Source of the DNA: Cladopsammia gracilis
Taxonomy: Eukaryota > Cnidaria > Anthozoa > Scleractinia > Dendrophylliidae
Assembly: GCA_022457155.1 (NCBI GenBank)
Contig: JAJGOT010000457.1
Coordinates: 372,001 to 436,000, forward strand
Reading direction: 5' to 3'
DNA length: 64,000 nt
The notes under the pieces: generated by a model
Seen by the model: the letters and a program-made list of their open reading frames with translations, nothing else
The model's database searches: none
What the model was told of the DNA's origin: nothing
Part shown: in pieces, positions 1 to 64,000 of the stretch
How the letters are laid out: each line of letters begins with the position of its first letter
How positions within the stretch are numbered: position 1 is the stretch's first letter
Position numbers and translations under genes: made by a program

Positions 1-221
1 GAGAACCTCTTCAGAATTTGAACATTGAATTTGCAGGCTAGAAAAGGTGTAAAATACAACCTAAATCCATGTTAAATATCTACCCTTATAGCATATAGCC
101 TCCATCTGACCTTCTGTAAGCTTGTTCAATAGGCTCGGATAGCTTGCGTAATATCATTTTTTTATTCTGCAAAATGACCAAAAGTAGTTTTTATTTTCTA
201 TGTTACATCGGTGGTGTGCAG

Positions 222-478
222 GATTAGCTTCACTTATGGATTGTTATGGGAACATGAAAATCTTAACCCACTCACACATGATACTCTGCATGAGTTCTTT
301 GGCTACATAACTTCGGAGTGCAGTGCCCAGTTGGCTTTGACGATGAGAGAGAAGAAGTTGGTTTCGGCTTCAGGAGAAGACATCTATTTGCCTGATGTGG
401 ACAAGGAGGACCGACTGGACCAACCAGCTTACAGAGAGCATATAAATCGACTGAATATGCCAATCTGCTTTATTGTCG
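222..478 (+). CDS. Exon: alpha/beta hydrolase segment 1
   Basis: The acceptor AG is at 220-221 and the donor GTAAG starts at 479. The encoded segment ([20 protein letters not shown] ... PICFIVG) resembles the lid and pre-catalytic part of the hydrolase found C-terminal to bacterial GMC oxidoreductases. It ends after the first base of a Gly codon that exon 2 completes ([10 protein letters not shown]). Confidence 0.75.
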
Positions 479-1582
479 GTAAGAGACAATTGCGCTAGGT
501 CCAACAACAACGATACAGAGAATAATTCAACACGAAAAGAGAAATTCCATATATTTAGCAATCAGTCAGCAAAGGAATCGGTCAGTCGGCCAACCAGCCA
601 GTCATGAAGTCAGTCAGTCAGTCAATCAATCAGTCAATCATTCAGTCAGTCAGTCCGTCAATCAATCATCAGTCAGTTAGTCTATCATTCAGTTAGTCAG
701 TCAACATTCATTCCCGCAGTTTTGATCTCGCGACGGACAAAAAAAATGTGATAAAAAAATGTGTCAATTTACCATTTTAACAGCAGTTTTTCAATGCAAC
801 ATTAAGCTCTGGTCACGTTCATAGTTTTTATCTGACAAATCGATTCGAGCGGTAACAATAGAAGAAATTACAGTCAAATTTGACTCCTCTGCGTCCTGTC
901 ATTCAAGATAAAAAACGCACCGAAAACAGGGATTTTAAAAAAACGTTTCCCAAAGTGAGGATTTTCGAAAATGGAGAATCATTGTTTCATTAAGTATGGT
1001 GATCTTGACTTGCTTGGTAAAACGAGCAAAGGAGGCAGATAGCTCTACTCACATGACTAAGAGCCTGTGAAGTAATGAAAAAACTGGCCAAGTATATTCA
1101 ACTGTTTGTTTTTTTATTTCACTTCTGTCTCAATCTCTTCTCCTTGCCGTAAGGATTAGTTTGCCGATTTTACATACTATGTAAAGTAATGACCCGCATG
1201 ACAGCATGATTACATTGCGGGAAGCTGGATACAGATTAAAAAGAATTGTGTGACATGCACACAAATTATAAATTTCCCGTGATTTGCGCGCGATCATACT
1301 GGTGACGTATACTGTGTGCCTTTTAACTCGATAAAGCAAGTGCGTGACGTAATGCGCGTGATTTACCGAGCGATATAATGAACCCGGTCTAACCAATCAT
1401 AGCGCGCGGATTTCTTTGAGCATTTTATATTATTATTATTATTGTTATTATTATTCTCGTTATTATTATAAACCTGTCAATAACAAAATTATCCATTGTG
1501 ATTGGTCATCTGTGCGCCTATTTCTTAATTACTCGCCCTATTACATCCTGAATTGTACTCCACTCAGTCCAATTACTATTAC

Positions 1583-1622
<40 letters not shown>

Positions 1623-4600
1623 TAGATTTTATACACTTATATGGAATTACTATTGTAAAACTCACGTAATTTAGTTATTGACTGCAATGTACTTTATTCC
1701 GGAATACGTCTAATCAAACTGACGCACCCTAATATTACTAGTTATGTACTTCTTTATAGGAGAGAAAAACAGCTGCTATCTGCCAGAAAGCACCTTCACA
1801 ACTTTCAACCTTGTGAAAGAAGCACACCCGAGTCAAGAGTACTCTTGGATTCAGATTCCTGAGTATGGTCATCTGGACTGCATTTATGGCAAAGACGCGG
1901 TGCATCACGTTTATCCCCAAATTTTGAAGGCTTTGGACGCGCATGCGCATGACCCTGCCCATTTACACGTGATGAGGGCGGTTTTGTCTTTGAAAAGCAA
2001 TTCTGGTTTGTTAGTCATTTTTCATGCATTTTCGTTTATATAAGACATTGAAATAAGTTATAACTTTGTATATAATAACTGAACATATTGTGCGCGTTCT
2101 GGTTGGTCAATAGTTATTAACTGTTATATCGGTAAACGTAAACCACATGGAAAATATAGATTACTTCATGGGCAGTGCGGGCGCACGGTATTTACGCATG
2201 AGTTGGTCTCACTCGCTCGCAAAGCCTCGCTCGTTAGATTTCTGATACAAACCAACGAGTGCGTAAATATCGTACAAAGTACTTTTTTGTTGCAATTAAG
2301 GGATTGTTTTAATTCTCTAGGGCGAAATGAGGTATTTAACACACGGGTGAGAAACGTCAACAGAATGTGCGAATGCTTGTGTGGATCTCGTTCCGCAGAA
2401 CTAACCGCCATTTTGATTTTATTCAGTTTTGAAACTAGTCTTAACAAAGCTACAGATGGAGCTTAATCCGGTGTCTGTAGCATGAAGCACCTATAGGAGC
2501 ATTGAATTCCAAACTGTCATGATCATTTTTTTATATTTTATTACGGTTTTAACCTCTTTACAGGTCCTCTGCTTTCAAAGTCGGTCTTGTTTCGTTTTTT
2601 TTTTATTTTATACATACTGAGATTTACATACTATATATTTGATAGATAGATTTACATACTATATAGATTTACATACTATATATTTGGGATATATAAATTA
2701 CAGCATGGGCAGTGCTTTGTACGGCATTTACGCACTCGTTGGTTTGTATAGTATCAGAAATCTCACTCGTTCGCTGCGCTCACTCGTTCGATTTCTGATA
2801 CATCACCAACTCGTGCGTAAACGCCGTACGCACGCACTGCCCATGAAGTAATCTATATATCCCAAATGAATTTGGTCTTTCTTGCAGGAGTCACTGATAA
2901 AACTAACAGGCCTGCTGCTAGAAAGCTGCGCATGGGACTACCACCCAAGCACAAATTGACGTTCCCGGATGTAGATGACGAAGCAACAGGTATGAGTGTC
3001 TTTGTTACCATTTGTTCACATCGTACGGAGCGTCCGTTGTTAGAACAAAGCACCGACAACTCGTGAATATTTGGGTTCAATTCCCGTTATAGATTTGCTT
3101 TAAGTCGTTTTTTCCTGCAATTAGGGATTGTTTTAATTCTCTAGGGCGACTGAGGTATTTAACACACGGGTGAGAAGCGTGGACAGAATGTGCGAGTGCT
3201 TGTGTGAAGCTCTTTCCACAGAACTAACCGCCATTTTGATTTTATTAAGCTTTTTAACGAGTCTTAAGAAAGCCACAGATGGCCTACGCGGCCGGAGCTA
3301 AACCCGTTGTCTGTAGCATGAAGCACCTATAGGGGAATATTGAATACCAAACTTTCATGATCTTTTTTTTCTCTTTGTTATATTACAGTATAAGCCTCTT
3401 TGCAGGTCCTCTGCTTTTAAAGTCGGTCAATGAATCTAGTTTTTCTTTCAGGAGTCACTGATGAAACTGACGGGCCTGATAGAAGGCTGCACATGGCTCT
3501 TCCAGCCGAGCACGAATTGACGTTCCCGGATGTAGATGACGAGCCAACAGACATGAATGTCTTTCCGGATTATTTAGGCGAAGACGATTGTTCCCTGCAG
3601 GATCAGACGAGCATCTTGGACGAAATCAATAAACTGACTTCTTCTCATGAGCCAATCCAAACGTGGCCATCAAAGGCCGCGAAAGAACCAAGGTTTGTCA
3701 TGTTAATTGAAAAAGTCATTTATTTAAAGTTTTAAAATGTCTTATAAGTTTAAACTTAGAAATTCGAAAAAATAATCAGAAATAAAACGATACCAATCGT
3801 AACTTACACGCATTTTTCTCCGCATGGCGCCGGCTACAAGTTCTTGTCAGCTACATACAAGCATACATACATAAACTTTATTTCGGTTCGGATTTTAGAG
3901 TAGTAGCGGAGCACTGGCCTGGCCGAAGGCCAGGCTGCGCAGCCCCATACTCATAGAACCTATGCCAGCATTTTTCATGGTCATGACTAGCGGAATGTTT
4001 CGCGGGCGCGTGTCTGCAACATGTGTGTCGCGCAAGGCTAGCTAGCTCGCGGGCGCGTATGACTTCGCAAAACATGCGCGTATAACGCCACACGCGCGGC
4101 TACACAGCCGTCAGCTCGGTAAACACTTTTTAAAGTTTTAAAAAAGTTGGTTAGGCGGAGCAGTAAAGTCGTTATTTCCCTGGATTTTTTTCGCGGTTTG
4201 CTACTCAAGACAGGGATACTAATTAAGGAATACTCAGAAGCCGCTTTAGTGGGAAAAGAAGAGCTTTCAGGGATAAAATCTTGCTTCGAGGAACTTCATC
4301 AATGCAGGAGCAATGCGGGGAGATGCCTTGTTTTTATTACGGATTTCAGAACCGAAGAAGCGGAGTTTTAACGAATTTCCAAGCAGTCTAGTGCTTTAAA
4401 GGTAAAATAAATCACACTTTTCGATGGGAATTTATGTTGATATAAATTTTTGATTGACTTTTCCTTTGTGTTCTGATCTCTTAAGGTTTGGAGACATGTT
4501 TATGAAACGTTCAAATTAAGTCGTGTTGTTATCTTGAATTTCAACGAGGACAGCTCTGCCTTGATGCACAATAAATGGTACGTGTTCTGCTTTTAAACAT

Positions 4601-7046
4601 AAATTAATGGAGATTTGAATAAAATTTTTCGAAAGAAGATTTTGTTGTCCGTTTTTATGCCTTTGTTCATTCATTACATAGATTAAAAAGCGATTTTATG
4701 TAAACAAAACAAGACTTAGATTTTCTGTCTTCACTCCCGTCGCCTTATGCAAATATGTTTGTGTATTTTTGCAATTTTGATTTCCAAATCAGTTTCTCGG
4801 GCAATTTTTCACAAACAAAAATTGTATTTTATTCGGAAAGTAGTCGTACTAGTTATTCTAGACAGAGAAAAGTTGTTTTTGTGAACTTTTGTACGGTCTT
4901 AATGTACTGTGCAGACGGTCAGGTAATAGTGTTTTTGAGAATTGCTAAAATTGAAAATAGCCCGTTCGTCAATCTTAATTCTTGTGCTTCCAACCTTTCA
5001 CCTTAGTTAAGTTTCACCTTAGTTAAGCTTGTTCAAAGTGCTACGCTGTTAGGCTTGGCCTATCTATATATATTAATGTAACAGTGCTAGTATCTAAGAA
5101 TAACAAAATAAATACAAGAACAAAGTAAAAACAACTGAAAATCACTACATAACTTTTTAAAAAATATGTTCAGGAGCAAGAAGACAAAAATTGTTGTAAT
5201 TGGCCAAAGTGCTTGTGTTGCGACTTCGCTCTCAGACGACTTCTTACGTTGCAATTTATTTATTTGGGAGTTATTATAACTCCAAAAGGTACTAATTAAC
5301 TTCTGTAGCAGAATTAAAACCAGAACAAGAACTCGATACAATTGCAACATGACCACCAAAGGCTAATAAGAAAGTTCCAGTCAAAAAAATTAAAGAACCA
5401 AGGTTTGTCAGGTTAATTGAAAGTCTGTTACCTTCGCTGTAAAATGACCTATATAAGTTTAAAACTTCTAAGTTTTTGTTCTAAAGAAATTCGAATAGCA
5501 GAACATCGCGCCACCCAGCGATTAGCAACAGACTTCCCTCCGACCTCGTTCTCACGGTCTCTCTTCTTGTGGGGACTGAAAGAAGAGTGACGCTGGGAAC
5601 GCGGTTGACCTCACGCACCCGTTGGGTGCCTTTTATATATATAACTGGATTTGTTAAAACATGTCTCTAGAAATTTCAAACTTGTGCGTTTTAACAATTT
5701 GACACTTAAGGTGAATGAAAAACGTTTAAAAGTATCTAGTTAGGGCTTAAAATGATATCTTAATTGCTGGCAACTCACGACAAGTTGCTCTCGGCAAAAG
5801 TGACAACACTTTGCAATGAAATTAACAACATTTGGAAAGCACACAAATAATGACCTTTTAGTATATCAAACGATACGGTTCATAGCAAAACGTTCGCCGA
5901 AGATAGATCTAGAATTCGCCTTCCTTGAACCCAGAATGGGTTATCTAAGGCACTATTCTTAGTTTAACTAAACACAGAAGAAGCTGTTTTATGCCTTGCA
6001 CAGAATATACTAAGCAGCTCGATCGACATACCTGTCAGCTGATAAGCAATCATTTGTCAAAACCAACTTGACGAAGCCGGAAATCACAAAATAAAATTCT
6101 TTTGCGGCAGTAAAAAACTTCCAGGAAACTACCCATAGCCTTTCCACGTTTCTCACAAGCAAATTATCATCAAATAACTCGAAAAAACGCACGCTCTTGG
6201 CAAACAAACATTTGTCTTCACAGTAATTTTATTCGAGTTCCCGGATGTAAACTGGTGTTTGACAAGGCAACACATAGTCTCTTGTCTTCAAAACAAATTT
6301 TTATTAAGTCTTTGGCCGGGTCAAAATTCACCAACAATTCGGCTGCCGTTTAATAGATATGACCCGTAGAGGCTACTTTTTGAGGCCAAAGACTTGTTAC
6401 CGCCAAGAACAAAGCGCACAATATCATCACCTTTTCGTCTCGGCCCGAGATCAAAAGTGTCACCCGTGTAGCCTGAAAACAGACGAAACTGGGTAACATA
6501 TAGGACGAGGACAGACTGTGCCAATCGCTAGCTTTCGCGGCACTTAATGATGTCCTCGGGAAAACTTTGTTCAAGGCGGCCAAAAGGAAATCTACTGAAA
6601 ATAACCGACAATGAGCCACTGATTTCTAGTGCGCACTACTTCAAAACGTTTCATTCTGTCATAATAGAGAATCATGGGAAGTAACGACAATCTTTGCACT
6701 TGGAGGGGAAGGGAGGGGGTGTTTGCTGGGTTTAAGCCAATTTATAAACTACCTGGATTTTTGAAAAGGAGGTCGCCCAAGTAAGCGTTTGTGTATGTTC
6801 TTGGCCTTGATTTTTTGTCGTTCGAAAACTATCTCCAAACCCCCCAATATAAAAACTAAAGACTGTTGCTAGTCTTTTTTTCTCTCGCTCCCTTTCCCTC
6901 TTCTCTGTGATTTTCGGGCTGATCGAGGTCATAAAAAGCCTTGTTTGGGCTTGTTGTAGTGAAATTGCTGTAATTTTCGTTAACCACCTTTTCAAAAATT
7001 CAGTTATATATATACACTGGTTTTCAAAAACATAGCTACTTGAGAA

Positions 7047-7089
<43 letters not shown>

Positions 7090-7168
7090 TGTGTTATTTA
7101 TATATATACCTTTTGTATTCCCATCAAATAGGTGATGTTTTTGAAAATCAGTGTATATAATATATACA

Positions 7169-7217
<49 letters not shown>

Positions 7218-7363
7218 ATATACAGCAGTTTGCAAAAATTTTGAACCCCCCCCCCCAGAATATATCATTATATCCCTGCTCTCTAACAATGCTATATATC
7301 TGGATATAATGATATATTTTGGGGGTTTCAAAATTTTTGCAAACTGCTGTGTTTGCACTTTGT

Positions 7364-7445
<82 letters not shown>

Positions 7446-10400
7446 ACAAAGTGAAAACCTTAAAAATTGTCCTGATCGGGATTCGAACCCGCGTCCCCGG
7501 CTTTCTAGCGCCGACTGGCGCCGATGTGTTACCACTACACCACCAGGACGACCACGTAACAACGCAATCGAACTTTAGGCTTTATGGCTTTGTGTTTATT
7601 TATTCTTTATTTGACTGGTTTAAATTCATTTGTGTTATTTATATTCGTCAAAAAGGCCTTTAGGCCTTCCAGTCAGCTCCTGTGAAAACACTGAAAATTG
7701 TTCGGGAGGCCCGTGAGCCATAAAGCCTAAAGTTCGATTGCGTTGTTACGTGGTCGTCCTGGTGGTGTAGTGGTAACACATCGGCGCGAGAAAGCCGGGG
7801 ACGCGGGTTCGAATCCCGATCAGGACAATTTTTAAGGTTTTCACTTTGTGTTTATTTATTCTTTATTTGACTGGTATAAGTTCATTTGTGTTATTTATAT
7901 ATATATATATGTATACATATATATATTTAGCAAATTTCCACCGGTTTTCCGTGGTGTGGACTCTTATTTACCACGATTTACGTCATCGCATGGTCAAAAT
8001 GTTGCAACAAATTTTGACCATGTGATGACGTAAATCGTGGTAAATAAGAGTCCACACCACGGAAAACTGGTGGAAATCTGTTTTTTACCACAATATTTGA
8101 AAAAATAATACGGGGAAAAATCGAAGTTTCGTTACAAAACGTGACTGCTAAGAAAGCGCGAGCGTTGTCTATAACTTCCTCGCAATCTGATTGGTTTATT
8201 TTTTTCAAGTGCGCGCTTTTATAGGCATTGCGTGATGTTAGCGTCAGCACCGTTGTCTGTACTCTCATTTACCACCCGCATCGACCAATCAGATTGCGCG
8301 ATTACCGGCAATTGTGGTAAAAATATGTATACATATATATATATTTATAATTCAACACATTGATACACTGCCCAAATATGGTAAAAAAGTTATCGATATG
8401 CGTTATGTTTACATGACATATAACCAGCGATGGCGGTAAATTTCGCATTTTGAAGGAAAGTGAAAATGATTGCTGCCTGCAATTTCTTTTTTTTTTTTTT
8501 GGCGAAAAAGTGCGTGAACTATTAGTTAAAAAGGGAAAAGAAAGAAAAAAAGAAAAGGAAAGAAAAGAAAAGAGAAAAATACTGTTCACATGATTGGACA
8601 AAAAAGGCGCGAAATTTTCGCGTTGTCGCGGTCGCAGTGTTGTTTCTTGGCGTAGCTGAATGAAAACTGGTTCAAAGTTTAACCGCTCGACAAGAAGTGA
8701 ATGAAGGAGCACAATTTTCGTGAAATTACTTTGGTAATCACCTCTGGAATATAGTATAGACTTGATGTTTCCTCAGAAAAGTTTCTGATCTCGTCATTAC
8801 GACTGTGGGAGCTAAAAAACGAGCATTCCAAGTTTGTAAACAACATTGATCGACTCAGCTCGTACTTCGATGTTTGAAAATTTGGTGCTTATGGAAAGGA
8901 ACTAAAAAGCCAAATCAACTACAGGTACGATTTTTTTTAACCGTTTCTTGTATCCTTTACCTGTGAATTTTTGTAATCTTATTGTCCACGCTGCAGTTCT
9001 TTCCGACTTTTCGCCGCTAGTAAGCTTAAGTAAGGTTTAGGTTCGTAGCCGTGTGTTTGTTCAATTTGTTTTGATTCTGAATTGAACTTTTTAAGATACG
9101 AAACACTTGTAACTAAGACATTCTATGCCATTTTACTGTGTTTTAATTTTTGTAGTCACTACTCTGTCCCGTTCTTTGAGTAGACGAAAGCTCTTCGTAG
9201 AAACTGTCAACCGTGATTGTGTACGCTAAATTAATTTTAGCTTGACAAAAGTTTCGGCATTCATTGCTTGTTGTTTAAGAAATGGTGTGAGGTAAAATAT
9301 TGTAGTTAGCCTTTTAACTTAATGACAGGTTGCATATCTCAATGATTTTTTTCTCGAAACTGTGATTTGTTATCAATGTGTTGAATTATAAAACAGTTAT
9401 AGTGTTCAAGCTTGCACAATATTGACAAAGGCGCCACTTTCATTCATGAACTGTGTGATGTTTCAAGTTTCGCGCGGTAAAACATCTGTAAGCTTTTTTT
9501 TAAATAAAAGGCTAGTCGGCGATATTTTTTTTTCAAACTGTGCTTTGTTATCAATGTGTTGAATTATAAAATTATTATAGCGCTCAAGCTTGCGTGATAT
9601 CGCCTAATTTTAGCCGACTCGGCCTACGGCCTCGTCGGCTAAGTATTAGGCGATATCACGCGCGCTTTCGCGCTATAATAGTTAAATGCTGGTAAAACTG
9701 CTATTTTTGCGCGCGAAGTCCCCGATTTTGGCTATAAAAAAAATCGCTCTCATTCAGACCGTGGGGTCTGAGTGTCTTTAGTTTGTAAGCCCATTGACCC
9801 TCCTTATCCGTCAGATTTTCCGTTCTGTCCACTCTGTCTATTAACTGAACTGACATATCCTCCAGACCCCCATGACCCGCACTAAAAATATGCCTGTATA
9901 AGATCTCATCGTCTAGCCTCTCTTCGGGCGTCATTCTACCATGCAAATTCAGTCGACTACGGTGGTTGTTAAATCTGAGTCGAAATTTGGTCGAAGTCGA
10001 ACCCACATATTGCTTGCCACATGTTTTACAAGTAAACAGATAAACCACATTCGTGCTATTACAGTTCAAACTGTAATTTATGGTGTATGACTTGCCCGTG
10101 TTCGTACTCTCGAAAGTGTCCCCCATCTTGAGAAGCTTGTCCTTCCTACATATCCTGCAGTTCTTCGAGGCACATTGCTTGTTCCCGCTATCCCTGATTG
10201 TAATTTCCTGTTTAACTTTAGCGTGCACTAAATAGTCTTTAAGACTCTCGGGCCGACGAAAAGCCACCATCGGCTGTTCCTTGATTGCTTTCTTGCATCT
10301 CTCTGACGCATGTAGCACGGGGTGCAGATCTCTCAGGATTTTTCCAATGTTTGGAAGACCGGGATGATACGTTACGACGAACGGAATCCTTTCATTTTTT

Positions 10401-11969
10401 CTGCTTGTTTCTCTTGGCGTTAAAGCCTCGTCCCTTGTTATTCTTTTCGCTCTGTTTATCTGTCTCATAACAAACGATTTCTCATATCCTCTAGCCACTA
10501 AAAACTCGGTCAATCTCTTGGCTCTGTCGTCAAAAAATTCTTCTAAGAACAAATACGACGTAGTCTCAATGCTTGGGCATACGGAATCCCCTCTTTACAT
10601 CCTCTCGGGTGACAAGATCTTGAGTCCAGATACTGGTGTTTGTCAGTGGGTTTAACGTATAAGTCGGTTTCTAGCTTCCCATTTCTATTCAAGACTGTAA
10701 CATCTAAGAAGTCAACTTGCTCTCTAGAGTAGTTCCACGTGAATTTTATAGTGTCGTGTGAATTATTAATAAAGTTCAAAAATCTTTCCAATTCTTCCTC
10801 TCCTGCTGTCCATATCATAAAGATATCGTCAATATACCTAAACCAAGTGTGAGGTTTCTTTTCGTATCCATCTATGAGTGTTCTTTCTAGCTCATCCATA
10901 AAAAGGTTGGCGTATGGAGGGGCCATTTTTGTCCCTATTGCTGTCCCCAATATCTGTAGGAAGTGCTCTCCATCAAACTCGAAATTGTTGTTCCTTAACA
11001 CTATGCCTGCGAGTTCCGCAATTTCTGTAGAAGGGATTTCCGGGTTTATTCTACCGTCTAATGCTTTCTTTATAGCTCTCAGACCTTCGTCGTGTGGGAT
11101 GGAAGGGTAAAGCCCTACAACATCAATTGTAACCATAATGGAATCATCTGGAAGAAAACCTAAATTATTGATTTTCCTAAGAAAGTCATTTGTGTCCTTG
11201 ATGTATGATTTAACCTTAGGAACCAAAGGTTTCAGATGCGCTTCAACAAATTGCGAAATCTTCTCAGTCGGCGTTCCACATCCCGAGATAACAGGTCTCC
11301 CAGGGACTCTTTTCTTGTGAATCTTTGGTAATAAATAATATCTACCTGCTTTAGTGTTGGAATCAACTAAAAGATAGTCCAAAGTCTCATCATTGATGTA
11401 ACCTTTGTCGTGTAGTTGTTCTAGTTTCTTATTAACCAAGTCCCTCATCTCCATAGTCGGATCCCGGGGCAACTTCTTATAAACCTTAACATCACCCAAC
11501 TGTCGCTTTCCTTCTGCAATATATATCTCCCTGTCCATTATAACCACCCCTGAGCCTTTATCTGCTTATTTTATAATGATGTCATTGTACCGTCTTAAAT
11601 TACTAAATGCTCTTTGTTCCTCCCTTGTAAGGTTGCGATTTACTCTGGTATCTAAATCACTAGACAAAATCTTGTTCTCGAGCTCCCTTACATAAGCTTC
11701 AAGTACCATTTCCCTGTTCTTTTTAGGACACCATGACGACTTCTTTTTTTTTTCTTAGTTTTAAAAACATTTTTTTGATTAGCGCGCACATATAACGGTT
11801 GTAACGGTTTTTATCGCGTGTAACGCCTTGTCAGCCATTCACCCTGATGAAGGCAGCTGTACGCTGCTGAAATATAGGTGTTTTAAGAAAAAAGTGTTTT
11901 CTCTTGTGTTAGAGTATAATTTACCGAGAAATTTCCAATCACGGAACTTTTTTACATGCTTGTGCTAAG

Positions 11970-12044
<75 letters not shown>

Positions 12045-15000
12045 CCTTTTTATTTTTCCTTGTTTTATTTTGTTGCTTCTTAGGTACAATTTGGGTGATG
12101 ACGATTCTTCTCTGGACGAAATTGTAAGTCCTGTGCCCCGCGATCGCGACTCGTTGGCGTGGTCATCAAAGAGACCAATGGCTGTGTGTAAAATGGCTTG
12201 GCTGCCACATACGAAAGTTCCAATCAAACCAAGGTTTGTCAAGGTTAATTGAAAAAGGTCTATTAGCTTTCGTTTAGCGGAAAAATGGCTTCAAAACTTA
12301 GAAATATTTGAATGGCAGAACATTGTTCCACCCATTGTTGATCAACAGACCTCCCTCATTCCTCGTCTTTTGAGGAAGGGAAAAAGAGAACTTGGAAACT
12401 GACGCGGTTATATTTTATTACTTCTTAGTTACAATCCGCAAGTTGAAAATTTTGGGGAAGAAGTCAGTGTCCGGGAAATGATCAATCCTAACCATTCAGA
12501 AAAGAATGTAATCATCTGCATGAGTGACCTTCATCTTGACAGCATCTGGTTGAAGAAAGAAAATGGAAGGTTCAAAACCTTTATCCAGGACTTAGCAAAG
12601 ATCTCAAAGGTAAGGATAAAATATGCCTAGGTAGATGGCATGACGTTTGTAGATAATTAGATGCGTGGCAAATTTTGATATCCAACACGAAGTGTCCCAT
12701 TAAGTTTAAGTGTTAACTATCTTTTCTGAAATGTAAGGTAAGCATTAGTGTTAGTGTTGTTTTTAGGTTAGGGTAAATGCACCTGCTTATCTTTACTTAA
12801 AGAGCGGAATTTAGGGGACACTTCGTGACGTTTATTGTCTGAATTTTTGAAACAAGTGATGTTGAAGTTGAGTAGAAGAGCAAGAGGACACTTTGTGACG
12901 CTTATTAAATTTGACATGCATCTAATTATCTGCAATCCTGGTCATAACTGTGGTATAAAGTAGGTGCAATTACTCCAATAGTGGTGTAAGAGCGGTTTTC
13001 AATTGTGAGTTTCGAAAGCAATTTTGTGTCTGTATTGATTTTGTTTTGCTCCGCTTGTGGTTGGTATTAAAAAAAATAGCACCCCTTTCTCAGTTAATCA
13101 GAAGTAAACCCATACCAATCGTCACTCTCATGCGATTTCCAGCGCATGACACAGGCTACAACTATACTTGCTTCCAGTTATCATTGGTTCATTGGATGGT
13201 CTACATGCATAAACTTTATGACGGTTCGGATTTTAGTGCGTAAGTTGATAGCACTCTACGAGGATCACAAATTTCACTCGATGTAGCAGTGCTAGAATCT
13301 CCGAACGACAAAATAAATACAAGAATAAATTATGAAAAAAATTGAAAAATACGTTTACGGACAAGAAGACAAAAACTATTTACAGTGGCGGTAGTTCTAA
13401 TATTGTCAGATAGTAAATGCCATTTCCTGTGCTGTAATTGCATGGTCAAAGTGATTTCGTTGGGACTCAAATTTAAAGCCGCTTTTAACCCTTTAAGCCC
13501 TAAGAGTGACCAGCATCAGATTTCTCCTTGTAATATTAATGCCTTTTTAATAAAAATGGTCATGAGAATTAAGGACATGATCACACAAGATGAGTTCTCT
13601 TGATATCCAAACAATTTCTCCCCACTACTTCTAAAGGACATGATCACACAAAATGAGTTCTCTTGATATCCAAACAATTTTTCCCCACTACTTCTATAAG
13701 AAATAAATAGGACTAGAAATGAGAATTTAAATTTTGATATTAGGGCTTAAAGGGTTAAATAACTCCCTTACGTTGTAATTTTGAGAATTGTTATTGTTAT
13801 AACACCAAAAGGTACCGCTCTAGAAGTTTAAAAAAACTTCTGTAGCAGAATTAAAAGCAGAATCAGAACTCGATACATTGATATTTGTAGCTAACACCAA
13901 GCGCGGGAAAACCTCTGCGAGCAAGTCACAATTGGTTTTAGAAATTATATTTCTGTTTGGATGAGAAAGTGGCGCGATCTTTTTCAGTCACAAATCGAAG
14001 TAATGTAATTCGACACTTTAATATTGAAAACTAATTTATCAGACGCTAGCTTCTTTATCCCCTCTTACGAATGTCGTATAGCTAGGAAAGATACCGTCAG
14101 TAAAGGTCTAAAAGAAACGACCGTCGTTACTTTCTAAGTTTCGTATCACTCCGGACGTCAGCCGTCAGTAATGAGTCGTGGTCTGTAATAGACAATATTC
14201 GTATTCTCGGTATTGAACTGGAACTAGCTTACAGTCGAGGCTAATGCGGGGGAATATCATTAAAAATATTTGCATGTGAAAAGATTCCCCCGCACGAGCC
14301 TCGACTGCACGCTAGTTCCAGTTCAATATCGTGAATACGAATATTGTCTATTGCTTGTTGTGTTATTATCAGAACTTAATAAGATAGGCTTTATTCTAGC
14401 TTTGGATTCTGGGAAAGCACAGATTCATTCCTGGAACTAGACGTTGACCAGCCTATTTAGTATTTTACGTGAATAATGCAAACGATAAGAGAAGACAGCA
14501 TTCAGTATTAATTAAAAAAAAATTGGAATACTTTCAATTCCGAAACTTTTCGACCATCTTCTGGGGCTTCCCAACAACGCATTGTCCGATGGTCAAAGGT
14601 ATGATCATAACAACAGCCACAGACATTACATCAGATTGACCATCCCAGCTTGTCGAAACGTTTAGTTAATAATATATATACATAGCCCAAGCCTAACAGC
14701 GTCGCACTTTGAACAAGCTTAACTAAGGTGAAACTTAACTAAGGTGAAAGGTTGGAAGCACAAGAATTAAGATTGACGAACGGGCTATTTTCAATTTTAG
14801 CAATTCTCAAAAACAGTATTACGCGACCGTCTGCACAGTACATTTTTATAGACCGTACAAAAGTTCACAAAAACAACTTTTCTCTGTCTAGAATAACTAG
14901 TACCACTAGTTTCCGAATAAAATACAGTTTATGTTTGTGAAAAATTGCCCGAGAAACTGATTTGAAAATCAAAAATTGAAAAAATACACAAACATATTTG

Positions 15001-18000
15001 CATAAGGCGATGCGAGTGAAGATAGAACTGTACTATAAAATCAAAGTCTTGTTTTGTTTACATAAAATCGCTTTTCAATCTATCTAATGAATGAACAAAC
15101 AAATAAAAATGGACAACACAATCTTCTTTCGAAAAAATTTATTCAAATCTCCTTTAGTTTACATTTAAAAGCAAAACGCGTACCATTTAATTATAGCTCA
15201 TCGAGTTCAAGCTTTCTTCGATGAAATTCAAGAGATCGATACAACTGAATTTAAGCACGTTTTAAAATCAATTCTCCAAAACTAACAATAACACTAATAA
15301 AAAGTCACTCACAGATTGATATCAACATAAATTCTCATCGAAAACTGTAATCTGTTTTACCTTTAAGTCCCTCGCTTGCTTGGAAATTCAAATCTCCGCT
15401 TCTGGTTCTGAAATCCGTAGAAAACAAACATCTCCCGCATTGATAAAAACGTAATACATGAAGTTCCTCGAAGCAAGATTTTATCCCTGAAAGCTCGTCT
15501 TTTTCCACTAAAGCGGCTTCTGAGTATACCTTAATTAGTATCCCAGTCTTGAGTAGCAAACCGCGAAAAAATGCAGGAAAATAACGACTTTAATTCTCCG
15601 CTAGACACAACAAAACAACTAAAGTGTTTACCGAGCTCACGGCTGTGTGGCCGCGCGAAAAAAAAAAGCCTTGCTTTCAAGATCCCGGATGTTGTTCAAA
15701 CACGGTGGGCGGGCACACGCGCGCCCGCGAAACATTCCGCTAGCCATGACCATGAAAAATCACGGCACAGGTTCTATGAGTATGGAGCTGCGCAGCCAGG
15801 CCTTCGACCTGGCAAGTGCTCCGCTATCAATCACACTTGACACACAAGCTGTCATGCATACGTTTAAGATCATTTCTGGAGCATTTCAAACGATTCCTTT
15901 CATTAGTTTTCCAAGAGGCCAATTACAATAGAATTCGTGTTTGAAATCATTTTTTTTCCTCAGACTAACCTTCACACATTGATACTCCTTGGGGATTCTC
16001 TGGAGATGTGGTTGGATAGTGTTGATGCAAAACCGAAAGCAATAAACGAACGAATCAAAGACTGGCAATCAAACGACACATGCTGCATCCTTTTCGAAAG
16101 CGTTCGTAAAATGGCCGACGAAGATGGTGTCAAAGTGTTCTACCTTCGAGGAAATCACGACCATGAGATGGACGCCAAAACGGTCAAAACTCTAATGGGA
16201 GGCAACGTGGAGTTCATCGAAGGCTCCCTTATTTATGAAATCAAAAGTGACGATGGGCATACGTACAGAATCCGCTTTGCACACGGTCATGACTGGGATA
16301 TTTTCAACACGTACTCTCTGTCCCATCCGCATGACCCTTTGGGTGGAAGACCGATCGGGTATTACGTTACACGGGCAGCGGCTACAGCAGAATCCCAAGA
16401 GAGTGAAACAGAAGAGGTATACAACTGAACAGTTAACTTAAGTCTGTTAAATATGGTACCGCTATAGAGTGTTTGCAAGTGACATCACGGCGGCCATATT
16501 GGTGTCCCAAAACAATGAAATGACTGCCATATTGGTGTCCTCAACGAATCCTATGGGACTTTAGCTCTATTCTTATTCAAACATTTCCTATTGTTTTAGC
16601 ACTCCAATATGGCCGCCGGTCACGTGAGTAAAAACACTCTATTGACCAACGGGGGGTTCAACACTGTACTTATTCATTCATTCCCACGACCTAGCCATGA
16701 ATTGTGTCAGGTAAGTTTTAAGTCTTTGATTGAAATCCTACCGCTCTTTGACCATTCAAATGAAAGCTTTTCAGTATTTTGTTTAGCATATTAATTGAAA
16801 TGCTCTTACAGTCGAACCTGCCGTAAGCGACCACCTAAAATGTAAGTGAAGGTGGTCGCTAACGAGCTATCGTTAGACCACTGGGATTTGACTTTGAATC
16901 ATATGGACCTGTATTATTATACATTGGTGTCACTAGCTCGATTTTGATTGGCTATAAGCACGGAGCTAATTATTGCTTGCTGTTTCTGTTACGTCATACC
17001 TACAGACAATGAATTTTATATATGTAGAAGTGACGTCATACCTACAGATAATAGTTTGTCTGCTGTGCATTGATCACTTTTTTGTGCGCGCTCTTGTCTT
17101 TACAAGTGCAGCTCAGGAATATGCATAATAAATTCGGCTTCGGCAGATAACACAAACTTTGGCCTTGATAATTATCGCTATCATGCTCAACCTCATCCAA
17201 TAATTGTTAAGTAATTTCAATGTACAAAGCACCTTTCCGCGGAAAAAGACAACATTGATATAGTTTCTCTTATCATCCAGCTACAGTCGAACCCGAGACC
17301 CTTAAGCTACTTCCCAAAGTTATGCAAGGTCCATGTGTTTGCTCGCAAGAAGTCAGACCACAGAGGATCTTAACTTTGAATCATATGAACCTGCAGTAAT
17401 TTGAATGTACAACTGAGCACCAATCAACGCAACATATTGTATCATATTGAGCCCATGTGGTCGCTTACAAGAGGTCAGACGTGCCAAAGGCGTCAAATAT
17501 GAACCTGTTGTAATACCAATGTACAAACCACATGGATCTTAACTTTGAATCATATGAACCTGTTGTAATATCAATGTACAAACCATAGGGGTCTTAACTT
17601 TGAATCATATGAACCTGTAGTAATATCAATGTACAAACCACAGGAATCTTAACTTTGAATCATATGAACCTGTTGTAATATCAATGTACAAACCACAGGA
17701 ATCTTAACTTTGAATCATATGAGCCTGCTGTAATATCAATGTACAAACCACAGGGGGTCTTAACTTTAAATCATATGAACTGTAGTAATTTCAATATACA
17801 AAGCGCCTATCCGCGCAAAATATTGTGTTGTACAGAGCTCTTAAAGAGGTTTTGGTGATAGGGACAAAAGTTCCGTTTTACTGGAATTGTACCGTAAAGC
17901 TGGATTTCCACTGTTGCGTAATTTTTACGTATGTTTTACGTGCGTAAACAAGTAGCCGGTTATGGCTTTACAAGTGGCTCGTTTGAACTTGTCAAATAAA

Positions 18001-18497
18001 GCAATTTTTTTTCTCAAACGATGCGTGACATAAATATGCATTGTGTGAAATTAAAGATAAGTGGGTGACGTAATGCGTTAAATTTGGTGACCTTTACGGG
18101 ACTGCCATGTGCATTGCATGTCAAGAATGTGTTTTTCAAACTCGGGTTTTCGAACGCGTAAGGTTGACCATTCAAATCCTTTCGATAGAAAAACTTTCTT
18201 TGCATTGTACAATTCAAAGTGTCAAGCAGAGATGACTGCTATAAAAAACAATAGGCTTATCAACACGATCGATAAATATATTTTACTGTTTATTCTTGCA
18301 AGAACTCTAGAAAAATAATTCTTATTCCTAAACAATCTCAAGGAATTCGATCTCAAGTTTTAAATTAAAAATACGAAAATGTACGGTAAGCTTACATGGC
18401 AATTTGACCAATGGTGTGTTCACACTAGAGCAAAACATGTTTAGCGTTGTTTAGTCTGATCACGAATGAAACATATTTTACTGTGAAACGTGTTCAC

Positions 18498-18540
<43 letters not shown>

Positions 18541-21500
18541 TAATAATAATAATTATTATTTAAGTGTCAGAGTATTTAGCTTACTAGCTAATTGTGGACA
18601 CTAAATACGATGATTTAAGATGTTTACTCTGATTGACCTACTTCACGAGGTAGTTTCGACCTAAGGCAGATGGAACATGTTGGCGCAAATGTTGTCTCTT
18701 TATCAAACAGTGCATTGCCCTTCGTTCTTGAAGAATTTCAGAAGTGAGAATAAACCACAAAATCATATAACAGCACGTTCGAGTTCTGTTTTATCGGTTC
18801 ATGTGTTATTATGAAGATTTCATGCGAGCTTATGCCTGCTTCATAAAACATTAATTATAGAAACAAGCGTGGAATGTGTTTTAAATTTAACAACTAATGT
18901 GAAGAATGAAATTACGAACATGTTTACGGGAAACGTGTTTCGTTGAAACATGTTTACTATAAACATGTTTCGGTGCTAATGTGAACACAGCACAATATAT
19001 CGGGAAAAGGATGTCATGGGCATGCATAAGAAACATGAATGCTACATTCTTATGTACTACGTATACGTATAAGAACAGTATAAGAAGCCGGATGTGGCCA
19101 ATAATTATTGCTAAAGCTTGCACTTAGTCCACATTCCTGTAAACCACGTATGTACCTATGATTGTTAATTTCTCTATTACGAAGGCTACCACAGGAAACC
19201 TCCAATTCGTTCATGGTTCATGACCAGTGATGCAGGTGTGAAGGGTTGAAGATGGGGTTTTGACATTTCCATAACGTCATTTTGCGTCAATATTGACGTT
19301 GGGTAGCATATCCGGTGAATTGTGCTGACTGCACAAAAACCGGATGATTAGCTGACCGCAAGAAAAGGAGAACGTCAAGGGCAAGTCACCCAGGAAAACA
19401 ATTGATTTTATTTCCCTATTTCCCTCGATTCCGGCCACATTGGGAAGGTCCCCTTTTTTTTCCTACCTCCGGTAGAGTTCCCCAACTCCCTGTCTCTCGC
19501 AGTTTAGAATTTCCTCTCCATGATCTAACCATGATGTTATAATAAGTCTGGGTTAATTGATAGGTTTTTTAATTGGTTCGAACTGTCAGGTTATTATGAA
19601 GATCACAGCCGGCTTCCTCGGAAAGATCCCCTGGACCACTGTCAAGTCTACGATCATGAAGACGTTATCATGGCCCCGCGTACAGAAATGGTTTACAACG
19701 CACCTCCTTCAAAGAGCTTTGGGCAGAAACATTTCAGAAGATGAGTACATTCTTTTGGATGACGGAAAGTGGATTAAGATGGCGAATGTGGTGAAGTATC
19801 CTTACTTCAAGCGTGCCATTGAAAAGGTAACTTTTTACATATTATATTCTTTGCGAGTGTTGAAAGCAAACATAGCAAGCTTTAGATTGAGATTATCACC
19901 TAATATACAGTGACAATTATACTTAAATATCAACACCCTAACCTAACCTAATTTTTTCAAGATGGAATCCATTTCCACCATCTTTTTTATTTATAGTTTC
20001 AGGGCACCAGTAGAGGGATTTTAAGGGAGGTGGTCATTCAAAAATACACCCTTTCTTCCTTTCTATCTGTCTAATCCATCCATCCATCCATCCATCCATC
20101 CAGTTAATATACTGATGTAAAATATTGTAATTAGTATATGTAGTTATATATTTTCACGGCTTTTGTGAAAAACAAAAGTGCAATTATTTGTAATTTTTGA
20201 CAAAGTCACCGTGGGTAAATAAAGTTTTTCTATTCTATTCTATTCTATTCTATTCTATTCTACCATCTATTCTACCATCCATTCTACCATCTATTCTACC
20301 ATCCATTCTACCATCCATTCTACCATCCATTCTACCATCCATTCTACCATCCATTCTACCATCCATTCTACCATCTATTCTACCATCTATTCTACCATCC
20401 ATTCTACCATCCATTCTACCATCCATTCTACCATCCATTCTACCATCCATTCTACCATCCATTCTACCATCCATTCTACCATCCATTCTACCATCCATTC
20501 TACCATCCATTCTACCATCCATTCTACCATCCATTCTACCATCCATTCTACCATCCATTCTACCATCCATTCTACCATCTATTCTACCATCCATTCTACC
20601 ATCCATTCTACCATCCATTCTACCATCCATTCTACCATCCATTCTACCATCCATTCTACCATCCATTCTACCATCCATTCTACCATCCATTCTACCATCT
20701 ATTCTACCATCCATTCTACCATCCATTCTACCATCCATTCTACCATCCATTCTACCATCTATTCTACCATCCATTCTACCATCCATTCTACCATCCATTC
20801 TACCATCCATTCTACCATCCAGCTGTAAGTGTCTTGGTATCGAAATTGATGGTAGCTTAGGTTGGACTAGCCTTAAAGAAAGAAGAAATAAGCAAAAAGC
20901 GCTTATGATGTTTAAAATTATAAATGGCATGGCACCAGCCTATTTACAGAATATTTTTACGAATAACATCGGGCGTTCGACTTATAATCTAAGGACTTCT
21001 AGTTACAATCTACCTTTACCGGTAGCTAAAACTGATTACTACCGAAAAAGCTTTGCATACACCGGAGCGAAAGTTTGGAATATATTACCAGAAGAGATAA
21101 AATCTGAAAAGTCCGCGAGTGCATTCAAAAACAAACTAGCATCTCTCAATCTCCCTATTGAATTTTAGTATTGTTCCGAATTATTGCTCTGTTTTAACCG
21201 AAATACTTATTTTATTCATAGTTAATATACTGATGTAAAACATTTTAATTAGTATATGTAGTTATATATTTTCACGGCTTTTGTGAAAAACAAAAGTGCA
21301 ATTATTTGTAATTTTTGACAAAGTCACCGTGGGTAAATAAAGTTTTTCTATTCTATTCTATTCTTCTATCCATTCTACCATCCATTCTACCATCCATTCT
21401 ACCATCCATTCTACCATCCATTCTACCATCCATTCTACCATCCATTCTACCATCCATTCTACCATCCATTCTACCATCCATTCTACCATCCATTCTACCA

Positions 21501-24500
21501 TCCATTCTACCATCCATTCTACCATCCATTCTACCATCCATTCTACCATCCATTCTACCATCCATTCTACCATCCATTCTACCATCCATCCATTCTACCA
21601 TCCATTCTACCATCCATCCATTCTACCATCCATTCTACCATCCATCCACCCTACCATCCATTCTACCATCCATCCACCCACCCACCCATCCATCCATGTC
21701 CGCGAGTGCATTCAAAAACAAACTAGCATCTCTCAATCTCCCTATTGAATTTTAGTATTTTTCCGAATTATTGCTCTGTTTTAACCGAAATACTTATTTT
21801 ATTCATAGTTAATATACTGATGTAAAATATTGTAATTAGTATATGTAGTTATATATTTTCACGGCTTTTGTGAAAAACAAAAGTGCAATTATTTGTAATT
21901 TTTGACAAAGTCACCGTGGGTAAATAAAGTTTTTCTATTCTATTCTATTCTATTCTATCCATCCATCCATCCATCCTTCCTCTCTCCATCTCTCCCTCTC
22001 TCCCTTCCTTCCTTCCTTTCTTCCTTCCTTCCTTCCTTCCTTCCTTCCCATTTTGGTAATTTAGGACTGTTTTGTTCCGAAGTCCCTTTTGTGAATGGAA
22101 CATATTGTTCCCAAATTGGTAATTTAGGAACAATTTAGGACCGTTTTGTTCCGAGTTCCCATGTGTGAATGGAACACATTGTTCCCAAATTGGTAATTCA
22201 GGAACAATTTAGGACTGTTTTGTTCCGAGTTCCCATGTGTGAATGGAACATATTGTTCTCATATTGGTAATTTAGGACTGTTCTGTTCCGAAGTCCCATC
22301 TGTGAATAGAACATATTGTTCCCAAATTGGTAATTTAGGAACAATTTAGGTACGTTTTGTTCCGAGTTCCCATGTGTTAATGGAACACATTGTTCCCAAA
22401 TTGGTAATTCAGGAACAATTTAGGACTGTTTTGTTCCGAGGTTCCATCTGTGAATGGAACACATTGTTCCCAAATTGGTTATTTAAAAACAATTTAGGAC
22501 CGTTTTGTTCCGAAGTCCCAGCTGTGAATGGAACATATTGTTCCCAAATTGGTAATTTAGGACCAATTTAGGACTATCAATTTGTTCCGAAGGCCCATCT
22601 GCGAATGGAACGCGATGTTCCCAAATTGGTAATTAAGGAACGATTTAGGTACCGTTTTGTTCCGAATTCCCATCTGTGAATGGAACACATTGTTCCCAAA
22701 TTGGTAATTTAAGAACACTTAGGAGCGTTTTGTTCCGAATTCCTACCTGTGAATGGAACACATCGTTCCCAAATTGGTGATTTTGGAACATGTGTTCCTA
22801 ACAGCCTATTCCTTTTCATACTTAAGAGGAACAATTGTTCTTTCTTACTGTAAGTGCTTTAATATAAACAATATTTTAAGGCACGCACAGCCCTGCTTGG
22901 GCAAGTTCAACACCATTTTGGTTGTATCACACTGTCATGAATTTTGCACAATAGTAATAAGGGCGGGCAAGCAAGGCCATGTTGTGGCAAGTTGAAACAT
23001 GCAAGAGGTTCCTTTGTTTGTCATTCGTTGCTCAGTTTGGTTGGTTTTTGCTAAGGTGAAAAGGCAAGTGTGTTGGCCAAATGTTCCTTAAAGGGAAAAA
23101 TGAGCAAGAAGTGCAAAGTCGAATGGTCAAACATTGATGGAGCATCACCAAAACCTAAACGACTTCACTTGGAAAAGGACGAAACAGATACTTTGTATCA
23201 TTGCCCAATACAAGTGTGTGACCATGATGGATTTCAAAGTCAGCGAGGGTGCAGGAAACATGTAAATACCAAGCACAGTTGGTTCTTTTATTTTGACGAA
23301 AAGCCCGACCCGAAAGAAATCACAGATTCGTTACAAGTAGCAAGGGACGTTTCAGTGACAACAACAATTGGTGTTAAAACAAGTGAAACCCCAAAACATG
23401 CCGTCAAAGTACTTCCTTCATTTTCAGTCTCTGATAAAATTGGCGGAGTATTCACAAAATGGTTGACCGGAAGTGGCGGTGGTTGCAAGAAAGATCGTGC
23501 AGCTAAACAGTTAGTGACAAGATGCTTTAAGTTTCTTAAATTTTGTTGCGAAGATGAGGAAGAGTTGACTTTTGACGTGATGGACTTTAGTCTGTGTTCT
23601 CCAAATCTGTACGTTGTTCAAGTTTATCGACTACTTGCAAGACGAATGCAAGCTCGGACATGGTGGACGTTTGGGATACATAGATGCTATTTCTGATTTA
23701 ATCGACTTCAGAAAACTTCATGGTGCATCAGACGCAGTTCTTCAAAAGTTATCCACGACGGAGTTGTACCTTAAAAGGGCCCGAAAGACAGTTGCAAAGA
23801 TGATGAGATTGCAGTGGACACAGGATATAGACATTGACACTTTGGAAGCAAGAGGGCACTGGGCGACAATGGAGGAATTGTTGGAGGTGGTGACATTTCA
23901 CTTGCCGCGCTACGAAAACACCGTGAAGATGTGCAAAAGCAGTCCAGGACAAGTTAATCCCTCAGACTTAACATTTGCCACGAACTTTGTAGCGATGTAT
24001 TTGTTCATCAAAGTCAAGGGGTCGCGGCCTATGACTTATCAGTATTTGACGGTAGAAATGATCAGTACAGCTAAGGAAAACGGTGGATTTATTGATCAGA
24101 AAACGTTCAAGACTGCTGGAAAGTATGGATTTGATTCTTTGATTCTGACCGATACAAACATGCAAGTGCTTGATGGCTACATCTCTTTCGTTAGGCCATT
24201 GCTAAAACCCCAGTGCGACTTTGTTCTGGTCACCAGAAATGGAGGCCAACATAGCAAATTGGGCGAGACTATGAGCAAACTGGTTTTTGATGCAATTGGA
24301 AAATACATCCATCCTACACGTTACCGTCAAATCGTTGAAACACAAAGCCTCAATCAGCTCACTAGCGAAGAGCAAAGGATTTTGTCGGAAGACCAAAAAC
24401 ACAGCTCTGCAGTTGCTAAAGTTCACTATCAAAAACAACGATCCCGAGAAGTGGCTATGAAGGGACACGAGTGTCTACAAAAACTCCAAGGTACCAAAGG

Positions 24501-27500
24501 AACAGAGGTGGATAAGGACGTCCACGCAAGGTTTGGCATTTCAACTTCGAGCTCGGCAACGTCAGTTGAAGCTGACGAAGAAAAGACAAGCTCACTCCCC
24601 CCTAACAGGGATGATTATCCCACGGGAAACTTGCGCATTCAGAGAAAACTTCGCCGGGTGTGGAAATTCACGACAGCGGAGGACGTGTTTCTAAAGCAGG
24701 GAATAAATAAGCACGGGTTTGGACAGTGGACTGCTATTTTGAGAGATGACGATTTCCAATTTCAAGAAGGAAGAACCGCGGACTCTCTAAAGAAAAGGGC
24801 TGGACTCAAAATGCCCCTAGCTTAATAAGGCTAGAAAAAACGCAGATCAAACTGTATACGCAACAGAACCATTCGTTTTATTTGTGACTTTGATAAATAC
24901 GTTCTGTTTATAAGTCATTGTTACACTTGGAAATCAAAACCAGAAATAAATGAACATCAAAACAACAATGTTTATGGTTGGCTGGAGAAATAGTTCAATA
25001 TTGTATTGGAGCAGGTTTTCTTCTTCTTGCCGCTTCTAGCCTGAGATCTGTCTAGGCGGGTTCGCTTTTTTCCCTTTTGCGATTCTCCCCGGACGCGGCG
25101 TGTTCTCTCAAATTGTATGTGGTCGACTTCCCAGCTTGCCACCTGTGTCAGGAACATATCTTCGTCATCCTCGTTGTTGCTTGGTTCGTGTTCTTGTTCT
25201 TGTTGCAGTGCTTCTGCGCTCTCTCCAAGCTCTTCTGTTGTTGGCAGGGCCTCGAAGACGCACTTGACCAGGTGGCTGTGTCGCTGCTGAAGCAGACCCA
25301 TTTCAACGCAGGTTCGCCTTCGTTCATCTAAGGCCTCCTTGGTGCCGAGTGTTCCAATGTTCTTGTGATGATTTTTCAACTTGTCTTGTAGGACTTCCAG
25401 CAGGGCACCCATGGATGCTTTGAAGTTTTTATCTAGGCTGGTGTGCAGTTGTTTGACGCAGTCATGCAACTCCCTTTCGGTCTTTTTCAACCAGGTGCCT
25501 TGGAATGCTTGACGGGCTTTCTCGCGTCGACGTTGTTCTTCATGCGCTCTTTGTTGGTCGCTACGCCTCTGCAGCTCCCTTCGAATCGGAGTGGGCGTCA
25601 ATGCGTCTGGTTCTGGTGGCAGCAAGTCTGCGCTCTGGGTGCTTACTCCCATCTCTCTCAAGGCAGCTTTTCTCAACTGGTGTTGCTTTTCAGTGAGGTT
25701 CTTTTGCGCTGTTCTTTTTCGTTCTTGTTCTTGGAGCATGTGCTTCACCTGCCTGTATCGCAGACTGTCCGGATCGGATCTGCTCAACGTTGCTCTCAAA
25801 TCGTCAAGAACATCGCTTGACGTGGAATCCGCGGCAACGTCGTCGGCATCAGACTGTTCCATAGCATCGACAGGACCTTCTTCGTCACTTGCTTCCGCTT
25901 CACCAAATTGGGTCTCTTCGACAAGTGGATTAGTGAGTGACAGAGATCGCAGATCTTTCTTTTCTTGTTCTTGCAAAATTCCTTCTTCGTTTTGTGACCT
26001 CTCGTCGTCACTGTCGGTGACGTCATCGTCATCACTCTCGGTGTCGCTTGCACAGGATTTGGCTTGCTCTGCAGCCCACACGACGCATTCCATGGCGTGC
26101 TTTTTCAACCATGCTGCCGCTTTCTTCTTGGGGTTTTGGAGACTCTTAAAATGGTACGTGCGAAGACGTTTATCCATGGCAGGTTGGTGCACGGGACCAA
26201 AATCCAGTTTACGCTGTGCTGTAATCAGCATTGGGCATTTATTGATAAATGCCCTGGCTGTCTGATACTTGACGTCATGAGCGGCGTATCCACCCTGTGT
26301 GAGCACTTTCCAGTCAGCAATGTCCAAGGTGTTCACGTCTGCTTCATCAATGAAGATTTCGTCTGTAAATGGGCTTATCATTGCTTTACTAAAAGCGCGT
26401 TGCTTTGTCACTGTTGCAATATTTCCATGATGTATTAGTCCCTGTATTGGAAAGAACAAACTTGTCTTACCACTGTTGGCATCTCCAACAAGGCATGGAA
26501 CTTTGTCTTTGTGCTCTTTCTTATTGTAATTCAGCAGTTTGAGAAAATCTTCACAGAAGGTTGACACATCGCTTTGGGAGAGGCTGTTCTCCAAGATCTC
26601 CTGAAAATACTTAGGGTTGGCTTCTTTGGTGGAGTCATAGGCACAAAACGCCCTGGGTGATACCCTGCCTATTTGATGCTCTTCAATGGTGTTTTCTAGG
26701 AAGGCACGGTTTTTCAGGGACCAACAGACACCGTCGTTGACTTCTATCAGATTGTAGTCAATGGTCAGTGGCTGGAAGAGTTCGCAGTGTGGATCTGCTA
26801 ACAGTTCGATGATTTTTCTCATTTCTCGGATGAGTCTCGATTTAAACTGCTCGTTCGTAGCGAGAGTGTTGATGAATGCTCTTGCCTCGCATTTAAAGGA
26901 GTACGTGTACCTTGATCTCGGGTTCTTTTTGTACACTTTACCTCTGTAGCTGGCATATTTGAGCTTCTGCATTGCAATGGTTATGTCATTGACGAGAATT
27001 GTTAACTTGTCAGAAAGCCGTATTTCTTCCTGTCCAAAAGACAGAGTAGCCTCGTTGAGAATGTTGAAGCCAAACATGTCTAGTTGCAGTTTAGCCTCGA
27101 TCATCTTCTCTAGCGCTCTCGTTAATGACTGGTGAAAACTATTGTTGATTAAAGTGATGCGCACGACATTTTCTGTTCCGCAATCTTCAAGTTCTTGGGA
27201 AGAGAGAGGTGACATTCCAACCAGATGGCCAAATTCATCTTGGTAGTTGTTTTGGTACGATGACGCCACAAGTTCCTGCATGCAAGGGTTTCTGTGGTCT
27301 TTTAAGACTTTATAGAGTTCCTTGATGGCGATGCATTCTTTTCCATCTTGAAACTGTACCTGAAACAAAATAGAAAACTTTCATTCAGTGCACGGGAAAC
27401 TAAAATACGTTTACGTTTCAAGCCTCTTTGTTCATACTTAACCAGTCTGTAAGACACTAATTTGTAAGAGAGAAGGTATGTCATTAAATCGCAAGCAAAA

Positions 27501-30500
27501 ACGGATTGTCATAAATTTCTATAGTTCGTAATACCTGATTTGCCGTGACCCCCACTCCACACTCCAGCAGTGCTCGATGGACCACGAGTGGATTCGCAGG
27601 AGCTCCATTAGGTGTCGTCAGTGCCAGCCAATAGGTAATTGAAGGCCAGAGTGACTTGTTGATGGTTGTTGGATTTCCATCAAGTACAGCTTGTTGAGAT
27701 GAAGTAGCGGGCGTGGGACTTGGATCTTGATCTTCTTCGCTGTCATCGCTTTCGTTTATACTCCCCTTCTTCTTTTCTTGCGTTGATATGGCACTGAAGA
27801 AGAAAGCCGCATTCGGTATACCTTGAAAAAGAGAGAAATACATGTTAAGCGCTAGTCAAATAAGGCCAATTTTAAAAACTAAACTAACCTGAAATGGCTT
27901 TGTCACAAGAATCTCGCTTCTTGCAGATGGCGTTCCATGATTTTGGCAGGGCTTTTTCTTTCACGTTCCACACACATTTGGCACTAATGATACTACACTG
28001 GCCAGAAACTACGGGACTCATGTAACATAAGACAGTTCCTCTTATTGCTTCGCTGTTTAACTGCTTACTCGGCTGCTTGGCAGGACGCATCTTCGCCAAA
28101 GTGTGCAGACAAAAACGACACCAAAAACTGCTGCTTAAATAACCATCCTGTACTTGTGAAATTAATAGGAATAAATCTGAAGAACTACCACCTAAATTTG
28201 CCTAGAGAAGACTGCACTTTTGTTCCGTTCAACACTTTCTGTGGATGATATTTTTAAGCTTCATTAAGCCTACTTTTTCAAAGACAATGTTGAACTAATT
28301 TACAACTAAGTCAGAAATGACTGTTGTTCATTTTTCAATTGAATAGAAAGTGGTGTTGATTTGGCTTTTGCTAACTTTTGGCAGCTTTATTTCACATGTA
28401 GCGGTAACATCCATTTATTTTGTATTGTAGTTTGTATTTATTTGTTTACTCCATTTTTTATTTTTACAAACGTTTTTGAAACTTACAGGATAAGGTAAAC
28501 TAATTATATGCCCTATGGCTAGAATACATTTTTTTAAGAAAAAAGAGAAAACACACCAAAAAAAAAGAATTGAAACATAGAAGTAATATTTGCGAGACAA
28601 TGATTAATACTGAGCAAAATAAAGTGCTCTTTTAAATTGTTGTCTAGTTTGCTTTTTGCACATGGATATAGGAATATCATTCCAGTAATAGCATCCGATA
28701 ATTGTTGGATAAAATTTTCTTATGTTTATTCTGAATGAACTGGGATTTATGTGTTGTAAGGCTGTACTTCGAGTGGCGTAATTATGTTGCTCAGATGCAA
28801 AGTAATGAAAAGATGAAGAAAAATAGACAAGCGTGGCGTTGATTTGGTTTCAAGGCGATTGTTGCTAACTTTTGGCAGCTTTATTTCACATGTTGCGGTA
28901 ACATCCATTGAACAATAGTAATGAAAAGATGGAAGAAACGTATACAGGGGGTGGTGTTTTCTTTTGATTTCGAGGCGATTGCTACTAACGTTTGGCAGCT
29001 TTATTTCGCATATCACTGTAAACTAACAGCGAAAAACAAACAGCAGAATGTGGTGTTGATTTGGCCTGAAGAAGGTTGTTGCAGCTTTATTTCGCATTAA
29101 GATGCGAAACCTATGTACAGTTTTCAGTGGGAAATCAACGGGTAGAATATGTGCTTGACATGTTCTGAAGGCGATTGTTTGCACTTTGTCATAGCTTTAT
29201 TTCGCATGTTGCTGAAAACTTTAATTGTTTGCATCATAGGACTTAACTGAACCAGCAGAGTATAATCTTGAAAGAGTTTAATGCATCAAGTTATCAATAA
29301 AAATAAGTGGGACTGACAAGAAAGTAGAAAAATCTTTAAAGAAAAACACAAGGTCATTCATTGATATATTCATAATCCCGTTTAATCCGTGAGATCCATA
29401 TGTTCCGTCCTTTTAGTAGAAGTTTGTGTTGTGGTAATATATTACACTAAATCGGCCAACTGACACTGCAAGTTTCAACCAACCAAAACTTCTACTAAAA
29501 GGACGGAACATATGGATCTCACGGATTTAACGGGGATATGAATATGTGATGAATTACTTCTCTCTATTTCTGTAAGTATTTTAAAAGTATATTATCTAAT
29601 ATACTATTAATACATATACTTACAGAAATAGAGAGAAGTAATTCATCATATATTCATATCCCCGTTTAATCCGTGAGATCCATATGTTCCGTCCTTTTAA
29701 TAGAAGTTTGTGTTGTGGTAATATATTACACTAAATCGGCCAACTGACACTGCAAGTTTCAACCAAGCAAAACTTCTACTAAAAGGACGGAACATATGGA
29801 TCTCACGGATTTAACGGGGATATGAATATGTGATGAATTACTTCTCTCTATTTCTGTAAGTATTTTAAAAGTATATTATCTAATATACTATTAATACATA
29901 TACTTACAGAAATAGAGAGAAGTAATTCATCATATATTCATATCCCCGTTTAATCCGTGAGATCCATATGTTCCGTCCTTTTAATAGAAGTTTGTGTTGT
30001 GGTAATATATTACACTAAATCAGCCAACTGACACTGCAAGTTTCAACCAAGCAAAACTTCTACTAAAAGGACGGAACATATGGATCTCACGGATTTAATG
30101 GGGATATGAATATGTGATGAATTACTTCTCTCTAGTTCTGTAAGTATTTTAAAAGTATATTATCTAATATACTATTAATACATATACTTACAGAAAAAGA
30201 GAGAAGTAATTCATCATATATTCATATCCCCGTTAAATCCGTGAGATCCATATGTTCCGTCCTTTTAGTAGAAGTTTGTGTTGTGGTAATATATTACACT
30301 AAATCAGCCAACTGACACTGCAAGTTCCAACCAAGCAAAACTTCTACTAAAAGGACGGAACACACGGATCTCACGGAATTAACGGGAACATGAATACATA
30401 ATCATTTTCTTATCGGCAGATGAATGTCTTGGACCTGTTTTTATGTTCCCTTTTTTACAAGACATACTGACCAAACAATTCTCCCTAAAATGTCGTCCAC

Positions 30501-32232
30501 TGTCAAGTTGAATTAAATACACTTAAAATTGCATGTTTGCCATTAGCCTTGCTAGAATCGATGGCTAAAGGCGGAATCACATAGCTATTTGGAGAGATAA
30601 AGTTCAAAACATGCGAAGGAACAAAAATTTTGGGAAACGACCTTCCCTTCCTTCCTTCCTTCCTTCCTTCCTTCCTTCCTTCCTTCCCTCCCTCCCTCCC
30701 TCCTTCCCTCCTTCCTTCCTTCCTTCCTTCCTTCCTTCCTTCCCTTCCTTCCTTCCTTCCTTCCTCCCTCCCTCCCTCCCTCCCTCCCTCCCTCCCTCCC
30801 TCCCCTCCCTCCCTCCCTCCCTCCCTCCCTCCCTCCTTCCTTCCTTCCTTCCTTCCTTCCTTCCTTCCTTCCTTCCTTTGTTTGTTTGTTTCATTTTTTA
30901 TTTTTTCCACCAATATAAGGTATCAAAATATCAAGTAATCTACAATACTGCTTATGCTCATTTACGTGTTGTGGCAGTGCGCCCCATTAGACGCGCCAAG
31001 GCAAAATTTACGCGGCAATATTTTTCAAATTGCGCAAATCCCGCAATGCCGCACTCTAGAATAAATCCTGTAACTCTGAAATCGACTTGTTGGGCTGAAA
31101 GTATATTGCAATTCCTCAAAGTCGTTGATTCAGGTAGTTTCTCTTTTTTTACAGTTTGGTCCTGATAAGACTTTCAGTCTGCTCAAGGGCTCATTGGGGA
31201 AATTTGATGATTTTTTGTCGCGATGTGAAGAGGATGTTTTCGTCCTGGGACACACCCACGCTTGGGTGGAGAACGAAATTAAGAGTACCAAGAACAAGGA
31301 TTCCATTTTGTATGTTAACACCGGAACCTGGATAGATTCTGCACCCAATGTAAGTATAGTCAGTCCATTTCTGAGACTGCCAAAAGTAGACATCTTAACT
31401 GATCGAGAACTTGTCATAAACGTAAACTGCTTCGTAGATTTATTTGCAATTGAATGGTCATTTAGTTGGGTTTCGTACGACACAGGACCATTGCGAAGAG
31501 CATAATAAACAGCATCTTAGGAGAGTAATGCTTACTACAGTAGCCGTTCCATTGGAATGGTCACAATTTCAGACTTCGTACACAGATTCAAGAGTTATAT
31601 TAGAACCACCTTGTACACGGTGTGATCAACAGCAACACGTAAAAGTTTCTGCTTTCTAACTTTTACATTTTAGGATTTTATACACAGGCTCAAGAGGTAG
31701 AATCTTGCAAAATAACAATAATTACCAAAATACAACTTTCATCAAAAGTTATACTCGACTAAACATGTCTAAGCTTACATAACAAAAGTTGTGAAATTTA
31801 CGTTTTAACGATTTTCCAGCCCGCATGCACCCTGTCTTTGTGATTCCTTAGATATACATGTACAGCTTCAGAAAGTCCACGAATGATTCTTTACGAAAAG
31901 TATCCTCCCAGATCTCGTTAAATATCCCTTGGATCGCATGCCGGTCTTGTTCTTGTTCCTTTTTAGACTTCGAAAAAAGGATCCTAACGAAATGTTACAT
32001 TCCGAATCCATTAGATCATGACGATCTCGTTGCATTGTATTTTTCTATTAAAACGATCATACTTTTTAATGGTGGCTTTTACTTTTAATTTCTCTTCCAG
32101 TTTTCCTTTGCCTACATCGTTTCACCGACGAAGGATAAAGAGGGCACGGTTGAAATCAAGCGACACCACTTAAATCCCAAGGGAACTGATCCGTTTGAAA
32201 CAGTCAAAATGAAAATGTGGTTACCAAAATAA
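222..32232 (+). CDS. Alpha/beta hydrolase - calcineurin-like phosphoesterase fusion gene, 5'-partial, 10 exons seen
   Basis: Exons at 222-478, 1760-2005, 2888-2989, 3452-3692, 12084-12233, 12429-12609, 15964-16416, 19590-19826, 31155-31349 and 32101-32232 (stop TAA) have AG acceptors, GT donors and compatible phases throughout. The first two resemble the hydrolase part that follows GMC/cholesterol oxidases, including the His of [13 protein letters not shown]. After a linker the phosphoesterase motifs appear in order: [29 protein letters not shown] and GHTHAW. All five metal-binding motifs are intact, so catalysis is plausible; the substrate is unknown. The 5' part, presumably GMC oxidoreductase, lies outside the window. 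The introns after exons 2, 4 and 5 start GTTTGT, an unusual donor. That all exons form one transcript is inferred from phase and order; two adjacent genes remain possible. Confidence 0.75.
479..1759 (+). other. Intron with tetranucleotide and ATT microsatellites
   Basis: This intron of the fusion gene holds a degenerate (GTCA)n/(ATCA)n tract at about 564-706 and two (ATT)n tracts at about 1426-1470 and 1577-1622. I see no coding signal in it. Confidence 0.6.
1760..2005 (+). CDS. Exon: alpha/beta hydrolase C-terminal segment with catalytic His
   Basis: The acceptor TTTATAG is before 1760 and the donor is the unusual GTTTGT at 2006. The segment carries the conserved CYLPEST stretch and the [21 protein letters not shown] block, in which His is the expected triad member. 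It ends in phase 1, matching both exon 2888-2989 and exon 3452-3692. Confidence 0.75.
2682..2867. mobile_element. Foldback MITE beside exon 2888-2989
   Basis: The ends read ATTTGGGATATATAAATTAC and, inverted, the same with one change. The interior is also nearly palindromic (GGGCAGTGC ... GCACTGCCC, TTTACGCACTCGTTGG inverted at the far end). It ends 20 bases before the exon. A diverged relative lies at about 2152-2270. A run of AGATTTACATACTATAT repeats at about 2625-2682 precedes it. Confidence 0.75.
2888..2989 (+). CDS. Exon: linker, duplicate 1 (phase 1-1 cassette)
   Basis: These 102 bases (34 codons) have an AG acceptor at 2886-2887 and a GTATGAG donor at 2990. The peptide [20 protein letters not shown]... 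ending PDVDDEATG is a clear paralogue of the start of the next exon. It begins and ends in phase 1, so inclusion or skipping keeps the frame. Confidence 0.65.
3452..3692 (+). CDS. Exon: linker, duplicate 2, longer
   Basis: The acceptor TTTCTTTCAG precedes 3452 and the donor GTTTGT starts at 3693. It begins [20 protein letters not shown] and keeps the LTFPDVDDE block of the previous exon. Where that exon has its donor (ACAG|GTATG) this one reads ACAGACATG, so it runs on through an acidic stretch ([11 protein letters not shown]) to KEPR. Confidence 0.7.
3898..5077 (+). repeat. 1.2 kb repeat, copy A
   Basis: It matches 14,667-15,826 in inverted orientation over its length (for example GCTGTTAGGCTTGG near one end, and a GGCCTGGCC-GAA-GGCCAGG hairpin near the other). 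The flanks 3790-3897 and 5078-5400 match the uninterrupted stretch 13,090-13,890, which shows the site before insertion. No terminal inverted repeats are seen. The hairpin near one end recalls non-autonomous Helitrons, but that is weak. Confidence 0.65.
5359..5402 (+). pseudogene. Relic of a duplicated linker exon end
   Basis: The reading [15 protein letters not shown], followed by the donor-like GTTTGTCAGGTTAATTG, matches both the end of exon 3452-3692 (KEPR|GTTTGTCATGTTAATTG) and that of exon 12084-12233 ([26 protein letters not shown]). The following intron sequence also resembles that after 12,233. No matching acceptor is obvious, so this is probably a leftover of intragenic duplication. 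Confidence 0.5.
5403..7004. other. Intronic sequence without recognised features
   Basis: The first 150 bases resemble the intron after 12,233 (intragenic duplication). The rest, to the TA-rich block at 7,005, shows no gene, clear repeat or RNA signal that I can support. Confidence 0.4.
7005..7158. repeat. TA-rich palindromic element
   Basis: Inverted arms TATATACACTGGTTTTCAAAAACAT and its near-complement (ATGTTTTTGAAAATCAGTGTATATA) flank a (TA)n core. A (TA)n run follows to about 7,215. Confidence 0.6.
7222..7350. repeat. Palindromic MITE set in (TA)n
   Basis: Arms begin ACAGCAGTTTGCAAAAATTT and end with its complement; the inner part (ATATCATTATATCC) is also inverted. A (TA)n tract follows at about 7,366-7,441. 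Confidence 0.65.
7469..7549 (-). tRNA. tRNA-like sequence, 81 nt, with 10-nt insertion (probable pseudogene)
   Basis: On the - strand it runs GTCCTGG ... TCAGGAC (acceptor pairing with one G-U), with an A-box-like GTGTAGTGGTAACAC and a B box GGTTCGAATCC. It differs from the + strand copy at 7,756 by an extra CCAGTCGGCG-type stretch in the anticodon arm. It forms one arm of an inverted repeat with that copy. Confidence 0.45.
7756..7826 (+). tRNA. tRNA-like sequence, 71 nt, with pol III boxes
   Basis: Acceptor GTCCTGG/TCAGGAC, D stem GTGT/ACAC, T arm CGGG-TTCGAAT-CCCG, and a downstream T run (AATTTTT) suit a pol III terminator. The anticodon stem TCGGC/GCCGG encloses an 8-base loop (GCGAGAAA), one more than canonical, so I would not assign an anticodon. 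It could be a diverged tRNA gene or a tRNA-derived SINE head. Confidence 0.45.
7931..8080. repeat. Near-perfect palindrome (arms about 72 bp)
   Basis: The left arm (ATTTCCACCGGTTTTCCGTG...) is mirrored almost base for base by the right arm, with a tiny loop at GTTGCAAC. It is a foldback MITE-type element. Confidence 0.75.
8346..9690. repeat. Dispersed repeat, long copy
   Basis: It starts ATTCAACACATTGAT and ends with a long hairpin (GATATCGCCTAA ... TTAGGCGATATC). Shorter relatives lie at about 55,481-55,672 and 59,489-59,800. This copy has about 1 kb of extra internal sequence with a second CAATGTGTTGAATTATAAAA block near 9,380. Confidence 0.55.
9701..10552 (-). pseudogene. Penelope-like element 1: endonuclease part (GIY-YIG)
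   Basis: This 283-codon frame contains a GIY-YIG nuclease core, [20 protein letters not shown], then RFNNH further on, and a Cys-rich stretch before it ([11 protein letters not shown]). It continues the reverse transcriptase at 10,543-11,547 but in another frame, so one indel near 10,545 separates the two halves. Reading as one polyprotein is the family norm. The dispersed repeat ending at 9,690 abuts its 3' end. Confidence 0.85.
10543..11760 (-). pseudogene. Penelope-like element 1: reverse transcriptase part
   Basis: The open frame 11,547-10,543 has the reverse transcriptase blocks [43 protein letters not shown] and the catalytic [12 protein letters not shown]. Reading upstream in the same frame gives [20 protein letters not shown], a TAA stop (11,566-11,568) and then ADKGSGVVI, typical N-terminal Penelope sequence. 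A stop plus the 3' frameshift make this copy dead. It has no close neighbour gene; it sits in an intron of the + strand fusion gene. Confidence 0.85.
11844..11872 (+). ncRNA. Hammerhead-like core, CTGATGA - stem - GAAA
   Basis: CTGATGA is followed by a stem AGGCAGC/GCTGCT and GAAA, the catalytic core order of hammerhead ribozymes, which occur in Penelope-like elements. It lies just upstream of element 1 but on the opposite strand. I could not find helix I and a clear cleavage site, so activity is doubtful. Confidence 0.35.
11970..12042. repeat. (TA)n microsatellite
   Basis: A pure (TA)n run of roughly 70 bases lies 40 bases upstream of exon 12084-12233. Confidence 0.85.
12084..12233 (+). CDS. 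Exon: linker between hydrolase and phosphoesterase
   Basis: The acceptor is CTTCTTAG and the donor GTTTGT. The 150 bases keep phase 2-2. The start ([15 protein letters not shown]) resembles the acidic stretch of exon 3452-3692, and its end resembles the relic at 5,359, so it belongs to the same duplicated-exon series. The peptide looks like a disordered linker. Confidence 0.65.
12429..12609 (+). CDS. Exon: phosphoesterase motif I
   Basis: The acceptor CTTCTTAG is before 12429 and the donor GTAAGG at 12610. It encodes [20 protein letters not shown], holding the first metal-binding motif (D-x-H) of calcineurin-like phosphoesterases. It ends in phase 0, matching the next exon. Confidence 0.8.
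12649..12933. mobile_element. MITE with inverted ends GCAGATAATTAGATGC
   Basis: The left end GTAGATAATTAGATGC and the inverted right end GCAGATAATTAGATGC differ by one base. The interior carries GGACACTTCGTGACG-like repeats in both orientations. It lies 40 bases after exon 12429-12609. Confidence 0.7.
13487..13756. mobile_element. MITE with AACCCTTTAAGCCCTAA ends
   Basis: AACCCTTTAAGCCCTAA and its inverted counterpart TTAGGGCTTAAAGGGTT bound it. It contains a tandem duplication of about 65 bases (ACATGATCACACAAGATGAG and near copy). Confidence 0.7.
14187..14352. mobile_element. Foldback MITE
   Basis: Arms of about 75 bases start AATAGACAATATTCGTATTC and end with its complement; the loop is AT-rich. 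Confidence 0.7.
14667..15826 (-). repeat. 1.2 kb repeat, copy B (inverted)
   Basis: This is the inverted partner of copy A. Together they form an inverted repeat with about 9.6 kb between the arms. Short open frames inside both copies (around 4147-4371 and 15335-15559) are the same sequence and match no family I know. Confidence 0.65.
15964..16416 (+). CDS. Exon: phosphoesterase core, motifs II-IV
   Basis: This 453-base exon is phase 0 at both ends. It encodes [12 protein letters not shown] (motif II, GD), [12 protein letters not shown] (motif III, GNHD) and RFAHGHDWD (motif IV, GH). The acceptor is TTTTTTTTCCTCAG and the donor GTATAC at 16417. It is the strongest single piece of evidence for a functional phosphoesterase. 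Confidence 0.88.
16464..16642. mobile_element. MITE with ATAGAGTGTTT ends
   Basis: ATAGAGTGTTTGCAAGTGAC and its inverted partner (GTCACGTGAGTAAAAACACTCTAT, aligned with small differences) bound a core with CGGCGGCCATATTGG in both orientations. It follows exon 15964-16416 by 47 bases. Confidence 0.7.
17490..17810 (+). repeat. 55-bp tandem repeat
   Basis: The block CTTAACTTTGAATCATATGA starts near 17539, 17594, 17649, 17704 and 17760, a 55-base period. Degenerate single copies occur near 16,885 and 17,370. Confidence 0.8.
18415..18989. mobile_element. Non-autonomous DNA transposon with TGTGTTCACA-type ends
   Basis: The left end TGTGTTCACACTAGAG and right end CTAATGTGAACACA are inverted, with AAACATGTTT copies near both ends. 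An (AAT)n microsatellite (about 18,503-18,555) is internal. Confidence 0.6.
19590..19826 (+). CDS. Exon: phosphoesterase insert region
   Basis: The acceptor ACTGTCAG precedes 19590 and the donor GTAACT starts at 19827. The 79 codons keep phase 0. The peptide (...[20 protein letters not shown]...) sits where the family has a variable helical insert between motifs IV and V. A second frame is also open for about 50 codons, but only this one joins both neighbours. Confidence 0.65.
20061..22050 (+). repeat. Composite array of LINE 3' ends and 12-bp satellite
   Basis: Three copies of one LINE 3' end (each ending GGGTAAATAAAGTTTTTCTA then TTCTA repeats) start near 20,103, 20,821 and 21,697. Between them lie long arrays of ATTCTACCATCC (20,240-20,820; 21,365-21,690), and CCTT/ATCC tracts close the right side (to 22,050). 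The satellite appears to have grown from the LINE tail. Confidence 0.8.
20821..21168 (+). pseudogene. LINE reverse transcriptase C-terminal fragment
   Basis: The reading [15 protein letters not shown] ... [20 protein letters not shown] ... [19 protein letters not shown] ends at TAG 21,166-21,168. This is the C-terminal region of a non-LTR reverse transcriptase. The jump from DGSLGWT to the QKALMMFKI block is shorter than usual, suggesting an internal deletion. A shorter copy, ...[18 protein letters not shown], recurs at 21,697-21,755. Confidence 0.75.
22097..22770 (+). repeat. Iteron-like array, ten copies, 74-bp period, palindromic core
   Basis: GGAACAYATTGTTCC (one copy starts A; one reads GGAACGCGATGTTCC; one ends GTTCTC) starts at 22097, 22171, 22245, 22308, 22382, 22456, 22530, 22607, 22682 and 22755. 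Each is followed by CAAATTGGTAATT and then TTTTGTTCCGA in the next unit. Spacing is mostly 73-77 bases, close to seven helical turns. Confidence 0.85.
23100..24825 (+). pseudogene. Tyrosine recombinase with C2H2-like N-terminus and Myb-like C-terminus (one frameshift)
   Basis: The first ATG in frame is at 23,100. An N-terminal Cys/His region ([13 protein letters not shown] ... [11 protein letters not shown]) suits a zinc finger, preceded by the basic KPKRLH. The catalytic order is complete: Arg in [12 protein letters not shown], Lys in IDQKTFK, H-x-x-R in [11 protein letters not shown], and [12 protein letters not shown] with His nine residues before the Tyr nucleophile. The C-terminus ([16 protein letters not shown] ... 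[11 protein letters not shown]) is a Myb/SANT-like fold of telobox style. The frame moves by +1 between 23,598 and 23,614, so the gene is broken unless the shift is programmed. It resembles Crypton recombinases in layout, but the helicase partner does not fit them. Confidence 0.8.
24826..24971. terminator. Overlapping poly(A) signals between convergent genes
   Basis: AATAAA on the + strand (24,945-24,950) serves the recombinase. AATAAA on the - strand (complement of 24,877-24,882) serves the helicase. The two 3' ends must overlap within 146 bases. Confidence 0.6.
24972..28099 (-). CDS. SF3 helicase of the mobile element, three exons, about 961 aa
   Basis: Exons 28,099-27,889, 27,821-27,535 and 27,359-24,972 join in frame (donors GTTAGT and GTATTA; acceptors TTTTTCAAG and TTTGTTTCAG). 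Exon 3 holds Walker [11 protein letters not shown], Walker [10 protein letters not shown], a B'-type stretch ([12 protein letters not shown]) and motif C as PMLITAQ, with Gln where Asn is usual. This order is that of superfamily 3 helicases, as in parvovirus and papillomavirus replication proteins. An acidic, then coiled-coil/basic tail follows and ends [12 protein letters not shown], resembling a PCNA-binding box. I see no HUH nickase motif. All frames are open, so this gene may still be functional. It probably unwinds element DNA for replication or excision; that is inference. Confidence 0.82.
28380..29225 (-). repeat. Right-end repeat array of the element, five copies
   Basis: Copies of (GG)CAGCTTTATTTC(A/G)CAT start near 28380, 28874, 28994, 29081 and 29190, preceded in most by GGTGTTGATTT and GGCGATTG. 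Spacing is about 90-120 bases once the LINE insertion between copies 1 and 2 is removed. The unit is unlike the left array. Confidence 0.7.
28420..28800 (-). mobile_element. LINE 3' fragment inserted in the right array
   Basis: On the - strand it reads [20 protein letters not shown] ... [12 protein letters not shown] ... FKRALYFA, the C-terminal end of a non-LTR reverse transcriptase, followed by an AT-rich tail. The array repeat is cut after GGTAACATCCATT and resumes at AGTAATGAAAAGATG, as continuous in copy 2. Confidence 0.7.
29364..30396. repeat. Array of alternating palindromes, about 285-bp period
   Basis: Four copies of a foldback (arms of about 60 bases with CCGTGAGATCCATATGTTCC) alternate with three copies of a second palindrome (GATGAATTACTTCTCTCT ... 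inverted). The units lie at about 29,364, 29,648, 29,935 and 30,217. The outermost arms are more diverged than the inner ones. Confidence 0.85.
30640..30885 (+). repeat. Pyrimidine-only tract, (CCTT)n/(CCCT)n
   Basis: About 245 bases of pure C/T in tetranucleotide blocks, TTCC at both ends and TCCC in the middle. It could form triplex DNA. A related tract lies at 21,955-22,050 on the other side of the mobile element. Confidence 0.9.
31155..31349 (+). CDS. Exon: phosphoesterase motif V (GHTH)
   Basis: The acceptor TTTTTTTACAG precedes 31155 and the donor GTAAGT starts at 31350. It encodes [14 protein letters not shown], the last metal-binding motif, then [15 protein letters not shown], the usual closing strands. 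It follows an 11.3 kb intron that holds the recombinase/helicase element. Confidence 0.85.
32101..32232 (+). CDS. Terminal exon of the phosphoesterase fusion gene
   Basis: The acceptor TTTCTCTTCCAG ends at 32100. The 43 codons ([20 protein letters not shown]...) end ...MKMWLPK and TAA at 32230-32232, a typical last beta-strand segment for the fold. Confidence 0.75.
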   Translation, partial: FSFAYIVSPTKDKEGTVEIKRHHLNPKGTDPFETVKMKMWLPK

Positions 32233-33859
32233 GACTCGTCCACTGTGCTCCAGTTAAACATATGTTGTTTCTTTTTTTTTAAACCAATCAGAGCCAAAAC
32301 CAAAAGCAATATTTTCACAAAATCTGAAAGACAGTGGAAATCCACCTTTACGCGTGGTTTCCCGCGCTTGAAACGGTTGGGTGTGTGTGTGTTTTAAGTT
32401 CTGATTGGTCAATTATGTTCTGTTTGCTATGATTGGCCAAATTTCATTTAATACTTTACTTAAATTAGTGCTTTTAGTGTTTTTCTATAGTTCGATAAAT
32501 AGTCGCGATGCTTCTGTCAATCAATGACACACAAATATTTTAATGATATTATAGTTTAGATTAAAATTTAGAGCGTGAAACTTTCATGTTTTTTAGATTT
32601 TTTTGACATGGTTTTTATTGTTCTAAGTCCCAAAAGGCAGTTACTTATACTGGTATCTTTATCTTGTCCCATTATACTGTTAGATAAATGCCTTGTGCTT
32701 CGCGAATGGTCAAGTGTAACCACTTATTGTTTATCCGCATACTTCGTGGAGGACGGCTTGTCTATCTGATCAGGAAATCTAAATCAAGAAACCAACTCAA
32801 GTTTACATAAGACATAGAGTTAGTTTTCTGGAAGCTTTCCTCGAATTTTGATTGGCTAATGGTAATGTCGTGCCGGTTACGATGCCTCGGTCGCAGCACA
32901 AGCCGAGTTATATACAGACTGGGAAAAACTAGGAAGTGAGATCGGACATCAGCATAAAGGTGCCAATATACAACAGACTTAATCAGTCGATTGATGACCT
33001 CTGACACCTCCACCTAACCACCCCATAAATGTGAATCACGACAGACCATACTTTTTTTCAAACTATGATATCCCTTGTCAAAATGACAAGGCCAACGGCT
33101 TAAAGCCACTACCGCACGCGATTATCTCAACTGAGACAATGGATTAAGCACAGTCAACATGACCTTACCAGTCCTGGTTGTTGGTGCGGACGGAAGTCGA
33201 ACTCGTGACCTCTCGAACCAGGTGGCGGATTGGAAAGTCGATCTTCACGAAGTTTGCTGTTAAAAAGTGGTGACCCTTACCCTTCACTCTGTGATAAAAA
33301 TTTCAGAAACGATTTCGGATAAAAGCTCGTAACTGTGTGGATGCATCAGCTGATATAGTTTAGTATAAAGTATAACGCGTACTTGTTTTTTTTTTTCATT
33401 TTTCTTAACCAATTGTGTGGAGTGTTTTTTTCCAAAAGCATTTGGCTTTTTTATCATATACTGTAGGAAATACGTCATCTACAAATCCTTTCCAAAACAT
33501 CTCGCTTCGTTTGGCAGTAAGTTTCACGTACTTTCCATTTACACAGGAAAACCTAACAGGTGACTTTAACATTCTACCCAGGCGTTCTTTTCCCGCCCAC
33601 TTCATTTTTGGCGCGAATTCATGACAACACTAATACAACAACGCGTTCACAGGCAAATACACGAACATTACGCTTGCTTGCGAGGGGAAGGGAAAGTCTG
33701 GGGACTAGGAAATTAAGCGCCCCTGTACGTTTTCCGCCGTTGGAAAACAAGAGGGAACGCCTAAACCTAGAGAGAGTAGGCTGTATTAACTTGATTTATC
33801 GATCCGGTCCGTGCGGGGGCAGTGTCCGCCCCGGGAACTGCGTAGGATATAGGTTTACG
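32233..33859. other. No recognised gene
   Basis: This stretch lies downstream of the fusion gene. Short open frames only; no conserved motif, repeat pair or RNA signal that I can support. Confidence 0.4.
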
Positions 33860-34699
33860 CCCGGCATAGTAAATCGAACCCAATCGAACTAAATTTCAAT
33901 CGAACTCAATCGAACTCAATTCATGGATTGAGTTCGATTGAGTTCGGCAATCGAACGAAATCGAACTCACCGAAAAGAAAAAAAATCAATCGAACCCAAT
34001 CGAACGCTTCGATTTTCGAATTCGTGATTTGCGTAAAACAGGCGTTGAAAATCCATAACCAAATCTTGGAAGCTCGAGTTACTTCAGCCCGGAGTGTAGC
34101 GCACGTGTTTTTCGTAAACGAAGAAATTCCACAGAAATGGCTTCAGATGCGCTGTGGATTGTAAGCTTCAAATGCGTAGTAAAAGGCTACCAGAAATGCC
34201 GCTTTGACGTCATTGTATTTTTGCATAAAAGTAACCCTTCGAGTTGTCTTGCCGCAATTGTAAGTTAGCTAAAAATGGAAAGGGTACAACAATTTCAGAA
34301 TACGCCCGTGGGAATAATGATAGCTTTGCTCTGTTCTGTTCTGTTCTGTTCTCTTAACTGCCGTGGACAGTTTATAAATGGGGTTTCTGTTATTGAATAA
34401 ATTGTAAAAAAGCACAAGAAAAACCTGCTTTGATGGGCTTGCTTTGGGCTTGCTTTGTATAGGTTTACCAGAGCCAATCGAACGCAATCCATTTGATTGT
34501 GTTCGATTGAGTTCGGTTTCCGAACTCAGTCGAACACAATCAGATGGATTGAGTTCGATTTGTTCGATTTGTTCGAATGAATTGTTCGGAAATCGAACTC
34601 ACTGAAAGTCCGGTGTTCGATTTCGTTCGATTGCCGAACTCAATCGAACTCAATCCACGGATTGAGTTCGATTTCGAACGTTCGATTTACTATGCCGGG
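33860..34699. mobile_element. 840-bp non-autonomous DNA transposon, 7-bp target duplication
   Basis: Ends CCCGGCATAGTAAATCGAAC and its exact inverse are flanked by GTTTACG on both sides (33,853-33,859 and 34,700-34,706). Both ends carry many TCGAACTCAA repeats in both orientations. There is no coding capacity. Confidence 0.8.
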
Positions 34700-35754
34700 G
34701 TTTACGGAGCTTACTGTTTGCATGTGGGTGGTTTTGCTATCAATGACAGCTATAGTATTCACTACAGGGGCTAGCGACAGCCATTTTAGTACTGACATAC
34801 TGTTTCCCTGTCGGTCTGTCATTACACTGCAATGATCAGCCTTACCGGTTTTCCTCAAACCTTTTGCGTTTCGTGTTTGCATGGCCGAGACAGATCTTCA
34901 TGGTAATGATAGACAACGCTAAATATTAGAGCCAGTGGAAAAGAGAAAAGAAAAGTATTTGGAACAACTGGACTAATAATATAATAACAAGAGAAATGTA
35001 TTTGAAATACTGTACTAATAAAGGGTTTGTGGTTGCATTTTTTGTGGCGTATGGTTAGACTGCCGGGAGAGGGGTAAGGAGGAGGGGGATCTGCACTTTA
35101 TAACCTACCTATATAACTATAATTTTTTATGTGCTGTCTTAAGGCCGGTTTACACATGCCATTCTTGCCGTGCTCTCCAATGCAACTTTTGTCGCAAGTG
35201 TTAACTAGCGGCGATTTCCTGTGCGATTCGGGTGGGACATTTGCTTTGATTTGCTGTGATTTCCCAAAAGTCGCCGCCAAGTTGCATCAGGTTTCGAACA
35301 TGTTCGAAACCTCTGCGACGTCGCATTTTATAGTCAAGTTATTACTGAAACCTCACGAATTAAGCGACTACCTCTCTTAGTGCCGCGGCCACTTTCAATG
35401 CCTCTGATTTGAATTTTTCTATTGTTCTTAACTTCTAGTTAGCGACCTCTGACCTAAAGCCCTATGCACACAATGAATTTTTTTTCATAAATGAATTATC
35501 TGTGTGTACGGATGGACAATTTTCTCTGACAAGTTACCTTGTCTATGCGCCGACAAGGCCTTAGGGGCAGCGGAGCAACACGTCCCCGAAAATAAACACA
35601 CAGTAGGTACGTACATGAAGACATTTGCACTAATAAGAGAGATATCCAATTAACTCCTGTACTGAAATCTTTTAATTTTATCAGATACTAAAAAGAACAC
35701 AGAAAGGATTTATCGAAAAGCATGCGTATTTAACTATGTTCTTCAGAACTAGAC

Positions 35755-35928
35755 CAGGGGCGGATCCAGGTTTTTTTTTAGGAGGGGGTGCACCACTAAG
35801 GAATGTTTTTTTTTTCCACATAGTTTTTTTTTTTTTGCAGAATACCAGTTGTATTAGAAAACCGCAGGTCATCTCAGGGGGGGAGGGGGGTGCGCACCCC
35901 CTGCACCCTCCCCCTGGATCCGCCCCTA
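35755..35928. mobile_element. MITE with CAGGGGCGGATCCAGG ends
   Basis: CAGGGGCGGATCCAGG and its inverse at the right bound it, and TAGAC lies on both sides. These ends are of hAT-like type. The interior has homopolymer runs. Confidence 0.7.
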
Positions 35929-35999
35929 TAGACTTTACATACACATGCTTTACTATACATCATTTCTTATGTTCAATTATTGTTATCTTGTTACAGCAT

Positions 36000-37660
36000 T
36001 AATCAAAGGGCTCTAAGAGCCATCTCGTGAATATGAAACAAGGTAAGATTAACTTTAGTTGTTCTTGATGTTTTGTAATTAAGTTTTAAGCTTTAAGAAT
36101 CCTGTAACTTCGAACCATTATCCAATGTTTTAGCCAGCAAAGCAGTGAACCGTACAAAAACCCTTGCAATCCACAGTTAACGCTTATAATGAGTGTAAAT
36201 GAGCACTCGATCAGTCGGTCGGCCATCACTGGGATGTAAACTGTTTTTGGTATTCCCCAGGGTACACGTCATCCAGTTGTCACGTTTCAGACAATGCATA
36301 TTTAATTCCCCAATGTATTACGTCACCTCGTCTTCTACGGCAATATTTAATTATCAATATTTAACCATCAAGTGTCACGCAATCGTCTTTACACGGCACA
36401 CGCTAAAATGCAGACTGAGACCAGAATCTTACTACCTAAAAAACACTGGGAAAAAAGTTAAACCAAAAAATTCCTTTGCCCTGCCCTTGCTTTATAGGGG
36501 CTATGTCACCTGTTTTTAGTACCACTTGAAAAGCCAAACAATACCAGAAACTAGTATTCGTTATCTTTGGCTGCGGATGGCCAGGATGGAAATGGATTGC
36601 AAGTTCCTCCCAAGTGTCGTGGGAAAATCGCAGAAAAACTTATTATGGTTTGTTCTTCCTTCAAGAAATCACTTGATATTATCTTCTTGGTGTTCTAAAA
36701 GCAATTTTATGTTTGAGCAAAGGTACTCTGTCATATATTTAGTGTATTTTGACTAAAACACAGCAAAATCTGCGTGACAATGCCCCTTTAAATCTAAGGA
36801 ACCCTTTCCCCTTCCCCTAGGTCTTGCGCAATAAAAACGGCACAAGGTGTTTTTTATGCCTATAAACATGTCATTCAAGAAAAAAAATAAGGCAGGTGGT
36901 TCAACTGAAAGCAGCCAACCTTGGCCTGTTTACAACTTACAGAACCAATCAGTTCATTAAGAGCCACACATGCTTAGCTTGCCCAAGTTTGAACTACTTA
37001 TAAAAGCAGACACTCACTGAATTTAAAACATGTATATTTTAAGAAAATCTAATCAGAAAATAGAACTTCAAGATATAAAGGAACTCGACCAACCCTCCTT
37101 ATCAAACCCCACAAAACAGACAGCTCTTGTAGACATTGGGTGGCCTCCATACAAACTGGATAATCGCTAACTGCCAGTCATTTCGGATGTCCTTTTATGG
37201 GAGGCAATACACTGTAAATCTAAAATATTTTTTCCCTCAAAACAAAACTTTTTCAACAACTCCTTACAAGAAAATTGTACATTCCAAATTAAAGGGTTTT
37301 CAGGACATAAACATCGTTAGTGACGTTTCGCTAAAATCTTGTGTAAATTGCCTCAAAAAGTATTAATCTTGTCTAAATCATTATTGGACCCTGTAAATGT
37401 AATAGAAAAAACAAATTGACCAACTCAAAAGATCCTGCATTTATCCTTGTCTCAGGCAAGTACATGTACTATTTAACTAGAATCAGTCACTATTAAAATA
37501 AGATTAAGTGCTTTATCGGGTAAAACACAACATTTTACTGAAATTGAAATTCTTGCCTGGAGCAAATCAGACAAATGGTCAAGTAACTGAGTCATTGAAT
37601 CTACACATCTACAAACAGCTCTGTCAAAGAAATATTGAAGGTGGGAAGGGAGGGGGAAGG
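36000..37660. other. Downstream flank of TRIM copy A; start of segmental duplication
   Basis: No gene recognised. From about 36,420 (AATCTTACTACCTAAAAAAC) on, the sequence is similar in order to 54,490-55,300, which places the downstream edge of the duplicated block here. Confidence 0.5.
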
Positions 37661-37662
37661 AT

Positions 37663-37710
37663 TGGGGGGGGGGGGGGGGGGGGAAGAGGAGGGGGGAAGG
37701 AGGGGGGTGA
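37663..37710 (+). repeat. G-rich tract
   Basis: Long G runs broken by A (GGGGGG...GAAGAGGAGGGGGGAAGG) form a potential quadruplex on the + strand. Confidence 0.7.
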
Positions 37711-37967
37711 TTTAAAAAAAAAACCTTAAAGGTACGAGAACCTCGTTTTGTGGGATGTGGCTCAAACTCATTTTCACCCCAGAGGTACCAATTCTAAAAC
37801 AACCGAACACTTCATATATCCTGCCATATATTTTGGCTCAATACCCTAAAAGGTACCGCAATATTATACAAACAGTGGTCATTTCAGTTTTAACACCCTA
37901 AGTGGTACCAATCTACAAATTTTGACCCCTAAAAGGCATGACAAGCACCTTGTCAATTTTTATACAT

Positions 37968-38117
37968 CAGGCCCCGGTTGTTCAAAAGATGGATAGCGCT
38001 ATCCACCGGATAAATCACTATTCAGTGGATAACACAATGGATTTTGTTAATACTTATCCACTGGATAGTGATTTATCCGGTGGAGAGCGCTATCCACCTT
38101 TGAACAACCGGGGCCTG
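37968..38117. mobile_element. Foldback MITE downstream of TRIM copy A
   Basis: CAGGCCCCGGTTGTTCAAA and its inverse bound it, with GATAGCGCTATCCACCGGATAA-like arms inside. It lies 114 bases beyond the TRIM stop codon. Confidence 0.75.
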
Positions 38118-38231
38118 ATGGGAGTTCATCAATCCCCTGGGGTATTAACCTACTGTAATCTGTTATTATCAAGTAGACCAATTCCATTAATTAGATGTTG
38201 TATATTCATTGTCAATAACAAAACCTACAAA

Positions 38232-41200
38232 CTACATTATGAATAACTCAAGAGGTGAAATAATTGGTTGGACTTTTTCTCCCTCGACACCTGTAAAAAC
38301 ATCAGCTTGTCTACTTCTTTGATTGAATATGACAAGTTTTCTTGTATTATAATTAAGGAAAACCGAAAAAATATCACCTTTCTCTAAAGAAGTGATAGAT
38401 GCCACATGCGGATTGTCAGAACGCGAGTATCCTATTAGATGTTCTGTGATTTGGCAGCACCAGGTGCATCTTCTAACCTCTTTATCAAGAAGGCCAACAA
38501 ACCAGTTAACTTGATCAATACAGCTTACTCCAATCTCAACTTGACAGCTACTACAATTCCTAATTCCAAGGTACTTTAACTTCCAACAATGCTTTCCTTT
38601 GTCATCTTTTCTTCCGAGCTTTTCTGGAGTTAAATTTAAGAATCTGTCAAGTTCATCTTTATGCTTTATTTCTGGCTGCACTCTCCATGTAAAAGGGCTG
38701 CCAGGGACATTCTCACCTTCCACCATTACCGACAAAGTACAAAGTCCATGAATCTCTGGTTGATATGAAAACAAATAAGATTGATCTTCATGTACATGAA
38801 GTACAGGAAGTTTTTGGTTTGTTACACATCTCACGCCTTGTTGATTTGATTGAGAGACTGAAGCATGAACCATACCTTCAGTGTCTGGTTGATTAACTGC
38901 AGTTCTATCCTTAACAATAAGCTTGAAATTGACAGGCTGCCCAGCAAATGTCTGGTACAATACCCCCTCTTCTCCTCCTACCATACTTAGTATACATTTG
39001 GTAGGATCAACAGGTGTATAACATAAGGTTACCATTTTACCAATGTCCGAAATTGTTTTACCCACTTTCAGCTTGAGATAGTCACTGTTGCAGGGTTTGC
39101 AAGGGATCTGTGATGAATTAAGCTGAGCAAGCCGTTGAATGAGTTGTTGTTTCATAGACAAAAACTCCACATCATCTCCGTCTGCTAACGCTCTTTCAGC
39201 AAAATTGACGCTACTTTGCAGCTGTGCCAGTGATGAGGCAAGCATTTCCTTTTGGATTCCAAGCTCCTTAATCTTTACTTGACCTTGTGTTGTAACGTCA
39301 TGCTTCAAGTTTGCTCGCAAATACTCCAGCGCCTTCACTTGCTCGTCAAAAAAGACCTCCACTTCTTTACTCACTTCAGCAATTTTAGCTTCAATGCGGC
39401 TTTCCATTGCCTGAACAGCCTTTAAACCTTGTTCAACGGCACAGTCCTTAGCTTTCGTCTCTTCAAGAATGGCTTGAACAGCTTTTCTCTCTCTTTCAGC
39501 AACATCTGCTGCAAAGTTGTACTTGTGTTCACGGTGGTCAAAAATGGTGCAATCACGGCAGATTGTTTTCTGACAGGTGTCACAAAACAGTTTCAGTGTT
39601 TCATTAGCATGTTTACCACAGAAGGCTGGCTTCACAAAGGCCTTTGATCCAAGCTTCTTAACTTCTGTTAAAGATAGAATCTGGTGACTTTTAAATGCAT
39701 TGATCCTTTTATGTGCAGTTAAACAAAACTCGCACATGAAAACACTGCAGTTAGTGCAACGTGAAACTGCTGAGTCACCACTATCACAGTGTTCACAGAT
39801 CATTGGCTTTCCTGCTGATGAGGTGCTGTCTTGCATGATCATTAAGGTCATGAAATTGTTCACCCAGAAATTTGGCTGCAGCTTCCCAACATCTCCATCA
39901 GCAATCTAACAAATTAATAGACTTTTAATTACCGTGTGATGTTAACTTAGCCTTGTATATTAAACACTGAGTTCAGAAAGTAAACAAATTGTAGCAGAGT
40001 TGTTTTAGATGGATACTGCCAATGAGAAAGCTGCAAAGTCATTGCATGTTCTGCACTATCCCTGGGTTGCATTCAAACTACATATAAATATACATATAAT
40101 ATACATACAAATTACTAAAATTTGCTATTTTTAGCTGCAAGGTAGACAACACACAACATTTAAGGTAAAAATATGTTTCTCATACGTAAATATTCATTGC
40201 AGTGTTTTATATGTAATATGAACCTTTTTCTCGTGCATTTCCTCTAAATTTAAAAATATGGTCACACAGTTTGTGTGGGTGCCCTGTGATTTCACTGATT
40301 GCCAATTAAAACACTCCCCCTCTCACTCACTTTCTTTCCCATGCTGCCAGCGGCATTTGAGTTGCTAGTCTAATGGAACAGGGTGCCCAAGCTCAAATCT
40401 GTGCACACAGAGCTGCCTCTTGCTGTTTATAGTAATAATTACTAACAGCAAGAGGCAGCATTTTGATATTTAACATGGTGACCACGACTTTTAAAATCAC
40501 AATGACACCTCCATATGTCCTGTTAGCAATAAATACAGTGTAATAGCAAACTTACAAACAGGAGAATGCTTTTAAATATTACATGTATGTGTCAGCATAA
40601 CTTAAGCCATCTTTACTTTATTGAGAATACACATGTAAATTGAGAATCTGTGCTATATGACAGGGTTCATACTCTTTTCAGATTTTGAAATTCCATGACT
40701 TTGCATGACTTTTTCCATGACCTTTTCAAAATTTTCATGACCAAGAGTTCAACAGTTGTTTTCAAAATTTTATCAAACGACCATTTTTTTTAATTTTTCA
40801 TCTTGCCTATTATTCCCACAACGTATGCTGCCTTAGTGATTTTGTACCATGAACATAATTTTCCATGACTTTCCATGACCCACACTTAAATTCCATGACT
40901 TTCCACGCCTGGAAATGAAATTATACAATTCCACATGACTTTCCAGGTTTTTCCATGACGGTACGAACCCTGTATGAATATACATGTACTAATTAAAAAT
41001 AAAGACAAAAGATAAAAATATACATTGTAAAACTGGTATTAATGTAATATACATGCATATTGTAAAAGTGTCTGGTACTGTCTGATATTAATACTGTTAC
41101 ACAATGTCTTGTACTCAACCTGGGTATTAAATCAATAATATTCAGTACTCGAACAAAATCAAACTTATAATCCAACAATTAAGTTTCAGCTGCTGAACAC

Positions 41201-44084
41201 AATCGAACAACAACAAAAAAAAACCGAAAAAATTTGGCCAATCAAACACTAATGAACATTCTATTTCCAAACAATTATTAATTATTGTTTAGCTGATTTT
41301 TTAACCATCTCACCACAGACAACAGTAATTGTAAAATGATACTTTGAAGATTTCAAGCTTTGATCATACATGTAGCTCTGCTGGTAATTACATGTACCTG
41401 TATAACAAGCAGTACATGTATTCAATACACACAAATACATAGTTAAGTTACATTTAGTAAAACCTGAGTTAAAAAATATACATCATTCTCACTAATATTG
41501 ATGATGCAGCAATTATAAGTGATGTTCTAATAACATTATTTAAAGGTTACTACAATTAGTTATTAGTAAAAGCAGGAATCCAGTAGAAAATTGCAGTCAG
41601 TCTGTTGATGCCCTGTGTTATTAAATGAAGGATAAATAATTTCATGTTCTTTTGATACAGATCAAATAGATTGTTTTCTTATACTGCCAAATGTAGCAGT
41701 CATCCTTGGACAAAATCAAGTTCTGGTCGGCTTTGTTTGATTTCCGAACATACACGTAATCAAACACAATGGAACAATATCAAATGATTTATTTATAAAA
41801 AGTTTGATTATGTTTGATTTGTTTAATAATCATTCTCACCCAAAAGTTCTGTGTTCACTTTTTGTTGAATTGGCTAATGCAATTAATGAGGGGGACATTA
41901 GGGGGCTCTGAACACCGCAACACTGCAAAAAAAATTACCAAACACCGCATCACCGAAAGAAAAGTTGACAAAACACCGTCACCACAATATATATTTTTGT
42001 CAAGTTACATGTACCTATAAATGAAAAAGGATTAGGATTGGCGACCAGCAGCATATTGAAGATTAACAAGACAGTATTGGACTACTTTTTGTTAAACATT
42101 AAAAACATAATGGTTCGTACATTTCATAAGTATGGAATAAATAATATATAGAGGCTAAATTTAGGGTCAAACAGGAAACGGCAACACCGCAGATAATTTC
42201 GTTCCACCGAACACCGCAGACTTTAAAGCGCAAACATCGCACACCGTAGAGTTTGAGATCACCGCAAGCTGGGGATTTTATTCACCGCAACACCGCACAA
42301 AAAAATGAGCAACACTGCAACACCGCAAATCCCCAATGTCCCCCTCATTAATTAATCAAACAATTGCAATTGATTTCGTTTGATTTGATACCGGGGGGGG
42401 GGGGGGGGGGGGGATGAGTTTTTGGCGAGGAATAAATGACATACACTTTGTAAGTCATAAATAAAAGGTATTGATGAACCTTTTATTGCAAAAGTCCACA
42501 TGATGCATAGATAAAACGTATTGGTTCAGTTTTTATGAATCTCTAACATAGAAAGTTTAAAATTTCAAACATTAAAATGTTTGAACGAGATGTCACTGTA
42601 GGTAAAAAAAAAACCGAATGCAAGGCTGACAGGGACAGCAAATGGACTCATTTAATTAATTTATTGGCCTGAATATTATTTTTGGCTAACCAAATTAGCC
42701 TTCCGGCCTCGGAGCCAGGGATTTAGTAAATTGGAAACAACACTGTACTGTTTAACTATTCTCCTTCAGTATAGCCTTGACCCTGGGGGAGGTTAATTTG
42801 GTTGGCCGAGGTGTTGGCCGTTACAGAAATCAGCCTATTTTATTTTGTATACATTGTAATTGTTACAATGTACAGATGGATTGGGGGCCAGAGTTATATT
42901 GGGATATTGGTGTGCAATCTGAGAACTTCAAGGTGAAATCTAGCCTTACCACCAGCAGTTAAAACAAATAACTAACAAAAAGGCTTTGCTTACACTGGGG
43001 GAAAAAAAAAGTTTGGAATGCATTACCAGATGATATGAAATGTAAACAAGAAGAATGCATGTTACACCACATTATACTCCTGTAAGTTAAACATTAACTT
43101 ACAGGAGATAAAAATCTATGGAACCGAAGCTTTTAAGAAAATTAATTACAAGGTAGAATCTTTCAATCTTACTGGAGACTTTTAGTTTAACACTTTTTTT
43201 TTGGAATGATCATTTCCATTTTGTTCATAGATATTTAATACATTGCTATTTGATGTAAATTATTCTAAACATTCATTTCTATATATTTAGTTACATTATA
43301 GCTTACAGCTTTTGGGTAGAACAACAGTGCAATGTACAATGTAATTTTTGATCAAAGTTTCTGTGGTTAAATAAAGTTTTCTATTTATTTCTATTTATCC
43401 AGATGCAAGTCCAGATGGGGGTCTACATGTTGATAGAGGTTTAGATGGGATCCAGATGGGGGTCCAGATGGGGGTCCAGAATGGGTACAAAAAGGAGATC
43501 CAGAAGGGGGGGGGTCTATGTTTTGTACCAATACCCACCTCCCAAGGGTAATGTCTGGTACCACAAAGAACAAAGACTATGTTTAATAAAAGGTGTTAAA
43601 ATGTTGAAAGCATAGATTTTCAATATTCTCAAACTAAAGATGGCATATCATATAAAATATGCCGAAACATACAATGACACCTGTATTTCAATAGGCCATT
43701 TCCGAGTTGCCTTTAGCCTCTCTATCAAAGCGACGCTAGGTGCGAAACCTTTCATATGAAAATGACTTTTCATTCACATGCAAATAAAACTTATTTGCAT
43801 ATGAATGAAAACTCATTTTCATATGAAAGGTTTCGCACCTAGCCTCGCTTTGATAGAGAGGCTAAAGGCAACTCGGAAATGGCCTATTTTCAACTTACTT
43901 TTGTATCCTGCCTGCACTCAGGGCAAGTTATAACATGATCAGATCCTTGTTTCTTCACCAGTTTCACCAGGCATTGTTTACAGTAAGTGTGCAGACATGG
44001 TAGAACCTTTGGTTCCTTAAACTGTTCCATGCAGATAGCACAAGTTAGTCGCTCATTAACCTCTTCAGGTGCAGCACAGGCCAT
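38232..44084 (-). CDS. TRIM protein, copy A (RING, B-box x2, coiled coil, filamin, SPRY-like), 619 aa
   Basis: Coding exon 1 (44,084-43,899, 62 codons) starts MACAAPEEVNERL and holds the RING finger with C15, C18, C30, H32, C35, C38, C54 and C57. Donor GTAAGT and acceptor TTTGTTAG join it in phase 0 to exon 2 (39,905-38,232). Exon 2 has two B-boxes (MICEHCDSGDSAVS..., KPAFCGKHANETL...), a coiled coil, a filamin-type repeat ending VPGSPFTWRV, and a SPRY-like tail (KHCWKLKYL ... LEKGDIFSVFLNY). It is probably a ubiquitin ligase; the target is unknown. Architecture up to the filamin repeat is TRIM45-like; the extra C-terminal domain is typical of expanded invertebrate TRIMs. Copy B lies upstream in the same orientation. 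Confidence 0.88.
40661..40972. mobile_element. hAT-like MITE with CAGGGTTC ends
   Basis: CAGGGTTCATAC and inverted GTACGAACCCTG bound it. The interior is built of TTCCATGACTTT repeats. No clear 8-bp duplication. Confidence 0.6.
41882..42352. mobile_element. MITE with ATTAATGAGGGGGACATT ends
   Basis: ATTAATGAGGGGGACATT and its inverse (AATGTCCCCCTCATTAAT) bound a core of ACACCGCA repeats. It lies in the TRIM A intron. Confidence 0.75.
42985..43395 (+). pseudogene. LINE 3' end relic
   Basis: A short reading AAAGTTTGGAATGCATTACC (KVWNALPDDMK) and the 3' tail TGTGGTTAAATAAAGTTTTC resemble the LINE fragment at 20,821. Frames are broken. A minisatellite of CCAGATGGGGGT follows at about 43,400-43,510. 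Confidence 0.55.
43691..43887. mobile_element. Foldback MITE beside the RING exon donor
   Basis: ATAGGCCATTTCCGAGTTGC and its inverse bound it, and nearly the whole element is palindromic. It ends 11 bases into the TRIM A intron and is absent from copy B. The first bases match the ends of the element at 53,221. Confidence 0.8.
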
Positions 44085-44533
44085 TGTAAGACTGAAAAAT
44101 AAATCACAAATCAAAAAAGATACCAATTCCGCATTTTTAACTTCTAAAAGGTAATCTGAATGGGCCTTTATTATAAATTGTACATCCTAGAAGCCAACCG
44201 TCAGCTGTGTGAAGCCAACCAAAAACAATTCAATGCAATGGGAAATTTTTGCAAAATCGAGCTACCATTTACACTTCTGTTAAACCGCTAATTTGATATC
44301 CGTTCATTTGAACAGGCATTCTTGATTTAAGTTAGCTTAAACGATGTGAAAGTACCTCACAGACAAGTTATTTATTATAAGCTTACTGGTAGAAGATCGA
44401 ACACTCCGGCAGAGATCGCGGTGTGGTTGGTGGTTCGCTGAGAAAATCTTTAACCATTTTAGTTTACTGCAGCTTTTACTGTTAATGGTTACAGTAAATA
44501 GCTAAGAAGTATTCAGGAAGAAAATGAACTTAC

Positions 44534-44640
44534 TGTTTTGCGGAAAAGATGTGAATTCTCAGAAAAACTGCAAATTACTTCAAGGTTCAACAAGGAAGCA
44601 TCGCGTGAGACAATACCCGCTAGGCGTTCTGGGTGTTTTT
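44534..44640 (-). other. Probable non-coding 5' exon of TRIM copy A
   Basis: A GTAAGT donor at 44,533 on the - strand faces an acceptor TTTTTCAG just upstream of the ATG (exon start 44,091). Copy B keeps the same donor (exon edge 63,262). The 5' edge is unknown; homology to copy B stops at about 44,640, where a retroelement intrudes. Confidence 0.45.
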
Positions 44641-44808
44641 CTTAAACTTGTTGAACTGCAGAAACCGTGGACGAAGATCCTGCTGTGTTTCGTTGGATCT
44701 CACAGGAGGAGACCTAATCAGCTAAAATAAATCAATATACTAACGAGAAGTCCAAGGACTACTGCAGAGCTGATATACAACGAGTAAATATATTTCAGTG
44801 AAACAATA

Positions 44809-44837
44809 TTTCGGCTGGCCAGACCAGCCTTCTTCAG
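44809..44837 (-). ncRNA. Hammerhead-like core, CTGAAGA - stem - GAAA
   Basis: On the - strand: CTGAAGA, stem AGGCTGG/CCAGCC, then GAAA. Position 7 of the hammerhead core may be any base, so CTGAAGA still fits. It follows element 2's coding part in the sense direction. ATATT/AATAT could make a helix III; helix I is not evident. Confidence 0.35.
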
Positions 44838-45016
44838 GTTATAAGATGTTACTAAAATATAAAATGAAAATACAACAGTGGCCGTTTTCACACTAGAGAC
44901 GGATAATCCGTCTAGACGGATAACCCGTCTGATACATTTCCCGTCTAGGTGTGAATTCGAGACGGATACACAGTTCAAATTTCCCTTGCCACTGATTCAC
45001 ATTAGACGGATAAAGC

Positions 45017-46275
45017 ATGCCTTTGAAGCTCAGGCGCGGTTACCAATTCATTACAATGGCGGCCATCGCTTACTTCATGGCAAGGAAAAGAAAACTCGAA
45101 AGCAACTTATTATTTTATCGAAAAGTTTCAAGAACTGCAACTCTTGACACTCTTCAGAGCCGACCCTTCTGGATGTATGCATCAAGTAGCGTGCTGCTGG
45201 GGCAGTCCATAAGGAATCCAAAAGGAATGGACGAAGAAAGAAACCATCTTTGGTGGGAGAATGGTTACCACAATTGGACCGACGATCAGTTTAAGAAAAG
45301 GGTGAGGGGAACGCGTGAGACATTCCAGTATATCCTTGGTGCCATTTCCGATCAAATAAGTAAAGAAACTATACCAAATTTAAAGAGCCTACCTCTCCAG
45401 AATGTCAGCTAGGACTCACTTTGTATCGTCTTGCACACGGGTGCTCTTACAGTACTGTAGGTGACTTGTTTGGTGTGGCACCATCTACTGCGTGCACTAT
45501 CTTTAATAGTGTAATTAACGTCATAGTACAATCAATGTATGACGATTTGGTAACGTTGCCACAGAGCGACGAGGAATGGAAGAGAGAAATAACTTCCTTC
45601 ATAGAAGACTGGGAATTCCCATGTGTGGGGGCGTGGGATGGCTTTCATGTCTACATCAATTGTCACCTGAAGAACTTCTTCAGTTTCAAAAAGCGTTACT
45701 CGGTGACAAACATGGGTTTGATTGCTTCAAATAAACGATTTCTTTGAGCAGGTGTTGGAGCACCAGGGTCAATGCATGACTCAACGCTCTTGCAGTCCAC
45801 AGATATATTCAATGCCATTGAAACCGGTCACTGCATACCTCATCAAGTTTTGGAATTACCTGGATATGGACAAATACCTTTTACAACAGTAGGTGATGCT
45901 GCGTTTCCTTCACGTTCTTGGTTAATTAAAGCATTTCCAGATTCTACTAAAGATGCAAAGGAAAAGAACTTTAACACGAAGTTGAGAGGTGCTAGGGTTG
46001 TCTCTGAGCATGCATATGGTATGCTCAAAGGCAGATGGCGGATTCTCTACAAAAAAACTGAATGTAGAAGATCTAACATCAAACCTATCATAATGTGTTG
46101 CATTGCCCTTCACAACTTGTGTATCAAGAGAAATGACCCATGCAATCCACGATGGAAACTTGAAGTAAACGATCTTCACATCATCAGAAAGGCTACTAAG
46201 AGAACGCAAGATAGAAACCTGGCTCAAGATGTTCGACAAAAGATTTGTGGTTGGTTGTGGTCCTTGCAGGAGTAA
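45017..46275 (+). pseudogene. Harbinger DDE transposase, broken
   Basis: The coding signal runs in three frames: 45,017-45,412, 45,421-45,747 and 45,772-46,275. One indel near 45,400 breaks it before LTLYRLAHGCSYSTVGDLFG. A TGA at 45,745-45,747 replaces an expected Trp-like position between SNKRFL and AGVGAPGSMHD. The acidic residues are present (GAWDGFHVYI, GSMHDSTLL, SEHAYGMLKGRW). This nuclease family cuts the TIRs together with its partner Myb-like protein. At least two lesions make it dead. Confidence 0.85.
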
Positions 46276-46859
46276 CTTTAAACCACTCCAAGAGAATGAT
46301 CAATCTGGTTTCCACTAAACAACATTACAGTAATATTTTAGAACAATAATATCAACTTTTTTAATTATTATAAGCCGCTTCCATTAAAAGATTATAAGTC
46401 TCATTTTCTAGTTGAAACCTCTATGCTATAAACTGAACAGTAAGTATCTTGGAGGAGTTTATGACAGCCAAACTATAACTCCTTCTGTTGCTTTTTAACT
46501 TGACTATCCCATACCATGGCATTTCCAAGTGTTTCTTTCACATAAAATTACAAAACGTAGTTAATATTAAAAGGAACTCTTTGCCAAATGTGTATGTGAC
46601 CAGGCATGCATGGTCTTATCTACCTTTCTACAACAATACATTTAAAATATTAAGATCATATCCTTGTTTTAATCATACTATCAACCACTAGCCTGGAGAA
46701 AAAAAATATCATAACATTAATATACATCAAGTGGCCTGTTCTAGATCTAATTTAAATATTAAAACAACAACACATTCTTTGCATTTTTCTAGTTTCTGTG
46801 GTTGAGTTTGTTTTGTGAATAAAACATTTCAACTTTACAACAACAAAATGGTGTCCAGA

Positions 46860-47988
46860 TCATAGTTTTTCATAAAAAGGAATGCTTCCAGCTGATGTGG
46901 GATCACCACCATCAGTCATGCCATGCCAGGTATGCTGTTGTTGAGGTACATGTGGGTAAGTTTGTATTCCAGGGGTACTCATGTGGGTGGGTAAAGCCAT
47001 ATAGGGAAGGCTTTGGCCTGCTCCAGATTGCATTAACAACTGGGCCATCTGCAATTCGTGCCTTCGGTTTGCTTCTGCCTGCTCTCTTTGGAAATTAAGA
47101 AATAGCTCGTCCCTTTTCCTCTCTGACTCGAGCATGGTTGCCAGCCTCAGATCACTGTTTTTTTCTTGTTGAGACGAACATTGTTCAATACTTTGAACCA
47201 TCTGCCACATGGCCGCAGTTTGTGTCTTGGGTTGTTTTTTACTTTTCGACGCCACTTTCACAACAGTTTTCTTTGCTAGCTTTTTCTGTGGTCTCCCATC
47301 ACCATCCTCCTTGATCTCCTCCTCATTTCTATCTTTACCACCACTAACGCCACTGTCAGTAACATCACCATCAGCCACGCTAACAGGAGATAAGGATACT
47401 TTTCGTCGAGCCAAGTCACTGCTGCATGTAGCTCACAACGCTCACTGAAGAAACACTTTCGCACTCTTCACCTGTTGGGCTTTCATCTCCTGAATCTTCG
47501 TCTGAATCACGTAAGTCGCTTGCTTTACTGCTGACAGACAACATGTTATCGCAACTTTCGCTAAACAGTGGATCAAGAACATCATACCAGGTTGGTACCT
47601 CTGTATCTTTTGCTCCTAGCCCACTTCCAGTTTTAATCTTCGTGTTAATCCTCTTCCATTCCTGCTTTAACCACTTGTACTTTGCTCTAAGTTGGTCGAC
47701 AGTAAACAGATAATTTTCATCCTCGACAAATTTACCTTCTTTCTCTAAGGCATCTTCGAACTCTTCTAGTATCTTTCTAAAAACACCTTCGTTGGCACTC
47801 TTCTTCAAAGCAAGAGTTTCTAAGACAAGAGCCCAAGGCTTGTCTCTGTCTTCCAAACGGCCTAACACAGTTGCAAAAATGAACGTTTGGTCTTCGTTCC
47901 AAGTGTTCTTCTTTAGCTTTTTCGCTTTGCTTCGTGGTTTATCTTTCGATTCCTTCTGGCGCTTGGCTTGGACAGCTTTAGGCGCCAT
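46860..47988 (-). pseudogene. Harbinger Myb/trihelix-like DNA-binding protein, broken
   Basis: The N-terminal part (47,988-47,416) has a basic start (KAVQAKRQKESKDKP...) and a trihelix-like domain (TWNEDQTFIFATVLGRLEDR, LRAKYKWLKQEWKRI). The C-terminal part (47,414-46,860) continues in another frame with acidic and Gln-rich stretches. A one-base indel near 47,420 separates them. It converges on the transposase, as in other Harbingers. Confidence 0.75.
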
Positions 47989-48373
47989 GTTTTATTTCCC
48001 AAAGTACAGTGCGTTCTTTCTAGTTCCAGGCTTTTCCGCTAAAAAAATGAGACAAGTTCGTCCGTCTGATGTGAATTCAAGACGAATTATCCGTCTTAGA
48101 CGGATAATTCGTCTTCAAAATCCGTCTAAATAGACGGATAATCAGACGGATGAAATCAGACGGATTATCCGTCCAAATTGAAGACCGTCCCGTTTTCACA
48201 TCAAGACGGATTATTCGTCTAAGACGGATTATCCGTCTTAGACGGATAATCCGTCTCTAGTGTGAAAACGGCCATTATATAAAGGAGAATGTCGCAATAC
48301 ATATTTAAAAAATGAGGAGGAGCGGAAATGACCTCACAAGATAATAACTAAAGATAAGGCTAGTATATGTAAA

Positions 48374-49636
48374 CTACAATTCATCACGTCTGTTCAACCC
48401 ACGTGGCTCTAGTGTTTTTGCTCTATCTATTAAATACGACTCTCTGGCTTTTCGAATAGAATCGCGTGAATTGTGAATTATTTCTAGTGGAATAAGTTGC
48501 ATGTCAGTGTTGGAATGGTTAGAATGGGAAAGAAAGTGTTCAGAGACAGTAGTAGGTTTGGATTTAATGTTAGGTTTGTCAACGGAACGTCGATGTTCGT
48601 TAAATCGGTCTTTAAGACGTCGCTTAGTTTCACCAATATATCAGTGTAAATGGCAGCGGTTACATTGTATCATGTAGATTAAGTTTTTAGTGTTACAGGT
48701 TATATGTGAAGTGATGGAACGGGTTTCGCCTGTGGAATAAAAAGTATAATCTTTGAGACCGTTGGTGATGTAAGGACAAGTGGCACAATCTTGTCCACAA
48801 CGGAAAGAGCCCGGTGGTAAATTAGTATTGTTAGAGGTGGTGTGTGGTAATTGCGCTCTAACTAAAAGGTCGCGTAGGTTAGCACTACGTCTGTAAGCAA
48901 CGAAAGGTGGGTGTTTAAAGACGTCCCGGCAGCGATTGGAGGAGAGTAATATGTTGAAATGTTTGCGTAAGATATTGGAGATGCGAGGAATTGCTGGGTT
49001 ATATGTAACGACGAAGGGTAAATGGTCAGTGGAATCGTCATGTTCAGTTAGCAAGGCGTCATTGTGAGAAATATTAGCAGCGCGCAGAAACTGTCGGTTA
49101 AGGAAAGTTTTATGATAACCTCGTGCGAGGAGATATGATTTTAATTGATTAGTGCGAAGTTTAAATTTAGCGTCAGTGGAACAAATGCGGCGGAGGCGAA
49201 GAGCTAAACTAAATGGAATAGCTTTTTTAGTGTGTTTAGGATGGCATGATGAACTGAGAAGGTGTTGGTGTTTATCTGTAGGTTTAGTATATAAATCAGT
49301 TTCTATTATGCCGTCGTGTAGGGATACCATAACATCGAGAAATGGAACGTTAGTTAATGAGTGACAGCTAGTGAACTTAATAGTGGGATGAATATTATTG
49401 AGATAATCAATGAATATTTTCAAATGATCTAGCCCGTGAGTCCAGATCATGAAAATATCATCGATATATCTCCACCATGTGTGAGGTTGCCAAGGGGCAT
49501 TGGAGAGAGCGTTAATTTCGAAAATACCGAGAAAAAGGTTAGCAAAAGAAGGAGCCATCTTAGTACCCATGGCAGTGCCATGGATCTGAAGATAATGTTG
49601 TTGATTAAATGTGAAATTATTCATTTTAAGTATCAT
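48374..49636 (-). pseudogene. Penelope-like element 2: reverse transcriptase C-half and GIY-YIG
   Basis: The reading includes GTAMGTKMAPSFANLFLGIF, the catalytic [12 protein letters not shown], a Cys-rich linker (CGQDCATCPY) and IYMIQCNRCHLH, then a TGA (48,641-48,643), then YIGETKRRLKDRFNEHRR, the second half of the GIY-YIG core. The true end is TAG 48,374-48,376. The N-terminal half is missing, so this is a 5'-truncated, dead copy. Confidence 0.85.
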
Positions 49637-49680
49637 ACGTAGAAGATCACAAATAGTCTCAGTCTCAGTGTTTTTCTTAG

Positions 49681-49763
49681 CGAGCGGTTAATAGCGCAAA
49701 AACTGGGGCGAGACGAGCGCGCGTTCGTCTCGCTCCAGTGTTTGCGCGGCCATTATCCGCTCG
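49681..49763. repeat. GC-rich palindrome
   Basis: CGAGCGGTTAATAGCGC ... inverted at GCGCGGCCATTATCCGCTCG; the centre is GAGCGCGCGTTC. It marks the upstream edge of the inserted block. Confidence 0.6.
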
Positions 49764-49938
49764 CCAATGCTCGCTCGATGGACTAAGCTGGGTGCTCGTA
49801 GTCTACCTCCCGTACACAGGTCTACACAGGATAATCAAATGACAAGCATTTTCTATAATAATTTTATTTCCTCACCTTTATATTTCACCGTTGGGTCGCC
49901 TGTGAACTCACGTTCTAAGTATTTTATTTTGTATTTAA

Positions 49939-50071
49939 AGGCCCACTATCACCCATTCGGCTTTGCGGTCGTTTGTTTTTGTTTTCAAATGACGAGCTCG
50001 CTCGTGATTGGCTCTTTCGGGAATTTTCGACTTCGTTAAATTCGCAATGCATCTTGGGTGATAGTGGGCCT
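49939..50071. mobile_element. 133-bp MITE, TTAA target (piggyBac-type)
   Basis: Perfect 17-bp ends AGGCCCACTATCACCCA are flanked by TTAA at 49,935-49,938 and 50,072-50,075. The paralogous stretch near 63,560 (GTATTTAAACTTG) has a single TTAA and no insert. Confidence 0.9.
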
Positions 50072-50282
50072 TTAAACTTGTATCAGGAGCTCCTTCTTTT
50101 TAATCCAGATCTGTCGGTACTCTTTACTGAAATACTTATCATATGACCCGTACGGCCCTGCAAGCCTTTTCTTTGCAAAACCATTGATGAAAGTCCGGTA
50201 TGAGGGCCGGACCCATTTGCGCGAGCGGGACCGGAAAAAGCCGTACGGCACTACTACAAGAGCGCACGGCCTCGCGTGTTAA

Positions 50283-51320
50283 AATTTCAAGCAATCTTGT
50301 CTCCCAATTGGTCAGTGATAACATACTTATTGACTAAGTTAGGTCATGTACGCAAAGTCTGTAGCAAAGCTTTTCGTGGTCTTTACAATATCAGGCAAAT
50401 AAGAAAGTTTCTTTCTGAGGAATCGATCAAAACTCTTATACATGCTTTTGTTACCTCGCACCTGGACTACTGCACGGACTACTGTAACTCTCTCTTGTAT
50501 GCCGGGTCTCCTTAAGTATCAACATGACCGACGACAGAAAATTCTCAATGCCGCTGCTCGAGAGATACCGAAATTCGACCCCATGAACTGTTAAAACTTC
50601 ACTGGTTACCTGTCCACCTCCGAACTGAATTTAAGATTCTTGACTTGTACAGTGAAACCTCGATTTAACGAACCTCAATATAACGCTGAAGTACTCGGTA
50701 TAACGAACAATATTCTTCAGCCCGGCAAAGTTACAAGTAAAATGTATGGAACAGAACCTCGATATAACGAAATCCTCGTTAATTATAAAGAACACAATCC
50801 GGAAGCCCAAACGTAAAATCTACCACGATATCATAACGAATAAATGTAAACGCGATGCAAGCCAAAAACAAGAGGCAAAGTACATTGGAAGAGTTCTTTG
50901 ATTAAGCATCTACAGAACTGTAGCAAATTCAATTTTCTACGGTAGTAGTCTGTTGTTTAAGTTTTTAAATAATTGTTACAAAACAATTATTCATTATACC
51001 TCGATATAACGAACATTTTGGTTGTTTTTCCGCAAATTCGTTATAACGAGGATTTCGATGAACGAACCCTCGATATAACGAACCAATTTCCCCAGTCCCT
51101 TGGCACTTCGTTAAACCGAGGTTCCACTGCACTTATACTTTCAAACCATTGCATCGGAAGGCCCCTGGTTAACCACAGAACTCCTTAAACCTAAAGTTGC
51201 GGGAAGATTTAGTTTATAGATTGCTTTTCTATACATCCCATCATCACCTATATTACCAGAATCAGATGAGATATATAATTATTTTTGTATTGTATGATGG
51301 AAGCAAATAAAGTTGAAGTT
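50283..51320 (+). pseudogene. LINE reverse transcriptase relic, split by a MITE
   Basis: The reading FRGLYNIRQIRKFLSEESIK ... IHAFVTSHLDYC ... continues with frameshifts (ILNAAAREIPKFDP) to 50,649. It resumes after 51,129 (TFKPLHRKAPG-like) and ends in an AATAAAGTTGAAGTTG tail. CR1/L2-like C-terminal region. Confidence 0.7.
50650..51129. mobile_element. Pogo/Tc1-like MITE inside the LINE relic
   Basis: CAGTGAAACCTCGATTTAACG and inverted CGTTAAACCGAGGTTCCACTG bound it, with further CCTCGATATAACGAA copies inside. The TA duplication is unclear. Confidence 0.7.
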
Positions 51321-51479
51321 GACGAGCACATTCTTCGTCTGTCATGTTCATGACTGCTTGTTTGAGGATTTTAATGGCCGAACAAGTAACTAGTTAGTTT
51401 GATATGATCACGCCAATGAAATCACCTTTTCTCGTCTGAAAACTGTGAATTTGCTTTTTTCTCTAGCTTTTAATAGTTC

Positions 51480-52010
51480 AAGTAGAAGGTAACGTCACAT
51501 GCCATGACCTGAAATCATTCCCTCCACTTTCGAATTCTCAATCGTCCACTGATCACGTGTATACAGCGTAACTCAAGTTGAGTCAGTTACAGTAGCAACA
51601 ATTTCAAGGCAGTGTGTCTCTTCTTTACATTACGACAAGGATGAAGGTAATTTTACATGTCTCATGACCTCCAATCATTCCTTCCTCCTTCCCCTAATCC
51701 GAACACGTGCATGCTGCGTAACTCAAGCTAATTCAGTTAACAAAAATTCCGAGGTAGTCTACGAGTACCAACAACGGTTTTTCTCGGAGGGGGGAGGGGG
51801 GGGGGGATGTTGGGGGGGGGGGGGGTGGTTGCTACGGCAACACGTAGGCTATTTCAAGGCAGTGTGTCTCATCTTTATATCACGACCAGGATAAAGGTTA
51901 CGTCACACGCCTTATGACCTCCAATCATTCCTTCCTCCTTCCCCTAATTCGCCCGATCACGTGCCTTCTGCGTGACTCAAGCTGAGTCAGGTAGTAACAA
52001 GTTCGAGGCA
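51480..52010 (+). repeat. Triplicated segment with CACGTG-like sites
   Basis: Three copies of a unit with CATGACCTCCAATCATTCC, CACGTG and CTGCGTAACTCAAGC-like blocks start near 51,495, 51,658 and 51,908. G runs (51,788-51,826) lie between copies 2 and 3. Confidence 0.7.
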
Positions 52011-52570
52011 AAAATCTACACCGTAGTAAAAATATTAGGGCTTGTATGCCAATTTGACAATGGACACTTGCTAAGTCCTAAAAATTCAGTTTATGATAAA
52101 AAGCCTTTTCTTGTCACTGTGCTCCATTTTTTATTTGTGATTTGAAGCGGTTTTAGTCCACTTGAACTTGTAGCTAGTGTTACGCAAATTGTCTATAAGC
52201 GCAAAAATACGCCATAATACAGAAGTTTTGATTTTCATTCTATCAGAGGTGCACTGTCCCCGTCACGGCATCGAGATACTCGTCCCCAGAGCCGCCCGGA
52301 CCTCTTACTCCGGAGCCTGAGCACGAGTATTCTGGTCCTGTCGCTTGCTGGAGGTGAAGATGGCGGGGGACAGGTTCCGCTCATGATCATCAGTATGCAT
52401 TTGTGAAAATAGTATGCACGAAGTGCGACGGCCGATACCGAAAATGCGCGAAATATTTACGAACAGGCTTCGTAATGTTTCTGCACGTGCAAAGCGCTGT
52501 CTGGTAAAATAAACCAGTTTGCAACGATAATTGGTTCTGCATGAAGTGTTTACAATTCTCTATTTTCGAA

Positions 52571-52699
52571 TTGCCCATAATACACTTTGTTTGCCCCCCA
52601 AATTTTGCATAAACTATTGTTTTGAAATGCTCTTGGGAATATGCAGTCCTCCCAAGAGCATTTACAGACAATACTTATGCCAATTTTTTTTTTTTTTTT

Positions 52700-52730
<31 letters not shown>

Positions 52731-52755
52731 GTCAAACAAAGTGTATTATGGGCAA
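52571..52755. repeat. Inverted repeat around a T/G homopolymer tract
   Basis: TTGCCCATAATACACTTTG and its inverse flank a core with a GGGAATATGCAG hairpin and T(27)/G(20)-type runs. Confidence 0.6.
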
Positions 52756-53220
52756 ATAGCCCGTTGATTAAAATTAGCAAAATTACCATAAAATATATTT
52801 TTGCATTCGTGTTTTCTCGGGAAGCCTTCGGAAGCGTACAAACAAGTAATTTTGTGTCCAAGAATTCAGCGCGGATATAGAATTTCATGAGATGACACGG
52901 CAGGGAGGTAAACTAGGTGTATTGTAGGTTGTCATAACTGACGCAAATTTTAATAGAGGTTTTGACGAATCAGTGAGTAGTGAAATCAACTTGCTTTGTG
53001 TTCTTCTCGAGGAACAAACACAAAATCACGTTTTACAAATTTTAACTTGCGTACATTACAGCATTACCTTAAAAGTGTGATTCATTGAATAAAAAATAGA
53101 ACTGGTAAACTCCCATTATTCCCCAATACATCTGTCAATTTTTTCTCTTATGAATTTATTCATGGTCAGGTATACCCCGCGACCTTAAAAACAACATAAA
53201 ATTCAAACCACAGGCATTCA

Positions 53221-53523
53221 ATAGGCCACTTCGAAAAATACCATAATAATCTTTTAAGTACAGACTCAGCCTCACCGGGGTGTAATTATTTAAGTCTCTT
53301 TTGTTAGAATGGCACAATTCAGAGTACATGTAAGAACGCTAGGACGTAGCATTGTGTGTTCTTATACAAATGTGCACCGTATGCAAATTGACAAGAAGTT
53401 GAAGCATAGCACGTGCAGTTCGTGCTGAAAACAAAAGAAATTGGAAAAATCAGGCTTACATCAAGCACCACCACCCAAACCTGCACTTTAAAGAGTATTA
53501 TGGTATTTTTCGAAGTGGCCTAT
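53221..53523. mobile_element. MITE with ATAGGCCACTTCGAAAAATA ends
   Basis: ATAGGCCACTTCGAAAAATA and its exact inverse bound it, with matching ACCATAATA extensions. It shares the terminal ATAGGCCA with the element at 43,691. Confidence 0.8.
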
Positions 53524-55480
53524 ACGAGATGCGTAGTGGTCACTTACGAGACTGGTTTCTTCTTTAATAATTTAACTTGAAACGTTTTGCTATTTTGGGG
53601 AAGATGGCCGGCCTTTAAGAGAGTTGGTGGCTAACGAGTCGCACACGGTGGTTCGACTGCATTTTTTCTTATACCCTATCTTGGCCCAATCCCTAAAATC
53701 GTTCACACACTTTTTCACATCCAAGCGGAGAGGAAGGCTTATCCAAAACCTGAAGCTCAGGAGGGGGCTTGTAAGAGAGGTGAGAGGGGGTTAAAAGAGA
53801 AGGGGGGGGGGGGGGGGGGTTCAAGTTAATAGAGCGTTTACGGTGATTCTGATTTATGATAAACCACAGAAAAACGTAACTGCAAACCCTTTATTTGAAC
53901 GTATTTCAATTACATTATTTCATTACATCCTGTTGTTTTACGTTCTCTTCTTGTCCTCCAGCTCTAATAATTCTACATTTTGTCTGTCATTATCAGTAAA
54001 GATCCTCGTTCGCCACACACAAAACTGGTATTTCTTGGTGTTGTGGAAACATGGCTGGTCAGCTGGTATTGTTTAGTGCTTGTTCAATCTTTTGTTTTAA
54101 GTCATTCGGTGATCGCAACTTCCACAACACCAAAAAAATCCACCAAACACACAAGATTTGAGGAGAACTTGAGGTTGCTCTCTCAAGTATAATGACGGAC
54201 CCACGGGAAAACAGCAGTAATATGTCCGACCCTGTCCCCGCTCGGACAGGGCCTGATAAATCAAGCCCTTGGCTCTGGCAATCCACTCTTTACCCCCATG
54301 ATCTAACTGGACGTTAATTTCAAGAAACAAAAAGGCACAAAATAAACGTCAACTGGAAAGATCAAAAGTGCAGACTAAAGTTCAAATAAAATGATGCGAC
54401 CACTTGATTCCCATCTTTTACCGAATTGAAATTTCTGGTTTTCCCATGAAAATAGTGTAATGGTATTAACCCACTCCAAGGAAAAATATACCTGCCAGAA
54501 TCTTATACTACCTAAAAAACACTGCCCATACCATCCCCTGGGTCTTGTGCAATACTGAAAACAACAAAAGCTGTTTTATGTGTTCATTGAATTAGCAATA
54601 AAGAGTAAGACAGATAGTTCAACTGAAAGGACAATCCATGAATCCAAGTTAAAGCCCGTTTGCAACAGAACCAATCCATTCACATTATGGCCAAAAAAGC
54701 TAAGCTTGTCTCAGTTTAATAAACATTGACTCACTGCATTTGGTAAAATACATTTGCTGAAAATCTAATTATAATTTTTGCTAGGCTGCAAAAATGAATT
54801 GATTGGTTTGGGACTCATTTTTTCAGTCTCGAAAATTTGGAAATCTACACTCACTGGCAATTATTGATGCTTGGGGCAGAGAAAATAATTCCACATACAG
54901 GAACCCACCCTTCCTACATATAACTGAACCCCACATAACTGACAGCTCTTGTAGAGCCAATTAATACCTTACATACATGTAAGCTTGCATAGGCAGACAG
55001 ACTCATGGTTCTAGCAACATACAAAGACTACATTTTGTACCTCTAACAAGCAGACACTTCTCTTATTGCAAGTAAGCACACACTGGGTGTCCACTGCTCG
55101 GTGGTTTAACTGTGAAACTAAGATTAGTTTACAGTTGAAAACAAAACATTTTCAACATTCTAAATTAAAGAGCTCCCTGGGCAAAAATATCCTAAGTGAC
55201 TTTTTTTGCTAAAATATCAGATTTTTAGGCCTCAAAAAGCATTGCTTGATTTGCGTGTAAATGTATTAATAGCAAGAACTTCAACCAGGTCAAAGCTTCA
55301 TGTAGATCTTGCATTTTTGTTTTATGAAAGTATTGCAACTATTCATTATAATTCAACACATTATAATTCAACACATTATCCTTCGTTCAAATTTTATTTT
55401 TCTTTGTTTAAAACCATTATCATACATTACCATAGCCAAAAACAAAGGAAAATAAAATTTGAACCAAGGATAAAATTGAC
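53524..55480. other. No recognised gene; edge of TRIM copy B duplication block
   Basis: From about 54,490 the sequence follows the downstream flank of TRIM copy A. Short open frames around 54,059-54,330 match nothing I know. A G run lies at about 53,804-53,819. Confidence 0.45.
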
Positions 55481-55672
55481 CACAACATCTACATGACGTA
55501 TATCCAATGATGGATGTAAATTTCGCATTTTGACAAGAGAATGCAAAAATGACGAAACGGCCTCGATATTTTTTCTTCAAACGGTGCTTTGTTATCAATG
55601 TGTTGAATTATAAAACTATTATAGCGCGAAAGCACGCGTGATATCGCCTAATTCTTAGCCGACGAGGCCGTA
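55481..55672. repeat. Dispersed repeat, partial copy
   Basis: It carries AATTTCGCATTTTGACAAGAG, GTGTTGAATTATAAAA and GATATCGCCTAATTCTTAG, as in the copies at 8,346 and 59,489. Confidence 0.55.
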
Positions 55673-55842
55673 CTATTAATCTTTTATCTACACTTAATAA
55701 ATATTATTTTCATTCTACAACATTTGCTGTCTTTCTTAAAAGAAGCTGTATAACAATGAACTAACCTGTGATCTACATTAGAATTTCAATATCTGATCAG
55801 TAGAACTGATCTCTATCAAACAGTCCACTCATGCATCAATGA

Positions 55843-58800
55843 TTAGATAAGTGAAAAACCATTTCCAATTACGTTAAGAGGTGAAATGATTGGAACAACT
55901 TTTTCTCCCTCCACACCAGTGAAGACTTCTGCTTCTTTACTTCGTTGATTGTAGATAACAAGTTTAGTTGTATCATAATTGAGATAAACTGATAAAATGT
56001 CACCATGCTGCAAGGAAGTAATAGATGATTCATGTGGATTGTCAGAACGTGAGAATGAAGATCTACCATCCCATGTGACACGAGAGTACCACGTGCACCT
56101 CTTGATCTCTGCATCATGGAAAAACGATACCTCATCAGCAAGTTTCATACAGCTAACTCCAATTTCATATTTAGTTGCTTCGAGGAAACGATACAAGTAC
56201 TTTAATTTCCAACAATACTTTCCTTTCCCATGTTCACCCTGTTTGGAAGATGAAGTTAAGAGACTAACGTTCTTTTTTACTTCTGGCTTGACTTTCCAGG
56301 TAAAAGGACTGCCAGGCACATTCTTTTCATCAACTGTTACTGACAGAGAACAAAGTCCATCGGTCTCTGGTCGATAAGAAAACAAGTAAGAGCGGTCACC
56401 ATTGTCATAAACAGGAAGTTCTTGGTTTAAATTGTCCTTTCTTGAATGATTAACTAAAGCATGAACCGCGTAGCCAGTCTTTGGTTTACCGACTGCAACC
56501 TCATCCTTAATATGAAGCACAAAATCCACAGGCTGCCCAGCCAATGTCTCGTACAAGACACCCTCCTCACCTCCCACCATACTCAGCACACATGTTTTAG
56601 TGTCAACAGGAGTGTGTAGTAAGGTTGCCATTTTGCCAATGTCCCAAATTGTTTTATTCACTTGTAGCTCAAGATAGTCAGTATTGCAAGGTTTGCACTG
56701 AAATTGCGATGCATTAAGCTGTGCAAGCCTTTGTACGAGTTGTTGCTTCATATTCAAGAGCTCCATATCATCTCCATCTGCTATCGCTCGTTCAGCAAAA
56801 TTGACACTACTTCGCAGCTGTGCCAGTGATAAGGCAAGCATTTCCTTTTGGATTCCAAGCTCCTTCATCTTTACTTGACCTTGTGTTGTAACGTCATGCT
56901 TCAGGTTTGCTCGCAAATACTCCAGCGCCTTCACTTGCTCGTCAAAAAAGGCATCCACAGCTTTACTCACTTCAGCAATTTTAGTGTCAACGCGGTTTTC
57001 CATTGCCTGAACAGCCTTTAAACCTTGATCAACAGCATTGTCTTTAGCTTTGGTCTCTTCAAGAACGGCTTGAACAACTTTCCTTTCTCTTTCAGCCACG
57101 TCTGCTACAAAGTTGTACTTGTGTTCACGGTGGTCAACAATGGTGCAATCACGGCAGATTGTTTTCTGGCAGGTGTCACAAAACAGTTTCAGTGTCTCAT
57201 CTACATGTTTTACGCAGAAGGCTGGCTTGACAAGGGCCTTTGATCCAAGCTTCTTAACTTCTGTTAAAGATAAAATCTGGTGACTTTTAAATGCATTGAT
57301 CCTTTTATGTGCAGTTACACAAAACTCACACATGAAAACTCTGCAGTTAGTGCAACGTGAAACTGCCGAGTCACCACTATCGCAGTGTTCACAGATCATT
57401 GGCTTTCCTGCTGATGAGGTGCTGTCTTGCATGCTCAATAAAGTCATGAAATTGTTTACCCAGAAGTTTGGCTGCAGCTTTCCAACATCTCCATCAGCAA
57501 TCTAACAAATTAATAGACTTTTAATTTCCGTGTGATGTTAACTTAGTCTACATGTATATCAAGCATTGAGTTAGAAAGTAAACAAATGGTAGCAGAGTTG
57601 TTTTGGATGGATACTGCCAATCAGAAGGCTGCAAAGTCATTGCATGTTCTGCACTATCCATGGGTTGCATTCAAACTACATGTAAATATACATTGTAAGA
57701 GTTTTTTTCAAAATCATTGAATTGAACTACTCTGTTACATGAACAAGAAATTTAAGTAGTCTATAATCAAATAATTGTTGGTAATCTTCAGAAAACTTGG
57801 AAAATCATTGCAAATTTTTTTGAAACAACTTTGGTAAATGTTTATTGAGAGTCATTGTGAAATTTCAGAAAAATTCAGCCATAACTCAAACTTTCAAGTA
57901 GCATTGTAATAATAGCTAATTGTCAGAAATCTTTGGAAGATTTTCAGTGAAGCAAAGTTATAAAGGCATGTAATAAATAAGGTATGCAAATTGTGCTTAA
58001 TTGTGCTTTACTGTGAATATGCCCCTTGTACTGACTTGATTTTTTCTTTGTATTCAGTCACTCACTACATGTATGTGTGAAAGTCACTTGTGGGATATGT
58101 ACATGTATATACTGAAAAAGCAAAAACATTACATAATTGGTATATTTAACTGAAAATACATTTTTTTTTCAAAAACATATTCACTCAAATTACACAAACA
58201 AAGGGGTATGTTAGCAGATAATGGGCTCTGAATGAAGCCAGGTGGTTGTCCACATAGTTCCCTTGTTGCTACAAGGCTGTGCTCTAAGAGTTATCATAGT
58301 CACACTGTCGGAAGTGCAGAGGGAGTCAATCTATAAAATTTAGGGTGCCCAACGACAAATTATAAAGTTAGTTGCCTATGGCACACAGGCACTGCTAGAG
58401 CACAACCCTGTGCTTTCCGACTGAATATGAAAAAAAAAAGGCTCAAATGTCACCACAGGGCACCGGCACACAAACTGTGTGCCCCATTTAGGGGCGGACC
58501 ATTAGAAATCTTAGGGGGGGGGGGGGGGGCAATTACCAAAAACAAATTCCTGCAAAGGAAAATTGTCTCAAGAAAAATTACTGCAAGCCGTTGACCAAAA
58601 AATAAATATAAACCTGCAAGCTAACTGGAATATTATTTTTTATTTTAAACTGGAACATATGAGAGTATGACATGCTCTGTGGTAGTAAAACTAATCAAAA
58701 AGCACCTTCAGGCTGAGTCAAATGCTGTCGAAAATTACCTGCCTCAAAGGTCTATCTGGTACATGTACCGATATCTTAATGGAACCTGCTCTACTACAGT

Positions 58801-61800
58801 TATGTCCAGGATTGAATGCAAGTGTTAAACTCATTGCAACGTAGTGTGAAGAACACTGCACAAACGACAATGGAGATAAACAGATTAGAGCTCCGGAATA
58901 ACAGTTCTCAACTACAAAGCGGAGCAGTCACTGAAATGCGCTGATTTATACTCTCTGCGAAACACTGCATATAGCTTTATAAAAAAGCTGCAATTATCTC
59001 TGAAAATTCGGACCAACATATCACCAGTCCATGAAAATACGACCTAGGCTTGTAATAAAAACACTGCTATACCCAGCAAAAAAAAATAATAATTGTAAGA
59101 AACCATTGATAATCAAACTGATCTGACTACCTGCGAGATTCAGAGAGAGCGAAGAACCTTACACTGTTTGTACACTTCCATTAGAAAATGGCTACACGAG
59201 CACAGTACGACGTCAAACAAAACTGAAGAAAGCCGCCATCAGTAAATTGAGTGTGACAAATAGAAGTGAATTGGAAAAAATTTAGTACAACTGATATTAT
59301 TCAAAAAACATTTGTGTTAGTCAAAATATTTGTTAGTGTGAATTCATATCACTATTTTTGTAGCACAAAAATCTATCATATAATCTTATGTTTATTTTTG
59401 TGTAGGTTCTCGACCTCCTTCGTCCTTTTATGGCTGAGCAGCTCTATCTGCCCATCCTGGTCAGTAAATTAGTGTAAGAAATAGTATGTATTACAATTCA
59501 ACACATTGATTCACTGCCCAAATATGGTAAAAAAGTTATGTATCGATATACGCTATGTCTAAATGACATATTGACCAATGGTGGTAAATTCCGCTTTTTT
59601 ACAAGAGAATGCAAAAATGACCGGCCTCGATACTTTTTTCTTCAAACTGTGCTTTATTATGGTAATCAATGTGTTGAATTAAAAAAATAATTATTGCACT
59701 CAAGCTTGCGTGATATCGCCTAATTTTAGCCAGCCTACAGCCTCGTCGGCTATTAAAGAATTAGGTGATATCACACACACTTTCGTGCTAAAATAGTTAA
59801 ATGTTTAGTATGTTTAATTTAGTGGAGCTACATTGTTTATATTTTCAGTGTTCCTTCACCATAGACTATTTTGGCAGTATAACATTAATATTTTGTGTGA
59901 TGTGTGATTTGGTAGATGGAGTGGTTTGTACAACAGGGAGTACATTTCTATCATTTCTTTGCTTACCCTGAAAGTCATCATCGCTAATGACCTTCAAGAA
60001 TTTTGTCAGTGGGCCCTGGCAGGGGTTGCCAAGGGTGGAGGAGGGTTGTCCCTACCATTTTATAACATTTTTATGTAAACCCCCCTTTAAGCGACACCCA
60101 ACATTAAAGTGCCCATAACCTATTTTTTTTTTTCTGAAACTAGACATTACTACAAGAACTTCCGTGGAAAAATTTTGCGATTAAATTAAAATGCGATTTT
60201 TTTAGATTTTTTTAAAACGTTCAAATTTGCCGCCATTTTGGCACACCATTCGCATTAGTCTCCTCTCGGTCCCTCTCTGTGACGTAGATTAAGGAACACG
60301 CGAATTCAAACAAAGGAACAAGTAACTTCAAACAAAGGAATTGTGATGTAGATTAAGGAACATGTGAGCCCGTTGGCCTTCTTAACAGCGGGACGGGTAT
60401 ACCGCAAAAAAAAATAGGATTTTGAATATTTGAAATATTCATAAAAAATTCGCGTTTTGTGCAAAGCGTGAAATTGTTTCACAGAGGTTCCTTGTGTGAT
60501 GTTTACATTCAGATGAGAAAATAAAAAATTAAACGTTATGGGCACTTTTAAAAAAATGTATTGTCTTTTTGAACCTGAAGGTAGTTGTCACTAAGAATTT
60601 TTGTGAGTGGGGCCTGGCAAGGGTTGCCAGGGGTGGATTACAGGGTTTTCCCCACCATTTTATAACATTTTTATGTACCCCCCCCTTAGACACACCCGCC
60701 AACAATTTTTCAAAACAAAATTATTGTCTTTTTGTACCCGAAGGCAGTTGTTGCTCAAAATATTCAAAACACTTGTCAGTGGGGCCTTGCAGGGGTTGCA
60801 AGGGATGAAGACACACCCAATTTTTTCTAGAAGAAGTCTTTTTCTTTTTTTTTTGCTATTAATAGGTGTTGCTAAAACAATTGTATTAAATACTGTCTGT
60901 TGATTTTCAAGGAAATTTAGAGCCTATTTGGTCAATAGAAAAAGGAACAACTTTGTTTTCAACTTTTTTCAACTGGAGCCACACCTCAATTTAAAGTTCA
61001 AAAAAATGACTTTTTGGTTGAATTTGTTGCATAAATTATGCAACTTTCTCTACTGTATATATTTTTTGTCAACTGTTAGGGGTTTCTAGAGGGGGGATTT
61101 TTTTTTTTTTTTGACAGCTTATTTATTCCTCTTTCAAATGAGGTATGACTTTACTGCTGTAATTACCTGTGGAGATATTCAATAAAATATGAAAGTTGAC
61201 AATTTTGCCTGTTTTTTGACCAGGGGGAAATGAGTTAAAGATTAATCTATGAAAAAGCTATCTTAATTAAAACGTTCTGTGTTCATATTTGGTTTTAAGC
61301 TGGTTCTGTTTCTAAGGCGTGCAGATGATGGTTTATACATGTGCCTTGAAACTAAACTATGTTTAAATTTGTTAAAAAGACAGAGGTCCTTTTTTCTAAA
61401 AGCTCTAAAATATTAAAACTAACTGATTTGTAGCACCTCTTGTGACATCTTTTTAAAAAACTTTGCACAACGGTAAGATCTGAAACACTAGCTGCACAAA
61501 CTGAAAGGCCATACAATATTTTTGCATTAAAAAGGAGATCTATTTTGCCTTGATTGTATCCTTCTTTGCGCATGCTTCTAATTATAAATATTCATTTGTT
61601 GGCTTTGTGGAGCTTGGCATTAATATGTACATGTAAACTGAACTTACAATTACCTTGTATCGTGACTCCCAGTATCGGAATACTATTTTTGTATAACACT
61701 GGATAGACAGTTGAATTGCCTCTCTTATGCAGGACTAATTCTTTGCATTTACTAGTGTTACAGTGCATGCTATTTGAATCAGTCCTGCTCCATAATAACT

Positions 61801-62837
61801 CAAAAATGGCTCGGTGAACCCCATTTTTTATTGTCGAATTTTGATTAGTAGGATAAGATGCAACTTTTGGCAAAGTTTAAAAACATTCTGCAGGTGGGGT
61901 TCCGAGCCACCTTAAATTTTCGAAAATTCAAGGTGGCTGGGAACCCCACCTACAGAATTTTTTTAAACTTTGCCAAAAGTTGCATCTTATCCTACTGATC
62001 AAAATTCGACAATAAAAAATGGGGTTCACCGAGTCATTTTTGAGTTTACACTTAAAGCTAAAATTAAGGGTGTTTTCAGCACGTAATATTGTTGCTATAG
62101 TGACATAGTGTAACAAAAATGATAACAACATGTTCATCAATCATTGGGCATTCGTTTGATATCATGATTGTAGCATCAACTGATAAAGAGTGGTTTTAAT
62201 GACCCATCAAAATCTAAGTCTTGGAAAGTGCTGGAAACTGTTGGGAGCCACCTTAATACACCCTGATGCTTCTCAACTAATTCCTGCCATGCCATGCTGG
62301 CTATATCGCATTTCTTGTCCAAGTCAATGATGCTTGTGTGTTGACAGGAAGTGTCAAAATGAACTAACAAGAGGGTATATCAGGAGCTGGTATACCAGAA
62401 TCCTTTTGTTAAGAATGTTTACAGGCTACGCGCACACACCTCTCCCCAGTCTCCCCCATTTTCCCCACTTATTCGTGTGCCGGTTTTTAGTTGCTCCCTA
62501 CCTCCACAATTTTAACACCTGGAACAGGCTATAGTAACAAAGATGCCTCTTACAAATTACTACTAACAGTTAAGGGTCAAGCTGTGGATTACGTGTATCT
62601 CATGATTGCACTCAAATCACAATTACACCTGGATTACAATTTTCCACTTACTTTTGTATCCTGTCTGCACTCAGGGCAAGTTATAACATGATCAGATGCT
62701 TGTTTCTTCACCAGTTTCACCAGGCATTGTTTACAGTAAGTGTGCAGACATGGAAGAACCTTTGGTTCCTTAAACTGTTCCATGCAGATAGCACAAGTTA
62801 GTCGCTCATTAACCTCTTCAGGTGCAGCACAGGCCAT
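55843..62837 (-). CDS. TRIM protein, copy B (RING, B-box x2, coiled coil, filamin, SPRY-like), 614 aa
   Basis: Coding exon 1 (62,837-62,652) is identical in length to that of copy A, with the same RING cysteines. Exon 2 (57,501-55,843) joins in phase 0 through GTAAGT and TTTGTTAG. It has the two B-boxes, coiled coil, filamin repeat (ending VPGSPFTWKV) and SPRY-like tail (KYCWKLKYLYRFLEATKYEI ...). It is open throughout. N-terminal parts are nearly the same as in copy A, while the filamin and SPRY-like parts have diverged more, consistent with changed ligand choice. Head-to-tail tandem duplicate of copy A. Confidence 0.88.
59489..59800. repeat. Dispersed repeat, short copy, in TRIM B intron
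   Basis: ATTCAACACATTGATTCACTGCCC at the start and the GATATCGCCTAATTTTAG / TTAGGTGATATCAC hairpin near the end match the copy at 8,346-9,690. Confidence 0.65.
59970..60830 (+). repeat. Threefold tandem repeat interrupted by a MITE
   Basis: Units with GTCAGTGGGGCCTGGCAGGGG-like cores begin near 59,990, 60,590 and 60,760. The first is cut by the element at 60,105-60,547. Confidence 0.65.
60105..60547. mobile_element. MITE with AAGTGCCCATAAC ends, TTA duplication
   Basis: AAGTGCCCATAAC and inverted GTTATGGGCACTT are flanked by TTA on both sides, Harbinger-style. No coding capacity. Confidence 0.75.
61330..61797 (-). pseudogene. LINE reverse transcriptase fragment
   Basis: On the - strand: MHCNTSKCKELVLHKRG ... 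SIPILGVTIQGNCKFSLHV ... LYGLSVCAASVSDLTVVQSF ... LLEKRT. This is the thumb region after the catalytic centre. One stop lies near 61,585. The catalytic part is missing. Confidence 0.7.
61798..62045. repeat. Palindrome with arms of about 124 bp
   Basis: ACTCAAAAATGGCTCGGTGA at the left is mirrored at the right with few changes, and the centre is AAATTTTCGAAAATT. It abuts the LINE fragment directly. Confidence 0.85.
62046..62640. other. Intronic, no recognised feature
   Basis: A 64-codon open frame on the - strand (62,370-62,176) lies here but matches no family I know. Confidence 0.35.
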
Positions 62838-63261
62838 TGTTAGTCTAAAAAGTAAATCACAAATCAAAAAAGATACCAATTCCGCATTTTTAACTTCTAA
62901 AAGGCAATCTGAATGGGCCTTTATTATAAATTGTACATACTAAAAGAAGCCCAACCATGTGTGGAATCAACCAAAAACAATACAATTGGAAATTTTGCAA
63001 AATCAAGCTACCATTTACACTTCTGTTGAACCCCTAGTTTGATATGCGCTCATTTGACAGGCATTCTTGATTTAAGTTAGCTAAAACGATGTGAAAGTAC
63101 CACACAGACAAATTATTCAATACTGGCGGAAGATCGAGCACGGAGATCGTGTAGTTAGTTGTTTGCTGACAAAATCTTTAACCATTTAAGTTTACTGTAG
63201 CTTTTACTGTTAATGCTTACAGTAAATAGCCAAGAAGTGTTCAGGAAGAAAATGAACTTAC

Positions 63262-63360
63262 TATTTTGTGGAAAAGATGTGAATTCTTCAGAAAAACTGC
63301 AAATTAGTTACTTCAAGGTTCACCAAGGAAGTTCCAACATCGCGTGAGACAATGGCCGCT
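63262..63360 (-). other. Probable non-coding 5' exon of TRIM copy B
   Basis: A GTAAGT donor at 63,261 (- strand) pairs with the acceptor TTTTAG before 62,844. The region matches the equivalent in copy A. The upstream edge is unknown. Confidence 0.45.
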
Positions 63361-64000
63361 AGGCGTTCTGGGTGTTTTCCTTTTTCCATGCTCCTCGCGC
63401 GCTTTACGACTCGCGAATCCGGTTTTACAGCCGCCCCCCTCCTGTACACAGGCTAATCAAATGACAAGCATTAATTTTCTGTTTCTCCTCATCTTTATAT
63501 CTCACCGTTAAGTGGCCTGTGAACTTCCGTTCTAAGTATTTTCTTTTTTGTATTTAAACTTGTAACAGGAGCTCCTACTTTTTAATCCAGATCTGTCGGT
63601 ACTCTTGACTTGGTATTAAATAGCTATAAGTAAAACAAAAACAAAACAAAACTTGTAATTGTTCTTATTTAGGTCTGTTGGCTTTCCTGTACTGCTGATT
63701 TGAACTGATAGCCTGGTAAAAATAACGACAAATTCAATCATTCCTTGTTTCCTTAGCGATTTTTCAGCATAAGTCACGCAAGTGTTTACCCTGGCTACAG
63801 AGGTCCGTTCTCTAAACACAGGAGCCCAAGAGTCAGGAGGGCTCCTACAAGAATAAAATAAATCGAATAAACGGTTCACTGAGAAGAAGCTCTCGAGACG
63901 GTTCATTTCTGCTTTTTCACTTGATCAGCGACGCGTAGAACAAAGGGCATGACGTCAATTCCCCCGAGGTCACCTTACAGTGTAAGTCCATCGGTTCTGT
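63361..64000. other. Upstream flank of TRIM copy B
   Basis: About 63,425-63,605 matches 49,800-50,120 near copy A (for example AATCAAATGACAAGCATT and AATCCAGATCTGTCGGTACTC). The end of the window shows no gene I can support. Confidence 0.5.

Follow-up and report, generated by a model that had tools for sequence, protein, structure and literature searches.

Which kind of element, if any, unites a tyrosine recombinase gene and an SF3 helicase gene that may lie in one intron of the stony coral Cladopsammia gracilis? A sequence-only reading had placed both between positions 22055 and 29230 of the window, the whole 64,000-nucleotide stretch analyzed, and proposed a new element type, closed on each side by its own tandem array, that excises by recombination and replicates or amplifies with its own helicase. 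We show that a mobile DNA element pairing a recombinase gene with a helicase gene is present at numerous places in the C. gracilis genome, and that both genes are real and parts of this one element. To the explanation as a whole, in which the window holds a damaged copy of a mobile element that stony corals carry in multiple copies, we assign a probability of about 0.7; the family is probably also present in other hexacorals. The best reading is a circle-forming YR element, complete members of which appear to carry a replication helicase with a PCNA-tethering-type tail. No prior description of it was found in the open-access papers searched, Repbase being outside that scope. The defects of the window copy are an absent left arm and a frameshifted recombinase, and the borders first drawn have to be shifted, as the element continues past 29230 to a right end at 30642 and the left arm is missing (features in the table).

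Features of the element copy in the window (positions of the window; strand where given)
Feature	Position	Strand	Remarks
Left array	22045..22790	+	10 copies of 74 bp; 8 exact GGAAC-N5-GTTCC palindromes
Putative tyrosine recombinase gene	23101..24825	+	reading frame interrupted between 23610 and 23616
C2H2-like zinc finger of recombinase	23199-23276	+	by eye
Recombinase R motif	24016-24048	+	
Recombinase candidate K	24094-24123	+	
Recombinase HxxR	24310-24342	+	
Recombinase H-x8-Y	24394-24438	+	
Myb-like DNA-binding domain of recombinase	24652..24750	+	C-terminal; Pfam PF00249
SF3 helicase exon 3	24972..27359	-	ORF 24972-27368
Arg motif	26148-26174	-	
Motif C	26214-26237	-	
Motif B'	26256-26312	-	
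Walker B	26337-26357	-	
Walker A	26460-26486	-	
SF3 helicase exon 2	27535..27821	-	GT-AG borders; continuous in P0002
SF3 helicase exon 1	27889..28090	-	with start codon
Right-hand region	28345..29217		4-5 degenerate repeats around GCTTTATTTC[GA]CAT; inside element
284-bp tandem array	29356..30396		~100-bp inverted repeats; inside element
Right recombination arm	30624-30639	+	AAAATTTTGGGAAACG; element-derived half spacer ACC at 30640-30642

The recombinase had been credited with a complete set of motifs. Its R, HxxR, and H-x8-Y motifs do follow in order; the K is a candidate only, and the broken gene is split over two plus-strand ORFs in the window (23070-23696 and 23614-24825). The order and spacing R...K...HxxR...[HW]...Y, a pattern defined after the sequence had been seen, recurred in 116/120 recombinase relatives and all six known YRs, as well as in 1/120 helicases and 84 of 20,000 shuffles, and catalytic order and spacing agree with those of XerC, XerD, Cre, lambda Int, FimB, and FimE. 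Homology of the catalytic domain found no support in Pfam (no match to the integrase family PF00589), PHROGs, NCBIfam, PDB, or hhalign; the latter gave probabilities of 0.18-0.45% to known YRs versus 0.17-0.40% for reversed controls, with a query too uniform for an informative comparison (effective diversity, 1.3-1.5). We keep the assignment as a putative tyrosine recombinase because of the motif order and the DNA ends described below. The Myb-like domain was detected in 25/25 recombinase relatives scanned (E 0.1), and its best PDB matches are TRF2 and TRF1. Selection estimates for 10 recombinase pairs were 0.13-0.14 in four, 0.30 and 0.81 in two close pairs, and saturated in the other four.

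The helicase has the complete SF3 order of Walker A, B, B', and C in its minus-strand ORF, as first described. It is encoded by three exons with GT-AG borders, and predicted coral proteins, e.g., P0002 and P0044, read through the same exon joints. SF3 motif C usually ends with Asn; here the last residue is Gln, invariant over a 56-row helicase alignment. Among these 56 relatives, Pfam matched DUF5906 in 33, NS1 (PF01057) in 19, and E1 (PF00519) in 16, and 15 also matched a GTPase model via the P-loop. P0305 reached 28.5 bits with PPV_E1_C (curated cut-off, 26.5) and P0039 exceeded the curated cut-offs of Parvo_NS1 and DUF5906, while no Pfam match was obtained for the window ORF at E 1 or for P0309 at 0.01, and no convincing family match for P0002. 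The helicase alignment had no PDB relatives at E 0.1, P0305 retrieving only weak rows of Lon protease and the like. No primase domain was identified in the helicase; one relative weakly matched the P4-family primase C-terminal model TIGR01613 (21.4 bits; cut-off, 108.7). An HUH nickase, which the initial inspection had not seen either, was not apparent, with no conserved H-x-H in alignment columns with >30 letters and exons 1 and 2, present in few rows, inspected by eye in five proteins. A PIP-box-like motif ends 83/90 long helicase relatives (control windows, 82/4500), and in the window this C-terminal tail adjoins the stop. Purifying selection acts on the helicase, also between subfamilies that diverged deeply. 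Fifteen pairs were compared, 10 close and 5 between subfamilies; the latter gave pN of 0.23-0.30 versus pS of 0.73-0.86, the only informative comparison in the four of these five with saturated dS. Nine close pairs gave ratios of 0.15 to 1.01, and one had no synonymous change.

The convergent arrangement of the two genes seen in the window is a property of the family. The helicase listing comprised 65 rows, which merged into 46 loci, and the 104 rows for the recombinase merged into 103; they were drawn from the best 56 of 477 helicase and the best 103 of 387 recombinase candidates scored. A recombinase was located within 3 kb at 31 of the 46 listed helicase loci (chance, ~0.03), convergent in 31/31. 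At three of the 15 unpaired helicase loci the recombinase was 5.1 kb (C141), 7.3 kb (C868), or 121 kb (C1354) away; the remaining 12 had none on the contig, and 72/103 recombinase loci had no helicase within 3 kb, both among the matches listed. Since reading of contig C964 revealed a 32nd pair, unpaired loci may be losses in listing. Contigs of equal size are no more than suggestive of the same pairing in other genomes, for P0019, P0029, and P0084 among 79 of 120 listed helicase rows and for P0274 among 72 of 120, each compared with the best 120 of 1243 recombinase hits. Pairing and orientation rule out a chance neighborhood of the two genes. That two unrelated repeats merely adjoin, or that host genes were segmentally duplicated, as the repeat-rich setting with its other arrays might suggest, has next to no probability in this genome in light of the convergent pairs on many contigs, the shared ends, and the unoccupied target.

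The element ends are sharp and formed by inverted arms (CGTTTCCCAAAATTTT). In the window, the bases to the right of 30642 are (CCTT)n target. The left arm has no match there with up to 3 mismatches, and the left end is truncated: (CCTT)n abuts the array at 22048, and a stretch of at least 340 bp or so that leads up to the array in sister copies has been lost. Genome searches returned 63 left ends (≤2 mismatches) and 155 right ends (≤3 mismatches; 100 of the 155 places listed), and none with reversed patterns. Head-to-tail units meet as arm-8 bp-arm (16+8+16), a lox-like circle junction. Junctions of this type (≤3 mismatches) were detected at 8 and 19 places, one of them common, giving 26 distinct places on many contigs and with several spacers; reversed patterns gave 0. 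Such arrays could also be the product of unequal crossing-over alone, following one insertion and with no circle ever formed, and the near identity of neighboring units on C1298 (2/5136 bases differ, 99.96% identical, with copies elsewhere differing by 0.6-2.5%) would fit this origin. We consider it improbable, because a first end-to-end join without host DNA, repeated on many contigs and with several spacers, would need end joining at the recombinase site.

The integration target was read from an insertion on C19, the joined flanks of which align over their full length with 40 places (in one case starting at base 2) at 95-96% identity, these being the best 40 of 166 candidates scored. In 5/5 unoccupied copies read, the junction is continuous and, for this one insertion, target duplication is absent; compared with them, the joined flanks are without one A ~3 bases right of the junction. 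A YC precedes the crossover at 13/13 non-tandem left ends, target bases having been read at 30 end loci with 4 tandem ones left out; spacer positions 4-8 were fixed by the left search and 1-3 by the right search and are no evidence. The lack of target duplication at the compared insertion indicates conservative integration of the tyrosine-recombinase type after YC. DDE transposition was considered and is unlikely, given one unoccupied target without duplication. Excision by recombination, as first proposed, and integration by the recombinase are strongly supported by the circle-type junctions together with the unduplicated target, the enzyme activity itself being deduced from DNA ends and targets.

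The arrays that had been taken to close the element on both sides fared differently. The left one was recovered, with 8 palindromes versus a mean of 0.03 in shuffles, and a GGAAC-N5-GTTCC array was present within 1.5 kb, inside the element, at 15/15 left ends read (of 63); we propose that it may be an iteron-like array of binding sites. On the right, the degenerate region aligned to sister copies and the 284-bp array is internal, so that no array closes this side. The pair therefore recurs at unrelated loci with shared sharp borders and the left array, as anticipated, but not with an unchanged right array: the 284-bp array differs in copy number between element copies. Further arrays occur in the window, a repeat-rich setting.

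Units lacking the helicase domain are common and still form arrays. Four such units were read, all with N-terminal helicase remnants (4/4), and in L057, L058, and L060 the helicase domain is gone and the recombinase stays open. In L060, a C280 unit, remnants at 6571-6327 lie on the expected strand (best E 5e-17 with 193 helicase relatives; 0 rows on reversed sequence). Two antisense frames of L060 give a weak match. C280-type units form a large group of at least 21 of 104 rows listed, and the junction type of L060 is exact at 16 places. The remnants suggest that the helicase is ancestral, in the C280 type too, and the four units without the domain that it is dispensable in cis. A plain YR transposon carrying the helicase as cargo for a use other than replication, e.g., excision-site repair or host-cell regulation, would accommodate both the open recombinases of the deleted units and the spread of the C280 junction; it is nevertheless unlikely in our view, considering purifying selection across deeply split helicase subfamilies, the uniformly convergent close pairs, and the replication-type tail. 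We infer replication of the element by its own helicase, the other half of the original proposal, from a helicase that is conserved and selected, although helicase-deleted units are common and form arrays as well.

The E1/NS1 Pfam matches of the SF3 helicase raise the question of a degraded endogenous virus, related to papillomaviruses, parvoviruses, or Polinton-like viruses, that has lost its capsid genes. Genes for a tyrosine recombinase as well as an SF3 helicase occur in some Polinton-like viruses (PMC4642659), and these viruses and virophages resemble the coral element in that a single integrating element unites the two classes of enzyme; theirs comes with capsid and packaging genes, none of which were found in the coral units read. 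In L022, all ORFs of ≥100 aa belong to or overlap the two genes, and the right part of L021 has ORFs of 61-89 aa only. These ORF contents, the lack of a conserved H-x-H column, and the absence of a confirmed relative in viral_contigs with either alignment, two peptide patterns being used for each, make a viral descent very improbable, and a virus with capsid was rejected because the units read have no such genes and viral_contigs gave no confirmed match. The same two units have no ORF of a size for reverse transcriptase, a DIRS/Ngaro trait.

Papillomavirus E1 and parvovirus NS1 share the SF3 domain with the coral helicase, which differs in its recombinase partner, the Gln ending motif C, the lack of a conserved HUH pair in the columns tested, and the lack of capsid genes in the units read. 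P4-type integrating replicons and satellites of prokaryotes combine an integrase with an SF3 primase-helicase. The coral element exhibits the same division of labor between integrase and helicase, but has an animal host, a spliced gene, a PIP-type tail, a Myb domain, and no identified primase domain. Cryptons, of which CryptonA occurs in cnidarians and other animals, likewise possess a tyrosine recombinase with R-H-R-Y; they are proposed to move as extrachromosomal circles, recombining at short direct repeats at their termini, and are reported to be without terminal inverted repeats, animal Cryptons also lacking a C-terminal domain or terminal repeats (PMC3212892). In the coral element, a short YC(T) match replaces the terminal direct repeats, and inverted arms, a Myb domain, an iteron-like array, and an SF3 helicase set it apart; the word "helicase" has 0 occurrences in that paper. 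It describes YR recombination sites as inverted arms of 11-13 bp around a 6-8 bp spacer, an architecture resembled by the coral junction with its 8-bp spacer, and eukaryotic DNA YR elements are described in PMC4157794 as having the YR domain only.

From the end structure, unoccupied target, and target bases, we propose that the element leaves the chromosome as a circle cut out by the tyrosine recombinase, the joined ends forming a lox-like site of 16-bp inverted arms and 8-bp spacer, and that the circle would reinsert conservatively behind a pyrimidine-C step without duplicating its target, CT-rich microsatellites being a frequent site. The observed head-to-tail arrays might arise from circles or multimers inserting at the same junction, or from later unequal exchange. 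The helicase would most likely load onto the left palindrome array, or onto an origin close to it, and drive circle replication by host polymerases before reinsertion; helicase-deleted units may be supplied with it in trans or may not need it for their amplification. Taken furthest, and with somewhat less than even prospects in our estimate, this would describe a class of plasmids that integrate into animal chromosomes: circular replicons of two genes, with their own iteron origin, an E1-like helicase tethered to host PCNA, and a lox-type recombinase that stores them in the chromosomes, singly or as head-to-tail multimers, and accompanied by dependent helicase-deleted satellites.

In our judgement, it is not obvious by what means a mover that cuts and inserts conservatively could increase in number, and a partner replication helicase would be a direct and testable answer, the circle being copied and then reinserted. 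The circle junction arm-ACCTTATA-arm provides a basis for a PCR assay of circles, and the arm-spacer-arm site is a possible new lox-type tool. The helicase-deleted units may represent a case of satellite and helper within one animal genome and, if the proposed reading is true, the element would be a plasmid-like parasite living inside the genome of an animal.

A search of the window's own assembly (878 Mb) with each protein, with the pieces merged into loci, found at least 46 helicase and at least 103 recombinase loci among the matches listed. A recombinase lies no more than 3 kb away at 31 of these 46 helicase loci, all 31 pairs being convergent, against 0.03 pairs expected by chance; the pairing proposed by the sequence-only reading thus recurs across the genome. 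The element is real, multicopy, and mobile. At one helicase locus without a listed recombinase, on contig C964, a convergent, interrupted recombinase was present on reading; the helicase there is about 34% identical to P0002, a predicted protein of Oculina patagonica. What breaks up the recombinase at this locus is an insert containing a 112-aa frame of its own (L061:1347-1685).

Features of the window copy and its left surroundings
Feature	Position	Strand	Remarks
Recombinase gene	start 23101, stop 24825	+	zinc-finger-like N-terminal stretch (by eye), YR-type catalytic core, C-terminal Myb domain
Break in recombinase frame	between 23610 and 23616	+	
Helicase gene	28090 to 24972	-	three exons, GT-AG borders
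Left palindrome array	22045-22790		GGAACAnnnTGTTCC
Right-side 284-bp units	29356-30396		~100-bp inverted repeats with 36-bp loop
12-bp arrays, two	20257-20821; 21360-21673		ATTCTACCATCC
Duplicated 254-bp stretch	21111-21364; 21698-21951		99% identity

The helicase exon joints are spanned by predicted coral proteins such as P0002. Named helicase relatives are from stony corals (Oculina, Montipora, Acropora, Porites, and Desmophyllum), and a more distant helicase query also found the Nematostella vectensis protein P0309. Since its recombinase frame is broken and its left arm is missing, the window copy looks immobile.

Alignment of near-identical copies showed that the unit runs past 22055..29230, the borders first claimed for it. 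Its left end starts TTATA-CGTTTCCCAAAATTTT, and AAAATTTTGGGAAACG-ACC forms its right end. On contig C1298, the units of a tandem array follow at 9.96-kb intervals and are joined by AAAATTTTGGGAAACG-ACCTTATA-CGTTTCCCAAAATTTT, a 16-bp inverted pair flanking 8 bp. Pattern searches of the assembly, allowing up to 2 mismatches for left ends and up to 3 for right ends and junctions, detected 63 left and 155 right ends and, with two junction patterns, 26 distinct junctions; reversed patterns yielded 0 in each case. Two more junctions, on C492 and C584, were deduced from neighboring left-end and right-end coordinates. Of 5136 sites compared, 2 differ between adjacent C1298 units, against a divergence of 0.6-2.5% from copies on other contigs; these figures fit multimer insertion or recent duplication better than independent insertions. 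The 82.8-kb contig C424 begins exactly at an element right end (positions 1-26), which may mark a break in the assembly within an array.

The C19 copy is inserted within another repeat, and its joined flanks align over their full length with at least 40 places at 95-96% identity, one of these alignments starting at base 2. In all five unoccupied targets read for this one insertion, GCC|TG was uninterrupted and target duplication was absent; compared with them, the joined flanks have one A fewer about three bases right of the junction and scattered substitutions. The two target bases preceding the crossover, left free by the end-pattern search, are YC in 13/13 non-tandem left ends, and position 4 at right ends is T in 9/13; targets are often, though not always, CT-rich microsatellites. 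The lack of duplication and these target bases are explained by integration as a circle whose 8-bp spacer is split 3|5, and the DNA evidence gives good support to this mechanism of excision and insertion. A stretch in the left flank of the C135 copy, immediately before the insertion, resembles an older copy's right end (L027:1430-1500), suggesting nested or repeated insertion.

The recombinase motif order R-K-HxxR-H-x8-Y is spaced as in XerC, XerD, Cre, lambda Int, FimB, and FimE; this pattern, fixed after the sequence was seen, was also fitted by 84 of 20000 shuffled core sequences. Profile methods (Pfam, hhalign) found no recombinase relationship to known tyrosine recombinases (YRs), the family alignment being too uniform. 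Counted together, motifs and DNA ends point strongly to a YR. Cryptons, compared by description, are the nearest class, and the coral element moves as they are thought to. However, in the part of PMC3212892 available, Cryptons lack inverted ends and animal Cryptons lack a C-terminal domain, whereas the coral element has inverted arms and its recombinase a C-terminal Myb domain. Likewise, DNA YR elements are said in a portion of PMC4157794 to possess a YR alone; the coral element has a helicase gene as well. Filing under Cryptons was rejected, as neither of the two described features tested was found. Polinton-like viruses can carry both YR and SF3 helicase, but with capsid genes, according to an excerpt of PMC4642659. 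No earlier description of the coral element was found in the open literature searched. Adjoining the C1092 copy, an open 679-aa frame matches DNA_pol_B_2 (L024:7954-9993; PF03175, E 1.9e-21), and possibly derives from a Polinton-type element.

GGAAC-N5-GTTCC repeats occurred in all 15 left ends fetched, of 63, so in these the left array travels with the element. The right array, with which the sequence-only reading closed that side, differs between units (284, 161, or 187 bp) or is absent; the 284-bp units could be a nested palindromic element. As the 64-bp array of the C280 unit shares only the palindrome with the 74-bp window array, this palindrome is what is conserved in cis, and it most likely serves an element protein as binding site. 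Units that have lost the helicase domain still carry it, which makes the recombinase, with its zinc finger and Myb domain, no less likely a binder than the helicase. The recombinase Myb is TRF-like. The palindrome is shaped like a steroid-receptor response element, and the units also contain TTTAGGA, which is similar to the telomere motif that TRF-type Myb domains bind.

Among 56 helicase relatives, Pfam matches (E 0.01) were to DUF5906 (33), Parvo_NS1 (19), and PPV_E1_C (16), and 15 also matched a GTPase P-loop model; some relatives passed the curated cut-off. The window's helicase ORF alone had no Pfam match. H-x-H was not conserved in the alignment columns tested; few rows of the alignment cover the N-terminal exons. 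The motif [ILMV]xx[FYW][FYWL] lies within the last 16 residues of 83 of the 90 relatives of at least 740 aa, versus 82 of 4500 control windows, and resembles PCNA-interacting peptides. Five between-subfamily comparisons gave pN of 0.23-0.30 against pS of 0.73-0.86, so selection has maintained the helicase protein; a replication role is plausible but unproven.

The main result opposing a strict two-gene machine comes from units lacking the helicase domain. Three keep an open recombinase (608 aa in L057 and L058, 596 aa in L060 on C280), and L060-type units make up 21 of 104 recombinase rows among the matches listed, with near-equal scores. In L056, an internally deleted unit of the window's type, the recombinase is open across the core and broken ahead of the Myb domain. 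All four retain N-terminal helicase remnants, so the helicase is ancestral and its loss occurred repeatedly. Its dispensability in cis leaves two options: action in trans, or replication as an extra strategy. The helicase-deleted units also fit satellites that depend on complete copies.
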